64,000 nucleotides of DNA from an uncultured Dehalococcoidia bacterium (GTDB lineage: Bacteria; Chloroflexota; Dehalococcoidia; Lucifugimonadales; UBA3495). The position numbers and the translations under genes were made by a program. The notes under the pieces were generated by a model. It was not told where the DNA came from and ran no database searches. It saw only the letters and a program-made list of their open reading frames with translations. Below, in pieces: positions 1 through 64,000 of this stretch; the first letter of the stretch is position 1; the number at the start of each line of letters is the position of its first letter. Where the stretch lies: assembly GCA_951813535.1 (NCBI GenBank), contig OX638345.1, positions 447,029-511,028 on the forward strand, in the 5' to 3' direction.

Positions 1-1
1 A

Positions 2-26
2 AATCCTGTCCATCCTGTGCATCCAT
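2..26. repeat. short dispersed repeat, CATCCTGT type
   Basis: AT-poor intergenic tract whose reverse complement matches the tract at 17088-17113 (core ACAGGATGGAC followed by GGATT). It lies upstream of the first solute-binding gene. Similar short repeats are common between genes in many bacterial genomes; the match to the second copy is seen directly, the family assignment is inference. Confidence 0.5.
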
Positions 27-74
27 GCAAATGAACCACCTAAAACGGAACGCTACCATCGCGGCTGACGATAA

Positions 75-103
75 TTGACATCGCTTTTAACCTTTGATAC
101 CGT
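75..103 (+). promoter_or_regulatory. sigma70-like promoter of first solute-binding gene
   Basis: Exact TTGACA at 75-80, a 17-base spacer and TACCGT at 98-103, preceded by TGA (extended -10). The same arrangement precedes the three following paralogues. It would place the start of transcription about 60 bases before the ATG at 173. Confidence 0.6.
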
Positions 104-172
104 CTGGCCGGAAACGAGCAGCTGCATTCTATGCGTGCAGCAATGCGCAAAACATTGACCGGGAGTGATCAA

Positions 173-2002
173 ATGTCAAAGCGTAATAAGTCACATTTGT
201 CGCGTTTCGTAATATTGATATCGGTGGCGCTGACGCTTGCCGCCGTGTGGGCTTGCGGCGGCTCCGCTCCCCCGGAGGCGCAAACCGCCGCGCCCGCTGC
301 GGCCACCCAGGCGCCGGCGGCTCCCGCTGAGGCTGCAGCCACCGCGGCGCCCGAGCCCACCGCCATGCCGGCCATGGCCGAGGAGGGCAGCTATCTCCAC
401 CTGGCGGTGACCCCGCTGCCCCAGGACACCTTCTTCCCGTGGCTCGCCACCAGCAGCGGCCAGCTCGTCTTCCGGCCGATGTGGGAGAACATCACCACGA
501 TCTCTCCCGAGACCGGCGTCTCAGTCATTCTGCCCCAACTGGCGCGGGAATGGGAGATGAGCCCCGACGCGGGCCAGTACACCTTCTACCTCCAGGAAGG
601 CGTCGAGATGCACCACGGCTGGGGCGAGTTCACGGTCAAGGACGTGGTACTCACCATCGACCAGCAGATGTCCGACCCTCTGGCCGGCTGCAAGGGTCCC
701 CTGAAGAAGTTCATGGGCTTCGATTCCATGACCGAGATGGTCGATGCCGGCAAGATGGAGATCATCGACGACTACACCTTCCGGATGGACCTGGCCCAGC
801 CCCAGGTGGACGTGGCCGACTGGTGGTTCAACATCCTGGTGATCCCCTGCGCCGCCGTGCGCAGCGCGGCCCAGTACGAGGTTGAGGGCGACTCCATGTT
901 TGAGACCGGGCCGGCGGGAACCGGCGCCTTCCAGTTCGTTGAACGCGAGCTGAAGGAGTACACCGAGTACGAGGCGGTGCCCTACGACCACTGGCGGGTG
1001 AACCCCGAGTTCGATCGGCTGCGGATCAGCACCACGCCGGAGGACCTGACCCGCCTGGCCATGCTGCTCACCGGCGAAGCCAACATGGTGGACGTGCCCA
1101 AGGTGCTGCACCAGCAGGCCATCGACGAGGGCATGGAGGTCTTCGAGAGCCCGCTGCCCTCCGTGGGCCTATCGCTCTTCCCGCTGGGTCAGTACTACGT
1201 CAGCCAGGTCAACTGGAACCCGGACACCGAGCCGTGGAACGCCCCCGGAGAAACGGGGAACAAGGTTCGGGAAGCGCTGAACCGCGCCATCAACCGGGAG
1301 CAGATCATCAACGAGCTGTTCAAGGGCCGGGGCGAGCCCATGTACAACACCATCTTCCACCAGTCCCTGGAAGGGTGGAATCCCCGGTGGGAGGAGGAAT
1401 TCGACGAGAGGTACGGCTACGATCTGGAACGGGCCAAGGAGCTGCTGGACGAGGCCGGCTACCCCGGCGATAACGGTCAGGACCGTTTCTACATGGAGGT
1501 GTACCAGACCAGCCTGCCCGGGCTGCCGGAGACCATCGAGGTGGCGCAGACCGTTGCGCAGTCGTTTGAGGACATCGGCATCGACGTGAAGCTGGTGGAG
1601 GTTGAATTCGCCCGTGCCCTGGACGCCTTCCGCGACCAGCACGACGCCCACTTCCTCCTCCCCGCGCGGCAGACCATCCGGCAGATCAACGCCAACACCC
1701 GCATCTACTACTACACCGGGCCCATCGATTCCGAGCTGGGGCGGCCCACCGGCGGCGTTCTGTACATGGAGGGCCAGCTGTACGACGACACCTATGAAAA
1801 ATTGCTGGTGGAAACCGACCCTCAGGTGCGCCACGAGCTCGTCCAGAAGATGGGCGACGACATTTACGATACCTACCGCACGATTCCCGTCGTGAACATC
1901 CGCTCGACGCTGGTAGCCAACCCCGAGGAGGTGGCCGAGTACAAGTTCGGCAGCCTCACCGGCGTCTTCGGCCACCTGGAGTACGCCAAGCGCGCCAGGT
2001 AG
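173..2002 (+). CDS. family-5 extracellular solute-binding lipoprotein (paralogue 1)
   Basis: Predicted periplasm-facing or cell-surface lipoprotein that captures peptides, nickel or other solutes for an ABC importer. The start at 173 is chosen because GGGAG lies seven bases upstream and it gives a clean signal peptide (basic start, hydrophobic core, lipobox ending at Cys28); an earlier ATG at 131 only adds an unlikely leader. An Ala/Pro/Thr-rich linker to about residue 75 is followed by a roughly 530-residue SBP_bac_5 (DppA/OppA-like) domain with the family segments TGAFQF and NREQIINELFKGRG. It is 609 residues long, normal for the family. No permease or ATPase of this class is encoded nearby, so the substrate is unknown. 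Confidence 0.9.
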   Translation: MSKRNKSHLSRFVILISVALTLAAVWACGGSAPPEAQTAAPAAATQAPAAPAEAAATAAPEPTAMPAMAEEGSYLHLAVTPLPQDTFFPWLATSSGQLVFRPMWENITTISPETGVSVILPQLAREWEMSPDAGQYTFYLQEGVEMHHGWGEFTVKDVVLTIDQQMSDPLAGCKGPLKKFMGFDSMTEMVDAGKMEIIDDYTFRMDLAQPQVDVADWWFNILVIPCAAVRSAAQYEVEGDSMFETGPAGTGAFQFVERELKEYTEYEAVPYDHWRVNPEFDRLRISTTPEDLTRLAMLLTGEANMVDVPKVLHQQAIDEGMEVFESPLPSVGLSLFPLGQYYVSQVNWNPDTEPWNAPGETGNKVREALNRAINREQIINELFKGRGEPMYNTIFHQSLEGWNPRWEEEFDERYGYDLERAKELLDEAGYPGDNGQDRFYMEVYQTSLPGLPETIEVAQTVAQSFEDIGIDVKLVEVEFARALDAFRDQHDAHFLLPARQTIRQINANTRIYYYTGPIDSELGRPTGGVLYMEGQLYDDTYEKLLVETDPQVRHELVQKMGDDIYDTYRTIPVVNIRSTLVANPEEVAEYKFGSLTGVFGHLEYAKRAR

Positions 2003-2033
2003 CCGGCCTCCGCATACCCCGCGCCCGCGACAC

Positions 2034-2063
2034 GCCGGGGCGTCGATCACGCGACGCCCCGGC
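2034..2063 (+). terminator. hairpin terminator after paralogue 1
   Basis: Perfect 12-bp inverted repeat (GCCGGGGCGTCG and its complement, six-base loop) followed by a T-rich tract, 30 bases after the stop codon. Confidence 0.75.
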
Positions 2064-2214
2064 TATGTTTATTTTGGGCACTCCATACGCAATAAATGAC
2101 GGAATACACCTAAATAGTGGAGTTTTATCGATTGAACCAGATATTATTTGGCAATTTTACTAATGGAAACGCAATCAGATGTTATGTGCCGAGATATATA
2201 CGATGAATTGATAA

Positions 2215-2243
2215 TTGACATCACAATATGCCGGTGATACTGT
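2215..2243 (+). promoter_or_regulatory. sigma70-like promoter of second solute-binding gene
   Basis: TTGACA at 2215-2220, 17-base spacer, TGA then TACTGT at 2238-2243. The bases after the -10, TCTGGCGGGAAACGA, nearly repeat those after the first promoter (TCTGGCCGGAAACGA), so the two initial transcribed regions are also conserved. Confidence 0.6.
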
Positions 2244-2311
2244 CTGGCGGGAAACGAAAAACCCCGTTTTTGCAACGGTCGTTTCTTAGTCGAACGACAG
2301 GAGGTCACCAT

Positions 2312-4141
2312 ATGGTAAATATTCGTACGGCTCGATTGCCGCGCCCGGCTCGGTTGTCCCGGATAATTGTCGCCCTTGTGCTGCTGTTATCGCTGGCAGC
2401 CCTCTGGGCCTGCGGAGGTTCCGAGGCCCCGGCCCCTGCTGCAACCGCCGCGCCGGCCGCTCCGGCTCAGGCCGCAGCCACCGTCGCCCCCGAGCCCACC
2501 GCCATGCCGGCCATGGCCGACGAGGACACCTACCTCCACATGGCCGTGACCCCGCTGCCCCAGGACACCTTCTATCCGTGGCTGGCCACCAGCAGCGGGC
2601 ATCTGGTGTTCCGTCCCATGTGGGAGAACCTGACCACTATCTCCCCCGAAACCGGCGTCTCCACCATCCTGCCCCAGCTGGCGAGGGAGTGGGACGTCAG
2701 CCCCGATGCCAGCGAGTACACCTTCCGCCTTCAGGAAGGCGTCGAGATGCACCACGGCTGGGGTGAGTTCACCGTCAAGGACGTGATCCTCACCGTCGAC
2801 CAGCAGATGTCCGACCCGCTGGCCGGCTGCAAGTCGCCGCTTAAGAAGTTCATGGGGTACGACTCCATGACCGAGATGATCGACGCTGGCAAAATGGAGG
2901 TGATTGACGATTACACCTTCAAGATGACGCTGGCCCAACCGCAGGTGGACGTGGCCGACTGGTGGTTCAACATCCTGGTCATCCCGTGCGCCGCCGTGCG
3001 CAGCGCTGCCCAACATGCGGCCGAGGGCGACGCCATGTTCGAGAGCGGCCCGGCCGGCACCGGCGCCTACCAGTTCGTCAATCGCGAGCTCAAGGAGTTC
3101 ACCGAGTACGAAGCCGTGCCCTACGATCACTGGCGAGTGAACCCGGAGTTCAAGCGCATGCGGATCAGCACGACCCCCGAGGACCTGACCCGGCTGGCCC
3201 TGCTGTTGACCGGCGAGGCCAACATGGTGGACGTGCCCAAGGTGCTGCACCAACAGGCTATTGATGAAGGCATGGAGGTATTTGAAAGTCCGTTGCCGAC
3301 GGTAGGGCTGACCATCATGCCCTTTGGCCAGTACTACGTGAGCGAGGCGAACTGGAACCCCGACTCTGAGCCCTGGGCCGCTCCCGGCGAGACCGGGCGA
3401 TTGGTCCGCGAAGCGATGAACCGCGCCATCAATCGTGAGCAGATCATCAACGAACTGTTCAAGGGCCGCGGCGAGCCGATGTACAACACCATCTTCCACG
3501 ACACCCTGGAAGGCTGGAACCCGCGGTGGGCCGACGAGTTCGACGAGAGGTACGGCTACGATCCGGAACGGGCGAAAGAGCTGCTGGACGAGGCCGGCTT
3601 CCCCGGCGACAACGGCCAAAACCGTTTCTTCGTGGAGGTCTGGCAGAGCAGCCTGCCCGGACTGCCAGAAACCATCGAGGTGGCCCAGACCGTTGCCCAG
3701 TCCTTTGAGGAAATCGGCATTGAGGTGAAGCTGGTGGAGGTGGAGTTCGCCCGCGCGCTGGATGCTTTCCGCGACCTGCACGACGCCCACTTCGTCCTGC
3801 CGGTGCGCCAGACTATCCGGCAGATCAACGCCAACGCCCGCATCTACTACTACACCGGTCCCACCAACCCCGAAACGGGTCTGCCCAACGGTGGTGTAGC
3901 CTACATCGAGCACCAGATCTACGACGACAATTACGAGGCGCTGCTGAGAGAGACAGACCCCGCCGAGCGAAATCGTCTGGCGCAGGAGATGGGCGACCAT
4001 ATCTACGACAACTATCGCACCATCCCCATTGTCAACCTCCGATCCACCCTTTTGGTCAACCCGGAGGAGGTGCTGGAGTACAAGTTCGGTAGCCTTACCG
4101 GCGTCTTCGGCCACCTGGAGTACGCCAAAGCGGTGAAGTAG
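2312..4141 (+). CDS. family-5 extracellular solute-binding lipoprotein (paralogue 2)
   Basis: Second tandem copy of the SBP_bac_5 lipoprotein, also 609 residues. The ATG at 2312 is preceded by a strong AGGAGGT (2299-2305), which decides the start over an upstream ATG at 2228. Signal peptide with lipobox Cys34, then an Ala/Pro/Thr linker and the ligand-binding domain. By eye it matches paralogue 1 at most positions of the mature domain, including PMYNTIFH, ANMVDVPKVLHQQA and the C-terminal GVFGHLEYAK. It has its own promoter and terminator, so it can be expressed separately from its neighbours. Confidence 0.9.
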   Translation: MVNIRTARLPRPARLSRIIVALVLLLSLAALWACGGSEAPAPAATAAPAAPAQAAATVAPEPTAMPAMADEDTYLHMAVTPLPQDTFYPWLATSSGHLVFRPMWENLTTISPETGVSTILPQLAREWDVSPDASEYTFRLQEGVEMHHGWGEFTVKDVILTVDQQMSDPLAGCKSPLKKFMGYDSMTEMIDAGKMEVIDDYTFKMTLAQPQVDVADWWFNILVIPCAAVRSAAQHAAEGDAMFESGPAGTGAYQFVNRELKEFTEYEAVPYDHWRVNPEFKRMRISTTPEDLTRLALLLTGEANMVDVPKVLHQQAIDEGMEVFESPLPTVGLTIMPFGQYYVSEANWNPDSEPWAAPGETGRLVREAMNRAINREQIINELFKGRGEPMYNTIFHDTLEGWNPRWADEFDERYGYDPERAKELLDEAGFPGDNGQNRFFVEVWQSSLPGLPETIEVAQTVAQSFEEIGIEVKLVEVEFARALDAFRDLHDAHFVLPVRQTIRQINANARIYYYTGPTNPETGLPNGGVAYIEHQIYDDNYEALLRETDPAERNRLAQEMGDHIYDNYRTIPIVNLRSTLLVNPEEVLEYKFGSLTGVFGHLEYAKAVK

Positions 4142-4169
4142 CCGCAAGGCAACATCCGCCGATCTGTTC

Positions 4170-4203
4170 GGGACGGAATTCGTAATTCCGTCCCGTTTTT
4201 ATT
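4170..4203 (+). terminator. hairpin terminator after paralogue 2
   Basis: Perfect 11-bp stem GGGACGGAATT / AATTCCGTCCC with a CGT loop, followed by GTTTTTATT: a textbook intrinsic terminator. Confidence 0.85.
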
Positions 4204-4240
4204 GTGTACTAAATCACAAATAAATATCAAATGAATGTAA

Positions 4241-4269
4241 TTGACAATCAAAAATGCCTTTGATAACGT
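4241..4269 (+). promoter_or_regulatory. sigma70-like promoter of third solute-binding gene
   Basis: TTGACA at 4241-4246, 17-base spacer, TGA then TAACGT at 4264-4269. The -10 and downstream leader match those of paralogue 4 almost base for base. Confidence 0.6.
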
Positions 4270-4330
4270 TTTATGCACTAAAGGCGAAGTCGCATTACGC
4301 GATCAGGCGGCGAACGACGGAGGTTCGACC

Positions 4331-6152
4331 ATGTCCGTTCATCGTATGGCTAAACCGTCTAGAATAATCCTATTGCTCCTGTTGTCACTGGCCCTGCTTG
4401 CGGTGTGGGCGTGCGGTGAATCGGCCGCCCCTCCGGAGCAGAGCGCCGCTCCGGCCCCCGCCACCGAGGCCCCCGCCAGCGTCGCCGCCACCGCGATGCC
4501 CGAAGCAACCGCGGTTCCGGCCATGGCGGAAAGCGAGGCCATGCTCCATCTGGCCGTCACCCCCGCTGCCCCAGGACACCTTCTATCCCTGGCTGGCCAC
4601 CAGCAGCGGCCACCTGGTCTTCCGCCCCATGTGGGAGAACCTGACGACGATGTCGCCGGAAACCGGCGTCTCCGAGATCTATCCTCAACTGGCTCGCGAC
4701 TGGGACATCAGCCCTGATGCCAGCGAGTACACGTTCTACCTGCGCGAGGGCGTGCAATTCCACTTTGGACAGGGCGACTTCACGGTGAAAGACGTCATCT
4801 TCACCGCGGACCAGCAGATGTCCGACCCTCTCGCCGGCTGCAAGGCCACCCTCAGCAGGTTCATGGGCGCCGACTCCATGACCGGTATGATGGAGAATGG
4901 CAACCTGGAGATCATCGACGACTACACGTTCAAGATGACCCTGGCCCGCCCGCAGGTGGACGTCGCATCCTGGTACTTCAACATCCTGCAGATCGGCTGC
5001 ATGGCCGTGCGCAGCTCCGCCCAGTACGCCGCCGAGGGCGACGCCATGTTCGAGAGCGGCCCGGCCGGCACCGGCGCCTACCAGTTCGTCGAACGCAAGC
5101 TGAAGGAGTACACCCAGTACGAGGCCGTGCCCTTTGACCACTGGCGCGTCAACCCCGAGTTCAAGCACATGCGCATCACCACCACGCCGGAGGACCTGAC
5201 CCGACTGGCCCTCCTGCTCACGGGCGAGGCCAACATGGTCGACGTGCCCAAGGTGCTGCACCAGCAGGCCATCGACGAGGGCATGGAGATCTTTGAAAGC
5301 CCGCTTCCCACCGTCGGCCTGACCATCCTCCCCTTTGGTCAGTACTACGTCAGCGAGGCCAACTGGAACCCCGAGACCGAACCCTGGGCCGCCCCCGGCG
5401 AGACCGGCGCTCTGGTCCGGCAGGCCATGAACCGGGCCATCGACCGGGAGCAGATCATCAACGAGCTGTTCAAGGGTCGCGGCGAGCCCATGTACAACAC
5501 TATCTTCCACGACACGCTGGAAGGCTGGAACCCCAGGTGGGAGGACGAGTTCGACGAGAAGTACGGCTACGATCCCGAGCTGGCAAAGCAGCTGCTGGAC
5601 CAGGCCGGCTTCCCCGGCGACAACGGCCAGAACCGGTTCAGCGTGGAGGTCTGGCAGAGCAGTCTGCCCGGATTGCCGGAAACCATCGAGGTGTCCCAGA
5701 CGGTTGCCCAGTCCTTCGAGGACATTGGCATCAACGTGAAGCTGGTTGAGGTGGAATTCGCCCGCGCCCTGGACGCGTTCCGCGACCGGCACGATGCCCA
5801 CTTCGTCCTCCCGGTGCGTCAGACCCTCCGGCCCATCACCGCCAACGCCCGCATCTACTACTACACCGGGGAGACCAATCCGGAAACCGGAATTCCCAGC
5901 GGCGGTGTCGCCTACATTGAGGACCAACTCTACGACGACACGTATCACCGGCTGCTGGAGGAAACCGACCAGGCCGAACGCGAACGGCTGGCGCAGGCGA
6001 TGGGTGACGACATCTACGACACCTACCGCACCATCCCCATCGTCAACATACGATCCACCCTGGTGGTTGACCCGGACGAGGTGGCCGAGTACGTCTTCGG
6101 CAGCATCACCGGCGTCTTCGGCCACCTGGAGTACGCCAAAGCCGCGAACTAG
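4331..6152 (+). pseudogene. family-5 solute-binding lipoprotein (paralogue 3), one-base frameshift
   Basis: Third tandem SBP_bac_5 gene. Translation from the ATG at 4331 (GGAGGT at 4319-4324) gives the same signal peptide, lipobox Cys28 and linker as paralogue 4, but the frame is lost at a run of five C (4560-4564) where paralogue 4 has four. After one base is skipped, the remaining roughly 530 codons read without a stop to 6152 and encode a complete binding domain. The single lesion in an otherwise intact gene means a very recent mutation or a sequencing/assembly error; a programmed shift is possible but has no other support. If the extra C is an error, this is a normal protein of about 606 residues. 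Confidence 0.85.
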
Positions 6153-6180
6153 CCGCAAGGCAACAACCGCCGATCTGTTC

Positions 6181-6210
6181 GGGACGGAATTCGTAATTCC
6201 GTCCCGTTTT
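6181..6210 (+). terminator. hairpin terminator after paralogue 3
   Basis: Same 11-bp stem and CGT loop as the terminator at 4170, followed by GTTTT. Confidence 0.85.
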
Positions 6211-6251
6211 CATTGTGTAATAAATCACAAATAAATATATTATGAATGGAT

Positions 6252-6280
6252 TTGACATTCAAAAAAGCCTTTGATAACGT
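6252..6280 (+). promoter_or_regulatory. sigma70-like promoter of fourth solute-binding gene
   Basis: TTGACA at 6252-6257, 17-base spacer, TGA then TAACGT at 6275-6280. Confidence 0.6.
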
Positions 6281-6341
6281 TTTACGCACTAAAGGCGAAG
6301 TCGCGTTACGCGATCAGGCGGCGAACGACGGAGGTGCAACC

Positions 6342-8168
6342 ATGTCCGTTCATCGTATGGCTAAACCGTCTAGAATAATCCTATTGCTCCTGTTGTCACT
6401 GGCCCTGCTTGCGGTGTGGGCGTGCGGTGAATCGGCCGCCCCTCCGGAGCAGAGCGCCGCTCCGGCCCCCGCCACCGAGGCGCCCGCCAGCGTCGCCGCC
6501 ACCGCGATGCCCGAAGCAACCGCGGTTCCGGCCATGGCCGAAAGCGAGGCCATGCTCCATCTGGCCGTGACCCCGCTGCCCCAGGACACCTTCTATCCCT
6601 GGCTCGCCACCAGTAGCGGGCATCTGGTCTTACGCCCGATGTGGGAGAACCTGACCACCATCGACCCCAAAACCGGCGTCTCGGAAGTCTATCCTCAACT
6701 GGCTCGCGAATGGGAGGTTAGTCCCGACGCCAGCGAGTACACCTTCCGCTTGCAGGAGGGAGTGCAGTTCCACTTCGGCCACGGCGAGTTCACCGTGAAA
6801 GACGTGATCCTCACCGCCGACCAGCAGATGTCCGACCCCCTGGCCGGCTGCAAGGCCCATCTCAGCAGGTTCATGGGTGCCAACTCCATGACCGAGATGA
6901 TTGAAAACGGCGACATGGAGGTCATCGACGACTACACGTTCAAGATGACTCTGGCCCAGCCCCAGGTGGACGTCGCCTCCTGGTACTTCAGCATCCTGCA
7001 GATCGGTTGCATGGCCGTGCGCAGCTCCGCCCAGCACGCCCTCGAGGGCGACATCATGTTCGAGAACGGCCCGGCCGGCACCGGCGCCTACCAGTTCGTG
7101 GAACGGAAGCTCAAGGAATACGCTCGGTATGAGGCTGTTCCCTACGACCACTGGCGCGTCAACCCCGAGTTCAAGCACATGCGCATCAGCACTACGCCGG
7201 AAGACCTGACCCGTCTGGCCCTCCTGCTCACTGGCGAGGCCAACATGGTGGATGTGCCCAAGGTGCTGCACCAGCAGGCCGTCGACGAGGGCATGGAGAT
7301 CCTCGAAAGCCCGCTGCCCACCGTTGGCCTCTCCATCGTTCCCTTTGGGCAGTATTACGTCACCCAGGTGAACTGGAACCCCGATACCGAACCCTGGACC
7401 GCGCCGGGCGAAACCGGCGTACTGGTTCGCCAGGCCATGAACCGGGCCATCGACCGGGACCAGATCATCAACGAGTTGTTCAAGGGGCGCGGCGAGCCGA
7501 TGTACAACACCATCTTCCACCCGACCCTGGAAGGGTGGAATACCCGGTGGGAAGAGCAGTTTGACGAAAAGTACGGCTACGATCCCGAACTGGCCAAGCA
7601 ACTGCTGGACCAGGCCGGCTTCCCGGGCGACAACGGGCAAAACCGTTTCAGCCTGGAGGTCTGGCAGAGCAGCCTGCCCGGATTGCCCGAAACAATCGAA
7701 GTGTCTCAGACTATGGCCCAGTCCTTTGAGGACATCGGCATCAACGTAAAGCTGGTGGAGGTGGAATTCGCCCGCGCCCTCGACGCCTTCCGCGACCGGC
7801 ACGACGCCCACTTCATCCTTCCCTTACGCGTGACCCTCCGCCCCATCAACGCCAACACCCGCATCTACTACTACGCCGGCGGAGGCCGATTCAGCGAAAC
7901 ATCGGGCCTGCCCACGGGAGGCACTGCCTATTTGGAACACCAGTTATATGACGACACCTATGACCGGCTCCTGCAGGAAACCGACCCGGACGAGCGCGAG
8001 CGGCTGGCACGGGTGATGGGCGACCACACCTACGACAACTACCGCACCATCCCCATCGTCAACATACGATCCACCCTGGTGGTCGACCCGGACGAGGTGG
8101 CCGAGTACGTGTTCGGCAGCATCACCGGCGTCTTCGGCCACCTGGAGTACGCCAAGGCGGCCAGATAA
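6342..8168 (+). CDS. family-5 extracellular solute-binding lipoprotein (paralogue 4)
   Basis: Fourth and last tandem SBP_bac_5 lipoprotein, 608 residues. Start at 6342 behind GGAGGT (6330-6335); the in-frame ATG at 6246 lies upstream of the -35 and is not used. Signal peptide to lipobox Cys28, Ala/Pro/Thr linker to about residue 70, then the binding domain. It groups with paralogue 3 (shared QFHFG, SWYF, QIGCMAVRSSAQ where 1 and 2 have MHHGWG, DWWF, VIPCAAVRSAAQ). The pocket-facing differences between the two pairs suggest different ligands, which is inference. Confidence 0.9.
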   Translation: MSVHRMAKPSRIILLLLLSLALLAVWACGESAAPPEQSAAPAPATEAPASVAATAMPEATAVPAMAESEAMLHLAVTPLPQDTFYPWLATSSGHLVLRPMWENLTTIDPKTGVSEVYPQLAREWEVSPDASEYTFRLQEGVQFHFGHGEFTVKDVILTADQQMSDPLAGCKAHLSRFMGANSMTEMIENGDMEVIDDYTFKMTLAQPQVDVASWYFSILQIGCMAVRSSAQHALEGDIMFENGPAGTGAYQFVERKLKEYARYEAVPYDHWRVNPEFKHMRISTTPEDLTRLALLLTGEANMVDVPKVLHQQAVDEGMEILESPLPTVGLSIVPFGQYYVTQVNWNPDTEPWTAPGETGVLVRQAMNRAIDRDQIINELFKGRGEPMYNTIFHPTLEGWNTRWEEQFDEKYGYDPELAKQLLDQAGFPGDNGQNRFSLEVWQSSLPGLPETIEVSQTMAQSFEDIGINVKLVEVEFARALDAFRDRHDAHFILPLRVTLRPINANTRIYYYAGGGRFSETSGLPTGGTAYLEHQLYDDTYDRLLQETDPDERERLARVMGDHTYDNYRTIPIVNIRSTLVVDPDEVAEYVFGSITGVFGHLEYAKAAR

Positions 8169-8200
8169 TTCGGAGGGAAATCGTTAGGGCAGGCACACGG

Positions 8201-8230
8201 CGGGGCGTCGGACATCCGACGCCCCGGTTC
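8201..8230. terminator. terminator between paralogue 4 and the Fe-type binding gene
   Basis: Perfect 12-bp stem CGGGGCGTCGGA / TCCGACGCCCCG with a two-base loop, then GTTCTTTG. It lies between convergent genes and could serve both. Confidence 0.65.
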
Positions 8231-8329
8231 TTTGCTGCGTTGTGTTGGCGAATGCTACCCTGACGGAGGAGGGATCCGACCGGGTCAGTTGCCCGAACGA
8301 AAGGGGCGGGAATCAGGGCGCTACCGCCG

Positions 8330-9469
8330 CTAAGGCAGCGCCCCGACTTTTTGCAACAGCGCCTGGGTGCCGGCCAGATCAGACAGATCCGCCAGGGTGA
8401 TGTCCGGTTGGCCGATTTCTGCCAGCGGCGTCAGCAGGACCGAAGGGCGGACCTCTTCAACCATCGGGTACTCGAAGGTCGAACCGGCGAAGTACTGCTG
8501 GCCCACCTTGCTCAGCAGGAAACGGACAAAGGCCTCGGCGTTTTCAGGGTTGTCCGCGGAGTTCAGAACGCCGACGCCGGATACCAGGACGATGGACCCC
8601 GGGCCGGCGGCGCGCAGGTGAGCGTTTCGAGCCGGGAAGTCCTCGCCCTCTTCGGCGATGAAGCGATACAGGTAGTAGTGGTTCACCAGGCCGACATCGA
8701 TTTCGCCGGCCGCCGCGGCCGCCACCTGAGGGGTGTTCTTGGGATAGTCCTGGACGTCGTTGTCCAGCATGGCGCGCAGCCATTGCTCGGTGCGTTCTTC
8801 GCCCCAGCCCACGCGCAGCGCGGTGACCATGGCCTGGAAGGAGCCGTTGGTGGGCGCCCAGCCGACCCGCCCCTTCCAGCGCGGTTCGGTGAAGCCCCAG
8901 AGGTCGTCGGGCAGATCGGCCTCGGTGAGACCGTCGGTGCCGTACACCACCACCCGGGCGCGGCCGGTGATACCCACCCAGCTGCCGTCGATAGACCGCG
9001 CCCACTCAGGGGTCATCGCAATGACGTCTTCCGGCAGCGCGACCATCATGTCGGAAACCGCGGCCAACCCGCCGGGGTCCTGGGCGTAGAACACGTCCGC
9101 TGGCGAGTTTCCACCCTCTTCCAACAGGGTGGCGGCCAACGAGCTGGTGCCGGCGTACTTGACCTGGACATCGATACCGGTGGCGCCCTTGAACTGCTGG
9201 ATGATCGGATCCACCAGCGACTCGCTGCGGCCGGAGTAAATCACCAGTTCGCCAGGGTTATCAGTCCCGGAAGACTCGCGCACGACCCGCGTGACCTCCA
9301 CCGGAACTTCCCGGGTCACTTCGACCTCCCGGGTTACCTCAACCGGCGCCGGGGCTGGTTGAGCGGCGGGCGACCCGCAGGCAACCAACAACGGAACGAG
9401 GGTGAAAGCGGCCGCTATCAGCAGCCAGGGAAGGGTGCGCCGGTCTGGTTTCGCCTGTTTGTGCATCAT
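8330..9469 (-). CDS. Fe3+-type ABC transporter substrate-binding lipoprotein (FbpA/AfuA-like)
   Basis: 379-residue family-1 extracellular binding protein. N-terminal signal peptide ends in lipobox LVAC (Cys31); a repeated EVTREV linker, typical of Chloroflexota binding proteins, spans about residues 43-63. The mature domain opens with LVIYSGRSESLVDPII and contains DVFYAQDPGGLAAV and GRARVVVYG, matching iron(III)/thiamine-type binding proteins. The start is set by GGAGGA just upstream. It is divergent from an FbpC-like ATPase, its likely partner; no FbpB-type permease gene lies between or beside them. Other small anions or metals cannot be excluded as ligand. Confidence 0.85.
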   Translation of the reverse strand: MMHKQAKPDRRTLPWLLIAAAFTLVPLLVACGSPAAQPAPAPVEVTREVEVTREVPVEVTRVVRESSGTDNPGELVIYSGRSESLVDPIIQQFKGATGIDVQVKYAGTSSLAATLLEEGGNSPADVFYAQDPGGLAAVSDMMVALPEDVIAMTPEWARSIDGSWVGITGRARVVVYGTDGLTEADLPDDLWGFTEPRWKGRVGWAPTNGSFQAMVTALRVGWGEERTEQWLRAMLDNDVQDYPKNTPQVAAAAAGEIDVGLVNHYYLYRFIAEEGEDFPARNAHLRAAGPGSIVLVSGVGVLNSADNPENAEAFVRFLLSKVGQQYFAGSTFEYPMVEEVRPSVLLTPLAEIGQPDITLADLSDLAGTQALLQKVGALP

Positions 9470-9590
9470 GGGTTCCTCCGCGATGGTCGCCGGAATTGCT
9501 CGGTTCGATGCCCGTCAACCCTCGATACGGCGCGCCACAAATGCGGTTGTGGCGGTACGTCATCGCAGTGTTCAGGCTGAACGTGTCCAT

Positions 9591-9619
9591 AAATTAGTGC
9601 AGACTTATTTTCTTGTCAA
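9591..9619 (-). promoter_or_regulatory. promoter of the Fe-type binding-protein gene
   Basis: On the minus strand TTGACA (9614-9619), 17-base spacer, TAATTT (9591-9596), giving a leader of about 115 bases. No clear iron-box could be picked out by eye. Confidence 0.55.
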
Positions 9620-9865
9620 GTCCCAAATTACGTGAAAAATCAAGCAACGTCGTCCGGATGTTTAACGCACGGATTCCCGCGCAATAACCGTGGCGCGACG
9701 CATGGATCAACCCTGTCGATTGGTGGTGGGAGCGATTGCGCGGCGGATTTGTCGAGGACCCGTGAGGCCATGGTCTCCCGTACGAGGCAGTCGCAGCGGT
9801 GGTTGCTCTGGGTTCCAAGGTGGTTCCGCTGTGGGTCGATCTACGGAATCTGCCTTCTGCATGTG

Positions 9866-9894
9866 TTGACAGGCAATTGAGGCGCAGATACACT
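9866..9894 (+). promoter_or_regulatory. promoter of the ABC ATPase gene
   Basis: TTGACA at 9866-9871, 17-base spacer, TACACT at 9889-9894, about 25 bases before the ATG at 9921. Confidence 0.55.
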
Positions 9895-9920
9895 GACGCC
9901 AGCGTTCAATCAGCCTTCAC

Positions 9921-11102
9921 ATGTCAGCGCGATACGGACTGAAAATGGTGTTCGCCCGATCTAACCTCACCGCACAGGCAGCAGTCAGTGACCCGCTTGC
10001 TGGGAACAAGGCCCTGCGGTTGTCGGGCTTGTGGAAATCCTTTCGGGAGACGCAAGCCGTCACCAACGTGGACCTTGATGTTGAATCTGGCGAGATCCTC
10101 TGCCTGCTGGGGCCCAGCGGCTGCGGCAAAACCACCACGTTGCGGCTGATCGCCGGGTTCGACGCCCCCGATGCCGGGACCATAGAGATCGGCGGGCGGA
10201 CCGTGTACGGGCCGGGCGTGAACGAGAACCCGGAGAAGCGGCGCGTCGGTATGGTGTTCCAGGAAGGCGCCCTTTTCCCCCATCTGACCGTGGCTCAGAA
10301 CATCGCCTTCGGGCTGGGCCGGACGCGGCATCGCAAGGAGCAGGTGGCTGCGGCGTTGCGGATGGTTGACCTGGAAGGCTACGACGAACGGTATCCGCAC
10401 CAGCTCTCCGGCGGACAGCAGCAGCGCGTGGCGCTGGCCCGGGCCCTAGCCCCGGAGCCGGACCTGATCCTCATGGACGAGCCCTTTTCCAGCCTGGACC
10501 GGGGCCTGCGGGAGCAGTTGCGCACCGAAGTGCGGGCTATCTTGAGAGAGCGCGGCGCCACCGTGGTGTGCGTGACCCACGACCAGGAAGAGGCCATGCA
10601 GTTGGGCGACCGCGTGGTGGTGATGAACGCGGGAAGGATCGAACAGCTGGGCTCACCGGAGTCGATATTCCACAACCCGGATAATCGTTTTACCGCCCAG
10701 TTCTTCGGCACCGCCGACTTTCTGCCGGCGTGGCAGGATGGCGACTTCCTGGCCTGCGAGGTGGGAAGCGCGCCGTGGCCGTCGTTCTGGCCCTCGCCGT
10801 GGCCGGAGCACAAGGACCTGCAGGTGATGGTGCGTCCGGACTGCCTCGATATCGTTCCGGATCCTTCGGGCGACTGCGTCGTGACCGGCCAGGAATTCAT
10901 GGGGGCCTTTCACATGTACGCGGTGGAGCTGCCGTCGGGACAGCGGGTCCAGGTGATGAAGTCCCATGTTGAGCACGTTGAGCCCGGATCCCGGGTCCGA
11001 ACCATCCTCCGGGAAGGCCACAAACTCCTGCCGTTCGTTGACGGCCAGGCCTTCTTCGACGGGCCGGCTTACCTGGCGGAGTTGAACGGAACGCGCGGGT
11101 AG
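9921..11102 (+). CDS. ABC transporter ATP-binding protein (FbpC/PotA-like)
   Basis: 393-residue cytoplasmic ATPase that would energise an importer. Walker A GPSGCGKT (about residues 64-71), Q-loop FQEG, signature LSGGQQQR, Walker B LILMDEP, D-loop SSLD and H-loop CVTHD are all intact. The last 110 or so residues resemble a TOBE regulatory domain (MVRPDCLDI). The first 30 residues before ALRLSGLWKSF are longer than usual, so the ATG at 9945 is an alternative start. Together with the divergent FbpA-like gene it forms two thirds of an Fe3+-class importer; the permease must be elsewhere. Confidence 0.88.
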   Translation: MSARYGLKMVFARSNLTAQAAVSDPLAGNKALRLSGLWKSFRETQAVTNVDLDVESGEILCLLGPSGCGKTTTLRLIAGFDAPDAGTIEIGGRTVYGPGVNENPEKRRVGMVFQEGALFPHLTVAQNIAFGLGRTRHRKEQVAAALRMVDLEGYDERYPHQLSGGQQQRVALARALAPEPDLILMDEPFSSLDRGLREQLRTEVRAILRERGATVVCVTHDQEEAMQLGDRVVVMNAGRIEQLGSPESIFHNPDNRFTAQFFGTADFLPAWQDGDFLACEVGSAPWPSFWPSPWPEHKDLQVMVRPDCLDIVPDPSGDCVVTGQEFMGAFHMYAVELPSGQRVQVMKSHVEHVEPGSRVRTILREGHKLLPFVDGQAFFDGPAYLAELNGTRG

Positions 11103-11127
11103 GGTCGGCTGGCGCCGCTGATTGGGG

Positions 11128-11154
11128 ATGCCGCCCCACCCGGGCGGCATTTTT
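11128..11154. terminator. terminator after the ABC ATPase gene
   Basis: Perfect 9-bp stem ATGCCGCCC / GGGCGGCAT, five-base loop, then a five-T run. It lies between convergent genes. Confidence 0.8.
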
Positions 11155-11157
11155 GGT

Positions 11158-11406
11158 TTAGCGGTTGCGGTCCTCCCGGACGTACCGGGCAGAGCAGTCG
11201 AGGTTACCGCCAAGCCGTTCGGTGATGCGCAGGCGTAGTTCGTCGGCGGCCCTCATCACGTCATCTTGCGACGGATCTAGGTTGCCCGCTACTGTAGCGG
11301 GGGCCGTGAGTGAGCTGATTTCCACTTCTACTTCTTGGCCGTCGGGCAAGTCCGTAGCAGTTTGCAACTCGATAGTCATACCCCGAATTACCCCTTTAGT
11401 TTTCAC
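11158..11406 (-). CDS. small antitoxin-like protein
   Basis: 82 residues from a GTG start (CAGGAG seven bases upstream). The opening MKTKGVIRGMTIEL followed by DLPDGQEVEVEI is the pattern of small proteins that usually precede PIN-domain toxins in Chloroflexota and cyanobacteria. No PIN gene follows here: 11158 is next to the ATPase terminator. It is therefore either an orphan antitoxin or a small regulator. The family resemblance is from memory of the N-terminal motif only. Confidence 0.55.
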   Translation of the reverse strand: MKTKGVIRGMTIELQTATDLPDGQEVEVEISSLTAPATVAGNLDPSQDDVMRAADELRLRITERLGGNLDCSARYVREDRNR

Positions 11407-11652
11407 AACGAACTCCTGCCGCCCCCGTTGGATGTGCGGAGCGCCTTGGGCGCAGATTGATTATGGGCGAGGATCGTACGACGGGTCAACTCGTCGCTCT
11501 GATACCTGCGGTCGAGAACCTCCGGGCGCCTCCGTCATATAATGGTCGCCCGAATGTAACGATCTACGCGACAGAGACGCAGGCGGACAAAAGTTGACTA
11601 CGACGCGAGCCTGCCCAGCGACCGCATCCAGTCTGCATCATGGAGACATAGC

Positions 11653-12339
11653 TTGGACCAGATCGAAGCAATATTTTTTGACGGGGACGACACCCTGTGG
11701 GACTTCCGCTCGGCCATGTTGAGCGCGCTGGAGGTGACGCTGGTTGAGCTGCGGCGGATGGTGGGCAACGAGGCGGCGGAATACCTCACCGTGCAACGGA
11801 TGACCGAGATCCGGGAGGCCGTTGCCGAGGAGATGAGCGAGGCCACGACCTCGGTGGAGGTAATCCGCCACGAGGCCCTGGCGCGGACGCTGGCCGAGGT
11901 CGGCCACCCCAGCGATGACGGGGCGCAGCGGCTGTACGAGGTTTATACCGAGGCCCGGTTTGCGGCCACCCGGCCTTTCCCGGGCGTGATCGACCTGCTG
12001 CACGACCTCAAGGGCCGGTACCAACTTGGCCTGGTATCCAACGGCAACACCTACCCGGAGCGGGTTGGTCTCGACGGGATGTTTGATTTTGTGATCCTGG
12101 CCGTGGAGTGCGGCATCGCCAAGCCGGACCCGCGCATCTTCGAGCTGGCTTTGGACAAGTGCGGCTGCGACGCATCGCAGGTGGTCCACGTTGGCGATTC
12201 CCTGCAGTCCGACATTGCGGGCGCCAACGGAATCGGCATCCGCAGCGTGTGGCTGAACCAGGAAGGGGCGGCCAACGGAACGGGCATTGCGCCGGACCAC
12301 GAGGTCGGCGACCTCCGGGAGTTGCTGGAGTTCCTGTAG
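11653..12339 (+). CDS. HAD-superfamily hydrolase
   Basis: 228-residue phosphatase of the HAD superfamily, subfamily I (phosphoglycolate phosphatase/YjjG-like). Motif I is FFDGDDTLW (Asp10, Asp12), motif II LVSNGN, motif III a Lys in IAKPDPRIF, and motif IV HVGDSLQSDIAGANGIG; an alpha-helical cap lies between motifs I and II. The start is TTG with GGAGA six bases upstream. The substrate is not predictable; nucleotides or phosphoglycolate are usual for relatives. It stands alone and converges on the PPC-domain gene. Confidence 0.88.
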   Translation: MDQIEAIFFDGDDTLWDFRSAMLSALEVTLVELRRMVGNEAAEYLTVQRMTEIREAVAEEMSEATTSVEVIRHEALARTLAEVGHPSDDGAQRLYEVYTEARFAATRPFPGVIDLLHDLKGRYQLGLVSNGNTYPERVGLDGMFDFVILAVECGIAKPDPRIFELALDKCGCDASQVVHVGDSLQSDIAGANGIGIRSVWLNQEGAANGTGIAPDHEVGDLRELLEFL

Positions 12340-12364
12340 CGACGCCGACGTCGAGAATGCAAAT

Positions 12365-12390
12365 GGGAGCCCCTCCAGAGAGGGGCTCCC
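12365..12390. terminator. bidirectional terminator
   Basis: Perfect 11-bp stem GGGAGCCCCTC / GAGGGGCTCCC with CAGA loop between the convergent HAD and PPC-domain genes; there is no strong T-run. Confidence 0.6.
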
Positions 12391-12435
12391 GGGTATTGCT
12401 CGGTCGCTCGGCCGGAACGGATGTGGGTTGGCCGG

Positions 12436-14325
12436 CTACGGCCTGACGGCCAATGCCTCGTCATCTACCGCGGTCAGGGACACGGTGTACTCGCCGGTGT
12501 TGCCTACGCTTTGATACGGTGTGCCGACGCCGAAGTAGTGCGTGCCGGGGCTGAAGTTCCCTACGAAAGCGTCCACCGGCGCCTCGTAGGAAAGATAATC
12601 GCCTCCGCCGTTGGTATACCAGAGTGCCCAAAGTCCCACACCGGTCGGGCCATCCAGCATCTCGAGGCGATAGGCGCCCGCGTCTGTGATCTCGAAGCGG
12701 AACACGTCCTTGTCGTCTGCGGACTCGAGCCCCCACCATGGTACGTAGTCACCGCTTCCCGTTTCCGCCCAGGCCCAGGCATTGGGGTTCGTGCTGTCGC
12801 CCGGGGCCACGTCGGAGTTGATCCGAGCGGTTATTGTGTCTCCCGGATGCATGACGACGTCAGCGCGAGTGCGGGAGTCGTCCGCATGGTCATCCTGCCG
12901 CACGGATATGGTGTAATGGCCGGTGCCGATGCGGTACTGCGCTCCGGAGCCGACGGCGATGTAGTAGGTTCCATCCTCTTCAGGCGTGAAATACCCGCGC
13001 GCCCAGTTTGAGATGAACCCACCCTGGTCCTGCTCACCCAACACCTGATCGCCCGCTTCGTTCACGATCTCCAGGATGCTGGGGTCGATCAGGTGATTGT
13101 CCACGTACTGAGTGCCACCGTCAGGGAGGATTTCCATCCTGCTTTCGACTTCGATGATGAAGCTTTCCCCGGCGGCGGCCGAGAAAGCGAACCAGTCCCG
13201 GCCATCGTCCTCGTCGGTGAGTTCACCGTGCTCGATGCTGAAGAAGCCGTCGCCAGCCGATATGGAGTTTGCCATCTCCAGGTCCGTTGGAGGCTCCGGG
13301 TTGGTGATGGCGGGAGGATCCACTATGGGTTCCTCGGGCGGCGTGATCACGGGCTCGTCGATCTTCACCTGGAACACCGGGTGGGCCGGGTCGTCGTCCA
13401 ACCCGTGGAAGATGCGATTGATTCGGCTGCTGCCGGTTTCGACGATCCAGATGCCGCCGTAGCGTTTGTTCGGGTTGTAGCCAAGACCGTCGCCGGGGCC
13501 GCCGCCTTCGACGCTGATGCCGTTGGCGTCCTGGTCGTCGGCCTGAACCGTGTAGCCGAAGACCATGGCGTCTGCGCCGTAGTTGCGCAGGAAGGGCGCG
13601 AACCGGCGGTTTTCTCCCACCTGGAGGTAGATGCCGGCGTAATTTGCCTGCTCGCCCGTCTGGGGATTGACGGCGGTCACATCACCGGTGAAGTACGCGG
13701 TGATCTCGATGACGTCGCCCGCGGCGTACCCGACCTGCGGTTGCTGGCCATCGGACGCCGGCAGTGGCTGTGGGGTCGAGGTGATTTCGAGATCGTAAAT
13801 GCCCACGCCGTCGTCGTCGGTGATGGTGATGATGCACTCGCCGTCGTGTCCGTAGCCAACGGAGTTGTTGAACCGGACCCGGAAGGTCTCGTCGGTTTCG
13901 GGGTAGTTGTCCTCCAGGGTGTGGAAGTCGCGACCCATCCTGCCGTGCTTGGACTGGTAACCGTTGCTGGATTGCCGCTCAGCGTAGAGGCGCTGGTAGT
14001 CCGTCTCATCCGCCGTGATCGGTTCCGTGTACCAGAAGACGCGCATGGTCTCGTGGGGCCATTCGGAATCGAACTTCTTCATGACCAGCAGGCGGAAGTC
14101 GTCGCCTTCTTCGACCACGGTCTCCAGGCAGTTGATCTCCAGCCAGGGCTCGTTGCCCACCGCGTGGGGAGCCGCTAACGCCACGCGATCGTGTGGGTTG
14201 AGAGATCCGACCAGGATGGCAAGTCCCAGGAACCCGATCAGGGCCGCCAGCATGAAAATGTTTATCGTCCTTGTTTCCCTGACTCGCAGTATCCTGAAGG
14301 CGCGTCGTATAGTTATCGTGAGCAT
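12436..14325 (-). CDS. secreted protein with Calx-beta-like and two PPC-type domains
   Basis: 629 residues. A basic N-terminus and hydrophobic stretch (about residues 25-42) form a signal peptide or anchor. The first third has an acidic, Calx-beta-like segment ending ITITDDDGVGIYDLEI; a middle region contains GGIWIVETGSSRINR and a Pro-rich linker PVITPPEEPIVDPP. Two bacterial pre-peptidase-C-like beta domains follow (segments DWFAFSAAAGESFIIEVES and KDVFRFEITDAGAYRLEM, each ending in a YTIS/YTVS strand). Such domains occur on surface proteins and proteases, but no catalytic domain is visible here. A role in surface adhesion or polymer binding is inference. Confidence 0.8.
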   Translation of the reverse strand: MLTITIRRAFRILRVRETRTINIFMLAALIGFLGLAILVGSLNPHDRVALAAPHAVGNEPWLEINCLETVVEEGDDFRLLVMKKFDSEWPHETMRVFWYTEPITADETDYQRLYAERQSSNGYQSKHGRMGRDFHTLEDNYPETDETFRVRFNNSVGYGHDGECIITITDDDGVGIYDLEITSTPQPLPASDGQQPQVGYAAGDVIEITAYFTGDVTAVNPQTGEQANYAGIYLQVGENRRFAPFLRNYGADAMVFGYTVQADDQDANGISVEGGGPGDGLGYNPNKRYGGIWIVETGSSRINRIFHGLDDDPAHPVFQVKIDEPVITPPEEPIVDPPAITNPEPPTDLEMANSISAGDGFFSIEHGELTDEDDGRDWFAFSAAAGESFIIEVESRMEILPDGGTQYVDNHLIDPSILEIVNEAGDQVLGEQDQGGFISNWARGYFTPEEDGTYYIAVGSGAQYRIGTGHYTISVRQDDHADDSRTRADVVMHPGDTITARINSDVAPGDSTNPNAWAWAETGSGDYVPWWGLESADDKDVFRFEITDAGAYRLEMLDGPTGVGLWALWYTNGGGDYLSYEAPVDAFVGNFSPGTHYFGVGTPYQSVGNTGEYTVSLTAVDDEALAVRP

Positions 14326-14567
14326 CGGTATATCCTCCTTTGGTTTCAGTTATTCCCGGCTGGTTGCCGGCGCCCGACGTTGCCTTATGCGGCCCAACGA
14401 GCGGCCCATCTTTATGATTGATGATCTATGCTGTTATATACGACGTTAAGTGTATGGTTGGATGTGGGTCTTGTCGATCACAGGGTCAAACGTACCGCAA
14501 CGACCGGGCGACTGGAGACGTGTCCCGCCCGTTGCCGCGGCCCATGCCCCGCGGCAAGGTTATCCGG

Positions 14568-15032
14568 ATGAAAGATACAACCATGACCGACCGCTCGTTG
14601 ACCGATGAGAACCGGCGGCTCCGCATACTGGTGATCTGCACCGGCAACCGCGCCCGCTCGCAGATGGCCCACGGCTGGCTCAATCACCTGGGCGGCGTCC
14701 GCGTCGCTGTTGACAGCGCTGGCACCAACCCGCGGGGAGTACACGCCATGGCGGTGCGTGTCATGGCCGAGGTTGGCATCGACATATCCGGTCATTCCTC
14801 GGACCACGTCGACCGTTACGCTGACGGCGATTACGACCTGGTGATCACCGTGTGCGACGCCGCCCGTGAAACCTGCCCCGTCTTGCCCGGCGCAAAACGT
14901 GCGCTGCACCACGGGTTTGCCGACCCCGACCGTCCTGAACTGGATGATGAGGCGCTCGTCGCCGTGTTCCGCCAGACGCGGGACGAGATCGGCGACTACT
15001 GCCGGAAGTTGCTGGCCTCCTTCTGCCGCTAG
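14568..15032 (+). CDS. arsenate reductase / low-molecular-weight phosphatase family protein
   Basis: 154 residues from the ATG at 14568; an open frame extends upstream but lacks family similarity, and 14583 is an alternative start. The P-loop CTGNRARSQ gives the CX5R motif (Cys24, Arg30), and a second pair, Cys96 and Cys103 in CDAARETC, matches the thioredoxin-coupled ArsC type, in which the cysteines relay a disulfide. It would reduce arsenate to arsenite in the cytoplasm. No arsR or efflux gene is adjacent, so the alternative of a protein tyrosine phosphatase cannot be fully excluded, though the three cysteines favour ArsC. Confidence 0.82.
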   Translation: MKDTTMTDRSLTDENRRLRILVICTGNRARSQMAHGWLNHLGGVRVAVDSAGTNPRGVHAMAVRVMAEVGIDISGHSSDHVDRYADGDYDLVITVCDAARETCPVLPGAKRALHHGFADPDRPELDDEALVAVFRQTRDEIGDYCRKLLASFCR

Positions 15033-15283
15033 ACTGACGGCGCTGTTGCCGTGATTGGTCATGGCTCCCAGCGGTACAGTGCCGGCGCCGCGCTCGTGGA
15101 ACCAGAGATGGGTTCGACCGATGCGGTGATGGTCAGACGGGTCAGGCTCGCGTCCTCCTCGGGGGCGCCTGCGACGGCGCGGGAGGGACCGACCGGGCGC
15201 GCGCAGCGACGGGTTCACCATGCCGCAACGGGGTTTGCGGTATAATCGCGACATATCTTGATTCATCCCCGGAGGAAGGGGCC

Positions 15284-16069
15284 GTGCCGCGACCGCGCCG
15301 AACCGCCACCGAAACCAGGGCCCAAACGGAAGGGCATGACTCGCCGGAACGACTGTCGCCGGTTACCGAGAACTACCTGCTGTCGCTGTACAAGATGTGG
15401 GAGGACTCGGAGATCCCGACCCTGACACAACTGACGGAAGCGCTGCGTCAACTGCCACCCACGGAGGGGCTGGGAACCTCGGTGCCGTCGGTGGCCGGGA
15501 TGCTGCGCCGGATGCAGAAGCAGGGTCTGGTGGATATCGGCAACGACAAGCGCATCCGGATGACGAGGCGAGGACAGACGGAAGGCGAGAACATCGCGCG
15601 CCGGCACCGGCTGGCCGAATGGCTCGTGGTGAGCCTGCTGGGAATGGAGCTCCACGAAGCCCACATCGAGGCGCACCAGCTGGAGCACGGCATGTCCGAC
15701 GCGATGGAAGCCAAGCTCATGGAGCGGTTGGGCAACCCGACCCACTCGCCCTTCGGCTGGCCGATACCGGGCAGCGGCCCCACGACACCGTCGCCGGGGG
15801 CCATCACCCTGGACAACGCCACCAGCGGAACTGCCTACATGGTCGACCGTGTGCCGGAAGAGGACGCGGAACTGCTCAAGTTCCTGGGCGGCGCGCAACT
15901 GGTGCCGGAGCGCAGGATCACGCTCCTTGAAGGGATGCCGTACCTGGGCGTCATGCAGGTTGAGACGGAGGTGGACCGCATCTCCATCGGGTACAACGTG
16001 GCGCGGCAGATTGTGGTGCGGCCCGTGGAGGTTGCGGACGGCGACCGGGCTACCGGCGGAGACCAATAA
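15284..16069 (+). CDS. DtxR/MntR-family metal-dependent transcriptional regulator
   Basis: 261 residues from a GTG start with GGAGGAAG 5-12 bases upstream. The N-terminal winged helix-turn-helix begins SPVTENYLLSLYKM and includes SVAGMLRRMQKQGL; the dimerisation/metal domain follows with RRHRLAEWLVVSLLGM and HQLEHGMSDAMEAKLMERLG, where His and Glu residues are the usual metal ligands. A C-terminal FeoA/SH3-like segment ends the protein. It would repress iron or manganese uptake genes when metal is bound, possibly including the iron-type transporter genes at 8.3-11.1 kb (inference). The wHTH carries an insert relative to typical DtxR. Confidence 0.85.
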   Translation: MPRPRRTATETRAQTEGHDSPERLSPVTENYLLSLYKMWEDSEIPTLTQLTEALRQLPPTEGLGTSVPSVAGMLRRMQKQGLVDIGNDKRIRMTRRGQTEGENIARRHRLAEWLVVSLLGMELHEAHIEAHQLEHGMSDAMEAKLMERLGNPTHSPFGWPIPGSGPTTPSPGAITLDNATSGTAYMVDRVPEEDAELLKFLGGAQLVPERRITLLEGMPYLGVMQVETEVDRISIGYNVARQIVVRPVEVADGDRATGGDQ

Positions 16070-16122
16070 CCACGGCCTCGCTCCGGGACCGCGTAACCGA
16101 ACTTTTCGCCGACGTTCGCGAA

Positions 16123-16452
16123 ATGCATAGTCGAGCCATGGAACGCCTCGAGCACGATGATATCCGTGACGCAGCGGAAAAAGCCTGGTGCGCCGCCAAG
16201 CGGGCCACTGACGCGCTCGTTCTTGCCCGGTACGGTGAAGAACCGGAAACGACCGCCCGGACCACGGAAGGTCTGCTGGAGTTGGCCAGCGACATCCCCG
16301 AGGCCGAGACGCTGGTAGGACGTTATTTCACCCGGATCAGTTACCTGCACGGTTCCTGCTTCCACAATGGGATGTGCGGTCGGCACACCGAAAGGCGCAT
16401 TCGAGAGACGGCCGAATACATCGGCGACGCCGAGGGACTGGCCGCGAGGTAA
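16123..16452 (+). CDS. PaREP1/HEPN-like protein
   Basis: 109 residues. The segments DIRDAAEKAWCAAKRATDAL and SYLHGSCFHNG, followed by RRIRETAEYI, fit the PaREP1-type helical family, which resembles HEPN proteins. No ribosome-binding site is obvious; the frame stays open upstream of the ATG with plausible family sequence but no start codon, so the N-terminus is uncertain. HEPN relatives often act with a nucleotidyltransferase partner, which is absent here. The function is unknown. Confidence 0.55.
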   Translation: MHSRAMERLEHDDIRDAAEKAWCAAKRATDALVLARYGEEPETTARTTEGLLELASDIPEAETLVGRYFTRISYLHGSCFHNGMCGRHTERRIRETAEYIGDAEGLAAR

Positions 16453-16515
16453 CGAGCCAAAGGGTCCGGTTGCAGGCCGCTGCGGAGGGGCCGGAACGCA
16501 AGTATGGGCCAGGCG

Positions 16516-17079
16516 TTACTCGCTGAGGGCGCGGCGCACCTCGGCCCAGCCGTCGGCCATGGAACGCTCGGGGAAATCCGGCAGTTCCGGCTCGGGCAGT
16601 ACCTTCACCGCTACCAGCACGGGGCCGGAGCGGGCCATGATGTCCTCCAGGCCGATGAGGAATTCCTCCAGGTTGTCGAACCGGCAGGCGTGGGCGTAGC
16701 CGGCGCTGCGGGCCATACCCTCGAAGTCCACCCGATCCAGCCCGCGAATGGGCATTCCGTCGGTGGATGAGTGGTCGGCGTCCTCCAGCACGAAGTGGAC
16801 GAAGTTTGCCGGTGCCGCCTCGCCGATGGTGGCCAGGCTGGCGAGGTCGGTGCGCAGGGTGGCGTCGCAGTCCAGCACCAGGATGCGGCGGTTGGGCTGA
16901 GCCAGGGACAGCCCGAGACCGACGGCCGGCGCGCGGTCCATGCAGTCGGTGAGGTCAATGTCCAGCTCGCGCCGGTCGGAGACGTTGTGCCAGTCGCGCA
17001 GGGCGGCGGAGGTCGACACCACCAGCGAGTCCTGGCGATGGTAGTTGATGGCGCGTGCTACTTCGCGAGATGGGATCAT
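16516..17079 (-). CDS. degenerate ThDP-enzyme beta subunit (ComE-like)
   Basis: 187 residues, paralogous to the beta subunit at 17445-18041: both share the order VVSTSAALRDW/VPTMNAGNV, VGLGLSLAQPNRR, LVLDCD and AGYAHACRFDNLEEF. The diphosphate-binding signature GDG is replaced by DCDA and the usual following Asn pair is absent (VLEDADH where the paralogue has LFNNGVY). It probably does not bind ThDP/Mg normally and may be a structural or regulatory partner. The gene is intact in frame. Confidence 0.7.
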   Translation of the reverse strand: MIPSREVARAINYHRQDSLVVSTSAALRDWHNVSDRRELDIDLTDCMDRAPAVGLGLSLAQPNRRILVLDCDATLRTDLASLATIGEAAPANFVHFVLEDADHSSTDGMPIRGLDRVDFEGMARSAGYAHACRFDNLEEFLIGLEDIMARSGPVLVAVKVLPEPELPDFPERSMADGWAEVRRALSE

Positions 17080-17087
17080 TGAGTTTA

Positions 17088-17113
17088 CATCGATAGACAG
17101 GATGGACGGGATT
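17088..17113. repeat. short dispersed repeat, ACAGGATGGAC type
   Basis: CATCGATAGACAGGATGGAC followed by GGGATT, directly upstream of the degenerate beta subunit; reverse complement of the tract at 2-26, with a partial relative at 30259-30280. Confidence 0.5.
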
Positions 17114-17141
17114 CGGATTGAATGGAGACGGGATGCCGCGA

Positions 17142-17360
17142 TCAGTCATCGCTGCTGGTTTCCCGATCCGAATCGCGGCGGGCTTCGGCGCGGCGCTGGG
17201 AAACCATGAGGTACAGGCCGGCGGGAATCAGCACGGCTCCGGGGACGGCCTTCAGGGCATTGCCCTCCACAAAGCCCAGCCATAACAGGTAGAAGCCGGC
17301 GACGACCACGGCCGACGCGAAGAGGCGGCCAACAATGCTGAAAGGGCGGAACTTGGGCAT
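17142..17360 (-). CDS. small two-helix membrane protein
   Basis: 72 residues with two hydrophobic stretches (about residues 9-27 and 36-52) and a charged C-terminus RRAEARRDSDRETSSDD. It lies between the two beta-type ThDP genes on the same strand. No family was recognised. Confidence 0.6.
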   Translation of the reverse strand: MPKFRPFSIVGRLFASAVVVAGFYLLWLGFVEGNALKAVPGAVLIPAGLYLMVSQRRAEARRDSDRETSSDD

Positions 17361-17391
17361 TGTGTGATGGGCCAGGTGCGGGCATTTAGTC

Positions 17392-17419
17392 GTAGGGGCG
17401 AATGATCATTCGCCCCTAC
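17392..17419. repeat. perfect 28-bp palindrome
   Basis: GTAGGGGCGAATGA followed by its exact reverse complement, between the small membrane protein and the beta subunit gene. It can form a 14-bp hairpin in RNA from either strand. I recall this as a recurrent intergenic palindrome in Chloroflexota and other phyla. Confidence 0.8.
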
Positions 17420-17444
17420 ACATGGATCGTGAGTGGCAGGTTGG

Positions 17445-18041
17445 CTAGTTGTCGCCGGCGAGGGCGGCGGTGACTTCCTCGTAGGCCTGTTGCGCGGTGC
17501 GGGAGGCGCGGGTGCGGAACTGCACCGGCGTGTTCTCGATCTCGGGCTCCACGGCCAGGTGGATGAACACCGGGCCCTCGGCGGCCAGCACTTCGCTGAT
17601 GCCGGTGGTGAAGTCTTCCAGGTTGTCGAAGGAGAAGACGGCCGCGTAGCCGGCGCCCCTGGCGATTTCCTCCCAGTCGGTGACACCCTCGGAACCGGGG
17701 ATCGGCTGGCCGCCGGTGACGGCGTACACGCCGTTGTTGAAGAGGAAGTGGTAGAAATTCTTGGGCGCCTTGGTGGAGGTGGTGACCAGCGCGCCCAGGT
17801 TCATCAGCAGGCTGCCGTCGCCGTCCAACACCATCACCTTCCGTCCAGGCTGGGCCAGGGCGATGCCCAGACCGACGTTGCTGGCCTTGCCCATGGCGCC
17901 GGAGATCGGCAGGTCGAGGTTCTGGTTGCTGGTGACGGAGGGCAGGCCGAAGCGGACGTTGCCGGCGTTCATGGTGGGGACGATGACAGCGTCCTCGCGG
18001 TTGGTGTCGATGACGCGCACGGCATCGGTGTTGGTGATCAT
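17445..18041 (-). CDS. ThDP-dependent decarboxylase beta subunit (sulfopyruvate decarboxylase ComE-like)
   Basis: 198 residues; start at 18041 with AGGAG upstream. It carries the C-terminal ThDP domain: VLDGDGSLLMNLG followed about 25 residues later by LFNNGVYAVTGG, the GDG...NN cofactor-binding motif. With the alpha subunit encoded just upstream (18134-18646) it would form a heteromeric 2-oxoacid decarboxylase acting on sulfopyruvate, phosphonopyruvate or a related 3-substituted pyruvate. A longer frame runs through here but includes the alpha gene in the wrong frame. Confidence 0.82.
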   Translation of the reverse strand: MITNTDAVRVIDTNREDAVIVPTMNAGNVRFGLPSVTSNQNLDLPISGAMGKASNVGLGIALAQPGRKVMVLDGDGSLLMNLGALVTTSTKAPKNFYHFLFNNGVYAVTGGQPIPGSEGVTDWEEIARGAGYAAVFSFDNLEDFTTGISEVLAAEGPVFIHLAVEPEIENTPVQFRTRASRTAQQAYEEVTAALAGDN

Positions 18042-18133
18042 GGGACTTGCTCCTGCGATACGGGTTGCGTTGGCCGGGGCGGTGTTGTCGCGCCGCGCCG
18101 TCGATGACGGTGAAGTCGATGACGGTGAATTGG

Positions 18134-18646
18134 TCAGACGCCGAACTCGGTGCCGATCAGGACGGCCACGGGCCGGTTGAGGCGCTTGGATTCGTCGAAT
18201 GCGATGCTGATGCGGTCGGCGTCGTCGTCGGTCTCGACCAGGTAGTAGTTGATGCCCCAGGCGTGGAGGATGTGCTCGATGAACCGGCCAGCGGAGTCGG
18301 GAGTGGGACCGCGGCGGGTCCAGCCGCGATAGCCGACCAGCATGACCAGGGGCTGGTTGAGGTCCAGGCACAGGCCGCGGATGGAGTCGCCAGCCTCGAA
18401 GATGCCGGTGTTCTGGATCAGGACCACCGGGTTGGCGCCACCGACCCAGAGTCCGGCCGCCACGGCCATGGTCTCGCCCTCGCGGCACACCGGGATCAGG
18501 TCGAGGGTGGGTTCCTCCATCATCATGTTGTAGAGGAAGTTGGTCTCGCTGTCGGGGAGCCAGACAACGTGGGAGACGTCGTTCTTCTTCAGCTCGGCGA
18601 CCAGGGAACCCGGGTGCAAGACAGATTCGTAGACTTCGGTGGTCAT
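18134..18646 (-). CDS. ThDP-dependent decarboxylase alpha subunit (ComD-like)
   Basis: 170 residues; start at 18646 behind GGAG. It is the N-terminal (PYR) half of a split ThDP enzyme: VVWLPDSETNFLYNMM, the conserved Glu in CREGETMAVAAGLWVGG, and LVMLVGYRGWTRRG. It is encoded immediately before the beta subunit with about 90 bases between them, so the two are probably cotranscribed. Sulfopyruvate decarboxylase, a step in coenzyme M or sulfonate metabolism, is the best-known relative; the actual substrate is unproven. Confidence 0.82.
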   Translation of the reverse strand: MTTEVYESVLHPGSLVAELKKNDVSHVVWLPDSETNFLYNMMMEEPTLDLIPVCREGETMAVAAGLWVGGANPVVLIQNTGIFEAGDSIRGLCLDLNQPLVMLVGYRGWTRRGPTPDSAGRFIEHILHAWGINYYLVETDDDADRISIAFDESKRLNRPVAVLIGTEFGV

Positions 18647-19770
18647 TCTGGAGACTCCTTGAGCGATGCGCCGGGAAAGGCGTGCTGGCAGTGCGTTTTA
18701 GTCCATTCGGCATTATATGGGGTGGCATTTGGGGCGTCAACGGAATTCGTCAGCGGCGCCGAACCCGGCCCAGCACTGCGGAGCGCCGGGGCCGGGTCCA
18801 GGCGGCTATCGAGGGGGCCCTGACGCGTTTTCGTGGGCGGCGGGCAACGCCAGGGCGTTGGTGTGGGAGTTGGCGTCGCCGGCGTCGGGGCGTTTGATAC
18901 GGTCACCCTGAATTTCAGGTCGTTGTACAGTTTCCTGCCGTCCTTGGTGCAGACGGCGGCCTGGTGGGAGCACTGCCGGTCGGCCAGCAGGTAGAAGTGT
19001 ATGTGGTCGGGAGAATTGGGCTGCACCGTAATGTCCCAGATGCGGTTGGAGCCCTTCGTCCTGCGCCTGGCTTTGGTTACCGACGCGTTGGTCACGTCCA
19101 GCACCTGGTCGCGCAGCCTCTTGTAACTCATCCGGATTTGATCGGTGAGGTAGAGCTGAAGGGTGATGGGATCAGCGCCATTGTGGTCCTCCGGCAGGTT
19201 CTTCGCATAGGCCAAAGGGCGGGCGGCGCGTCTTTCCGGCAAGGCGTCCGAACCCTCAACCAGGGTGATGCTGACTTCAACCGTGTCGCTGCTCTTCCAG
19301 TCGAGGTCGCCGGCCTCCCACCAGTAACGTCCCGCGGCGACGGTAAACGGCTTCAAACTGTCCGATGCGACGAACTCCTGGTCTCCGATCGCCAGCGTGA
19401 AGTCTTTCGGGAGTTCGCGACTGATGTTGAGATACAGCCCTCCGGCGAGGGTCAGCACGGTCAGTACGCGATATGAGCGTTCATCCAGCGAAAAGGACTG
19501 GCTGGAGAGCGCTCCCATGTCATCGCCCCAGGTTGAGTATCCGGTTATCGCGGGAACGTATGCCGTGTTCGAGCCTACAGTAAGCGTGGCCGACCAGGCG
19601 GCCTGCGGGTCTTCGGCGCTTTGGGCGGATGCCAATTTCCCGGTAAACAGCAAGGCGCCGAGGCATGCCAGTAGAACGAGGCAGGTCAGGGCGAGCAGGA
19701 TCAGACGAAATGTGAAACGGTTGGAAAGGGTGCGATGTGCTTTTTCTATTGCGATGCCAGTTATACGCAT
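18643..19770 (-). CDS. signal-anchored surface protein with Thr-Pro linker, unusual C-terminus
   Basis: Start at 19770 is fixed by AGGAG eight bases upstream; the longer frame to 19908 lacks support. A hydrophobic stretch (about residues 20-43) is followed by a beta-rich segment with LTVGSN, GYSTWGDDMGAL and VLTVLTLAGGLYLNIS, a repeat type seen in Chloroflexota extracellular proteins, and by LYLTDQIRMSYKRLRDQVLDVT. After the TPATPTPTPTP linker the last 65 or so residues look unlike a folded domain and overlap the next start codon (ATGA), so the C-terminus may be truncated or frameshifted. Confidence 0.6.
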   Translation of the reverse strand: MRITGIAIEKAHRTLSNRFTFRLILLALTCLVLLACLGALLFTGKLASAQSAEDPQAAWSATLTVGSNTAYVPAITGYSTWGDDMGALSSQSFSLDERSYRVLTVLTLAGGLYLNISRELPKDFTLAIGDQEFVASDSLKPFTVAAGRYWWEAGDLDWKSSDTVEVSITLVEGSDALPERRAARPLAYAKNLPEDHNGADPITLQLYLTDQIRMSYKRLRDQVLDVTNASVTKARRRTKGSNRIWDITVQPNSPDHIHFYLLADRQCSHQAAVCTKDGRKLYNDLKFRVTVSNAPTPATPTPTPTPWRCPPPTKTRQGPLDSRLDPAPALRSAGPGSAPLTNSVDAPNATPYNAEWTKTHCQHAFPGASLKESPE

Positions 19771-20839
19771 GCGCTGTCTCCTGTTCAATCGTATGGACGC
19801 GGGTCGGTATGCTGGGCGGACGGCATCGCGCCCGAAGTGAAAACCGCGATGCGCACGGGGGCAGCCCCACCGTCCTGAGTCCCTTGATTTCGTTATGTCC
19901 CTCATCAAGCCTTTCGGACGTATGCGTCGGAACGGGCTTCCTGTGACCCGCCACGTGTGGCAGGTGATGGAAAGGGTCGTGCCACCACAGCGAGTTATTT
20001 GGGTACTCGTGGCAACACGCGGGGCGACGACACCGTCGCCGATGTCAAATTATTCTGGTGCCTCCCCAGAGCGAAGCCGCGCTCGCTCCCGCGCGGTGCT
20101 CCAATGTCTCGGATGAGTGCCGGTCAAGCCACGATCCATTGCCCGCTGCACTGATTGCCCGCAGCGAGGAGAGGCGGAGCGCGCTCGAGGGTGATCCAGG
20201 TGATCTATCGGAAGGTCGAACCTGCATCGGATCGAGCCTACCGACCGGAGTTGGGCCTTCGCCCGGCGCTCCGCGCCGCTCCTGGTTATGCGAGCGGCGG
20301 GTTGTCTCAGCCGGTGGCTCGCAAACGACCGCCGGGTGAAGGCGTTTGAGGCGCATGGTGGCCGTATGGAATGTGGCCGCTTATCGATTTCAGATCCGGA
20401 TCCAATGGATTTCCGATTTCGTTATGGGACGTACAACGTAATATGCCAATCAACGCTAAAGGGCGCTCCATGAATCGTCAATTGGCGTTCCATGATGAAT
20501 CCGTGGATGTTTTGTGAAGATATGGTCATAGAATGAAGATGCAGGCGGGCGCATACGGGCTGTTTCGACGGCTCTCAGCGCGCTGACCATGCGCGGTGGC
20601 GATTCCGGCAAAGCGGCGACGCGAGGCCGGCCTTGCGCGTACCCGGTTTCGTGAATCGTCAGAAGCAGGATTTTCGAGATTTACGGATTGTCAGGATTTG
20701 AACCGTTCCGTGATGGAGACTTCGCGATCCTGCCAGATCATAAAATCCCGTAAGTACTGATGCTGACGTTTCCCAACCGCAAACCGGGTACGCATGAGCT
20801 GGGCCGGGGCGCCAAACCGCCCCGCTGCAGCGGGGCCGC
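19771..20839. other. 1.07-kb gap without a convincing gene
   Basis: Short open frames on both strands have no recognisable protein features. The stretch holds the leader of the surface-protein gene and a dispersed repeat at 20655-20690. Several small inverted repeats occur; none could be assigned to a known RNA class. Confidence 0.55.
20655..20690. repeat. dispersed repeat, AGCAGGATTTTC type
   Basis: Tract with AGCAGGATTTTCGAGATTT and then GGATTGTCAGGATTTG, an internally repetitive GGATT motif familiar from intergenic repeats of other bacteria. It lies in the gap beyond the 3' end of the full-length ThDP enzyme gene. Confidence 0.45.
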
Positions 20840-22546
20840 CTACTGCCCGATCACGTTGAGCAGGGCCTGGCGCTTCTCGTGGCGGACCGCGTGCAGGGCG
20901 CGTTCCAGCGCCGCCGGCACGTCTGCGGGATCCTCGACCCTCTCTCCGTAGCCGCCGGCCGCCTGGCAGATCAGCTCGTACTGGAACGACTGGGACAGCG
21001 TGGTGACCGCGAAGTTGTTGGTCTGCACCGCGTAGCCGTCGGCGTAGGTGCCCCGGGTGGCGCTCTGCACGGCGTTCCAGATGCCGTTGTTCCACACGAT
21101 GGTCAGAATGGGCAGACCCTGGGCGTCGGACACGATGTGCCCGGCGGTGCCGGAACCGAAGATGTACGACCCGTCGCCAACGCAGCAGATCACGGTCCGG
21201 TCCCGGTCGGCCAGCTTCGCGCCCAGCGCCGCGCCAATTCCCCAGCCCAGGCCGCCGGATACCGGCACGCCGAAGAAGCTCCCCGGCTTCCTGACGTCGA
21301 TCTGCACCGCGTCGATGCCCAGTTCGTTGAGCACGATGGTGTCGTCGTCCAGCGCGTCGGACAGGCACCTGGTGAACCACGATTTGCTGATGGGCGTCTG
21401 ATCGCTGGCGGACTGGGCCTGCCGCAGCCAGCCGGCGCGCATCTCGTCGTTGCGACGCTGCCACTCGTCGGTCCGATTCTTGACCGCCGCAACATCGACG
21501 CCGATTTCGCTAACCGCATTGACCAACGCCTGGAGGACCAGCCGCGGCGTGCCGGCGAGGTTCAGGTCCACCTGGAACCCGCGCACCGGATAGCTGGAAA
21601 AGAGCGGATCATCGCCGATGCCGATCACCTGGCATCCTTCGGCGGGCTGATGGCGCTTGGGCGTCCAGGGCACGTCGGCTTCGAGCACCACCACCGCATC
21701 CGCGTCGGCCAGTGTTGGCCCGACGTCGGACCCGGCGTACAGGGCGTGGTTCCTGGGGAAGTTGGCGTACAGCGCCCCCGACTCGAACACCGCCATGCCC
21801 AGCAGCTCGGCCAGTTCCACCAGCGGGGCCACCGCCCGGGGATCCTTGCCGCCGCCCCGGGTGACCAGGATGGGATGGCGCGCTCCGGCCAGCGCGCGGG
21901 CGGCCTGCCCGATGGCTTCGGGCGTGGGCAGACGGTCGCCGGCCTTCTGCTGCCGGGAAGCGTCCCGGTACGACAGGCCGTCGATATCCTCGGCCAGCAC
22001 CTCGCGGGGCAGGGTCAGATAGACCGGCCCGGCCGGCGGAGACTCGGCGATGGCAAAGGCGCGGTCCACCACGCCTTCCAGGTCGGCCCCGTGGCGCAGC
22101 TCGTAGTCCCACTTCACCCACTCGCGCACCATTGCCGCCTGGTCGAAGGACTCCTGCGCCCAGTGGATGCTGCCGTCGCGGGAGCCGCGGGCGTCTCCCT
22201 CGGTGATGGGCGTGCGGCCGGCGCTGAACAGCATGGGCACGTTGGAGCGGGCGGCGTTGACGATGCCCCCGATGGCGTTGGCGGTGCCGGGAACGGTGTG
22301 CACCATCACCACCTGCGGGCGCCCGGTGATCATGGTGTAGCCATGGGCCATGCTCACGGCGGTGACCTCGTGGGGAACCGGGATGGGATGCGGCGCCGGG
22401 AGTTCCTGCACCTGCCGCTTGGCGTAGGCCTCGATGACGGGCGCGAAATCCGTCCCGCCGTTGCCGAAGAAGTAATCGATCCCACGGGAGGCCAGCAACT
22501 CCAGGTAGGCCTCCGCGACGCTCTCCACCGGGGCATGGTTGTACAT
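20840..22546 (-). CDS. full-length ThDP-dependent enzyme (acetolactate synthase / benzoylformate decarboxylase-like)
   Basis: 568 residues; start at 22546 with GAGGA nine bases upstream. All three ThDP-enzyme domains are present: PYR domain with the catalytic Glu in PHEVTAVSMAHGYTMITG, a central domain with PILVTRGGGKDPRAVAPLVE, and a PP domain with VGDGSYIFGSG and IVWNNGIWNAV. This is the domain order of acetolactate synthase and benzoylformate decarboxylase. No acetolactate synthase small subunit is nearby, so a catabolic decarboxylase or lyase is likelier than branched-chain synthesis (inference). Confidence 0.85.
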   Translation of the reverse strand: MYNHAPVESVAEAYLELLASRGIDYFFGNGGTDFAPVIEAYAKRQVQELPAPHPIPVPHEVTAVSMAHGYTMITGRPQVVMVHTVPGTANAIGGIVNAARSNVPMLFSAGRTPITEGDARGSRDGSIHWAQESFDQAAMVREWVKWDYELRHGADLEGVVDRAFAIAESPPAGPVYLTLPREVLAEDIDGLSYRDASRQQKAGDRLPTPEAIGQAARALAGARHPILVTRGGGKDPRAVAPLVELAELLGMAVFESGALYANFPRNHALYAGSDVGPTLADADAVVVLEADVPWTPKRHQPAEGCQVIGIGDDPLFSSYPVRGFQVDLNLAGTPRLVLQALVNAVSEIGVDVAAVKNRTDEWQRRNDEMRAGWLRQAQSASDQTPISKSWFTRCLSDALDDDTIVLNELGIDAVQIDVRKPGSFFGVPVSGGLGWGIGAALGAKLADRDRTVICCVGDGSYIFGSGTAGHIVSDAQGLPILTIVWNNGIWNAVQSATRGTYADGYAVQTNNFAVTTLSQSFQYELICQAAGGYGERVEDPADVPAALERALHAVRHEKRQALLNVIGQ

Positions 22547-22745
22547 CTCAAAATCCTCGCAAGCAGGGTTGGTCAACGCGAGGATACCACCATTGTTCAG
22601 GGCCGAGTATGGCGGCGATCCGGTTGCAGGGGAAGGCGACGCTCGGATCGCGGAGCCCGCTGATTCGCATAGCGGAGCCCGCTCATGGTGAGCTTGTCGA
22701 ACCGCCTGGCGATGCCGTGGCCGCAGGAGACGCCGTGGCCGCAAC

Positions 22746-22775
22746 GAGATCGCCACGCTTCGCTCGCGATGACGG
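22746..22775. repeat. dispersed repeat, GATCGCCACGCTTCGCTCGC type
   Basis: GAGATCGCCACGCTTCGCTC then GCGATGACGG. It matches the tracts at 28727-28754 and 30293-30309 apart from Y/R changes. Confidence 0.7.
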
Positions 22776-22812
22776 TCCTGGCGATGACGGTCCTGGCGAT
22801 GACGGTCCTGGC
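22768..22812. repeat. 15-bp tandem repeat, three exact copies
   Basis: GATGACGGTCCTGGC repeated three times head to tail (22768, 22783, 22798), starting inside the dispersed repeat. Confidence 0.9.
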
Positions 22813-22843
22813 GAAACTGGGCACGCGTGAGCAGCGAATCTTG

Positions 22844-22872
22844 TTGACAGGCCAAATTGAATGTGATAATTT
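22844..22872 (+). promoter_or_regulatory. promoter of the Act operon
   Basis: TTGACA at 22844-22849, 17-base spacer, TGA then TAATTT at 22867-22872: the same layout as the promoters at 75, 2215, 4241 and 6252. It lies about 110 bases before the first operon gene. Confidence 0.55.
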
Positions 22873-22981
22873 TCACCAGCCAAAAACGGGCCACGTAATT
22901 TCAGCCGCTTTACGTATTTACGTGGTCGATCCCGGGTAGAAAGCCCAGCATCAAACGTTCGAGCGCAGGTTCACCAGCCAC

Positions 22982-23284
22982 ATGCCGCAAACCGACCCCA
23001 ACGCGATGAACGCGGCTCTCTGGGCCGATGTCAGCCTCTGGCTGACGTACCTCTGGATTTATTTCCCCCTGATCATCATCTTTGCGTTCAGCATGCTGAT
23101 CGCCCATGGGCTGATCCCGTCGGGCGTGCAGACCGGAACCTACCCGGCGTTCTTCGCGCGCTTGCGATTACCCCTCACCGTGATTGGCGTTGCCGCGTTG
23201 GCGGGAGCCGTGGCCATGATGATTCTGACCGTCATGCAGTCGCCGATTACGCTGCAGAACGTTTGGGAACGCCTTTTCGTATAA
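22982..23284 (+). CDS. small membrane protein heading the Act operon
   Basis: 100 residues with two hydrophobic helices (about residues 20-43 and 64-85). It is the first gene after the operon promoter and 74 bases before the pentahaem cytochrome, on the same strand. It does not match a recognised Act subunit by motif; a small accessory membrane subunit is a reasonable guess from position. Confidence 0.65.
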   Translation: MPQTDPNAMNAALWADVSLWLTYLWIYFPLIIIFAFSMLIAHGLIPSGVQTGTYPAFFARLRLPLTVIGVAALAGAVAMMILTVMQSPITLQNVWERLFV

Positions 23285-23358
23285 CGCGCCGGGCGCCGCG
23301 CGGCTAAGCCCGCTGCCTGACGCAACCGGCCCTGCCGCCCAAAGACCTGCCGATATCC

Positions 23359-24036
23359 ATGCCGCCCCTCCCACCCACTCGACAGCTCATCCCGATGGCG
23401 ATTGCCGGGCTGGTCGTGACGGCCATCGTCGCGTTCATCCTGGTGGTGCTGTTCATATCGTGGTTCTCCAACCCGCCCTTCGGGTGGGGTGACGCGCCGG
23501 ACCAGCCGATTGACTTCCCGCACACGGTGCACGCGGGGTCCGTTGAAGAGGGCGGCCATGCCATCCAGTGCGAGTTCTGCCACCGCAACGTGACCTCGGG
23601 AGCGGCGGCCACGGTGCCGGCCGTGGAAGTCTGCGTGATCTGCCACAAACAGGTCAACGGGAGCAACGTGACCACCGACGCCGTGGAGCCCGAAACGCTG
23701 ATCAACATCCAGCGGGTGCTGGACAAGCACGAGGATCAACGGCCCATCGACTGGGAGCGGGTCCACCGCCTGCCGGACCACGTGCGGTTCGTGCACGAGG
23801 CCCACATCCGGTTCCTGACCCAGGGCGAAGAGCGTATCGTGACGCTGCCGGTGGGAGACGAAAAGCCGATGAACCTGCCGGTGACGGTGCCCGAAGCCTG
23901 TTCGGTATGCCACGGCGACGTGGCCCGGATGGAAGTGGTACAGCCGCAGGATGGGCAGTCGCTGAAGATGGGCACATGCCTGGATTGCCACCGGGAAAAC
24001 GACGTCAGCACTGACTGCACGATCTGCCACAAGTAG
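23359..24036 (+). CDS. pentahaem cytochrome c, alternative complex III subunit A
   Basis: 225 residues. A single N-terminal transmembrane helix (about residues 14-37) anchors a periplasmic domain with five CXXCH haem motifs: CEFCH, CVICH, CSVCH, CLDCH and CTICH. That number, the size and the following ActB1-like gene identify ActA of alternative complex III, which passes electrons from the iron-sulfur subunit towards ActE. Several spaced His residues are available as distal haem ligands. Maturation requires the Ccm proteins encoded at 32.8-37.3 kb. Confidence 0.88.
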   Translation: MPPLPPTRQLIPMAIAGLVVTAIVAFILVVLFISWFSNPPFGWGDAPDQPIDFPHTVHAGSVEEGGHAIQCEFCHRNVTSGAAATVPAVEVCVICHKQVNGSNVTTDAVEPETLINIQRVLDKHEDQRPIDWERVHRLPDHVRFVHEAHIRFLTQGEERIVTLPVGDEKPMNLPVTVPEACSVCHGDVARMEVVQPQDGQSLKMGTCLDCHRENDVSTDCTICHK

Positions 24037-24050
24037 GCCGCACGCATATC

Positions 24051-26306
24051 ATGAAACTAACGCGCCGCAACTTCCTCGCCTGGGCCGGCATCGCTGCAAC
24101 GGGAGCGATTGCCTGCGACCTGTTCGACGACGAGTTGCGGGTGCAGAGCCCGGCGCTGATCCCCGAAGACCTGGTCAAGGGGCGCGACAACTGGTACGCC
24201 ACCTACGACGGGTCGGTTCCCGGCGGCGAGGGCGTCCTGGTCCGGGTGATGGAAGGGCGCGCCAAGAAGGTACGCGGCAACCCGCGCTTCCCGACCAACC
24301 AGGGCAAGCAGTCAGCCACCGCCGACACCCTCCTGCAGTCGCTTTACCATCCCGACCGGATCGACGGACCGATGCTGCGCAGCGGGCCGAGGGGCTCGGG
24401 TCGCTACCGGCCCATCAGCTGGGAAGACGCGCTGTATCGGTTGAACGCCGCGGTGGACACAAGTGGCCCGGGGATGCTGCTGATCACTGAAGACCGCAAG
24501 TGCAGCTTCGCCAAGATCTGCGGCGCGTTCGCCGATGCATTCGGCGGGCGGCACGTGGCCTTTGGCGGCGCGGCGGACGACACGGCGTACCGGGCCGCGG
24601 TGAAGGACGTGATGGGCACCGACAGCCTGCCGTACCACGACATCGCCAACGCGTACGCACTGGCCAGCTTCGGCTCCGACTTTCTCTCGACCTGGGGCAA
24701 CCCCACCGCCTACTCGGTGGCTTACGGCAAGTTCCGCTCCAAGCCAAACGTCAGTGACCGGGGCCGGCATTACCATTTCGGCTCCCGCTACTCGATGACT
24801 GCTGCCAACGCCGACAAGTGGATACCCATCAATCCTGGCTCCGAAGGCTACGCCGCCATGGCGCTGGCATGGGCGGTCGCTTCAACCCATGCGGAATCGC
24901 CGGCGGTGGCGCAGATCACGGGCGAGGCCGGACCGGGCGCGCTGAGCGAATTCATCCCCGACGCCCTGGTGGACGTGCTGGGAATACCGGGCGAGGTCCT
25001 GGACGGATATTCGGTCCGGGAGTTCTTTGAGAAACTGGCGCACGATTACATGGCCCACGGCGGCCTGGCCATCGGCGGCGGCGGCGAGGCCGGCGCGTAC
25101 AGCAATGGGCAGTTCAACGCCTCGGCAGTCCTGATCGTGAACTACCTTCTGGGCAACGTGGGCCAAGAGGGTGGCTTGCTGCCCGATCCCGGGAGCCCGA
25201 TTTCCGACAGCCCGACGGCGGCCCCGGTGGCGTCCCTGGCGGATTGGCAGCGGATCGCCGGCGACATCGGCAGCGGCGCCGTTCCCATGGTTATCATTCA
25301 CAACGCCAACCCCGTGTACGGACTGCCGCCCAGCATCGGCCTGGAGGGCGCGCTGGGCAACGAGGGCGTGGTGGTCATCAGCGCCAGCCAGTTCCTGGAC
25401 GAAACGTCGGCGATGGCCGACCTGCTGATACCCGACCGGGCCGCGCTGGAAGACTGGGGCGACGACCTGCCTGACCCGATGCCGGGTTACCGCGTGTACG
25501 CGGTGCAGCAGCCCGTGGTGAACCCGCTGGCGGATGTGGATCCGCGGAGCTTCCCCGACGTGCTGCTGAACGCGGCCGCAACGCTGGGGCGGGGCGACGG
25601 CATGCCGGCGGAGAGCTACGAAGCGATGATCCGCGCAAACGTTGAAGAAATGCTCGGAGCGGACCTCAACGACACGCTGATGTACGGCGGCTGGTGGGAT
25701 GAAAACGCCACCGGGCGGGCGGCGATCCCGCCGGAGGGCACACTGAGCAGGATCGCGAGGAACGCGTCGCCGGCCAACCTGGTGGGCACGGGGAACTTCC
25801 ATTTGCAGCCCTACGAGCACCACACCGTGAGGGACGGTCGTAACGCTCACCTGCCGTGGGCGCAGAGCACGCCCGATCCCCTGACCACGGTGACCTGGCA
25901 GACTTGGGTCGACATAAACGAAACGCAGGGTCGGCAGATGGGCCTGCGCGAGGGCGACGTGGTGAACATCACCACTGGCGCCGGCAGCATCCAGGCGCTG
26001 GTATACCTGAACCCCGGCACTCCCCCGGGAATCGCAGCGGTGCCCATGGGCGGCGGCCGCACCCTGGGGTCCAGCTACGCCACGGATCGGGACGCGCGGG
26101 AGAGCGGCAACGTGATGTCCATCCTGGAGCCCGTGGTGGTGGACGGCTCCGGTGGGCTGGCCTGGAGTTCCACCCGCTGTTCGATAACGCCCACGGGCGA
26201 CAGCATGGCGGTTTCCAAGCTTGAAGGTGACTACACCAGCCGCGAGGTCGGCGAACATCCGGCCGAACAGGTTTACAAGAGCGTCAGCGCGGAGGGAGGT
26301 CACTAG
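24051..26306 (+). CDS. ActB1: molybdopterin-oxidoreductase-like subunit of alternative complex III
   Basis: 751 residues, starting 15 bases after actA. The N-terminus has a twin-arginine-like motif (TRRNFLAWAGI) and a lipobox-like GAIAC. The fold follows the molybdopterin oxidoreductase family (RPISWEDALYRL, IIHNANPVYGLP, LLIPDRAALEDWGDDL and a C-terminal aspartate-decarboxylase-like barrel), but the N-terminal Cys quartet that binds a [4Fe-4S] cluster is absent, as in known ActB, where this half carries no molybdenum cofactor. Its role is structural within the quinol-oxidising complex. Here it is separate from the iron-sulfur half, whereas ActB of Rhodothermus is a single fused protein. Confidence 0.87.
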   Translation: MKLTRRNFLAWAGIAATGAIACDLFDDELRVQSPALIPEDLVKGRDNWYATYDGSVPGGEGVLVRVMEGRAKKVRGNPRFPTNQGKQSATADTLLQSLYHPDRIDGPMLRSGPRGSGRYRPISWEDALYRLNAAVDTSGPGMLLITEDRKCSFAKICGAFADAFGGRHVAFGGAADDTAYRAAVKDVMGTDSLPYHDIANAYALASFGSDFLSTWGNPTAYSVAYGKFRSKPNVSDRGRHYHFGSRYSMTAANADKWIPINPGSEGYAAMALAWAVASTHAESPAVAQITGEAGPGALSEFIPDALVDVLGIPGEVLDGYSVREFFEKLAHDYMAHGGLAIGGGGEAGAYSNGQFNASAVLIVNYLLGNVGQEGGLLPDPGSPISDSPTAAPVASLADWQRIAGDIGSGAVPMVIIHNANPVYGLPPSIGLEGALGNEGVVVISASQFLDETSAMADLLIPDRAALEDWGDDLPDPMPGYRVYAVQQPVVNPLADVDPRSFPDVLLNAAATLGRGDGMPAESYEAMIRANVEEMLGADLNDTLMYGGWWDENATGRAAIPPEGTLSRIARNASPANLVGTGNFHLQPYEHHTVRDGRNAHLPWAQSTPDPLTTVTWQTWVDINETQGRQMGLREGDVVNITTGAGSIQALVYLNPGTPPGIAAVPMGGGRTLGSSYATDRDARESGNVMSILEPVVVDGSGGLAWSSTRCSITPTGDSMAVSKLEGDYTSREVGEHPAEQVYKSVSAEGGH

Positions 26307-26315
26307 GGCCGGCGA

Positions 26316-26342
26316 CTGGATTCCTGCTTTCGCCGGAATGAC
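26316..26342. repeat. dispersed repeat, TTTCGCCGGAATGAC type
   Basis: CTGGATTCCTGCTTTCGCCG followed by GAATGAC, a widespread intergenic repeat type, sitting in the 97-base gap between ActB1 and ActB2. Confidence 0.6.
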
Positions 26343-26403
26343 GAAAGCGATGGACGAAAGCGACGCAGGAACGACCGACAGTGACCCTGGGGACAACTGA
26401 AAA

Positions 26404-27186
26404 ATGCCTAACGCCGAATTTCCGCACAAATGGGGAATGGTCATTGACCTGGACAAGTGCACGGGCTGCCAGGCCTGCGTGGTTGCCTGCCAGGCCGAGA
26501 ACAACATCCCCATCAACACCAAGGACTACTTCCTGCAGCGGCGCGCCTACGAATGGATCCGCATCGAGCGCTACTGGGAAGGCGAGTACCCGAACATCAA
26601 GGCGCGGTTCATGCCGGTGCTGTGCCAGCACTGCGAGAACGCGCCGTGCGAGCCGGTCTGCCCGGTGTTCGCCACCTACCATAACGAAGAGGGCCTGAAC
26701 GTCCAGGTGTACAACCGCTGCGTGGGCACGCGTTATTGCATCAACAACTGCCCCTACCAGGTGCGGATGTTCAACTACTGGCATCCCAACTGGCCGGCGA
26801 GGCTGGAAAACCAGCTCAATCCGGACGTGACGGTGCGGACGCGCGGTATCACCGAGAAGTGCACTTTCTGCGTGCAGCGGCTCCGCCGGGGCGAGATCGA
26901 GGTTGAGGCCCGGGGCGGACAGCGACTGAACGACGAGCGCATCGCCGGCGGCAACTACGACCCGGCGTGCGTGCAGGCCTGCCCGACCAACGCGCTGATG
27001 TTCGGCGACTTGGAGGAACCGGATACGGCGATCAAGCCGTACTTCGACGACGTGAACGCGCATCCGGGCCACGGCGAGCACGACCGCGAGACCCGGGGCT
27101 ACCGGCTGCTGGAAGAGATGAACACTCGCCCCAGCGTCATCTACCTGAAGAAGATCGACCAGTACCCCCTTAAGGGCGGACACTGA
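26404..27186 (+). CDS. ActB2: iron-sulfur subunit of alternative complex III
   Basis: 260 residues with four cysteine groups: CTGCQACVVAC, CQHCENAPCEPVC, CVGTRYCINNCP and CTFC...ACVQACP. These predict four cubane clusters. In the third group the second Cys is Thr, as expected for a [3Fe-4S] centre; Rhodothermus ActB is reported to hold one [3Fe-4S] and three [4Fe-4S]. The protein would carry electrons from the quinol site to the haems on the outer membrane face. It has no signal peptide and may be exported with ActB1. The stop overlaps the next start (ATGA), indicating translational coupling. Confidence 0.88.
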   Translation: MPNAEFPHKWGMVIDLDKCTGCQACVVACQAENNIPINTKDYFLQRRAYEWIRIERYWEGEYPNIKARFMPVLCQHCENAPCEPVCPVFATYHNEEGLNVQVYNRCVGTRYCINNCPYQVRMFNYWHPNWPARLENQLNPDVTVRTRGITEKCTFCVQRLRRGEIEVEARGGQRLNDERIAGGNYDPACVQACPTNALMFGDLEEPDTAIKPYFDDVNAHPGHGEHDRETRGYRLLEEMNTRPSVIYLKKIDQYPLKGGH

Positions 27187-28706
27187 TGGCTAGCGAAGCA
27201 CAGGCCCATCCTGGACAGGGCCACGATCACGACGCCCACGGGGTTGATTCCTCGGGACACGATTCCCACGAGCACGGCCATTTCGGCCCGGAGATGTGGG
27301 TAATCCCCGAACGTTCGGGGCTGGTGTCCGGCGTTGTGGAGCGGCAGCAAGCGGGTTCCGGCCTGCTGCGCTGGGTCTTTATCGTCGGCGGCCTGCTGAC
27401 GATACTGGGCATCGTGGGCTTTGTGCTCAAGCTGGTCACGGTCGGGTTCTCCGACCACCGTGATTGGGGATTTTACGTCGCGGCGTTCGCGTTCGTTTTC
27501 ACGCTGTCCGCCTCGGCCCCGCTGGCCGCATGCGCCTTCCGGTTCACCAAGAGCCACTGGCGGCGGCCGCTGACGCGCATCGCCGAGGTGTTCTCGTTGG
27601 TGAGCATCGTCAACATCCTGCTGTTCATCCCCGCGTTGATCGCGTTGCCCGAAATCGGGGTGATGACGGAAAGCGGCGAGGAGATGGTGCGCCGGTCGAT
27701 CTGGTTCCAGGAATTGAGCAACCCCTCGGGATGGCTCATGGCCTCGATGATCGGGCTGGTGTTCTGCTCGCTGTCCATACTGTGGCTTTCGGCCATGCCG
27801 GACATGGCGCAGAGTCGCTCGCTGGTGACCGGTTTCCGCGCCTCCCTGTACGCGAGGCTGGCCGGCGGCTGGTATGGCACCAAGCGTCAGTGGCAGATCC
27901 AGAAGGGTGGCCTGGCCATCCTGGGCGGCCTGTACTTCATGCTGGTGGTGTTCGTCCAGTTCCTGATCGTCAGCGACTTTGCCATGGCGATGATACCGGG
28001 CTGGAAGGACTCGATCCTGCCGCCCTTCTACACGGTGATCAGCTTCCAGGGCGGCCTGGCGGCGATCCTGCTGACGGCCTACGCGCTGCGACGCTGGGGC
28101 GGCTACCGGGACTATATGGGGCAAGCGCCGTTCTGGGCGGCCAGCAAAGTGCTGCTGGGCCTGACGCTGCTGCACACCTACCACCTGTTCGCGTTTTTCA
28201 TCACCTACTGGTACGGCCGGCTGGAGGTTGAGCAGGCGATCCTGAACTACCTGATGTTCAAGTCGTACATCGGCATCTTCTGGGCGCAACTGTTCTTCAC
28301 GTTCTTCATACCGTTCCCGATCCTGGTGTCCAACCACGCCCGGCGTGAGGGCTGGGGCGCGCCGCTGGCGGCCGTCTTCATCCTGATCGGCCTGCTGCTC
28401 TTCCACATCCGGATCTTTGCCGCGGCCTTCGCGGCGGCGCCGGCCGACCTGCACGGGCTGTATTACCTGCCCTCGGACGCGTTCGCGTTCCCGGCGCTGC
28501 TGTTGCCGCCGCCCGGCGCGACTTTCCCCGATCTCTGGGACATCTTCATGATCCTGGGCGGAGTGGGCATAGTGCTGTTCCTGCTGCGCGTCGGCCTCAT
28601 GATCCTTCCGCCGCTGTGTCTCTGGGAGATGAAAGAAGGTTCGATGTACCAGCGGGTCGACACGCTGATCCGCGGCCGCTACCTCGTACTCGCTAAGCCG
28701 GAGTAG
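27186..28706 (+). CDS. NrfD-family membrane subunit (ActF/ActC type) with His-rich N-terminus
   Basis: 506 residues, overlapping the preceding stop by one base. After about 60 soluble residues there are some ten hydrophobic helices, the PsrC/NrfD fold that binds quinol in alternative complex III. Residues 8-33 are unusually rich in His (HPGQGHDHDAHG then DSSGHDSHEHGHF), which could bind a metal or help proton exchange. The order B2-F/C-C and the two NrfD-type genes match ActC and ActF; I assign this one to the F-like slot because the next gene is the more typical ActC. Confidence 0.8.
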   Translation: MASEAQAHPGQGHDHDAHGVDSSGHDSHEHGHFGPEMWVIPERSGLVSGVVERQQAGSGLLRWVFIVGGLLTILGIVGFVLKLVTVGFSDHRDWGFYVAAFAFVFTLSASAPLAACAFRFTKSHWRRPLTRIAEVFSLVSIVNILLFIPALIALPEIGVMTESGEEMVRRSIWFQELSNPSGWLMASMIGLVFCSLSILWLSAMPDMAQSRSLVTGFRASLYARLAGGWYGTKRQWQIQKGGLAILGGLYFMLVVFVQFLIVSDFAMAMIPGWKDSILPPFYTVISFQGGLAAILLTAYALRRWGGYRDYMGQAPFWAASKVLLGLTLLHTYHLFAFFITYWYGRLEVEQAILNYLMFKSYIGIFWAQLFFTFFIPFPILVSNHARREGWGAPLAAVFILIGLLLFHIRIFAAAFAAAPADLHGLYYLPSDAFAFPALLLPPPGATFPDLWDIFMILGGVGIVLFLLRVGLMILPPLCLWEMKEGSMYQRVDTLIRGRYLVLAKPE

Positions 28707-28726
28707 AGGTTGCAGCCAAAGGGCAC

Positions 28727-28774
28727 GAGATTGCCGCGCTACGCTCGCAATGACATCCAAACGCTCGCAATGAC
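28727..28774. repeat. dispersed repeat with partial second copy
   Basis: GAGATTGCCGCGCTACGCTC then GCAATGAC (28727-28754), followed by an exact 14-base partial copy ACGCTCGCAATGAC (28761-28774, period 20). It occupies the gap between the two NrfD-type genes. Confidence 0.75.
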
Positions 28775-28858
28775 ACTGAACGCCAGACCAACGCGCTGAA
28801 CTCTCAACAACGCCGGAACCGAAGCCAACAGAGCCACCACAGGTAAGAGTAAGTCAAA

Positions 28859-30247
28859 ATGCAGGAAGGCAAAGCCCTACCCGCAGCGCAAGTTAACCGG
28901 GACCTGCTGCGGTCCATACTGGAGACACCCCGCTGGTTCTGGCCGGTGGTGTCGCTGCTCGGTATGGTCGTGCTGGCGGCCGCCGTGACCATCGGCATCA
29001 TGGTTGACCGGGGTCTCGGCATAACCGGCTTGAACTACAAGGTGGTCTGGGGCTTCTTCATCACCAACTTCGTGTTCTGGATCGGTATCAGCCACGCCGG
29101 CGTGATGCTCTCCGCCATCTTGCGCCTGGCCAAGGCCGAATGGCGCCGCCCGGCGACCCGCGCGGCCGAGGTCCTGACCATCTTCTCGCTGATGACGGCG
29201 ATGATCATGCCGATCATCCACACCGGCCGGCCGTGGCGCATCCTGTACTGGGCGTTCCCCTATGACTTCGCGCGCGGCGTGTGGCCCAACATCCGCACCC
29301 CGCTGGTGTGGGATCCCTCGGCCATCCTGACCTACCTGACCTCTTCGACCCTGTTCGTGCTCATCGCCCTGGTGCCGGACTTCGCGGTACTGCGCGACCG
29401 CACCACCGGCTGGCCGAAGATCGTGTACACGATGCTGGCCATGGGCTGGGAAGGCAACCCCCGTCAGTGGAAGTTGCAGATCATCGCCGGCGTCCTGCTG
29501 TCCGCGCTGATCCTGCCGGTGTTCGTGTCCGTGCACTCCATCGTGTCCTGGGACTTCGGCATGGCGGTGGCGATCAAGTCGTGGCACAGCACGGTGTTCG
29601 CGCCCTACTTCGTGGTCGGCGCGGTCCACTCCGGTGTGTCCGCGGTGGTGTTCGCCATGATCCTGCTGCGCTGGGCCTACGGCTGGCAGGACTACATCCG
29701 CCACGAGCATATTGACGCGCTGGGACGCCTGCTGATCGTCGTCGCCACCGGATGGTTCTACTTCCTGGTGATGGAGATCATCTTCGGCATCTACGGCCTG
29801 GAAGGCGACGAGCTGGCGGTGCGCGCCCTGCAATTCCTGCCCGGCGACCACGGCGTGGCCTACAACATCTGGATGATAGTGTTCGTCGGCATCACCTACT
29901 TCCTGCCGGTCATCCTGTGGCTGCCCAAGGCGTGGCGGCGCAACCTGTGGATCATGTCGGCGGCGTGTATCTCGGTGAACGTGGGCATGTGGCTGGAGCG
30001 GTACCTGTTGTTCGTGCCCGGCCAGGCCAACAAGCAGTTCCAGACCTTCACGTGGAACGACTACCTGCCGCAATGGCCGGAGGCGCTGATCGTGGGCGCG
30101 ACGTTCGCCTTCGTCTCCATGCTGATGCTGCTCTTCAGCCGGGTGTTCCCGCTGGTGCCGCTGTACGACATCAAGGAAGGGGACATTCTGAAGACGGAAA
30201 TGCAGATTGGCCGCCGCACCGTGCCGGCAACGTTCAGAGAGGACTAG
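28859..30247 (+). CDS. ActC: NrfD-family quinol-binding subunit of alternative complex III
   Basis: 462 residues with about ten transmembrane helices. The segments WGFFITNFVFWIGISHAGVM and RPATRAAEVLTIFS, followed by FAVLRDR and MWLERYLLFVP, are characteristic of ActC/NrfD. It would oxidise menaquinol at the membrane and hand electrons to the ActB2 clusters. It lies about 150 bases after the F-like subunit, with a dispersed repeat between them. Confidence 0.9.
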   Translation: MQEGKALPAAQVNRDLLRSILETPRWFWPVVSLLGMVVLAAAVTIGIMVDRGLGITGLNYKVVWGFFITNFVFWIGISHAGVMLSAILRLAKAEWRRPATRAAEVLTIFSLMTAMIMPIIHTGRPWRILYWAFPYDFARGVWPNIRTPLVWDPSAILTYLTSSTLFVLIALVPDFAVLRDRTTGWPKIVYTMLAMGWEGNPRQWKLQIIAGVLLSALILPVFVSVHSIVSWDFGMAVAIKSWHSTVFAPYFVVGAVHSGVSAVVFAMILLRWAYGWQDYIRHEHIDALGRLLIVVATGWFYFLVMEIIFGIYGLEGDELAVRALQFLPGDHGVAYNIWMIVFVGITYFLPVILWLPKAWRRNLWIMSAACISVNVGMWLERYLLFVPGQANKQFQTFTWNDYLPQWPEALIVGATFAFVSMLMLLFSRVFPLVPLYDIKEGDILKTEMQIGRRTVPATFRED

Positions 30248-30258
30248 CTTCGCATGGG

Positions 30259-30309
30259 TGTACAGGATGGATGTGATTTTCCGGACTGTCACACTGCGCT
30301 CGCAATGAC
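30259..30309. repeat. two dispersed-repeat fragments side by side
   Basis: TGTACAGGATGGATGTGATT (relative of the 17088 type) followed by ACTGCGCTCGCAATGAC (30293-30309, relative of the 28727 type), in the gap between ActC and ActD. Confidence 0.6.
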
Positions 30310-30335
30310 AAGGAACAAGGTTTAGAGTTATCGTC

Positions 30336-30896
30336 ATGGCAATGCAAGGGATAATGGGGCTGTTGCGGAACGCGATGCCCGCAGCCAGCGCGAAGCACAC
30401 CGTTCTGGGAGTGTTCTCGGACGCCGAGTCGGCGGCCACCGCCGGCGACGAGCTCAAGTCCGCCGGCATCCCGGACACCGACTACGACTTCCTGACCGAC
30501 TCGCCGTATCCCGAGGGCTCGCTGGGAGAACGGGACGAGCCGCACCGCCTTTACCTGTACCCGTTCATCGGCGCGCTGCTGGGCCTGTCGTCCGGCATCA
30601 TGATCACGGCGATGACGCAGGTGGCGTATCCGCTGGTTACGGGAGGCAAGCCGGTGCTGTCGCTGCCGCCGATGGCCATCGTTTGCTACGAGGGCACGAT
30701 GCTGGGCGCCATCCTGTTCACAGTGATCGGCATTGTCTTCGAATCGCGTCTGCCCAAGTTCGACCTAGGCCTTTACGACAACCGCATCACCCAGGGGTTC
30801 CTCGGCTTGCGCGTAAAAGCGGAGCCCGAACAGAGCCGCGAGGTGGTGCAGATAATGAACGCCGCCGGCGCCGTAGACGTCAAGACGGACCAGTAG
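30336..30896 (+). CDS. ActD-like subunit (DUF3341), first copy
   Basis: 186 residues with a soluble start containing GVFSDAESAATAGDELKSAG and YDFLTDSPYPEG, then two transmembrane helices (about residues 76-96 and 119-138), the ActD/DUF3341 pattern. ActD is a small membrane subunit of unknown function in alternative complex III. The first 20 residues extend beyond the second copy. Confidence 0.82.
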   Translation: MAMQGIMGLLRNAMPAASAKHTVLGVFSDAESAATAGDELKSAGIPDTDYDFLTDSPYPEGSLGERDEPHRLYLYPFIGALLGLSSGIMITAMTQVAYPLVTGGKPVLSLPPMAIVCYEGTMLGAILFTVIGIVFESRLPKFDLGLYDNRITQGFLGLRVKAEPEQSREVVQIMNAAGAVDVKTDQ

Positions 30897-30915
30897 CAAG
30901 GACCGGGACGAACGC

Positions 30916-31425
30916 ATGGCAACGCAAGCAATACTGGGCCTGTTCGACGACGCATCGGCGGCCGCCGACGCCGGAGACGCGCTGAAAGCGTCGGGCGTCG
31001 CCGAGTCGGACTACCACTTCCTGACCGACATCCCGTATCCGGAAGGGGCGTTCGGCGAACCGATGGAGAGACACAGCCTGTTCGTATGGCCGCTGTTCGG
31101 CGGAGCGCTGGGGATAGTTTTGGCCCTGGTGGTTGCCGGTATGACTCCGTTGGCCGTGCCGATGACCATCGAACCCAAGCCCATCCTGGCGATGCCGCCG
31201 CTGGCGGTGATCTGCTTCGCCGGAGCGATGCTGGGCGCCATCCTGTTCACCGTGATCGGGATTGCGATGTCGCTACGGACGAGAATCGCGTCTCCGCACT
31301 CGGACGACCGGATCGCCACCGGATTGATCGGCGTCCTGGTAAACGCCGGCGCAGCACAGGAGCCGCAAGTTACCGAAATCCTGAACGACGCCGGCGCATT
31401 GGACGTTACGACCAATCGCGCCTAG
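30916..31425 (+). CDS. ActD-like subunit (DUF3341), second copy
   Basis: 169 residues, 19 bases after the first copy and clearly paralogous (LGLFDDASAAADAGDALKAS, YHFLTDIPYPEG, MLGAILFTVIGI). It also has two transmembrane helices. A tandem duplication of ActD is not part of the basic ActA-F set; both copies may sit in the complex or be alternatives. Confidence 0.82.
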   Translation: MATQAILGLFDDASAAADAGDALKASGVAESDYHFLTDIPYPEGAFGEPMERHSLFVWPLFGGALGIVLALVVAGMTPLAVPMTIEPKPILAMPPLAVICFAGAMLGAILFTVIGIAMSLRTRIASPHSDDRIATGLIGVLVNAGAAQEPQVTEILNDAGALDVTTNRA

Positions 31426-31481
31426 ACTGGCCCGGCCGCTGCGATGATCGAATCTGAAAGTAGCAATGGCTGAAAGTTGCA

Positions 31482-32039
31482 ATGAGAAACTTGATGACAC
31501 GGATTAGCTCGATCCCCGGCAGGTTCCGACTGCCGCTGCTGTTTGCGGCGTTGGCCACGGTGGGGATCGTGGCGGCCGGCTGCTCGCAGGGGTCCTACCC
31601 GCTGGATATCTTCTACGAAATGCACTACCAGCCGGCGTACAAGGTCCACGAGCCGCCGCGGCTCAGCGTGCCGGCGTCGGCGGTGCCGTGGTACGGCTCC
31701 ACGCCGCCGGAGTCTACGTCCTTTGCCGGATCCGGCAAGCACATCTTTGAGACCAACTGCGTGATGTGTCACGGAGCCGAGGGTCTGGGCAATGGGCCGG
31801 TTCTGGCGCGGATGATCGTGGACTACGGCTTCCAGCCGCTGGACCTGGCCACGCAGAACCCCAACCTCAAGTCGGAAGCGGCCATGAGCCTGGATCGAGA
31901 TGGTCTGCGCGGGGTTATCGAGGGCGGCGTGAACGTCATGCCCAGCTTCAAAAAGCTGCTGACCCCCGGTCAGGTCGAACTGGTGCTGGACTACGTGGAA
32001 GGTTGCATCCAGGATGGCAATGCCGCGGAGTGCCAGTAG
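31482..32039 (+). CDS. ActE: monohaem cytochrome c lipoprotein of alternative complex III
   Basis: 185 residues. The signal peptide ends in the lipobox-like VAAGC; the mature start has PLDIFYEMHYQPAYKVHEPP, typical of ActE. One haem motif, CVMCHGAEGLGNGP, lies near residue 91, and NVMPSFK supplies a likely Met ligand. It would accept electrons from ActA and deliver them to a terminal oxidase or soluble carrier. Confidence 0.88.
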   Translation: MRNLMTRISSIPGRFRLPLLFAALATVGIVAAGCSQGSYPLDIFYEMHYQPAYKVHEPPRLSVPASAVPWYGSTPPESTSFAGSGKHIFETNCVMCHGAEGLGNGPVLARMIVDYGFQPLDLATQNPNLKSEAAMSLDRDGLRGVIEGGVNVMPSFKKLLTPGQVELVLDYVEGCIQDGNAAECQ

Positions 32040-32056
32040 CGTCGCCGGCCGGTTCA

Positions 32057-32284
32057 ATGCCGGTGCGCGTCTGTCTCTGTCCCAAAGACGATAAAATCCT
32101 GGAGCTCGCCGTCAACGGGCATGCCGACTACATCGTGACTGGCGACGACGACCTGCTGCCGATGAACCCGTTCCGTGGGATAGCGACTATCAGGCCGGCC
32201 GAATTCCTGGCGGTGGTGGCAGCTTTGGTGGCGATGGGGATCTTCGCCGGCGTTCCGGCGCCGTGGCATGAGGTATCCTACTAA
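32057..32284 (+). pseudogene. remnant of a PIN-domain protein
   Basis: The frame from 32057 encodes DDKILELAVNGHADYIVTGD followed by DDLLPMNPFRGIATIRPAEF, which is the C-terminal third of the PIN-family putative toxins (the Asp pair of the active site included). The N-terminal two thirds are missing and the frame runs into unrelated residues before the stop at 32282. It sits between actE and the next cytochrome, so it looks like debris of a toxin-antitoxin gene, although it could still be translated. Confidence 0.65.
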
Positions 32285-32737
32285 TTGAACCCCTCGCTGC
32301 GCTGGTTTCGTTGGGTCGTTCCGGTTGCGGTGATCGCAATTTTGGGCGTGGGCTGTTCGATGGACGGGGGCGATTCATCCAGGAGGGCCAGTGGATCCGA
32401 TCCCGCGCTGGTTGACCGGGGCGCCGTTGTTTATCGAGAGTATTGCGCTTCCTGCCACGGGCTTAACCTGGAAGGACAATCTGGCTGGCAGACGCGGAAC
32501 GCGAACGGAACCCTGCCCGCTCCTCCGCACGACGCGTCCGGTCACACCTGGCACCATAGCGATCAATTGCTGTTCGAGCTTACCAAGTTGGGACCCAGTG
32601 AGGTTATCGGCAGCGACTATCAAAGCGCTATGCCCGGCTTTTCCGACGTTCTGCACGATGATGACATTTGGGCAGTGCTGGCGTTTATTGAGAGTCAGTG
32701 GCCCGAGGAAATTCGCGCGGCGCGCAACGCCCGCTAG
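32285..32737 (+). CDS. monohaem cytochrome c lipoprotein
   Basis: 150 residues from a TTG start (GAGGT ten bases upstream). Lipobox LGVGC follows a hydrophobic helix. Haem motif CASCHGLNLEGQ and a Met ligand in AMPGF define a class I cytochrome c, ending with the usual IWAVLAFIESQWP helix. Position suggests an electron carrier between ActE and an oxidase; no oxidase genes are in the window. Confidence 0.85.
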   Translation: MNPSLRWFRWVVPVAVIAILGVGCSMDGGDSSRRASGSDPALVDRGAVVYREYCASCHGLNLEGQSGWQTRNANGTLPAPPHDASGHTWHHSDQLLFELTKLGPSEVIGSDYQSAMPGFSDVLHDDDIWAVLAFIESQWPEEIRAARNAR

Positions 32738-32783
32738 CCAACGGACCCTGTCGGATTACGCGACGTTGGAATCTTGACTAACA

Positions 32784-33347
32784 GTGAAATCGATGATAAC
32801 CGGTACGGTCCGCGGGTTTTATGCGCCCATTCTGGTGATTGTTGTCGTCGTCATTGGGTTGGCCCCAGGCATATTGTTCACCGGGGGAGTTGCCGGGCAA
32901 TCAGGGGAGACGGGTGTTTCCTACGATGAGACGAAAGCGCAGGAGATTGACCGGATGCTGATGTGCCCGGTTTGTCCGGCGCAGACCATCGACCAGACCG
33001 AGGTGCCGTTGGCCAAGCAGATGCGGGCGCAGGTGAGAGAACTGTTGGCGTCGGGAGCGACCCGCGACGAGGTGCTGGCCTGGTTCTCCGCGCCGGAGAG
33101 GTACGGGCCCAGCGTGCTGGCCGAGCCGCCCCGCTCCGGCTTCTACCTGATCGCGTGGATCGTTCCTGGCGTTGTCGTCGTTGCGGGCCTCGCCGGTGCG
33201 CTCCTCACCCTGCGGGCAATGCGAGGGCGGCGCGCCGATGATGGCGAACCTACCGATCCGGCCGATCATGACGATTTGCAGCCGTACCTGGCCGCAGTGG
33301 ACCGCGACCTGGCGTTGGACGGCCGGGACTACGACGGGGAAGACTGA
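32784..33347 (+). CDS. ccmH: cytochrome c maturation protein CcmH
   Basis: 187 residues from GTG at 32784 (ATG at 32793 possible). Signal-type helix, then the CcmH domain with MLMCPVCPAQTIDQTE, whose CXXC handles the apocytochrome thiols, followed by ELLASGATRDEVLAWF and a second helix near residues 112-136. The common consensus has LRCXXC; here Met replaces the Arg. It is followed three bases later by ccmF, so the two haem-lyase components are cotranslated. Confidence 0.85.
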   Translation: MKSMITGTVRGFYAPILVIVVVVIGLAPGILFTGGVAGQSGETGVSYDETKAQEIDRMLMCPVCPAQTIDQTEVPLAKQMRAQVRELLASGATRDEVLAWFSAPERYGPSVLAEPPRSGFYLIAWIVPGVVVVAGLAGALLTLRAMRGRRADDGEPTDPADHDDLQPYLAAVDRDLALDGRDYDGED

Positions 33348-33349
33348 AA

Positions 33350-35335
33350 ATGGCTGATCTGGGTGCGGCCTGCCTCTGGATGGGGCTGGCGCTGGCGGCT
33401 TATTCCTGCTTCGCGTCGGTGGGTGGGCAGTTGCGCGGTTCGACAGCGCTGGTGGACAGCGGACGCAAGGCGTCCTACGTGCTGGTGGTGGCGCTGCTGG
33501 TGTCCACACTGTCACTGGTGCAGTCGTTCATCGCGCGGGACTTCTCGTTGCAGTACGTGGCCGAACACAGCAACCTGGCGATGCCCAACATCTTCACCTG
33601 GGTCGCCTTCTACGCCGGCAACGAGGGATCGCTGCTCTACATTGCCTTCGCGCTGTCGGTGATGGCCGCGCTGGCGATCTGGCTGGCTCCGGCGTCAACG
33701 CGGCCCACGCTGGCGTGGACGACGGCGATCCTGATGCTGATCGAGGTGTTCTTCCTGGCGGTCATGGGTTTCATGGCGAACCCCTTTGCCAAGCTGCCGT
33801 TTCCCGTCCCCGACGGGCAGGGCATCAACCCGCTGCTGACCCACTTCGGGATGTTCTTCCACCCGCCGGCGCTGATGGCCGGGCTGGTGGGCATCAGCAT
33901 CCCCATGGCTTTCTCCCTGGGCAGCCTGATTGGGGGCAAGGGCGGCGACGAGTGGATCGATGCCGGCCGCGCCTGGGGCGTGGGCATCTGGGCGTTGCTG
34001 GCCGCCGGACTGCTGCTGGGCTCGTGGTGGGCGTATACCATCCTGGGCTGGGGCGGGTTCTGGTTCTGGGATCCGGTGGAGAACGCGGCCTTCATGCCCT
34101 GGATCGCGCTGACGGCCTTCGTCCACTCGATCATGGTGCAGAAGCGGCGGGGGATGTTCCGGATGTGGAACATCGTGCTGATCGACGTGGCCTTCGGGCT
34201 GGCATTGTACGGGATGTTCATGAACCGGGGCGGGCCCGTGCCATCGGTGCATTCCTTCGGCGCGTCCACGCTGGGCTGGGTGTTCCTGCTGTTCCTGGCC
34301 TTTGGCGTGATCGTGCCGCTGGCGATCTTCTTCTGGCGATACGACCGGATGAAGAGCGCGCAGAGCCTGGACTCGATGCTGTCCCGCGAATCGGCGTTCC
34401 TGGTGAACAACCTGCTGCTGCTGGGGATCGGCTTCGCCACGCTGTGGGGGACGGTGTACCCGCTGCTGTCGCGGCTGTTCGCCGAGCAGGAGATCACCGT
34501 GGCCCGGCCCTTCTACGACCAGGTCAACGGTCCGTTGATGTTGGGGCTCGTCCTGCTGATGGGTGTGGGGCCGCTGCTGCCTTGGCGTCGGGCGAACCTG
34601 CGATCGTTGCAGAGGGCGCTGCAGATACCGGGGACCGCCGCGCTGGTGACCGTGGCCGTCCTGCTGGTCGTGGGCATCCGGCAGCCCTACGCGGTGGTCG
34701 GTTTTGGTCTGTGCGCGCTGGTGACGGCCAGCATCGTTTCGGAGTGGGTTCGCGGGACCATGGCCCGGCGGCGCAGCGTCGGCGACAATCCGGCCGTTGG
34801 GTTCGTGCGACTGATCCTGGCCAACCGGCCGCGCTACGGCGGTTACATCGTGCACCTGGCGGTGGTGATGGTCGCCCTTGGCGTCGTCGGGCAGTCGTTC
34901 TACGGCGTGCAGCGGGACGTCGCGCTGATGCCGGGCGAGTCGGTCACCGTGCAAGACTACACGCTGGAGTACGTGGACACCACCGCGCTGGCCTTCTCCG
35001 ACCGCACCGAGTTCCGGACGACGGTGGAGGTGTACCGGGACGGCGAACTGCTGGAGACCATGCACCCGCAGCGGACGTTCCATCCGGCGTTCAACATGGC
35101 GTCGACCCGGGCGGCGATACGCTCCACGCCGGTGGAGGACTTCTACGTGGTGCCCAGCGAAAACCGCGAGGATGGAGCGGTCGGGTTCCGCATCCTGGTC
35201 AACCCGCTGGTCTGGTGGATGTGGGTGGCCGGCCCGGTGATGATATTCGGCACGGTGGTCGCGCTGTGGCCGACGCGGGCTCCGGTGAGGCGTCCGGTTG
35301 TGGTCCCGTCGCCGGCCCCCGGCGCAGCCGACTAA
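33350..35335 (+). CDS. ccmF: cytochrome c haem lyase subunit CcmF
   Basis: 661 residues with many transmembrane helices. The WWD haem-handling motif is present as WGGFWFWDPVENAAFMPW around residues 230-247, and conserved His residues flank it (LLTHFGMFFHPPALM). A periplasmic domain before the last helix carries MPGESVTVQDYTLEYV. CcmF attaches haem to CXXCH motifs of cytochromes c. Its length is normal for the family. Confidence 0.93.
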   Translation: MADLGAACLWMGLALAAYSCFASVGGQLRGSTALVDSGRKASYVLVVALLVSTLSLVQSFIARDFSLQYVAEHSNLAMPNIFTWVAFYAGNEGSLLYIAFALSVMAALAIWLAPASTRPTLAWTTAILMLIEVFFLAVMGFMANPFAKLPFPVPDGQGINPLLTHFGMFFHPPALMAGLVGISIPMAFSLGSLIGGKGGDEWIDAGRAWGVGIWALLAAGLLLGSWWAYTILGWGGFWFWDPVENAAFMPWIALTAFVHSIMVQKRRGMFRMWNIVLIDVAFGLALYGMFMNRGGPVPSVHSFGASTLGWVFLLFLAFGVIVPLAIFFWRYDRMKSAQSLDSMLSRESAFLVNNLLLLGIGFATLWGTVYPLLSRLFAEQEITVARPFYDQVNGPLMLGLVLLMGVGPLLPWRRANLRSLQRALQIPGTAALVTVAVLLVVGIRQPYAVVGFGLCALVTASIVSEWVRGTMARRRSVGDNPAVGFVRLILANRPRYGGYIVHLAVVMVALGVVGQSFYGVQRDVALMPGESVTVQDYTLEYVDTTALAFSDRTEFRTTVEVYRDGELLETMHPQRTFHPAFNMASTRAAIRSTPVEDFYVVPSENREDGAVGFRILVNPLVWWMWVAGPVMIFGTVVALWPTRAPVRRPVVVPSPAPGAAD

Positions 35336-35362
35336 CGGGCCTGCGCCGGGACGGGTGGCTGG

Positions 35363-35650
35363 ATGCAACTGGGGTTGGCGATAGCGGTGGCGCTGCTCAT
35401 CGTGGGGGCGGTGGCGTGGCCGTTCCTGGCCGGTCGATGGCGGGCGTCGGGCAGCGCATCGGGCCAGCAGGAAGCGGACGAGGGCGCAACCACGGGCAAC
35501 GCCGCGCTGGAGGATGTGTACGAGGCGATACGCACCCTGCAGATGGAGCACAGTCTGGGTCGCATCGAGGACGGTGATTTCCGCGAGCAACTGGACGAGT
35601 ACAGGCGGCAGGCGGCGGAGATCATGCGGGATTTGGACCGGCAGGGCTAG
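35363..35650 (+). CDS. CcmI-like small membrane protein
   Basis: 95 residues: an N-terminal helix (about residues 3-24) and a charged helical segment EDVYEAIRTLQMEHSLGRIE then DGDFREQLDEYRRQAAEIM, the pattern found at the N-terminus of CcmI and similar short proteins beside ccmF. It probably assists apocytochrome handling; the tetratricopeptide part of CcmI is missing. Confidence 0.7.
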   Translation: MQLGLAIAVALLIVGAVAWPFLAGRWRASGSASGQQEADEGATTGNAALEDVYEAIRTLQMEHSLGRIEDGDFREQLDEYRRQAAEIMRDLDRQG

Positions 35651-35651
35651 C

Positions 35652-36722
35652 ATGGCCGGGCATTGGATGGTCGATCGCCGTTTCCTGATCACGGCGTTTG
35701 CAGTGACCATGACTATGGCAGTATTGCTGGGGGTCAGGCCCGCGGACCTGCACGGTCAATCTCCGGATACGCTGTCCGTGACTGGCTCGGTGGTCAATGG
35801 CACGCAGGGGGTGGATGCCCCGTCCGGCGTGACCGTGCTGCTGCACCGCTTCGGCGCGGGTTCGGGATCGGTGGATACCTACGAGGAGACCACGGGCGAT
35901 GGCGGCGCTTTCCGGTTCGACGGGGTGCCGGCGGTGTCCGATGGCGACAGCCTTGCGCTGGCCGTCGACTACGGGGAGACCCGCTATACCGAGGTGCTCT
36001 CACAGTCCGAAGTCGACGACCCGGTGGTGCTGACGGTGTACGAATTCACCCGCGACGTGGGTGTGGTGACCACCACGGAGCAGTCGATCATCGTGTCGGG
36101 GATCGACTCGGCGACCCGGCGCATGGCGGCGGTGCAGCTGTTCACGCTGGAAAACCGCAGCGACACCACGCTGGTGCCGGATCTGTCCGCCCCGCCCATG
36201 ATCGGGCAGTTCAGCTTCCTGCGGTTTTCCCTGCCGGCGGCGGCCACCGACCTGGACGTTTCCACCAACCTGGTGGGCGGCGAGGTGATACCGGTGGGCA
36301 CCGGGTTTGCCATCACCGCGCCCGTGCCGCCGGGGAGACACCAGGCGAGTTTCACGTTCACCGTGCCCTACGAGGGCAACGAGGTGGCGTGGCGGGACAA
36401 CACCCTGCAGGGAGCGGAGTCGCTGAATTTGCTGATCCCCGCAGAGTTCGGGAACATCGGCGTTGGCGGGCTGGAGCCGGATGAAGGGTTCTCGGTGGGC
36501 GAAGTCACGTACCGGGCCTGGGGAGCGGAAAACCTGGGGCCCGGCGAAGGGGTCAGCATCACGCTGTCCGGACTGCCGGAACCGACCTGGATTGACCGGG
36601 TGGGCAACCCGCTGTCGGAGGCGAGGTTCTGGTTCGGCGCGCTGCCCATCATGGTGGGCGTTGCGCTGGCGGGATTGCTGGGTTGGGGCATCTGGCGGCG
36701 TCCGACGGCGATCGCAGGCTGA
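35652..36722 (+). CDS. membrane-anchored beta-domain protein in the ccm cluster
   Basis: 356 residues with a signal peptide (to about residue 33) and a C-terminal transmembrane helix (about residues 331-349). The outside portion begins with a carboxypeptidase-regulatory-like repeat (GSVVNGTQG...GVTVLLHRF...GGAFRFDGVPA), followed by a beta-rich domain (LFTLENRSD, PVPPGRHQASFTFTVPY). It begins one base after the CcmI-like stop and overlaps the next start by one base. No function was recognised; a role in cytochrome assembly is inferred from position only. Confidence 0.72.
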   Translation: MAGHWMVDRRFLITAFAVTMTMAVLLGVRPADLHGQSPDTLSVTGSVVNGTQGVDAPSGVTVLLHRFGAGSGSVDTYEETTGDGGAFRFDGVPAVSDGDSLALAVDYGETRYTEVLSQSEVDDPVVLTVYEFTRDVGVVTTTEQSIIVSGIDSATRRMAAVQLFTLENRSDTTLVPDLSAPPMIGQFSFLRFSLPAAATDLDVSTNLVGGEVIPVGTGFAITAPVPPGRHQASFTFTVPYEGNEVAWRDNTLQGAESLNLLIPAEFGNIGVGGLEPDEGFSVGEVTYRAWGAENLGPGEGVSITLSGLPEPTWIDRVGNPLSEARFWFGALPIMVGVALAGLLGWGIWRRPTAIAG

Positions 36723-37300
36723 TGTCCCGGCGCGGCTGGATCATGCTGGGCACGGCGGCGGTACTGGTGCCCCTGTTCGCCCTGCTGGCCTGGGCGGCGG
36801 TGCGGCAGCAGGGACAGCCGTCCGGCGCCGCGGGGATCAACGCGCAGTTTGGCGAGGTGCGAGTGTCGGAGGCGCGCGCAGCGGATTTCGCGCTGGAAAT
36901 GGCCGATGGCGATGTGCTCCGACTCTCAGATCTCAGGGGCAAGGTGGTGATGGTGGATTTCTGGGCGTCCTGGTGCGGGCCGTGCCGACAGGAGGCGGCG
37001 ACGCTGAACCGCATCTACGCCGCCTACGCCGAGGCGCCGGTGGAGTTCGTGGGCGTCAACGTGTGGGACACTCCGGACGCGGCGGAGGTGTTCCTGGTGG
37101 AGTTCGGCGTTGCCTATCCCACCGGCGTTGACGCTGACGGAGCGATCGCCCTGGAGTACGGCGTGCGGGGCATACCGGAGAAGTTCTTCATTGACGCCGA
37201 CGGAGTGGTTCGGCGCAAGTACGTGGGGCCAATGCCGGAGGACGTGCTGCGGGGCGCGCTGGACGAGCTGCTGTCGGAGGCGCCGACGCAGGGCGGGTGA
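36722..37300 (+). CDS. thioredoxin-like protein (CcmG/TlpA/ResA type)
   Basis: 192 residues. An N-terminal helix (about residues 5-26) anchors a periplasmic thioredoxin fold with FWASWCGPCRQE and a cis-Pro in GIPEKFFID. Such proteins keep the CXXCH cysteines of apocytochromes reduced before haem attachment. The ATG overlaps the preceding TGA, showing tight coupling to the ccm cluster. Confidence 0.88.
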   Translation: MSRRGWIMLGTAAVLVPLFALLAWAAVRQQGQPSGAAGINAQFGEVRVSEARAADFALEMADGDVLRLSDLRGKVVMVDFWASWCGPCRQEAATLNRIYAAYAEAPVEFVGVNVWDTPDAAEVFLVEFGVAYPTGVDADGAIALEYGVRGIPEKFFIDADGVVRRKYVGPMPEDVLRGALDELLSEAPTQGG

Positions 37301-37353
37301 CCCGTGGCGACGACAGGCAGAGTGATACAATCCCGCGCACCGGAGGCCGGAAG

Positions 37354-38385
37354 ATGACCACGCCCGAGAGCAACGTTAACGCGGGAGACGCGCCGGTGGC
37401 GCTGGCTATGGACTGGGGCGGGACGTGGGCCCGCGCCGCGGTTATCGACCGTCAGGGGACCATCCTGTGGCAGGACCGGGTCGCCAATGAGCCGGGCGCG
37501 ATGCAGGAGCAGCTGGTGCACGCCGCCGGAGGGCTGCTGCAAACGGCGAAGGATTGGGCCGAAGGACGGAGCATCGCCGGAGCGGGAATTGCCCTGGCCG
37601 GCTCGATTGACGCGGCGAGCAACATGCTGCTGTCCTCGCCCAACCTGCCGGCTCTGAACGGCGTCACGCTGCCCGCGCTTTGGGAGCCGGTGCTGGGCGC
37701 GCCGGTCTGGGTGGGCAACGACGCCAACCTGGCGGCCCTGGGCGAGTACTACTACGGCGCCGGCCGGTCGGTTCGGCCGCAGGACACTCCGTCGCGTACA
37801 CTGGTTTTCATAACCTTCAGCACCGGCGTGGGAGCGGGCATCGTCGACCGGGGCGAGGTGTTCACCGGCGCGGTGGGAGCGGCCGGTGAAGTGGGACACA
37901 TGACCGTTGACCTGCGGGCGGACGCGCCGGCGTGTTCCTGCGGCAACAGCGGCTGCCTGGAGGCCCTGTCCTCCGGCACCGCCATCGCACGGGCGGCGCA
38001 GGCCCGACTGGTAGACGCCACGCCCGGGTCGCCGCTGCAGCGGGCCTACGAGGCCAACGCATCGCTGACCGGTGAGGCCGTGTTCGCCGCCGCGGCGCGG
38101 GGCGACTACGTGGCCCTGGAGGTGATCGAGGCGGCGGTGGGGGCGATCATCGTCGGGTTGGGCAACGTGCTCAACATCTTCAATCCCGACGTGGTGGTCA
38201 TGGGCGGCGGCGTGACGCTGGGGTTGCAGGAGTTGGGTCTGCTGGGCCAGATCGAAGATGGCATGCGTCGGCGCGCGATGAGCTCAGGGCACCGCGCGTT
38301 CCGACTGGCGCCGGCGACGTTCGGCGACAGCCAGGGAATGGTGGGGGCCGCCAGCCTGGTGTGGGCGGAAACGGCGAAGCGTTAG
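37354..38385 (+). CDS. ROK-family sugar kinase (glucokinase-like)
   Basis: 343 residues; the ATG at 37354 is chosen for its GGAGG (37342-37346). ATP-binding start MDWGGTWARAAVID, sugar-binding catalytic Asp in VGNDANLAALGE, FSTGVGAGIV, and the ROK zinc motif CSCGNSGCLEAL are all present. It would phosphorylate glucose or an N-acetylated sugar in the cytoplasm. It follows the ccm cluster but has its own ribosome-binding site; a functional link is not implied. Its stop overlaps that of the convergent Uma2 gene. Confidence 0.87.
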   Translation: MTTPESNVNAGDAPVALAMDWGGTWARAAVIDRQGTILWQDRVANEPGAMQEQLVHAAGGLLQTAKDWAEGRSIAGAGIALAGSIDAASNMLLSSPNLPALNGVTLPALWEPVLGAPVWVGNDANLAALGEYYYGAGRSVRPQDTPSRTLVFITFSTGVGAGIVDRGEVFTGAVGAAGEVGHMTVDLRADAPACSCGNSGCLEALSSGTAIARAAQARLVDATPGSPLQRAYEANASLTGEAVFAAAARGDYVALEVIEAAVGAIIVGLGNVLNIFNPDVVVMGGGVTLGLQELGLLGQIEDGMRRRAMSSGHRAFRLAPATFGDSQGMVGAASLVWAETAKR

Positions 38386-39338
38386 GTGGCGTCGCCCCGA
38401 AGACGGCGCAGTTCGGCTTCCAGTTCTGCGGCGCGAGCTTCGGCAGCGGCGCGGGCGGCGCGCTCCGTTTCTCGGGCAGCCTGCTCCGTTTCCAGCATGG
38501 ACTCGGCAGCGGTGCGAGCGGCCTGTTCGCTGGCCAGAATGGACTCGGCAGTGACGAGTTCCACTCTGGTTTCGGCGTAGTCGCGCAGCCATTCGCCGGT
38601 CGCCGGGTTGTAAAACCGCAGGATGCGATCTTCCCAGACCAGATCCAGCTCCAGGGTGGGGCTGTATCCGCGCGGGCGACCCTCGGCGTCCGGGGCCACG
38701 GGCAGGCGTTGGTATTCGCCGTCAACCAGCCGTTCGCCCACCAGCCGCTCCCCGTAGTACCGGCTGTCCTCGGTGGGGTCATACCGCCAGTATTCGCCGA
38801 TGCCGATGGCGGCGTACAGCTCGCGCTTGGGGACGAGATCGTTGTGGGCGGTGTGCTTGGAGGCGATTTCGAGGGCGAATTCGGGCGGCTTGCCCACGAT
38901 CCAAATGCGGTAGTGCTCCTGTCGGATGATTTCGTCGGCGTTCACGTCAAAGGCAACGTAGCAGTCCGGCGCGATGTTGCGGCCCGGGCGACCCTGGTCG
39001 TAGTAGATGAAGGTGTTGCCGCTGACCAGGGTACGGGGCTGGTCGGCGTAATGGATCTGCAGCAGCGTGTTCACGTGCAGAAACTCGTGGTATTGCTCAG
39101 CTCCGTCAGGCAAGGGCGCACCGTCCGTTGCGGGATAGAAAATCCCGTCCTCGTAGAGGTGAGGAGCCTCTTCGATGGAAGGCTGGGTGACCGGGGACAG
39201 TTCGGGCTCAAAGCCGGGAATGGCCGCCCCCGGGTAGTACACGCCATCCTCATAGAGGTTCGGCGCCTCTTCCTCGGAGAGTTGGCGGATCACAGGCGGG
39301 TCGGGCAGGGACTTGGGCTTGGATGGTCTGGTGGTCAC
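38382..39338 (-). CDS. Uma2-family putative nuclease with coiled-coil tail
   Basis: 318 residues. The central DUF820/Uma2 fold (restriction-enzyme-like) shows PDCYVAFDVNADE, PEFALEIASKHTAHND and GIGEYWRYDP, with the Asp/Glu/Lys-type active-site region. The last 70 residues are Ala/Glu/Arg-rich and probably a coiled coil. Before the core, the motif EEAPNLYEDGVYYPG recurs as EEAPHLYEDGIFYPA, an internal duplication. The function of Uma2 proteins is unknown; nuclease activity is predicted from the fold. Confidence 0.8.
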   Translation of the reverse strand: MTTRPSKPKSLPDPPVIRQLSEEEAPNLYEDGVYYPGAAIPGFEPELSPVTQPSIEEAPHLYEDGIFYPATDGAPLPDGAEQYHEFLHVNTLLQIHYADQPRTLVSGNTFIYYDQGRPGRNIAPDCYVAFDVNADEIIRQEHYRIWIVGKPPEFALEIASKHTAHNDLVPKRELYAAIGIGEYWRYDPTEDSRYYGERLVGERLVDGEYQRLPVAPDAEGRPRGYSPTLELDLVWEDRILRFYNPATGEWLRDYAETRVELVTAESILASEQAARTAAESMLETEQAARETERAARAAAEARAAELEAELRRLRGDAT

Positions 39339-39467
39339 AGCAAACCTCGCAAGAACTCACGCCATCCTACTCTATCATTGTGGGCAGGGGGCGGCAATTG
39401 ACGAACCGGGCGGCCTGCGCTACGCTGGCGCGTGCACTAAATCTCCACTGTTACGGAGCATTTCCCT

Positions 39468-40022
39468 ATGACTCAACAAGCCCCTCCCACCGCGCTGACG
39501 CCGGAAGTGCAGGCCATGGTGGGCGTCAGCGGCGACGTCGTCGAATCCTGGGGCGTGGTGGACGCCGAGTACATGCGCCGGTTCACCCAGGCGCTGATGG
39601 ACCCCGATCCGCGCTACTGGGATGACGAGTTCGCCAAGTCCACCCGCTACGGCGAGATTATCACGCCGCCGATCATGGTGAGCTACCTGGCCAGCCGCAT
39701 CCGGCCGGACCAGGGGGATCCCATCACCGCTGCCTTCGAGGAGAACCCCGAATCGGACGGCATCGGTTCCGTGGAGCGGCCCGGCGAGTTGCCGCCGGTG
39801 CCCACCAACCTGGTACGGGTGCTCAACGCCGGCAACGAGATCGAGCTGTACGCCTACCCCAGCATCGGCGACACGATCTTCTTCCAGAACCGCTATTCGG
39901 ACATCCGCGAGCGCCTGGGACGGGACGGCACGCCGTTTCTGATAATCACCCGCGAGACGCGCTTCTGGAACCAGAACGACGTGACGCTGTGCATCACGCG
40001 CGCTTCGACCATTCGTCGCTAG
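39468..40022 (+). CDS. MaoC-like hydratase, N-terminal-type hotdog protein
   Basis: 184 residues; GGAGC precedes the ATG. It resembles the FAS1-like/MaoC N-terminal hotdog domain: VVDAEYMRRFTQALMDPDPRY, TPPIMVSYLASR, and a second half with YAYPSIGDTIFFQNRYSDI. Such proteins form a two-part enoyl-CoA or 3-hydroxyacyl-CoA hydratase with the following gene. Substrate unknown. Confidence 0.75.
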   Translation: MTQQAPPTALTPEVQAMVGVSGDVVESWGVVDAEYMRRFTQALMDPDPRYWDDEFAKSTRYGEIITPPIMVSYLASRIRPDQGDPITAAFEENPESDGIGSVERPGELPPVPTNLVRVLNAGNEIELYAYPSIGDTIFFQNRYSDIRERLGRDGTPFLIITRETRFWNQNDVTLCITRASTIRR

Positions 40023-40073
40023 TTCCTTTCCCGCCGGTAGATTCCGCCGGCTCGGACCCACTGGAGAAACGCC

Positions 40074-40637
40074 ATGACCACGCTGCTGGACGACCTGCTC
40101 AACATGGAGGCTGAGGAGATCTGGAAGCTCAACGAGCGTCCGGATGCCGATGGCCTGCGTGACAAGGAGCAGATCTACTACGAGGACGTGAACGAGGGCG
40201 ACGAACTGCCCAAGTACATCTACAAGCCCACGCCCACCCACCTCTTCCGGTGGAGCGCGGCCATCGAGAACTTCCACCGGATCCACTACGATCTGGACTT
40301 CGGCCTGAACCACGACCGCAACCCCAGCATCCTGGTGCACGGCTCGTGGAAGCAGAGCGTGGCGCCCCAGTACCTGAAGGACTGGACGCTGCCCAACGGC
40401 TGGCCGTGGAAGGCGCGCTTCGAGCACCGGGCGATGCTGGTTCCCGGGGACGTGCTCATCATGTGGGGTCGGGTGACCAGCAAGTACGAGAAGAACCAGA
40501 TGGGCTTCATCGAGTTGGAAATTGGCATGAAAACCCAGGACGGCATCGAGAGCATGCCGGGGACGGCGACGGTGGTTCTGCCCCTGCGGGACGGCCCGCC
40601 GATACCTTATCCCTTTGTACCGCCCGCCGACGACTAG
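40074..40637 (+). CDS. MaoC-like hydratase, second hotdog protein
   Basis: 187 residues with YYEDVNEGDELPKYIYKPTP followed by THLFRWSAAIENFHRIHYDL, where the Asp-x4-His-type catalytic region of R-specific hydratases lies, then LVHGSWKQSV and a closing VPGDVLIMWGRVTSK strand. It is encoded 50 bases after the first hotdog protein and very likely forms a heteromer with it, as in split MaoC hydratases. Confidence 0.78.
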   Translation: MTTLLDDLLNMEAEEIWKLNERPDADGLRDKEQIYYEDVNEGDELPKYIYKPTPTHLFRWSAAIENFHRIHYDLDFGLNHDRNPSILVHGSWKQSVAPQYLKDWTLPNGWPWKARFEHRAMLVPGDVLIMWGRVTSKYEKNQMGFIELEIGMKTQDGIESMPGTATVVLPLRDGPPIPYPFVPPADD

Positions 40638-40654
40638 CGCAGGAGTTGCAACCG

Positions 40655-40924
40655 ATGGCACGTTTCATTGCCGTTCACAACGTCCCCGGCATCACCGAGG
40701 CCGACTTCCGGGACAAGCTGGACGCCGTCCGCAAGTGGCGGCCCGACCGGCGCACCACCATCGTCAAGGTTTACGGCGACCTGGAGAATGGCAAGCTGAT
40801 CTCCGAGTGCGAAGCGGTGGAGCAGTCCCACTTTGAAGACTGGCTCAACATGGTGGGCTGGCCCGCCGAGTCCATCAACAAGGTGGACATCGTCTGCCAG
40901 GTGGGAAGCTTCTGGAAGCTGTAG
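40655..40924 (+). CDS. small protein following the MaoC pair
   Basis: 89 residues; AGGAG at 40641-40645 sets the start. The opening RFIAVHNVPGITEADFRDKL and the Cys in ISECEA suggest a ferredoxin-like small domain similar to nickel-responsive or DUF4242-type proteins, though this is a weak call. It ends the three-gene unit before a terminator and probably supports the same pathway. Confidence 0.65.
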   Translation: MARFIAVHNVPGITEADFRDKLDAVRKWRPDRRTTIVKVYGDLENGKLISECEAVEQSHFEDWLNMVGWPAESINKVDIVCQVGSFWKL

Positions 40925-40981
40925 CCAGGGTATCGCATCGGTCCGCCATCCGGCTGGAGGGCGGGCCAAGGGAAAACGAAC

Positions 40982-41007
40982 GGGCCGGGAGCATGTGCTC
41001 CCGGCCC
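40982..41007. terminator. terminator after the MaoC unit
   Basis: Perfect 12-bp stem GGGCCGGGAGCA / TGCTCCCGGCCC with a two-base loop, followed by TCTGCTT, between convergent genes. Confidence 0.65.
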
Positions 41008-41036
41008 TCTGCTTGCGGCGCGCCCATAGACGCGCA

Positions 41037-41507
41037 TCATCTGCGAAGCCGCCTGCCGCCACGGCGGCGGCGACCAAACCTGCTCAAATAGAGACGACCC
41101 TGGGCGTCACGCAACTCTTCGACGTTGACACCGTGGTCTTCTGCCCAGCGGAACGCCAAGCGTCTTTGAGACCTGTTTTCCGCTGACTCCAGCAATTGCC
41201 GGGCGACCTTTTCATTCGTACGCTTTTCCTTGTTCCTCAGGTATTCGGCTGCCATTATGCCCAGCATTATGCATCCCTCCAACGACGCCGTGATGGACGA
41301 ATATGCTATAACGCCCAATCCCGGCGCTTGTAGCATAGCGTCCCAGTCGCGCCAAAACAACCATGATCCGTCGCGGGTAAATTTAGCTACGAGGTAGGTC
41401 CCAAGAGCGGAACCGAACGGCAATATTCTAACATGCGTAGAGATCCCGCCAGTAGAACGCAAGAAGCGAATATAAGGTCTGAATAACCATATCGATATCT
41501 TCAGCAT
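41037..41507 (-). CDS. hypothetical protein with a hydrophobic middle and basic tail
   Basis: 156 residues. One clear hydrophobic stretch near residues 63-87, then a charged helix (EYLRNKEKRTNEKVARQLLE) and a very basic end (FGRRRRGGRRLRR). No ribosome-binding site is evident and the 5' half is richer in A+T than its neighbours, which suggests acquired DNA. No family was recognised. Confidence 0.45.
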   Translation of the reverse strand: MLKISIWLFRPYIRFLRSTGGISTHVRILPFGSALGTYLVAKFTRDGSWLFWRDWDAMLQAPGLGVIAYSSITASLEGCIMLGIMAAEYLRNKEKRTNEKVARQLLESAENRSQRRLAFRWAEDHGVNVEELRDAQGRLYLSRFGRRRRGGRRLRR

Positions 41508-41709
41508 AGCAATATAGTATCACGTATCTTACTGATGCTGAGGCGGTACGGCATTTATGGTCGTGGGTCCAAATGAAGAGTTCGTTTTAGCTCGGGGTGT
41601 GCTCGCCCGTGCCGAAGGTGGCGGATCGGGTGAGGGTAGCGGGGATGTGATAACCTTTCCTGAAGGGCGAAGAGCCCTTGCAGAAAACTGATTTGAGGGA
41701 TGCTTGGTT

Positions 41710-42876
41710 ATGACTATTGCCACCCGAATGAGCCGCCTGGGAACCGAATCCGCCTTCGAGGTGCTGGCCAAGGCGCGGGCGCTAGAAGCGCAGGGACGCG
41801 AGATCGTTCACCTCGAGATCGGCGAGCCCGACTTCGAGACGCCGGAGCACATCGTGCAGGCGGGCATCAAGGCGCTGCAGGACGGCTACACCCACTACGG
41901 CCCCACGCCGGGGTTGCCGGAGCTGCGGCAGGCCGTGGCCCGCAACAGTCGCGAGGTGCGCGGCATCGACACCGACTGGGAGCAGGTGGTGGTCACGCCG
42001 GGGGCCAAGCCGATCATGTTCTACGTCCTGCTGGCGATCGCCGAAGCCGGCGCGGAGGTGATTTATCCCAACCCCGGGTTCCCCATCTACGAGTCCATGA
42101 TCGAGTTCAGCGGCGCCACGGCGGTGCCGATGCAACTGCTGGAGGACAAGGCGTACCATCCCGACCTGAGCCGCCTGCCCGACATGGTTAACGAGCGAAC
42201 CCGGCTGCTGATCGTAAACTCACCGGAGAACCCGTGTGGCTCTGCCTTCACCCTGGAAGAGCTGGAGACCATCGCCGACGTGGTGCGCAGCCACCCCGAC
42301 ATGTACGTGATGTCCGACGAGATCTACAAGGATATCCTGTACTCCGGCGAGCACCACAGCATCGCGGCACTGCCGGGCATGGCCCACCGCACCATCATCC
42401 TGGATGGCTTTTCCAAGAGCTACGCCATGACCGGCTGGCGACTGGGCTACGGGATCATGCCCGAAGAGCTGGTGCCCCACGTGTCGCGGCTGGCCACCAA
42501 CAGCGTGTCCTGCGCCGCGTCGTTCAGCCAGATGGCCGGCGTGGCCGCGCTGGACGGACCGCAGGACGCCGTGCAGGAGATGGCCGCCGAGTTCGCGCGC
42601 CGCCGCCGCCTGATCGCCGACGGGCTGCAGTCCATCCCCGGCATCAACTGCCCCGAACCGGAAGGCGCGTTCTACGCGTTCCCGAGCATCAAGGACACCG
42701 GCCTCACCAGCGCCGAGTTCGAGGAGCGGGCAATGCAGGAAGCCGGCGTCGCGCTGCTGTCCGGCTCGGCCTTCGGCGAGTTCGGCGAGGGCTACGTGCG
42801 GCTGTCCTACGCCAACAGCCAGGAGAACATCGCCAAGGCCCTGGAAAGCCTGGACGCCATGGTTCGGGCGCTCTGA
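41710..42876 (+). CDS. PLP-dependent aminotransferase, class I/II
   Basis: 388 residues from the ATG at 41710; a TTG two codons earlier is possible. Segments follow aspartate-aminotransferase family order: LEIGEPDFETPEHI, THYGPTPGLPELR, IVNSPENPCGSAFTLEEL, MSDEIYKDILY and the PLP-binding Lys in FSKSYAMTGWRLGYG. It transfers amino groups between an amino acid (aspartate, alanine or an aromatic) and a 2-oxoacid in the cytoplasm. Monocistronic by spacing. Confidence 0.9.
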   Translation: MTIATRMSRLGTESAFEVLAKARALEAQGREIVHLEIGEPDFETPEHIVQAGIKALQDGYTHYGPTPGLPELRQAVARNSREVRGIDTDWEQVVVTPGAKPIMFYVLLAIAEAGAEVIYPNPGFPIYESMIEFSGATAVPMQLLEDKAYHPDLSRLPDMVNERTRLLIVNSPENPCGSAFTLEELETIADVVRSHPDMYVMSDEIYKDILYSGEHHSIAALPGMAHRTIILDGFSKSYAMTGWRLGYGIMPEELVPHVSRLATNSVSCAASFSQMAGVAALDGPQDAVQEMAAEFARRRRLIADGLQSIPGINCPEPEGAFYAFPSIKDTGLTSAEFEERAMQEAGVALLSGSAFGEFGEGYVRLSYANSQENIAKALESLDAMVRAL

Positions 42877-42903
42877 GTTCCTTTTCTGTATTGCGAGGAC
42901 GTC

Positions 42904-43554
42904 ATGACTACGGCAACCAAACCGCGTTCTGCTACTGAACTCGATCTTCAGATACGCCGTTTTACCGTGGCGGAGTACCTGGCCATGGCCAAGGCCGGGA
43001 TTCTGACCGAAGACGATCGGGTGGAACTCATCGATGGAGTGGTAATCGATATGGCGCCTGTCGGCAGTCGGCATATCGGCTGTGTTAATTGTTACAACCG
43101 AGAACTATCCGAGGCGGTCGGGAGAAGGGTAATCGTACAGGTGCAAAGTCCGGTGCGATTGGACGACAATACCGAGCCGCAGCCCGATGTGGCCCTGCTG
43201 AGAGAAAAGGCTGATGGGTACGCGTCTGGACATCCTGGCCCCGAGGACGTGCTGCTACTGATCGAGGTTGCGGACAGTTCGCTGGGCTATGACCGCAATG
43301 AGAAGCTTCCCAGGTACGCTCGGGCGGGCATACCCGAGGTGTGGCTCACGGTGCTGCCCGAGGGCGTGGTGGAGGCGCACACGGAGCCGACCGAGGGTGG
43401 CTATCGCGTGACGCGACGGCTACGCGCGGGCGACGTGCTCCGGCCGGGCTGCTTTGACGATGTGGAGATACCGGTTGATGCAGTAATGCCGGCCGGCCGG
43501 TCGGATGCGGAGTCCGAGGAAGCGCAAACCTCGTCGGAGCAGGGCCAAAACTAG
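42904..43554 (+). CDS. Uma2-family putative nuclease
   Basis: 216 residues, GAGGA upstream. Typical DUF820 start RFTVAEYLAMAKAGILTEDD then RVELIDGVVIDM, the Asp in QPDVALL, the Glu/Val strand VLLLIEVADSS and the Lys in RNEKLPRYARAGIPEVWLT. It has no coiled-coil tail, unlike the other Uma2 protein at 38382. Its stop codon shares the CTAG with the convergent oxidoreductase stop. Confidence 0.85.
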   Translation: MTTATKPRSATELDLQIRRFTVAEYLAMAKAGILTEDDRVELIDGVVIDMAPVGSRHIGCVNCYNRELSEAVGRRVIVQVQSPVRLDDNTEPQPDVALLREKADGYASGHPGPEDVLLLIEVADSSLGYDRNEKLPRYARAGIPEVWLTVLPEGVVEAHTEPTEGGYRVTRRLRAGDVLRPGCFDDVEIPVDAVMPAGRSDAESEEAQTSSEQGQN

Positions 43555-44585
43555 GCGAAGTGCGGCATCACCTTTTCGCCCAACATCCGCATGGATTTCT
43601 GGACCTTGTGGGTGTCCATTTCGCCGACGTTGAGCTTGAGCATCAGGTTGCGCACGCCGATGTCCCGCATTGCGGCGACCTGCTCGGCGACCTGGGACGG
43701 CGTGCCCATGATGAAGGAGTGTTCCAGGCTCTCTCCGGCGGGGATGGGACGGTTGGGATCAGGAGGCGGAAAGCCTCCCGGGTTGTAGAGTTCGCGGGCC
43801 TGACGGAAGTGGGTGCGCTCGCGTTCGAAGCCGGCAGCCGCGATCTCGTGGGCCTCGTCGTAGCTGTCGGCGACGAAGAGGTCACGGGATGCCCAGCACT
43901 GGTCCAGCGTCGCCTCAGTCTGCTCCTCGGTGAAGCCCGAATCCAGCATGGTGGCACGGTAACGCTCCAGCCGTGACTGCAGGTTCGGCAGGGTCTGGAT
44001 GCCGATCATCACCGGGCGGCCGATCTCGGCCATTCGGATGGTGGAGGCTTCGCTGATGCAGGCCCGGATCAGCGGCGGATGAGGCTGCTGATACGGACGG
44101 GGTCGCAGCAGCGGGAACTCCACGTCCCAGTGGGCGCCCTCGTGCTGCAGGGGCTCGCCGGTCCACGCCTTGACCAGCAGCTCTTCGGCTTCATCCAGAC
44201 GCGCCAGGCCGTCCTCCATGGTGATGCCGAACCCGATGTACTCATAGTGGTTGTAGGCGGAACCGCGGCCGGTGCCGACGATGAGCCGTCCGTGGCTCAA
44301 GTTGTCCAGCAGGGAGGTTTGCACGGCGAGACGCACGGGATGATGGAAAGCCAGTTCGACAACGGCAAAGCCGATCTTGAGATCGGTGGTCAGGGAGGCC
44401 ACCGCGGCGCCCAGGACCAGCGGGTCCGCGTGAGCGGCGGCGCCGTCGAAGTGGTGCTCGGTCAGCCAGACCGAGTGCATGCCGATCTGTTCGGCCAGCA
44501 CGATCTCGTCGAGGGTGCTGTCGATGATGGCCGAGTCGTTCTCGGGGTGGTGGCTGACGGGAAAGACGAAGGAGCCGAAGCGCAT
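43551..44585 (-). CDS. luciferase-like flavin-dependent oxidoreductase
   Basis: 344 residues; start behind GAGG. The bacterial luciferase-like TIM barrel is seen in MRFGSFVFPVSHHPEN, IGMHSVWLTEHHFDG, ASLTTDLKIGFAVVELAFHH, RLIVGTGRGSAYNHYEYIGF and RPYQQPHPPLIRACIS. The family uses FMN or F420 to oxygenate or reduce diverse organic substrates. Such genes are notably multiplied in SAR202-type genomes (established knowledge); the substrate here is unknown. Confidence 0.87.
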   Translation of the reverse strand: MRFGSFVFPVSHHPENDSAIIDSTLDEIVLAEQIGMHSVWLTEHHFDGAAAHADPLVLGAAVASLTTDLKIGFAVVELAFHHPVRLAVQTSLLDNLSHGRLIVGTGRGSAYNHYEYIGFGITMEDGLARLDEAEELLVKAWTGEPLQHEGAHWDVEFPLLRPRPYQQPHPPLIRACISEASTIRMAEIGRPVMIGIQTLPNLQSRLERYRATMLDSGFTEEQTEATLDQCWASRDLFVADSYDEAHEIAAAGFERERTHFRQARELYNPGGFPPPDPNRPIPAGESLEHSFIMGTPSQVAEQVAAMRDIGVRNLMLKLNVGEMDTHKVQKSMRMLGEKVMPHFA

Positions 44586-45105
44586 ATCTGCCTCGCTTGG
44601 AGTATCGAGATGAGGGTACGGAGATTATAGACCAAAATATTTGGCTCCGCGTTCAGCCGCATGAATCTGGAGATACCGTTCGACTGCGGCCGCGAATGTC
44701 CTTGCGAAACGAGATTTCAGGTTTCCAGTTCCATTGCGCTACTGCCTGGCACTGCCTATACTTGTCTGGCAATTGATGCGCACGCCCGTGGAAGCGACGA
44801 TTGGGCGACAAACCGGACCGGGACGATTGGGATAGTAGTCGAGCGAAGTCCCGCCGGAACTATGGGGAAACTGTCGGCTGCGAGAGTCGGGCCGGAGACA
44901 ACGAGCCGGTCTACGAGCCAGCATCGATCTCGCTCTGTTGCGGTATCGATTTCCCGATCAGGCATCGCCCGGCGTGTCGAGATCGAGGGGCCAGAGCAAT
45001 ATAACCGTTACTCGTTTTGGAACCAGTCCGGTTTGATGTTTCGACACGTATATAGTTTGTATCCATTAGGAATTCGCCAGCAAGTCGGAAGTCAGAAGGT
45101 TTGCA
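44586..45105. other. 520-base gap without a convincing gene
   Basis: An open frame at 44661-45134 exists but its translation is compositionally odd, lacks a ribosome-binding site and resembles no family. No hairpin terminator or promoter stands out. Confidence 0.5.
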
Positions 45106-46107
45106 TTGACCCCATCGTGCGCCAGCCTTGTTGATGCGGCCAGGCAGTGGAAGACCGGTCGCCCGGTGTCGCCAGGGAATCTGACGGCAGTACTCGTTCT
45201 GGCGTGGCTGGCAGCGCTGGCGTGCGCGCCGGCGAATACTCCGGGCGATCCATTGTCCCAGCCTTCAGGCGGGCCGCCGGTGAGCCTGGTGGTGAGCAAC
45301 AGCGACCTTGCCGTGGGAGATAACCGCGTGTCGTTTGGTTTGGTGGATCGGGAGTATATGCCGGTTCGTCCCGACGCCGTAGCGTTGCGTGCGGTGTACT
45401 ACGAACCGGGAGCCGCGACGGGGCAGGTGCGACACCGAACCGAGGCGGAATTCCTGTCCTGGCCGCCGGAGGGCCGTCGGGGCGTATTCATCGCCACCGT
45501 GTCGTTCGATCAGGCCGGAACGGCCACCGGCGATACGCTGGGAATTTGGGAATTGCACGCCACGTTCGACTATGCCCAGCCGCCTTCGGAAGCGCCGGAA
45601 CCGCTGACCATAGGCTCGGTGGTGTCGGTGGCGCCGGATCACCGCGCGCCGTTCATCGGTGACGCGGCGCCGTTGTCTGACACGCCGACGGTGACGACGG
45701 TTGCGGATCTGCGAACAATCAGCAGCAGCCCCGAACCGGATCCGGCGCTGTACGGGTTGTCGGTGGCGCAGGCGGTGAGGGCAGGGAGGCCCGCGGTTGT
45801 CACCTTCGCCACGCCGGCTTTTTGCGTTACGGCGACGTGCGGACCGCAGGTGGCTGACCTGTCCGAACTGGCCGGAAGGTATGCAGGGCAGGCCAACTTC
45901 GTTCATGTTGAGGTGTACCGCGACCCACACCTGATCAACCCCGCGGACCCAGCGCGAGAGCTGGTTCCGGCCGTCGACGAATGGGGCCTTGTATCCGAGC
46001 CGTGGACGTTCATAGTAGGAAGCGATGGCCGGATCACTGATCGATTTGAGCAATATGTACCGCCGCGAGTATTGGAAGCGGCGTTATTGGCCGCGATTAA
46101 TCGGTGA
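45106..46107 (+). CDS. lipoprotein with C-terminal thioredoxin-like domain
   Basis: 333 residues from a TTG start with AGAAGG upstream. A hydrophobic segment ends at LAALACAPAN (lipobox-like). An N-terminal beta domain (SLVVSNSDLAVGDNRVSFGL) precedes a thioredoxin-fold part beginning GRPAVVTFATPAFCVTATCGPQV and ending with WTFIVGSDGRITDRF. The cysteines are CX4C rather than CXXC, so disulfide exchange may be altered. Location outside the membrane is predicted; the partner is unknown. Confidence 0.72.
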   Translation: MTPSCASLVDAARQWKTGRPVSPGNLTAVLVLAWLAALACAPANTPGDPLSQPSGGPPVSLVVSNSDLAVGDNRVSFGLVDREYMPVRPDAVALRAVYYEPGAATGQVRHRTEAEFLSWPPEGRRGVFIATVSFDQAGTATGDTLGIWELHATFDYAQPPSEAPEPLTIGSVVSVAPDHRAPFIGDAAPLSDTPTVTTVADLRTISSSPEPDPALYGLSVAQAVRAGRPAVVTFATPAFCVTATCGPQVADLSELAGRYAGQANFVHVEVYRDPHLINPADPARELVPAVDEWGLVSEPWTFIVGSDGRITDRFEQYVPPRVLEAALLAAINR

Positions 46108-46214
46108 AATTAATTTTGGTTATTGAGTGGTATGGTGTATTGAGCAATACGTATGTTAGATTAGATAGAACACCGGCAGCACAGCGTAAAATTCGGGCAA
46201 CCAGGAGCAAAACT

Positions 46215-46733
46215 TTGGCCAATGTCACCATAACGATTGAGGGCGATGTGGAGGAAGTGGTAGCGACGCTGAGAGGGATGGCCGGACGGGTTTCGGATCC
46301 GACCGCAGTCGCGCCGACTGCGGCAGCGAGAGAAACTGCCGGTGAAGCAGCAGCCGTTACTATATTGCCGGAAGTTGGAACAGAAGAGGGCGAGCCGACC
46401 GAAACGGCGGCTGGAGCATCGGGAGCTACCTGGAACGCGAGTTACGTCACCACGTTCTGGCGAAACCTGTCAGACACGGCGCGGCAAGCCATGTTGCGCG
46501 TTTCCCGATCGCCAAATCAAACGCAAAAGCGCGCCCAGCTTATGCACACCCTGCGGCTTTCACAGCGCGAACTATCAGGTTCGTTGTCGAGCCAGGGGCA
46601 CAGCCTGAACCGACTGAAGCGGCGGCGAGGGAACGTGGATCTGCCCCGGCCGCTGATTTACGACCGAACCGAAGACGCCTACATCCTGGATTCCAATTTC
46701 GCCAATGCACTGCGCGAATTGGGCATGAGCTGA
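46215..46733 (+). CDS. hypothetical protein with possible winged-helix end
   Basis: 172 residues from TTG at 46215, set by AGGAG at 46203-46207; the longer frame from 46104 is less likely. It opens with NVTITIEGDVEEVVATLRGM, has an Ala/Thr/Glu-rich linker, and ends with FWRNLSDTARQAMLRVSRSP...TLRLSQRELSGSLSSQGHSL, which resembles a winged-helix fold found in other actinobacterial and Chloroflexota hypotheticals. DNA binding is a guess. Confidence 0.55.
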   Translation: MANVTITIEGDVEEVVATLRGMAGRVSDPTAVAPTAAARETAGEAAAVTILPEVGTEEGEPTETAAGASGATWNASYVTTFWRNLSDTARQAMLRVSRSPNQTQKRAQLMHTLRLSQRELSGSLSSQGHSLNRLKRRRGNVDLPRPLIYDRTEDAYILDSNFANALRELGMS

Positions 46734-46809
46734 AGGTCAGTCGGGTCCCGTCGCCGCAGGGCATGCGGCTTCAGCGCGACAAACCGAGCCGGCTCGGCGG
46801 GGCGCGCGG

Positions 46810-47604
46810 CTAAAAGTGGACGCCGCGCCCCGCCCCACCGTCTACCGCTATGGTCTGGCCGGTGATCGCGGATGCCAAATCCGAGCAGAGGAAGGCGGCG
46901 AGGTTGGCGATGTCATCCGGTTCGATCATGCGGCCGATGGGTATTTCGGCGACCGAGCCGGCCAGTTCCGCCTCCGAAGAGGTGTTGTTCCGGGCGGCGC
47001 GCTCGTCGACCAGGCCCATGTAGCGCTCCGTCCGGGTGCTGCCCGGGTGGATGCAGTTGACGAGGATGCCGTCGGCGGCCACGTCGTCCGACAGAGCCTT
47101 CGAGTAGTTGGACATCGCCGAGTTGGTGACGCCGGATCCTGGGTTGGTGGGGCTGGAGCTCCGCGCCGCCATGCCGCCGATGTTGATGATGCGGCCGCCG
47201 CCGGACTCGATCATGTGGGGCACGCACTCCCGGGCGCAGCGAATGTAGCCCATCACCTTGGTGGTGATGTGGTTCAGGATAACGTCGTCGGGGATCTGAC
47301 TGGCGCGGTCGCTGGTGCTGTTCACCGCGTTGTTGACCAGGATGTCGAGCCGGCCCAGTCCGTTGACGGTATCGCGCACCAGGTTGACGATGTCCTCGGA
47401 TACCGTCATGTCGGCGCGAACGGGTATGACGCGCGCGCCGGTGGCGTCGCCGATTTCAGCGGCAGCGGCCCGCAGATCGTCCTCACCTCGGGCACAGATG
47501 GCGACGGCGCAGCCATCCCTGGCCAGGGCATAAGCGATGGCTTTGCCGATGCCTTTGCTTCCTCCGGTAACCAGCGCGGCCTTGCCTTCCAGTCCTGGCA
47601 GCAT
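46810..47604 (-). CDS. short-chain dehydrogenase/reductase (SDR)
   Basis: 264 residues; AGGAG precedes the ATG. Cofactor motif TGGSKGIG near residue 14, NNA motif (ILVNNAVNS) and C-terminal PDDIANLAAFLCSDLASAITG are classical SDR features. The catalytic YXXXK is altered: the segment reads NSAMSNYSKALSDD, with Ser at the expected Tyr position and a Tyr two residues before the Lys. Activity may therefore be modified. NAD(P) use and substrate are unknown. Confidence 0.85.
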   Translation of the reverse strand: MLPGLEGKAALVTGGSKGIGKAIAYALARDGCAVAICARGEDDLRAAAAEIGDATGARVIPVRADMTVSEDIVNLVRDTVNGLGRLDILVNNAVNSTSDRASQIPDDVILNHITTKVMGYIRCARECVPHMIESGGGRIINIGGMAARSSSPTNPGSGVTNSAMSNYSKALSDDVAADGILVNCIHPGSTRTERYMGLVDERAARNNTSSEAELAGSVAEIPIGRMIEPDDIANLAAFLCSDLASAITGQTIAVDGGAGRGVHF

Positions 47605-47688
47605 GATGAACTCCTGCTATCGGTTGTGTTAGTCAGCCGGTCAGGCCGTCAACGGGATTATAGGGCCTGTCGCATTCCAGCTCGACCC

Positions 47689-47730
47689 GGGGTCCAAACT
47701 TCGGGGTCCAAACTTCGGGAACCAAACTTC
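47689..47730. repeat. 14-bp tandem repeat, three copies
   Basis: GGGGTCCAAACTTC twice exactly and once as GGGAACCAAACTTC, ending at the 3' end of the MmgE/PrpD gene. Confidence 0.85.
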
Positions 47731-49141
47731 AGGGTGTGCCTGCGGCAATCAGATCGCTGATATCGGCGGAGCCTGGGATAGCGCGCACCGCGGCTACTGT
47801 TGCCTCCAGCTTTGCGGCGGGCCAGTCGATCTGCGGGAACAGTGGTTGAAGGCGCTCCACCTCGGCGTCCAGGCCCCATTCCAGTTCGTTGCCCTGATAT
47901 TCGCCCCGGTACACGTTCCCACCGGCCATGTCGATGGTGATGCGCGGGGCAAAGGCGGGACGGTCCTTGTGACCGACGATCTGCACCTTGTGCATCAGAG
48001 AGAGCACTGCGTCGTGGTTTTCGGCGGAGGCGGAATGGGAATTATCGCCAGGGTCGATGCGGGTGCGCAGCGGCGGATAGCTACCATTCACGGCGACGTA
48101 GGCGGTGAAGTAGTGGGTGCTGCCCACGAGCGCCTGGCCCCGGGACGGGTTGGGGAAGGCCGGCGATGGGTAGAGGGTCTCGAGCCAGTTCATGTCGATG
48201 GTGATGCGCTCGATCTCGTTGATGGCCAGTTGGTGGGAACGCCGGATGTCCGTCATCAGGTCTATCACCGGGCAGTTGTAGCCGGCCGTGGGATACATTT
48301 TGAGCACGGTGTGCAGCAGTTCCCAACGGGTTCCCAGGCCTTCGGTCACCGGCTCAAAGGACACCTGCTGGAGGCCGGTGAACACGTATGAGAGTTCGCC
48401 CTTGTTATTGCCCGTAAAGGCGTTGTAGAAGCCGGCCGGCCCTTCCAGCGCTTCCTCGGATCCTCGGACGTCCTCACGGGCCAGCAGGGCGGCCATGATG
48501 CCGCTGCGGGTGGCCTGCGGCTCGTGGAACATCATCTCCCGCCCGCCGGAGCGCGGCCCCTCGTTGGTGCCGGCGGTGAAGGTGCAGGCCAGGGCGATGG
48601 CGGTGACCATCTGGTCCTCGGTCAATCCCAGCAACTTGCCGGTTGCAACGGCGGCTCCCAGCGTTCCATAGACGGGGCTGGAGCGGAAACCACGGGCCTG
48701 GGTCGACGCGATGAAGTCGCCGGCGATGCGCGATTCCACCTCGTATCCGGCGGCCATGGCAGTAATGAGCTGGGCTCCGGTGGCGCCGCCCAACTGGGCA
48801 GAGGCCAGCGCGGCGGGTATGACGCACGGGCCGGGGTGGGTGAGCATCCGGTAAGAGTCTGCCTGGTTCGTGGCATGCATCAGCTTGCTATTGGCGAAGG
48901 CGGCCCCGCAACGGGTGGCGCGTCCGCCCGAGGCCAGGATGCTCGCGCCGTGGGCTGAGGCTTCCTCGGCCAAAGCCAGGTCCACCGCCGCCTTGCCGTG
49001 GTGGGTTCCGGCGCCGATGATGGCTACCACGGTGGCGTGAAGCAGCGAGGTCTGCATCTTGTCGACCACGGCCGGGGGCAGGTCGGAAGCGTCCAGGTTA
49101 ACGGCCCAGCGGGCAAGCTGCCGGGAAAGGGAGTCGGGCAT
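47729..49141 (-). CDS. MmgE/PrpD family protein
   Basis: 470 residues, the usual family length. It has the helical N-terminal half (LARWAVNLDASDLPPAVVDK, GAAFANSKLMHATNQADSY, HPGPCVIPAALASAQLGGAT) and the C-terminal half with MYPTAGYNCPVIDLM. Relatives are 2-methylcitrate dehydratase and cis-aconitate decarboxylase, acting on tricarboxylates in the cytoplasm. No prpB or prpC is adjacent, so the exact substrate is open. Confidence 0.87.
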   Translation of the reverse strand: MPDSLSRQLARWAVNLDASDLPPAVVDKMQTSLLHATVVAIIGAGTHHGKAAVDLALAEEASAHGASILASGGRATRCGAAFANSKLMHATNQADSYRMLTHPGPCVIPAALASAQLGGATGAQLITAMAAGYEVESRIAGDFIASTQARGFRSSPVYGTLGAAVATGKLLGLTEDQMVTAIALACTFTAGTNEGPRSGGREMMFHEPQATRSGIMAALLAREDVRGSEEALEGPAGFYNAFTGNNKGELSYVFTGLQQVSFEPVTEGLGTRWELLHTVLKMYPTAGYNCPVIDLMTDIRRSHQLAINEIERITIDMNWLETLYPSPAFPNPSRGQALVGSTHYFTAYVAVNGSYPPLRTRIDPGDNSHSASAENHDAVLSLMHKVQIVGHKDRPAFAPRITIDMAGGNVYRGEYQGNELEWGLDAEVERLQPLFPQIDWPAAKLEATVAAVRAIPGSADISDLIAAGTP

Positions 49142-49156
49142 GGGGTCAGTTCCTTG

Positions 49157-49555
49157 TCATCCGATAGTGTTGACGTGGGGATAGTCCAGAATCTGCCTGT
49201 CATCGGTCAGGAGTGGGCATTCCCATTCGATTGCCGTGGCTACCAGCAGGCGGTCTGCTGGGTCACGATGGAAAGGATCAGGAAGGCTGTAAGCGCTTAC
49301 GGCGATCTCTGGGGTAATGGGCAAAAGTTGGACGGCAGGGTAGGCCAATAACCGGTTCAGCCATTGGAGCGCATCCAAATCCAGCGTGACACGTCCTCTT
49401 TCGGCCAGTAAGGCTACCTCCCAACACGAAACCGCACTGACGCCTATGGTGCCCTGTTGGCTGCGCTCATCAGAAATGGCATTACGCTGAGCTGTACTCA
49501 GCCGGGTGATTTCGTCTGACCACCAAACGCCAATATGGGTGTCAAGGATTATCAC
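49157..49555 (-). CDS. PIN-domain toxin (VapC-like)
   Basis: 132 residues. MIILDTHIGVWW gives the first active-site Asp (residue 5), SCWEVALLAERGR the Glu, and DPADRLLVATAIEWECPLLTDD the paired Asp residues of the PIN nuclease. VapC-type proteins cleave RNA unless bound by an antitoxin. The gene lies 42 bases after the small gene at 49598-49864, in the usual antitoxin-first order. Confidence 0.87.
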   Translation of the reverse strand: MIILDTHIGVWWSDEITRLSTAQRNAISDERSQQGTIGVSAVSCWEVALLAERGRVTLDLDALQWLNRLLAYPAVQLLPITPEIAVSAYSLPDPFHRDPADRLLVATAIEWECPLLTDDRQILDYPHVNTIG

Positions 49556-49597
49556 GTCGACGCTGCCGTTTCTGGTAATTCTTGGCGCGGGTTATGA

Positions 49598-49864
49598 CTA
49601 GAATGTGATCCCGCTATCCAACATGTCCAGCTCTTCGTCCGTGAATGCCGAGTCAAACGGCCGTTCATATTTTGAGACGGTGCCCTTATTTGGGTTGTGC
49701 AACGCCGGGCGACTGAGGTCGTTTGGGTCCACTTCCATCCTGACAGAACCCTCCGGTTGACGTTGGACGGTAACCTCCACCTCAATATCCTCGGCGAAGG
49801 GCAGGTTGTTCAAAATAAGAACGCCGCCTTTGGCGATTTTGGCGGTGGTCTTGAACGTGTCCAT
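49598..49864 (-). CDS. antitoxin partner of the PIN toxin
   Basis: 88 residues from the ATG at 49864. MDTFKTTAKIAKGGVLILNN followed by LPF and EVEVTV is a short beta N-terminus like those of small PIN-associated antitoxins; the acidic end FDSAFTDEELDMLDSG is suitable for toxin binding. A much longer frame through this site is a shadow of the HPP gene. Confidence 0.7.
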   Translation of the reverse strand: MDTFKTTAKIAKGGVLILNNLPFAEDIEVEVTVQRQPEGSVRMEVDPNDLSRPALHNPNKGTVSKYERPFDSAFTDEELDMLDSGITF

Positions 49865-49971
49865 AGTCGGCCTCACGAGACGGGATGGCAATGGCTGATC
49901 CTCGTAGACTGCGAACATGGTAGCACAGCCGTTTGCTGCAGCCGACGAGACCCACGTTCCCGATTGGAGCG

Positions 49972-50685
49972 TCAGTCCAGGTCGCGGATGTAGGCGCGGA
50001 AGATGATCTTGCTGGCGGCCAGCGTGAGGACGGCGGCGATGAACAGCATTACCAGCGTAAATTCCAGGCTCTGCAGGGCGAATCCCAGGCCGGTCGCCGC
50101 CGCCGGGGGGTGTTCGGTGTCCGTTATGGACATCAGCAGGATCACCACGCCCAGCGTCATCGCTGCCGCCACGTCGGCGGCCCAGTGATGTGCGCTTTCG
50201 GGCACCGGAACCCAGCCGGCGTGGAATAGCGCGAATGAGGTCAGCGCGCCGACGGTCAGCCCGAGGATGTGCCCTCCAACGAGGTGCCTCAGCGCCGCGC
50301 TGCTTGAGTTGGGGTGCACGAATACGATAACCGCGCTGGAGCCCAGCCCTGCGGCCAGAACCGCGTCGGCCACGGAATCCACCATCAGCATGACGATGAG
50401 CATCACCACCGCGGCCAGGGCCGACTGCCACAGGTAGCGGGTTTTGAGCTGGAAGAACTGTACGTTGTACAGCTCGATGAACAGGGGCAGATGGAGGCGG
50501 CGGCTCATCCGCCGGGGCATCAGCTGCAGTTCGCCGCGGGAAATCAGCCGGTCCAGGAACCCGGTCGGGTGACGCGCGCGGCGTTCGCGCGCGCGACGGC
50601 GTGAATGAGAGTTCGCTCTCCGTCTCCGCCGTGACGCCTCACCACCCGCGATGTCGCCAGGCTCCGACCTGGCGCGGTTTGCCAT
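49972..50685 (-). CDS. HPP-family integral membrane protein
   Basis: 237 residues with an Arg-rich first 55 (the ATG at 50520, MPRRMSRRLH, is a plausible real start) and four hydrophobic helices. It contains the conserved HPP motif in DTEHPPAAATGL and SSAVIVFVHPNSSSAALR. HPP proteins of this type have been linked to nitrite transport in cyanobacteria and plastids; that function is not established here. Confidence 0.78.
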   Translation of the reverse strand: MANRARSEPGDIAGGEASRRRRRANSHSRRRARERRARHPTGFLDRLISRGELQLMPRRMSRRLHLPLFIELYNVQFFQLKTRYLWQSALAAVVMLIVMLMVDSVADAVLAAGLGSSAVIVFVHPNSSSAALRHLVGGHILGLTVGALTSFALFHAGWVPVPESAHHWAADVAAAMTLGVVILLMSITDTEHPPAAATGLGFALQSLEFTLVMLFIAAVLTLAASKIIFRAYIRDLD

Positions 50686-50697
50686 AAGTCGGCGGGG

Positions 50698-51492
50698 CTA
50701 GGCGAGGCTGCGAGCGAAGTCCAGCCAGACCCGGGCGCAGGGCACGGGCAGGATGTGTTGGACGAAACCGGAAACGCCGGGGAATACCACGGCGCGCCCG
50801 TTGGGGAACACGTCGGCGGCGCCGCGGAAATCCCCAAGCACCTCCTCCCGAAGCGCGGCGGCGGCGATGATCAGCACCGGTGTCTGCACATCCTTCAGGA
50901 GCGGCCGCAGGTCGCCGGATGCCTGGGCCTGGAAACCCGCAACCACGTGGGGCGTGGTCGCCTTCATCTGTTCGGCGTACCAGCGGGTGTAGGCGGGGTC
51001 CACGATCTGCGGGTCAAGGCGGCGTCCAATGCTGCCCTCGACCCACGCGCCGATGCCGTCGTTTTCGATCTGAACGGCGGATTCGGCGTGGTGGGCATCG
51101 TTGAAGCTGGTGGGCGAGGTGCAGGCGGTCAGGGAGAGGAGCCGTTCCTGGTGCATGGTGGCGTAGCGCATGGAAATGCTGCCGCCCACCGTCTCGCCAA
51201 TCAGGTGAAACTTTTCCAGTCCCAGTTTGTCAGCAAACTCCGCCAGGTCCTGGGCGAAGTTGTCCACCGACCAGGGGAACCCCGGCTCGGGGACGTCGGA
51301 CTGTCCCATGCCGCGCATATCGAACCGGATGACGCGGTAGTGGCGGGCGATGATGGGTACCCATCCGAACCAGAGCTTGTGGTTCTTGGCCATGCCGTGG
51401 TGCATGACCACGGTCTCCGGCTCCGTCCACGGGTCCGTGAAGTCGTCGATGGTGTAGAACAGCTCGCAGCCGTCGTCCAAGCGCAGTTTCAT
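50698..51492 (-). CDS. alpha/beta hydrolase with Thr at the nucleophile position
   Basis: 264 residues. Oxyanion region HHGMAKNHKLWFGW, RFDMRGMGQSD, and the nucleophile elbow, which reads GETVGG rather than GXSXG, so Thr occupies the Ser site. A catalytic His fits VQHILP near the C-terminus. It may be inactive as an esterase or act differently. It ends 12 bases from the HPP gene start, suggesting cotranscription. Confidence 0.82.
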   Translation of the reverse strand: MKLRLDDGCELFYTIDDFTDPWTEPETVVMHHGMAKNHKLWFGWVPIIARHYRVIRFDMRGMGQSDVPEPGFPWSVDNFAQDLAEFADKLGLEKFHLIGETVGGSISMRYATMHQERLLSLTACTSPTSFNDAHHAESAVQIENDGIGAWVEGSIGRRLDPQIVDPAYTRWYAEQMKATTPHVVAGFQAQASGDLRPLLKDVQTPVLIIAAAALREEVLGDFRGAADVFPNGRAVVFPGVSGFVQHILPVPCARVWLDFARSLA

Positions 51493-51608
51493 GGTGTTCC
51501 TGCCGACCTCCGTGCTGTCTGGTTCAGGGGTTCCTTACCAAGCGATTAGCGCGAGGCGACGACCCCGCGCTATCGATGAGGATTGTCGCGGTGCGCGTTT
51601 GCCAGTGG

Positions 51609-52400
51609 CTACGCGATCTCCAGTTCGTTGAACACCGAGCGGGCGATGCGCATGGCGGTACGGGTGTTCATATACCCGCCGTACATGGACAGGTGTATGA
51701 AGATTTCCATCACCTCTTCCGAGGTGAGTCCGACGCCGAGGGCGCCACGAATGCGACGGCGCATCTGAGCGTCGTAAACGCCCATGCTGGTGAGGGCGGC
51801 CAGGGAGACGATGGCCCGCTCCTTGGCGTCCAGCAGGGAGCGGCTGTAGATCGCGCCCCAGTTGTATTCGTCGACGATGCGTTCCAGTTGGCCTTCCGGC
51901 GTTTCGTCCTCGTAGGTAGTCAGGCCGTTGCCCATATGGTGGCGGTGGATCTCTTGTCCCAGCGCCAGCAACTCGTCCGGGTGCCGGTTGACGTCGTACT
52001 CCAGGGCCGGTTGGTAGTCGATGCCCAGTTCTTCGTAGATGTCCTTGGTCAGCCGCAGCGCGGACTCGACGGCGGGGACGCCGATGTAGAACGTCGATTG
52101 GATGAAGATCTCCACCACCTGGTTGGGAGTGAGACCGACGTTGAGGGCGCGCACGATGTGCCGGCGCAGCAGGTTCAATTCTCCCTGGGTCATCAGAGCG
52201 GAGATGGTAGCGATACAGCGCTGCTTGAGGTCCAGTCCCGGGCGACTCCAGATTGTGCCGAAAAGGGCTTCGTCGATGATGCGCTTGAGATCGGGCGCCA
52301 GTTGATCGACGCCGGGCAGGGCATAGTGAGTGGAATCGCCGCCGGACATCTGTCCGCGCATGTCATGGCCGGCATTATAACGGTCATTGAGGGAAGTCAA
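51609..52400 (-). CDS. carboxymuconolactone-decarboxylase-family protein, duplicated domain
   Basis: 263 residues from a TTG start, strongly supported by GAGGAGGAA eight bases upstream. Two CMD repeats: IWSRPGLDLKQRCIATISAL with GLTPNQVVEIFIQSTFYIGV, and IYSRSLLDAKERAIVSLAAL with GLTSEEVMEIFIHLSMYGG. There is no CXXC as in AhpD, so a peroxidase-type role is unlikely. Relatives decarboxylate gamma-carboxymuconolactone in protocatechuate breakdown. Confidence 0.83.
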   Translation of the reverse strand: MTSLNDRYNAGHDMRGQMSGGDSTHYALPGVDQLAPDLKRIIDEALFGTIWSRPGLDLKQRCIATISALMTQGELNLLRRHIVRALNVGLTPNQVVEIFIQSTFYIGVPAVESALRLTKDIYEELGIDYQPALEYDVNRHPDELLALGQEIHRHHMGNGLTTYEDETPEGQLERIVDEYNWGAIYSRSLLDAKERAIVSLAALTSMGVYDAQMRRRIRGALGVGLTSEEVMEIFIHLSMYGGYMNTRTAMRIARSVFNELEIA

Positions 52401-52554
52401 GGCAGTATTCCTCCTCGCGAAAAGCGGCTGACTTGAAATGGAGGCAACGGTGGAACTGCGGCGCAGACGCAGACCATCAGGCGGTGAAATTATAGCATAG
52501 GGGTGGTGGCGTCTCTCCCGCTCGTCGGTCAGTAAAGTGCTGACGGTTTTGGCG

Positions 52555-53499
52555 TCAGGCGGTGTGCTGCATTACGTCGCCGGCAAACCAGTCCAACCGC
52601 TCCAGGGCCTGGTTCAGATCGCTGCCGCGGATGTCAAAAATGATGTGGGAAACGCCCACTTCCGAATAAGTATGGACGTCCTCCAGGATGGCGTCGGTGG
52701 AGCCGGAGAACCGGCGCCGCGGGCCGCTCTGCATGGTCCCCGGGTCGTAGAGCGGGGCCTTCATCGATACCTGGATTTCGGCCGGGTCACGGCCGGCCTG
52801 CTCGGCGAACCGGTTGAGGGTCACCAAGTCGCCGGCGAGTTCCTCCGGCTCCAGGGTCGCGGCGGGTATGGTGCCCACCGGGTGCCAGCCGTCGCCGATG
52901 GTGGCGGCGCGGCGGATGGCGGGCCGGCTCTGGCCGCCCACCCAGATGGGCGGATGGGGCTTCTGGACGGGCTTGGGCAGGAACTGGATGCCGGAGAACT
53001 GGACGTACTTCCCGTCGAACTCAGGGTTCGGGCTGGTCCAAAGCTCCTTGTACGCATTGAGGTACTCGTCGGTCACCGCGCCACGCTCCGCGAAAGGCGG
53101 CGTGTCCAGCGCCTCGAATTCCTCTTCCATCCAGCCCACGCCGACGCCCAGGATCAGGCGGCCCTGGGACAGCACGTCCAGCGTGGCCAGGATTTTGGCG
53201 GCCAGGATGGGCGGGCGGTAGGGGACGATCATCACGCTGGGAACCATGCGGATGTTCTCGGTCACGCCGGCCAGGTAGGTGAGCAGGGTCAGCTGCTCGA
53301 AATACTCCCCGCTTTCGCCGGTGGGGAACTCGCCGCCCACGGTATACGGATAGGGCGAATCGATCCGGCTGGGCACCAGCACGTGGTCGCCGGCCACCAT
53401 GCAATAGAACCCGAGGCGGTCGCCGGTTTGAGCGATTTGGGCCAGTGGGCCGGGCTGGGCGTTGGGCCCGTGATTGGGCAGGTAAAATCCGAATTGCAT
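52555..53499 (-). CDS. F420-dependent-type luciferase-like oxidoreductase
   Basis: 314 residues; AGGAG upstream. The start MQFGFYLPNHGP, YLAGVTENIRMVPSVMIVPYR, LDVLSQGRLILGVGVGWMEEEFEAL and KPHPPIWVGGQSRPAIRRAA are typical of the F420-dependent LLM group. It is distinct from the LLM protein at 43551. Likely acts on an organic substrate in catabolism or detoxification; F420 rather than FMN use is inferred from the motif set. Confidence 0.88.
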   Translation of the reverse strand: MQFGFYLPNHGPNAQPGPLAQIAQTGDRLGFYCMVAGDHVLVPSRIDSPYPYTVGGEFPTGESGEYFEQLTLLTYLAGVTENIRMVPSVMIVPYRPPILAAKILATLDVLSQGRLILGVGVGWMEEEFEALDTPPFAERGAVTDEYLNAYKELWTSPNPEFDGKYVQFSGIQFLPKPVQKPHPPIWVGGQSRPAIRRAATIGDGWHPVGTIPAATLEPEELAGDLVTLNRFAEQAGRDPAEIQVSMKAPLYDPGTMQSGPRRRFSGSTDAILEDVHTYSEVGVSHIIFDIRGSDLNQALERLDWFAGDVMQHTA

Positions 53500-53535
53500 A
53501 CCCTATCTCCTGAGCGGTACGGAACCAGGGGTTGA

Positions 53536-53670
53536 CTAAAAACCGTTGATCGTGCAGTTGCCGAACCAGCCCGACACCAGTCCAATTGCCACGAGGGCAA
53601 TGAACAGGCCCGTAACCGCACCGAGGGCGCAGCCGCAGCCCTTCTTGAACGAGTCGAAGAAACCGAACAT
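53536..53670 (-). CDS. very small membrane protein
   Basis: 44 residues from the ATG at 53670: MFGFFDSFKKGCGCALGAVT followed by one hydrophobic helix and WFGNCTING. Three cysteines are present. It follows the divergent gene start region of the repeat protein; a longer 75-residue reading is less likely. Function unknown. Confidence 0.5.
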   Translation of the reverse strand: MFGFFDSFKKGCGCALGAVTGLFIALVAIGLVSGWFGNCTINGF

Positions 53671-53826
53671 GGTGGAGCGTGTCCCGTGAACCGGCGGGGT
53701 GCCCACATTGCGCGGTGGTCTGGCCGGCTGCGCTGCTATAATAGCGCAGCCCGTTGAATTCACTCAACCGGGGCCGTGTGGAGCGCAACCATCGCAAAAC
53801 ATGACCGCAGCGTCGGACCCGGACCG

Positions 53827-54354
53827 ATGACGGGTCAAAGCCGAGAATCCATTTGGGCCATTCCGCCGCGCTGGAGGTTGCCCTACATCGCACTGTATTG
53901 GGTACAATGGTTCTTGGCGATGTACGGGGTTGTGGAGTTCCTCAGTTGGCTTCATCCGAGCTACAGCAGGGGCGAGGTGATGGAAGCGGCATTGGCGCAC
54001 ATTCCTGCCGTCACGGCGTTGGGAATTCCCGCTACGTTCACCCTGATGGAGGTCGTTCAACGTCTTATGGTCACTTACGATTATCTGATGAACAAGTACG
54101 TCCGACCGCTGCAGGAAAAACAGAGAGCGGAGGGCCGGGAACAAGGTCTTGCGGAGGGCCGGGCGGAGGGCCGGGTGGAGGGCCGGGTGGAGGGCCGGGT
54201 GGAGGGCCGGGTGGAGGGCCGAGCGGAAGCTGAGGCCGAGTTCCGCCAGTTGGTCGGCGAGTGGAACCAGCGCCGGCTGGCCGCCGCCGCACGCAACGAA
54301 CCCTTTGACGAACCCCTTCCTCTGCTCGAAAACGGCGATACACAAAACGGTTAG
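53827..54354 (+). CDS. membrane protein with EGR tandem-repeat coiled coil
   Basis: 175 residues from the ATG at 53827 (53776 is an alternative). Two hydrophobic segments (about residues 19-38 and 56-74), then a charged linker [16 protein letters not shown] and six EGR(A/V) repeats, a predicted coiled coil, and a short tail. The repeat is encoded by 12-bp DNA units. No family was recognised. Confidence 0.65.
54154..54225. repeat. 12-bp tandem repeat in coding DNA, six units
   Basis: GAGGGCCGGG(C/T)G units at 54154, 54166, 54178, 54190, 54202 and a final variant GAGGGCCGAGCG at 54214; a diverged unit sits at 54130. Each unit adds four residues without changing frame. Confidence 0.9.
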
Positions 54355-54415
54355 GGATGGTTCGCAAACCGTACAGCTCAGCACAAGACAATTCACTCAC
54401 AAGGAGAATACGATC

Positions 54416-54835
54416 ATGCCTAACATCACCCTTGACCAGGCGGAAGCGGTATTGGCTGGCGCGAAAGCGGCGGCCCAGGAACTGGGCAAAGCGTTCAGTT
54501 TTTCGGTGGTGGACGCCCGCGGCGACCTGATTACGATGTGCAAGATGGACGGCTCCGCCTGGCGGACACCGTACGTGTCACGCGGCAAGGCGCGGGCGTC
54601 GGCCTGCTTCGGCGAGCCCAGCGGAGACCTGACCGAAAGGTCCACGACGCCCATCATGCGGGCGGTGATGGAAGTGGAACGCGGCGAGTTCGTGCCGGGT
54701 CAGGGCGCGCTGCCGATCTACATGAACGGCGAGCTGATCGGAGCGGTTGGGGGCAGCGGCGGCACGGCCCAGGAGGACGAGGACTGCTCGCGGGCCGGCA
54801 TTGCTCGCGTGTCGGGGGCCAGCGCCAGCCGTTAG
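54416..54835 (+). CDS. GlcG/HbpS-family protein (DUF336)
   Basis: 139 residues, AAGGAG upstream. LDQAEAVLAGAKAAAQELGK, SFSVVDARGDLI and the late VPGQGALPIYMNGELIGAVG followed by GSGG are the family pattern. Relatives bind haem or cobalamin-like cofactors or sit in glycolate operons. The upstream repeat protein is 61 bases away; a shared role is not evident. Confidence 0.85.
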   Translation: MPNITLDQAEAVLAGAKAAAQELGKAFSFSVVDARGDLITMCKMDGSAWRTPYVSRGKARASACFGEPSGDLTERSTTPIMRAVMEVERGEFVPGQGALPIYMNGELIGAVGGSGGTAQEDEDCSRAGIARVSGASASR

Positions 54836-54864
54836 CACAACCCTGGATGGAAGGCACAAATTAT

Positions 54865-54895
54865 GGCCCCGTTCCGATCGGAACGGGGCCTTTTT
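54865..54895. terminator. strong terminator between convergent genes
   Basis: Perfect 26-bp palindrome starting GGCCCCGTTCCGA, followed by five T. Confidence 0.88.
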
Positions 54896-54916
54896 GCGGA
54901 CAACCAGAGGGCGAAG

Positions 54917-55210
54917 TCAGTCGGTAGACGCGACCTCGAAGTGCTTCACCCAGTACTCGCCGCGGTAGAGGTGTTCGACCTCGCGGGCAATGTTGGCGCG
55001 GAACTCGCTGGTCTCGTAGGAGCGCAGATCACCCAGGGTGTCCCAGACGCTGACGCTGATGCCCTCGTCGGGATCCTCGGTGCTGCGGATCAGCTGCCGC
55101 TCTTTCAACCCCGTGGGGGCCGTGCCGGTGGCGACGCGCTCGTGGTAATGCCGCTCGAATTCCTCCCAGGAACCCGCGCGGAGCTTACCCCAGACCATTC
55201 TGATAAACAT
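54917..55210 (-). CDS. ABM-type monooxygenase-like protein
   Basis: 97 residues from the ATG at 55210 with AAGGAGG upstream; a longer frame to 55285 is unlikely. MFIRMVWGKLRAGSWEEFER followed by HYHERV, and LIRSTEDPDEGISVSVWDTL then ETSEFRAN, fit the antibiotic-biosynthesis monooxygenase ferredoxin-like fold. Such proteins degrade haem or oxidise quinone-like compounds, or only sense them. It follows the cytidylate-kinase-like gene. Confidence 0.75.
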   Translation of the reverse strand: MFIRMVWGKLRAGSWEEFERHYHERVATGTAPTGLKERQLIRSTEDPDEGISVSVWDTLGDLRSYETSEFRANIAREVEHLYRGEYWVKHFEVASTD

Positions 55211-55268
55211 ATTGGTATTGCCTCCTTGATGTTGGCCGGCCACTGGCGGCCGGTGTTGTAAACGCTGT

Positions 55269-55958
55269 TCAGTGCTCCAGATCACCGGCGGCGTGGGCGA
55301 TGATCTTGGAGGCGGTGGCGTCGCTCATGTGACCCATGTCCAGCATCATGTGGTACAGCGTCGGGTCGTGGGGCGACACCTTGAAGAACTTCTGGAAGAA
55401 CTTCACCCGGGCTTCCTCCAGGTTCTCCAGGTAGGAACGGGCCTCGGCTTCGCTGAGGTGCTCGCGTTCCATGATGGTTTCGACGCGTCGTGACATCGGA
55501 GCCAGCATGCCCACGTGAAGCACGCCAGGGGTGTCGCCCAGGATGATGTTTGCGCCGCGCCCGATGATGACCACGTGGCCGCCCTGGGCGAGGTTGCGCA
55601 CCACTTCGCGGGTGGTGTCCATGAAGACCTGGTCGTTGACGCGCTGCACCGGCGAGGACGACTCGCCGGCCAGTTCGTGGTAAGTTTCCGGCAGGGTTTC
55701 GATGCCAACCCCGAGGTCATAGTCTCCTGATACCGCAGCCCGTTCGAGGACCCGGCCCAGCAGGGCCGTGACCCGATCACCGAACCGCTCCACGCGTTGT
55801 TCCTTGGCGATCAGGTTGGAGACCGGGGAGCCTATAATGCGAGCGGCCTCAGCGAAAACCATGCGGTCCACATAGTTGAGATGCAGGTCATGGGCAACCT
55901 GTTGCCCGACGGCGATGGAACCTGCCCCAATCGGACCATTGATTGTTATCACGGGCAT
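55269..55958 (-). CDS. cytidylate-kinase-like family protein
   Basis: 229 residues, GGAGGG upstream. P-loop-like start ITINGPIGAGSIAVGQQVAH and GHVVIIGRGANIILG, as in the Cytidylate_kin2 family. The Walker A Lys is not at the expected place (GAGS rather than GKS/T), which is usual in this family. Late residues MEREHLSEAEARSYLENLEE then RVKFFQKFF form the lid-like region. Nucleotide kinase activity is not certain. Confidence 0.78.
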   Translation of the reverse strand: MPVITINGPIGAGSIAVGQQVAHDLHLNYVDRMVFAEAARIIGSPVSNLIAKEQRVERFGDRVTALLGRVLERAAVSGDYDLGVGIETLPETYHELAGESSSPVQRVNDQVFMDTTREVVRNLAQGGHVVIIGRGANIILGDTPGVLHVGMLAPMSRRVETIMEREHLSEAEARSYLENLEEARVKFFQKFFKVSPHDPTLYHMMLDMGHMSDATASKIIAHAAGDLEH

Positions 55959-56107
55959 ATCATTCCCTCCCGATCCCTCGTAGCAACAGGGCGTATTGTG
56001 ACTGCATCATACAGCACCAATTACAGGATAACATAGCGGCCCAACCGGTCCCCCAGCCGTCACCGACCGCCGGCCCGGACACTGCTGGCCGGCGTGACAG
56101 CAAAGGA

Positions 56108-56130
56108 GGGGCAGGTATGAAACCTGCCCC
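56108..56130 (-). terminator. terminator after pnp
   Basis: Perfect 9-bp stem GGGGCAGGT / ACCTGCCCC with a five-base loop and, on the minus strand, TCCTTTG downstream. Confidence 0.7.
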
Positions 56131-56160
56131 CGTGGTATCGATTAACGGTCTGCTTTCGGA

Positions 56161-58788
56161 CTAGCGGCGTGCGCCGCCGCCGCCCAGGAACCGGCGGTCG
56201 GATGGGTTGCGGTTGCCGCCGGGCGGGCGGCCGGTGCTGCGACGTCCGCCCGGTCCGCCCGGTCCGCGTTCATTGGGTTCGCTTCCCAGCATGGTGCCGC
56301 GGTCGCGATTGCGATTGGGTCCACCGCCGCCGCCGCCGGGGCCGCCGCGGTTGGGTCCACGGTCGCGGTCACCGCCGGGGCCGCCGCGACCCGGGCCGGA
56401 ACGATCGCCGCCACGTCCGCCGCCGCCGCCGCCGTAGCCACCGCGTCCGCCGCGGTCTCCACCACCGCCACCGCCGCCGTAGCCACCGCGTCCGCCGCGA
56501 TCACCACCACCGCCACCGCCGCCGTAGCCACCGCGTCCGCCGCGGTCTCCACCACCGCCACCGCCGCCGTAGCCGCCGCGTCCGCCGCGATCACCACCAC
56601 CGCCGCCGAAGCCGCCGCGCGGCCCGCGATCGCCGCGGTCGTCGAACCCTCCGCGTTCAGGGCGGGGGGTCGGTGGCTCGGTGTCGCCCATCAGGGCGCG
56701 GCGCGACAGGTTAATGCGGCCCATGTGGTCGATCTCATGGATCATCACGGTGATTTCCTGGCCGATGTCCACGTTCTCGTACGCGAGGTCGCCGAGGTCT
56801 TCGTTGCGCACCAAGCCGTCCTTGCCGCCCGGCGTGAGCTCGACGAAGACGCCGAAGTTGGTGGTCCGCGTGATCTTGCCCGTGATGATGTCACCCACCT
56901 CGGGATCGCGGGTCAGGCCGTCGACCCGACTGCGGGCCAGTTCGATCATGGTCTGATCGTTGGAGGAGATGATGACGCCGCCGTCGTCGGACACGTCGAT
57001 GCCGCAGCCGGTCTCCTCCTGGATGGCGCGAATGACGCGTCCGCCAGGTCCGATGAGGGCGCCGATCTTCTCGACGGGGATCTGCATCTTCACCAGCTTG
57101 GGGGCGTACCGGCTCATCTGGGCGCGCGGCTCGGAGATGGCCTCGGACATGCGGTCGAGGATGTGCAGGCGGCCGACGCGGGCCTGTTCCAGCGCCTCGC
57201 TCAGGAGTTCCTGGGTCAGGCCGTCGATCTTGACGTCCATCTGCAGGGCGTTGATGCCCTTCTCGGTGCCCGCGACCTTGAAGTCCATGTCACCGAGGAA
57301 GTCCTCGATGCCCTGGATGTCGCTGAGTATGGAGTAGCGGTCGCTGTCGGCGTCGGTTATCAGGCCCATGGCGATGCCGGCTACGGGAGCCCGCAGGGGA
57401 ACGCCGGCGTCCATGAGGGCCATGGACGAGCCGCAGACGCTGCCCATGGACGTGGAGCCGTTGGAGGCCAGCACTTCGCTGACGATGCGGACGACGTAAG
57501 GGAAGTCTTCTTCCGGGGGCATGGCGGCCTGAATGGCCCGCTCGGCGAGGGCGCCATGGCCGATCTCGCGCCTTCCCGGGGAGCCCACCCGCCGGGCTTC
57601 GCCGACGCTGTAGGGCGGGAAGTTGTAGTGGTGCATGAACTGCTTGGTGTTCTCGGGGCCCACGGTGTCGAGGGTCTGCTTCATGGACAGCGAGGCCAGC
57701 GTGGCTATGGAGAGCACCTGGGTCTGACCCCGGGTGAACAGGCCGCTGCCGTGGGCGCGCGGCAGTTCGCCGACGCTGCAGGTGATGGGCCGGATCTCGT
57801 CGGTCTTGCGGCCGTCGGGTCGCACGTTCTGGTTGATGATGCGGCCGCGCACTTCCTTCTTGACGAGGTTCTTGAAGGCTTCGGCGATGTCGCCGCCGGA
57901 ATAGTCGTCGGCCAACTGCGCGGCGACTTCGGACTCGACGGCATCCAGGCTGGAGTCGCGTTCGCTCTTGAACGAGTTGCGCTCCAGGACCTCGGAGATG
58001 CGGCCGTTGACCAGGGCGTCGACTTTCTTCTGGCGCTCTTCGGTCGCCGAGTAGTCGAAGTGAACCTCAGTCTTTGGCGTGCCCCGTTCGGCCACCAGCT
58101 TGTCGATCATCTCGATGGTCTGGACGTTGCTTTCGTGGGCCATCCGGATGCCTTCGAGGATGACTTCTTCGGATACCTCAACGGAGCCAGACTCGACCAT
58201 CATGATGGCGTCGCGATTGCTGGCCACGATCATGTTGAGCTCCGCGGAACTGCCGCGCTGGTAGCTGGCGTTGATCCGGTAGTCGCTGCCGTCCCAGGTC
58301 ACGCGGCACGCGGCGATGGGCCCTTCGAACGGGATTTTGCTGAGGGAAAGGGCAGCGGAGGCGGCAACCATGCCGAGCGTTTCGGGCGGATGCTCTTCGT
58401 CTACGGACAGCACGGTGATGATCACCTGGATCTCGTTGTGCAGGCCCTTGGGGAACAGCGGGCGGATGCTGCGGTCGGTCAGGCGAGCGGACAGGATGGC
58501 CTCGGTTCCGGGGCGGCCCTCACGTCGAAAGAAGCTGCCGGGGATCTTGCCGACGGCGTACAACCGCTCTTCGAACTCCACGGTAAGGGGGAGAAAGTCG
58601 ATTCCCTCGCGGGCCTGGTCGGACATCACGGCGGTGGCCAGCAGGATGGTCTCGCCACAGGTGATGGTCACGGCGCCATGAGCCTGCTGGGCCAGGCGGC
58701 CGGTTTCGAGGGTTATGGGATGCCCGCCGATCTCGCCAACAATGGAGAAGGGGTTCATCAATTCCTGGGCGGCGTCTATAGTTGTCAT
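56161..58788 (-). CDS. pnp: polyribonucleotide nucleotidyltransferase (PNPase) with RGG-repeat tail
   Basis: 875 residues from the ATG at 58788 (58818 is an alternative). Two RNase PH domains (GGHPITLETGRLAQQAHGAV, then IRPITCSVGELPRAHGSGLF and RREIGHGALAERAI, GSSMALMDAGVPL), a KH domain (IGALIGPGGRVIRAIQEETG) and an S1 domain (GKITRTTNFGVFVELTPGGK) appear in the normal order. PNPase degrades RNA phosphorolytically from the 3' end. Unusually, about 160 Gly/Arg-rich residues follow S1, including four units of GGRGGYGGGGGGGDR. It lies downstream of rpsO, the classic arrangement. Confidence 0.93.
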   Translation of the reverse strand: MTTIDAAQELMNPFSIVGEIGGHPITLETGRLAQQAHGAVTITCGETILLATAVMSDQAREGIDFLPLTVEFEERLYAVGKIPGSFFRREGRPGTEAILSARLTDRSIRPLFPKGLHNEIQVIITVLSVDEEHPPETLGMVAASAALSLSKIPFEGPIAACRVTWDGSDYRINASYQRGSSAELNMIVASNRDAIMMVESGSVEVSEEVILEGIRMAHESNVQTIEMIDKLVAERGTPKTEVHFDYSATEERQKKVDALVNGRISEVLERNSFKSERDSSLDAVESEVAAQLADDYSGGDIAEAFKNLVKKEVRGRIINQNVRPDGRKTDEIRPITCSVGELPRAHGSGLFTRGQTQVLSIATLASLSMKQTLDTVGPENTKQFMHHYNFPPYSVGEARRVGSPGRREIGHGALAERAIQAAMPPEEDFPYVVRIVSEVLASNGSTSMGSVCGSSMALMDAGVPLRAPVAGIAMGLITDADSDRYSILSDIQGIEDFLGDMDFKVAGTEKGINALQMDVKIDGLTQELLSEALEQARVGRLHILDRMSEAISEPRAQMSRYAPKLVKMQIPVEKIGALIGPGGRVIRAIQEETGCGIDVSDDGGVIISSNDQTMIELARSRVDGLTRDPEVGDIITGKITRTTNFGVFVELTPGGKDGLVRNEDLGDLAYENVDIGQEITVMIHEIDHMGRINLSRRALMGDTEPPTPRPERGGFDDRGDRGPRGGFGGGGGDRGGRGGYGGGGGGGDRGGRGGYGGGGGGGDRGGRGGYGGGGGGGDRGGRGGYGGGGGGRGGDRSGPGRGGPGGDRDRGPNRGGPGGGGGGPNRNRDRGTMLGSEPNERGPGGPGGRRSTGRPPGGNRNPSDRRFLGGGGARR

Positions 58789-58818
58789 AACAGCAGTTCT
58801 CTCTACCTCTTCGTCCAT

Positions 58819-59197
58819 CGTTGTTGCTACCAACCTGCTACGTGTAGATAGGGGCCGGTTTTCATGCTGGGTTTTGATTGCAATTTGTGCCGCCGTATTT
58901 CCATTTTTCCCGCAACCGCACGGGCCTTCCCGCAACCGCACGAGAGCCGCGCTGTCCAGTGAACAGGTGTATGCACAACGTGTGAAGTGTACTAAAAATT
59001 GTTACGTCGCGCGCTGGATAACGGCTTTACTGGCGGGGGATAATTCGGGTTGAGGGATTAACACCCGGACGAGCCGATCCGGGCGCAGGCGGTGGCGACC
59101 GGAGGGGCCGTCTATGGGGGGCGGCGCCGGCGGATTCTTGTTCCGGCCGGCTGGGGTCAGGGGGTGGGTTCGCCGGATTCCGGGACTTTGGTCCGGA
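58819..59197. other. rpsO-pnp intergenic region with a direct repeat
   Basis: About 380-410 bases between rpsO and pnp on the minus strand. A 16-bp direct repeat (TTCCCGCAACCGCACG at 58907-58922 and 58927-58942 on the plus strand) lies in the pnp leader. No clear RNase III-type stem was found by eye. Confidence 0.6.
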
Positions 59198-59464
59198 CTA
59201 CCGGCGTAAGCCGAGCCGCCCGATGAGGCTCTGATAACGGCCTACATCTTCGCGGCTGAGGTAATTAAGGAGACGGCGCCGCTTGGAAACCATTGTTACC
59301 AAGCCCCGCCGGGAATGCACATCCTTCCGGTGGGTGCGGAGGTGGTCGGTCACCTGCCGGATACGCTCGGTGAGCATGGCGACCTGGAGTTCGGTTGAGC
59401 CAGTGTCCGACTCGTGTGCTCGATATTCCTGGATAATTCCTTGCTTGGTGTCTGCGTCCAACAT
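59198..59464 (-). CDS. rpsO: 30S ribosomal protein S15
   Basis: 88 residues, the usual length. [40 protein letters not shown] and [16 protein letters not shown] are the S15 signature. It binds 16S rRNA in the platform. It is encoded directly before pnp, as in most bacteria. Confidence 0.97.
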
Positions 59465-59771
59465 TACGGGTTTCGTACCTTTTCGTTTTGGGTCTCTCAG
59501 TCTTTCGCGAAATAGGCTAACACGTCACGCCGCAATAAGCAACGGAGGCGCATTGCCGATGTTCGGCCATTTCTGTTTCGTGTGGTTCCGGATAACAAGA
59601 GTGACGGCCGTAGCCATCGCGATATTTTTATAAACGGGTTGTAGGCAGTTGACGCAGATTTAGGTGTTTCTATCGCTAATTGAGAGTGCGAGGGCGGCGC
59701 AGGAAACGCAAACGGAAAGGGGCGCAGTCTGCACTGCGCCCCTTCGATGATCGGGTACTGTGGGCTGCCGG
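59465..59771. other. gap upstream of rpsO
   Basis: 307 bases holding the rpsO leader and, near its other end, the terminator of the neighbouring hydrolase gene (listed separately). No gene is visible. Confidence 0.6.
59717..59744 (-). terminator. terminator after the alpha/beta hydrolase gene
   Basis: Perfect 12-bp stem AAGGGGCGCAGT / ACTGCGCCCCTT with a four-base loop. Confidence 0.7.
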
Positions 59772-60569
59772 TTACGCCAGAAAACCCTCCACCAACTCGA
59801 CGAAACGGTCGGTGGCCTCAAGCTCGGGGTGGTGGCCGCAGTTGTCGATGACTTCCAGCCGGCTGCCGGGGACGCGGCGCTGGTATTCTTCGCCGGCGCT
59901 CACCGGGACGATGCGGTCCTGCTGGCCCCAGATGAGAAGGGTCGGGATGCGCTCCAGGCGGTACACCTGGTGCACCAGGCCAGGGTCGTGCATGTAAGGC
60001 CGCCACGAGACCCGGCAGGTCCCCTCCATGGCGAATTCCCACCGCTCCAGGATGTCCTCCTCCGGCTCGGCGGGACAGATGGTGCGGTACTCGGGAGTGC
60101 CGTCCGGGTCCAGCAGGGAGTCGCGGATGTACAGGGGCGGAGTGACTTCGAAGATGTCGTAGATTTCTCCGCCGGGAGGACGGATGCCGCCGGCTCCGAC
60201 CAGGATGAGGCGGCGGAACTGCTGCGGGCACATGGTGGCCAGCTCGGCGGCCAGCCAGCCGCCCAGGGAGAAGCCCATGAGGTCGGCGCCTTCCAGGCCC
60301 AGCTTGTCCAGCGCGCCCAGGTACCAGATGGCCATGTCGTGCATCTTCATGGACCAGTCCAGCTGGTCGGACTGGCCAAATCCGGGATGAGACGGGATGT
60401 GTATGGTGTGGTTCTGGGACAGGGCCTCGTGGTAGCGCAGCCAGCCGGGGTGCCCGAGCTCGTCGTGCAGGATGACCAGCGGGTTGCCGGAGCCGCCGGT
60501 GACGACCTCGACGTTGGAGCCGGATACCTCGGTGATGCTGGAAGTCCAGGGTTGGGCGGTTGTGGTCAT
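59772..60569 (-). CDS. alpha/beta hydrolase
   Basis: 265 residues from the ATG at 60569; a longer reading to 60629 is less likely. LVILHDELGHPGWLRYHEAL, HPGFGQSDQLDW, the nucleophile elbow GFSLGGW, an acid in LIWGQQDRIVP and the catalytic His in NCGHHPELE give a full Ser-Asp-His triad. It resembles meta-cleavage-product and similar hydrolases. The substrate is unknown. Confidence 0.87.
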   Translation of the reverse strand: MTTTAQPWTSSITEVSGSNVEVVTGGSGNPLVILHDELGHPGWLRYHEALSQNHTIHIPSHPGFGQSDQLDWSMKMHDMAIWYLGALDKLGLEGADLMGFSLGGWLAAELATMCPQQFRRLILVGAGGIRPPGGEIYDIFEVTPPLYIRDSLLDPDGTPEYRTICPAEPEEDILERWEFAMEGTCRVSWRPYMHDPGLVHQVYRLERIPTLLIWGQQDRIVPVSAGEEYQRRVPGSRLEVIDNCGHHPELEATDRFVELVEGFLA

Positions 60570-60635
60570 GGTTTGGCTAATCCTCTGGGCGCGGGTACGC
60601 CCCTCGCGGTGGCTACGGCTGGTGCGCAAAAGACA

Positions 60636-60710
60636 TGGAGCGGGCGATGGGATTCGAACCCACGACTTTTTGCTTGGGAAGCAAACACTCTACCACTGAG
60701 TTACGCCCGC
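60636..60710 (-). tRNA. tRNA-Gly (anticodon CCC)
   Basis: On the minus strand: acceptor GCGGGCG pairing with CGCCCGC, D arm, anticodon loop TTCCCAA inside a TTTGC/GCAAA stem, TTCGAAT T-loop, discriminator T and an encoded CCA (60636-60638). The body is 72 bases. Confidence 0.95.
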
Positions 60711-60875
60711 GTGACGGGTGGCCGCTTGGGGTCGGCAACCTGCCGCAAGTTTGCCACAGGGCGACGGGTAGGGCAAGGGGCGAGATGACCGACTGATGGC
60801 CCGGCAACATGCCGTATGGTATATATTCGTTAATGTACTCCGTTCCATCGTACACGGGGCGACCAGGTTCCAGAA

Positions 60876-61619
60876 ATGGCCAAAGACACTCTCACATTCG
60901 AGCTCGGCGGGCGTGTCGAGATCGCGACTTTTGCGGATGCAATTTCCGCATTCCGACGTTTGGTCACTGCTTTGACCCCCAAGAGCGCCGGCGTAACTTG
61001 GGTGGTCGAAGATCTGCAACCGGGAAGTGCAGTCGTGACCCTTAGAGGCGAGGCCCTCGACCCAGGGGCAGTAGAACGGATCGTGGATGATTACGAGAAA
61101 ATCGGAGCTGCGTTGGAGTCGCACGAGGACTTGCCGTTGACCAACTCCCGGGTTTTGAGCGCTGTAGGCGCCGTTCAAAGCCTGACGGCGATCGCAGACT
61201 ATGTGAGGTTCCAAACGCCCGATATTGATCATACGGTATATCGCAACGGCCACCCGGGGAATCGCGTCCCTCCTACGGTATCTGTCGGTAGAATCACCGG
61301 CCGTATACAAACCCTGAGCAACAGGACTGGCCTGCGTTTCAATCTGTATGACATGTTGCACGATAAAGCGGTGGCTTGCTACCTCACTGCTGGCCAGGAA
61401 GAATTGATGCGGGAGGGGAGGGGTCGTCGAGCAATGGTAACGGGTCAGATCTCCAGAGATTCGAGGAGCGGGCGTCCCGTAGCAGTTCGCCAAATCGTCC
61501 GCTTGGATATATTGGACGATGCGGAACCGGCGTCTTATCTGAACGCCAGAGGAGCGGTGCAGTGGGAGCTCGGGAGCAGATTGCCTGAAGATATTATCCG
61601 AGAGCTACGAGATGCCTGA
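60876..61619 (+). CDS. uncharacterised partner of a PIN protein
   Basis: 247 residues. The start reads AKDTLTFELGGRVEIATFAD followed by AISAFRRLVTAL; later NRTGLRFNLYDMLHDKAVAC and a basic RGRRAMVTG. No known antitoxin motif was found. The last eight bases overlap the downstream PIN gene, which indicates translational coupling and a joint function. Confidence 0.7.
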   Translation: MAKDTLTFELGGRVEIATFADAISAFRRLVTALTPKSAGVTWVVEDLQPGSAVVTLRGEALDPGAVERIVDDYEKIGAALESHEDLPLTNSRVLSAVGAVQSLTAIADYVRFQTPDIDHTVYRNGHPGNRVPPTVSVGRITGRIQTLSNRTGLRFNLYDMLHDKAVACYLTAGQEELMREGRGRRAMVTGQISRDSRSGRPVAVRQIVRLDILDDAEPASYLNARGAVQWELGSRLPEDIIRELRDA

Positions 61620-62103
61620 TACCGATGAGTCCCTCTATTGGGATGCCAATCTATTTCTCTCGTACATCAACGAGCATCCGGAACGAATGCCTGTATTGGA
61701 AGCTTTGTTGGCTGACAGCGCCGGCGACAATCTGCAAATTTACACGTCCACACTCACGACTGTGGAGGTCGCATTTGCTGCCTCCGAGCAACAGCGTAGG
61801 GCGTTGGATCCCGTGCAGGAAGAGAAGATCGACGCCCTTTGGAACGCTCCGGATGTTGTTGCCATAGTTGAATACCACGACGCTGTTGGTCGTCATGCCC
61901 GTGATCTGATCCGAGATGCTATGACGCAGCAGCGAAGCTTGAAGCCTTTGGATGCGATACACCTGGCGACGGCGCAATGGCTGGTAGGTGCAGGTTTTCC
62001 CATCAGTGAGTTTCATACTTATGACCGCCAGTTGTACGCTTACCAGTCGATAGTAGGGTTCAGTATCTGCGAACCGCGTGTTGCACAGCCTAGGATGATC
62101 TAG
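61612..62103 (+). CDS. PIN-domain protein
   Basis: 163 residues. SLYWDANLFLSYINEHPERM carries the first Asp, TTVEVAFAASEQQRR the Glu, and LKPLDAIHLATAQWLVGAGF with TYDRQL the later Asp residues of the PIN nuclease fold. It overlaps the preceding gene. A toxin role is likely but the partner is far larger than a usual antitoxin. Confidence 0.8.
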   Translation: MPDTDESLYWDANLFLSYINEHPERMPVLEALLADSAGDNLQIYTSTLTTVEVAFAASEQQRRALDPVQEEKIDALWNAPDVVAIVEYHDAVGRHARDLIRDAMTQQRSLKPLDAIHLATAQWLVGAGFPISEFHTYDRQLYAYQSIVGFSICEPRVAQPRMI

Positions 62104-62147
62104 CGCTGCACTCACTCATTTGTGCGGCGAGTTACTCGAGCCTTTTG

Positions 62148-63746
62148 CTACGCTGCAACCGTCGCCGCTTCTCGCCGCTCGCCCTGGAAATCTCGGGTTA
62201 GCTGGGCGAGGAGGAAGAAGATGTTTTCGACGGCGTTGGTGGCTTCTACTATGATGCGGTGGCGGCCGTCGTCTTCCTCGGGGGCCATGGCGAGGTAGCG
62301 GGCGCGCACGTCCTGCATCAGGCTGCGGCGGTCGCCCATCACCTGCTCGACGAAGGCCCAGGAGTCGGGGTCGTCCTCCTCCAGAGCGTCCAGGAAGATG
62401 AGCAGGGCGGCGTCGGTGCCCTCGACGACGCTGATCTGGAAGGTCTCCAGTATGTCGTCCTCGGGCAGGTCGCGCAGCAGGTCGGGCAGGGTGGAGAACT
62501 GCTCCTCCAGCCAGGTGATCAGCTTCTGGCGGCTCAGCACGGCGTTGCGGCGTTCACTGTCCTGACCGGGGTTGCGCTGCCCCAGCTCGGTCAGGAACTC
62601 GTCGATGCGGGAGTTCACCGCCAGCGTGGACTGACGGACGGCGCCGAGAGACAGTCCCATGCGGGCCTGCTCCAGGTATTCGGAGAACCGGCCCAGCACG
62701 CGCTTCTGCTCCAGGTGCGCCAGGTCAAGCGCCGTGGTCACGTCGTCGATGGCCTGGTCGTGGATGAACTGCGGCCGCGACCGTTCCTCCTCGGCGCTGG
62801 CCGGCCAGACGCGGGCGAAGAGCCGCATGGTCCAGTCGGGCGCGGACAGCACGACGATGCGGGACGGCATGCCGAAGACGATCACCGCCAGCGCCATCTG
62901 CGGACCCAGGCCAATGTCGGGCCAGGTTACCAGGGCCTTCACCAGCGGCACCTGCGCGTACACTTCAATATATAAGAGTATCACCAGGATGATCGCAGAG
63001 AAGAAGACCTGGAACGCCCAGAACATGCCCAGCTGCCGGGCGGTGCCGCTCAACCCCGACGAGACCACGATCACGCTGATGGCCAGCCCCACGTAGGAGC
63101 CGTAGATGTACATCAGCACCTGCTCCACGCCCACCAGCTGGGCCGCCGCCAGCCCGATGCCGAAAGCCACCACCGGCACCAGCGCCTGCACGATGAACGT
63201 CAGCAGCGCGCCCAGGATGAAGGACAGCAGGATGGATTCCGCGGAGATCTCGAGGCCGGCCTGGAACCAGGCCTGATCGGACAGGGGATGAGCTGATTCC
63301 TTGATAAGGACCAGCCCGAAGAGCAGAGCCGCCACGCCGAAGAGCATGGCGCCGGCCTCGCGGTAGTTGCCCCGCTGGAGCCGGGTCACGATGAGTCCGC
63401 CGATGCCGATGCCGTAGAGTGCGGCGACGCGGATGTCCACGGTCACGATGAAGAGGATCAGGCCGACGCCCATCTGCGCGCCCAGGGCGATGGGGTAGCC
63501 CTGCTTGGCCGAGATCAGTCCCGACCGCAGCATGCTGATGGTGATGAACGTGACGGCCGGCGAGGACTGGGTGATGGCGCCGGCCAGGGTGCCCCAGCCG
63601 AAGGCGGCGAAGCGGTTGTCGGCGAGGCGGCTGGCCAGCACCCGGAGGCGCGGCCCCACCACCGTCTTGAGGTTCTCGGAGAGGAGCCACATCCCGAAGA
63701 ACAGCAGCCCAACGCCGCCGAGGATGCCGCCGAACACTGCAATCAT
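62148..63746 (-). CDS. Na+/phosphate-cotransporter-family protein with PhoU-like tail
   Basis: 532 residues. About eight to ten membrane helices with GTLAGAITQSSPAVTFI, the first inverted repeat of the PNaS family (QSS core); the second half reads ALLTFIVQALVPVV, where the second QSS is missing. A helical PhoU-like domain of about 200 residues follows. It would import phosphate or a related anion; the degraded second motif makes the transport role uncertain. Confidence 0.8.
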   Translation of the reverse strand: MIAVFGGILGGVGLLFFGMWLLSENLKTVVGPRLRVLASRLADNRFAAFGWGTLAGAITQSSPAVTFITISMLRSGLISAKQGYPIALGAQMGVGLILFIVTVDIRVAALYGIGIGGLIVTRLQRGNYREAGAMLFGVAALLFGLVLIKESAHPLSDQAWFQAGLEISAESILLSFILGALLTFIVQALVPVVAFGIGLAAAQLVGVEQVLMYIYGSYVGLAISVIVVSSGLSGTARQLGMFWAFQVFFSAIILVILLYIEVYAQVPLVKALVTWPDIGLGPQMALAVIVFGMPSRIVVLSAPDWTMRLFARVWPASAEEERSRPQFIHDQAIDDVTTALDLAHLEQKRVLGRFSEYLEQARMGLSLGAVRQSTLAVNSRIDEFLTELGQRNPGQDSERRNAVLSRQKLITWLEEQFSTLPDLLRDLPEDDILETFQISVVEGTDAALLIFLDALEEDDPDSWAFVEQVMGDRRSLMQDVRARYLAMAPEEDDGRHRIIVEATNAVENIFFLLAQLTRDFQGERREAATVAA

Positions 63747-63927
63747 GCGTCGCTCCCTGGCCGTCGTCCCCGTGCGGAGACGATGGCGCCTGAGGTGAGG
63801 CTGGCCGGAAATCGGCGCCGGCTGGCATTATCGGGCCGGGCGGGACGATATTCAACCCGAAGATTGCCGGCCTCAGATACCCGCCGCGACTTCCGTGCTC
63901 AACAGTATCTGCCGGCAACACTATTAT

Positions 63928-63948
63928 GTGTGTTAATCACACTATAAT
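63928..63948 (+). promoter_or_regulatory. possible operator and -10 near the window end
   Basis: Inverted repeat GTGTGttaatCACAC (63928-63942) followed at once by TATAAT (63943-63948). It would drive a gene beyond the window; no good -35 is visible. Confidence 0.35.
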
Positions 63949-64000
63949 ATGCGATAGTCACGCCGTTACGGACGGCCCGTCTCCCCACGGCACCTCGGGC

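Follow-up and report, generated by a model that had tools for sequence, protein, structure and literature searches.

A beta-like gene closes a four-gene cassette

The window (the whole 64,000-nucleotide stretch of DNA analysed) encodes on its minus strand a cassette that is transcribed in the order alpha, beta, M and P (Table 1), in which alpha and beta resemble the subunits of split thiamine diphosphate (ThDP) decarboxylases and P is the beta-like gene under study. The start of beta was placed at the ATG at 18041, and not at the TTG far upstream that opens the mechanical open reading frame.

Table 1. Genes of the cassette, in order of transcription, followed by other genes of the window
Feature	Coordinates	Strand	Length	Description
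alpha	18134-18646	minus	170 aa	ComD/RhiE-like; PYR subunit
beta	17445-18041	minus	198 aa	ComE/RhiF-like; canonical GDG...NN; presumed catalytic PP subunit
M	17142-17360	minus	72 aa	small membrane protein; two-helix hairpin
P (pseudo-beta)	16516-17079	minus	187 aa	ATG start; PP-domain fold without GDG...NN
PaREP-like gene	16123-16452		109 aa	archaeal PaREP1/PaREP8 family match (28.6 bits, cutoff 24.4) in a SAR202-type genome
DtxR/MntR-type regulator	15284-16069			with FeoA domain; convergent to P
full-length ThDP enzyme	20840-22480			PRK08327 (NF006203) match, 636.8 bits, cutoff 456

P and beta are identical at 72 of 197 aligned positions (37%; BLASTP E-value 6e-44 in one pairwise comparison), and P matches Pfam TPP_enzyme_C at 30.7 bits (cutoff 21.9) and TIGR03297 with an E-value of 4.8e-23 (81.7 bits, below the equivalog cutoff of 312.5); taken together, these scores put the homology of the two proteins beyond chance. 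The predicted model of P (mean pLDDT 93.6) found its best match among solved structures in RhiF (9iz4_B; Z 24.6, rmsd 2.0, 178 residues), the beta subunit of the phosphonopyruvate decarboxylase RhiEF (PDB 9iz3/9iz4), with which it has the PP-domain fold in common, and the next match among full ThDP enzymes was 9u8q_G, a subunit of an alpha-imino acid decarboxylase (Z 21.1). RhiF is described as working with a separate PYR-domain subunit (PMC12141560), and the account of RhiEF given in section 9 of that paper names two subunits and mentions no pseudo-beta. Two-subunit TPP decarboxylases are reported as rare, with earlier examples limited to the biosynthesis of rhizocticin and coenzyme M (2025, PMC12746152).

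The alpha protein scored 26.4 bits against Pfam TPP_enzyme_N, slightly below the cutoff of 26.8, and residues R55, E56 and E58 of its REGE motif are invariant in 33/33 aligned alphas. Its match to ComD (TIGR03845; E-value 1.6e-22, 80.1 bits) lies below the cutoff of 147.95, as do the matches of beta (114.6 bits) and P (66.4 bits, E-value 2.9e-18) to the sulfopyruvate decarboxylase subunit ComE (TIGR03846) below that of 221.5. Since neither alpha nor beta reaches the cutoffs curated for decarboxylases of sulfopyruvate and phosphonopyruvate, no substrate was assigned from these families. In the structure search with alpha, antibody and DXS chains appearing beside 9iz3_A were taken as likely chance matches. 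The source genome encodes four alphas, every one adjoining a beta, and P is its single additional short beta-like gene.

Alpha, beta and P stand in the same order and on the same strand in 49 of the 53 loci that carry P, 42 of them in the window's family and seven in other families, such that a PYR-domain alpha is encoded with P at each of these. At the remaining four loci alpha and beta are deleted (three genomes, see below) or the contig ends: in G138 it stops after beta, and a different contig carries an alpha whose score resembles that of the window type. An open reading frame resembling a DtxR/MntR-type regulator was also read by eye downstream of P at two other loci (L062 and L063).

The small gene M, absent from the earlier sequence-only reading, lies directly upstream of P in 53/53 loci, and alpha, beta, M and P occur together in 49 of them. 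Its predicted model (pLDDT 84) consists of helices 6-32 and 35-70, and a Pfam search with five M proteins returned no family above its cutoff. The stop codon of M falls between -47 and +119 nt relative to the start of P, overlapping it in 37/53 loci, with the starts of both genes picked by a script that placed the M start too far upstream at one locus (L069). The search pattern behind the 53/53 count was written once M had been seen. As a check, a profile of M, for which 38 of the M sequences found in this way were used, matched 44 of 197 genomes, including all 42 P carriers in that sample. The profile match crosses one stop codon in four genomes (G185, G154, G003 and G046), and a weak additional match lies elsewhere in G130 (E-value 3.4e-4). 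Two reduced genomes, G104 and G111, carry M without P (L184 4342-4518 and L185 3825-4031), next to a gene named by eye as glutamyl-tRNA-synthetase-like, and the stretch fetched around M held no alpha, beta or P. M may therefore have its own job, and its adjacency to P could be an operon habit.

The cofactor motif of P is replaced by a fixed set of residues

In the alignment, SGAMGKAS, LDGDGSLLMNLG and FNNG of beta correspond to TDCMDRAP, LDCDATLRTDLA and LEDA of P, and RhiF has LDGDG and LDNG where P has LDCDA and LEDA. We counted these motifs in 49 P proteins and in the beta of each one's own cassette (taken from 42 genomes of the family in which all three of alpha, beta and P were found and from seven of other families, thus omitting G138 and the three alpha-beta-less genomes), and found GDG in 49/49 betas versus 0/49 P and the second Asn likewise in 49/49 versus 0/49. 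As no internal stop interrupts P in any of the 53 genomes, this bears out the earlier proposal that P is a paralogue that lost the cofactor motif with its frame intact. Two details of that proposal need rewording. GDG was said to have become DCDA, and it is indeed lost, but its middle Asp stays as D72 in 49/49 P, so that the change is to C-D-A; the NN was said to be gone, whereas it became E-D, with the second Asn specifically replaced by Asp (D100). The SGAMG loop of beta is likewise altered, reading TDCMD in P.

The resulting signature of P comprises D42, D45-C46, D48, D72, R76 and D100. Three of these residues replace ones that are themselves invariant in beta (P45 by D42, G48 by D45 and N103 by D100, each 49/49 on both sides), and three replace more variable ones: A49 (46 A, 3 C) by C46 in 49/49, G51 (39 G, 10 S) by D48 in 48/49 and L79 (43 L, 5 V, 1 X) by R76 in 49/49. 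The two glycines of GDG and the SGAMG-loop glycine are Cys/Ser/Thr, Ala/Ser/Thr and Asp, respectively, in all 49 P. A fixed alternative set of this kind indicates that the motif was not lost through random erosion. In ThDP enzymes the motif positions face the diphosphate and Mg. Judged from these substitutions, P probably no longer binds ThDP in the ordinary way and the altered positions would form a new site; acidic residues where glycines and Asn once stood suggest that contacts between Asp and Arg close it or, alternatively, that its ligand is a metal or a small molecule other than ThDP.

P is retained under strong purifying selection

Searching 250 genomes of the order recovered P in 53 (set apart by a score gap, at least 256 bits versus at most 203), namely in 46 of 50 genomes of the window's family and in seven of families f4, f10 and f15. 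The family genomes without P (G175, G547, G549 and G556) are 67-85% complete. In a class-wide search of 393 genomes, no row with the P signature came from outside the order among the best loci listed. Eighteen loci of named relatives are from MAGs labelled SAR202 cluster, Dehalococcoidia or Chloroflexi/Chloroflexota, and it is on these labels that our wording "SAR202-type" for the host rests.

We estimated dN/dS (omega) by NG86, dropping pairs with dS undefined or outside 0.05-2.5, and obtained medians for P of 0.101 in genus g1 (91/91 pairs) and 0.069 in those genomes of genus g6 that have alpha and beta (28/28 pairs; 12/55 dropped in all g6), values to be read with dS near saturation, which biases omega. 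The corresponding medians in g1 and g6 are 0.076 and 0.115 for beta (near those of P), 0.047 and 0.063 for alpha, and 0.114 and 0.146 for M, which is thus also under purifying selection (2/91 pairs dropped in g1 and 14/45 in g6, where 10 genomes were used and one of 11 omitted). Relaxed selection or stop codons in related genomes, which the sequence-only reading had named as signs of decay, were both absent, and its expectation that P is retained under selection holds: P is not decaying in the sampled genomes. Loss of cofactor residues, an intact frame and purifying selection, the marks of a retained pseudoenzyme subunit, were all seen in P, and that it is kept intact beside M points to a new function and not to decay.

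P is not a recent copy of its neighbour

P forms a single clade with support of 100/99 in a 71-row tree, a hand-picked subset that omits, for example, L073_P2 (the longest P branch), L003, L005, L110, L112, L127, L129 and the accessory beta L076_B2. A recent tandem duplication of the neighbouring beta was rejected, as a joint clade of P and that beta gave a p-AU of 0.019, a value to be taken as indicative, since the groups compared had been chosen from an earlier, quick tree of 116 rows (from which duplicate loci and 13 near-identical rows had been removed by hand). A clade uniting P with the accessory betas of alpha-beta1-beta2 operons was not rejected (0.435). The accessory betas, which occur in further families of both the order and the class, resemble P in being an extra beta behind one alpha, but 9/11 of them keep GDG and 0/11 have the DC.D or R76 residues of P. 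On the quick 116-row tree, P and nine rows share a branch (SH-aLRT 83), eight of these being accessory betas from four to five operon types, with L072_P2 counted in; on the more careful 71-row tree, four of the 10 accessory rows included are placed opposite P, and support for the deep splits is weak (73/88). An old origin of P as such a second beta fits these trees, which we regard as a lean rather than a result.

Outside the P cassette the second ligand position is Asn in 25/28 first betas behind an alpha and Asp in the other 3/28, while Asp occupies it in 6/11 accessory betas and in 6/10 betas without an alpha in the fetched stretch (that is, none within about 1.5-3 kb), these loci being the top matches of the P and P-profile searches rather than a random sample. 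In our reading, extra betas tend to lose the metal ligand, and P may be the extreme case of this trend.

These loci hold further variants. SEG takes the place of GDG in 4/28 first betas, namely L072_B1, L131 and two genes of the source genome that stand beside their own alpha (L002 1453-2013 and L003 1510-2076; contig C1 near 4012420 and 1551773). The beta-like genes of L078 and L079 have Asp in place of the second Asn, and a search of about 3 kb around them showed no alpha; at L076, L077 and L080 one alpha is followed by three tandem beta-like genes.

M and P persist where alpha and beta are lost

In three g6 genomes (G157, G146 and G169) the flanks of the locus align with those of sister genomes and M and P are intact, while alpha and beta are missing, with only beta fragments left at the locus in G146. 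No window-type beta was detected elsewhere in these genomes at an E-value of 1e-55. They are MAGs of 87-91% completeness and account for 3/46 of the family's P genomes. P keeps its signature in all three, and its median omega between these and full-cassette genomes is 0.064 (14 usable of 24 pairs, with 10/24 of these and 2/3 of the pairs among the three genomes unusable), compared to 0.069 between full-cassette genomes.

The earlier suggestion of a regulatory subunit of the neighbouring decarboxylase thus survives in part: alpha and beta do accompany P in 49/53 loci, but P is kept, and by the usable pairs not relaxed, where they are gone. The persistence of M and P there argues that the role of P is not limited to that decarboxylase. 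Four alphas remain in G157, three in G146 and a single, distant one in G169 (a MAG of 87% completeness), each adjoining another beta, and this weakens the idea that P simply works with another alpha.

Possible roles of P

By descent, as its predicted PP-domain fold and its TPP_enzyme_C homology indicate, P belongs as a pseudo-beta to the family of ThDP decarboxylases split into alpha and beta subunits (ComDE/RhiEF type). M and P could be made together and interact, which would place P at the membrane, where it might take a beta-like place against alpha or bind substrate or product and so anchor or tune the decarboxylase; alternatively, it may partner a different alpha encoded in the genome, or function on its own as a sensor or binding protein. 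The reading we prefer, and hold with about equal belief and doubt, is that P is a pseudo-beta with a rebuilt pocket that, together with M, may serve the decarboxylase at the membrane as its partner or sensor, in a role that can outlive it. A more far-reaching form of this, which we put forward tentatively and think rather less probable, has the ThDP pocket of an old lineage of second betas rebuilt into a different binding site with acidic residues, Cys46 and Arg76, and M and P forming a new membrane sensor or binding module that usually accompanies a decarboxylase but can dispense with it as a partner. Counting against the preferred reading are the retained D72, the possibility that D100 binds Mg, and the variation of some first betas as well (SEG in 4/28, Asp in 3/28).

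Two other explanations are credible enough to be weighed, both of them somewhat doubtful in our estimation. P might be a non-catalytic second PP subunit (alpha2-beta-beta' or similar) that stabilises or regulates a half-of-sites enzyme, with M incidental; the adjoining alpha and beta, the contrast in p-AU between the accessory betas and the neighbouring beta, and the more frequent Asp at the second-Asn position in accessory than in first betas all speak for it, but it sits poorly with the unrelaxed retention of P in the alpha-beta-less genomes and with the GDG of most accessory betas, which may therefore be catalytic. Conversely, those genomes, the Asp, Cys and Arg residues fixed where the cofactor site used to be and the presence of M at every P locus would suit a P that is a stand-alone sensor or a binder of a small ligand or metal in a membrane module of M and P, neighbouring the decarboxylase through a shared pathway only. 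This is no likelier a role, given the near-strict co-occurrence with alpha and beta elsewhere and the descent of P from subunits that stand with an alpha; moreover, the sole beta at an E-value of 1e-55 in a P-less family genome (G549) shows 55% identity, and the stretch fetched around it contains neither alpha nor P.

We consider it improbable that P still binds Mg-ThDP through a non-canonical motif and is catalytic, as both GDG glycines and the SGAMG-loop glycine (G48) are replaced in 49/49 P, even though D72 is invariant, D100 is a possible metal ligand and SEG betas adjoin their own alpha in the same genome. That P is a copy of the neighbouring beta now in decay, as its lost motif might imply, is rejected for the sampled genomes and hardly conceivable in view of its open frames in 53/53 genomes, an omega of about 0.1, its fixed replacement residues and the rejected clade with beta.

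Regulators have arisen from ThDP enzymes elsewhere: yeast Thi3p is a relative of pyruvate decarboxylase (PDC) and binds ThDP. It acts as a thiamine sensor (PMC4299793). Like the P proposed here, it is a paralogue of a ThDP enzyme turned regulator, but it differs in being eukaryotic and full-length. A cofactor-less beta of the split decarboxylase family was not found in the literature searched, and a term search of three SAR202 papers gave no match to thiamin (PMC6946804, PMC10444878 and PMC11245477).

With its cofactor site swapped for fixed residues beside a presumably catalytic sister, P offers a clear natural case of the reuse of an enzyme fold. On our reading, SAR202-type Chloroflexota would possess a decarboxylase system of four genes that is linked to the membrane, and the three genomes that keep M and P without alpha and beta make an independent function of P directly testable.
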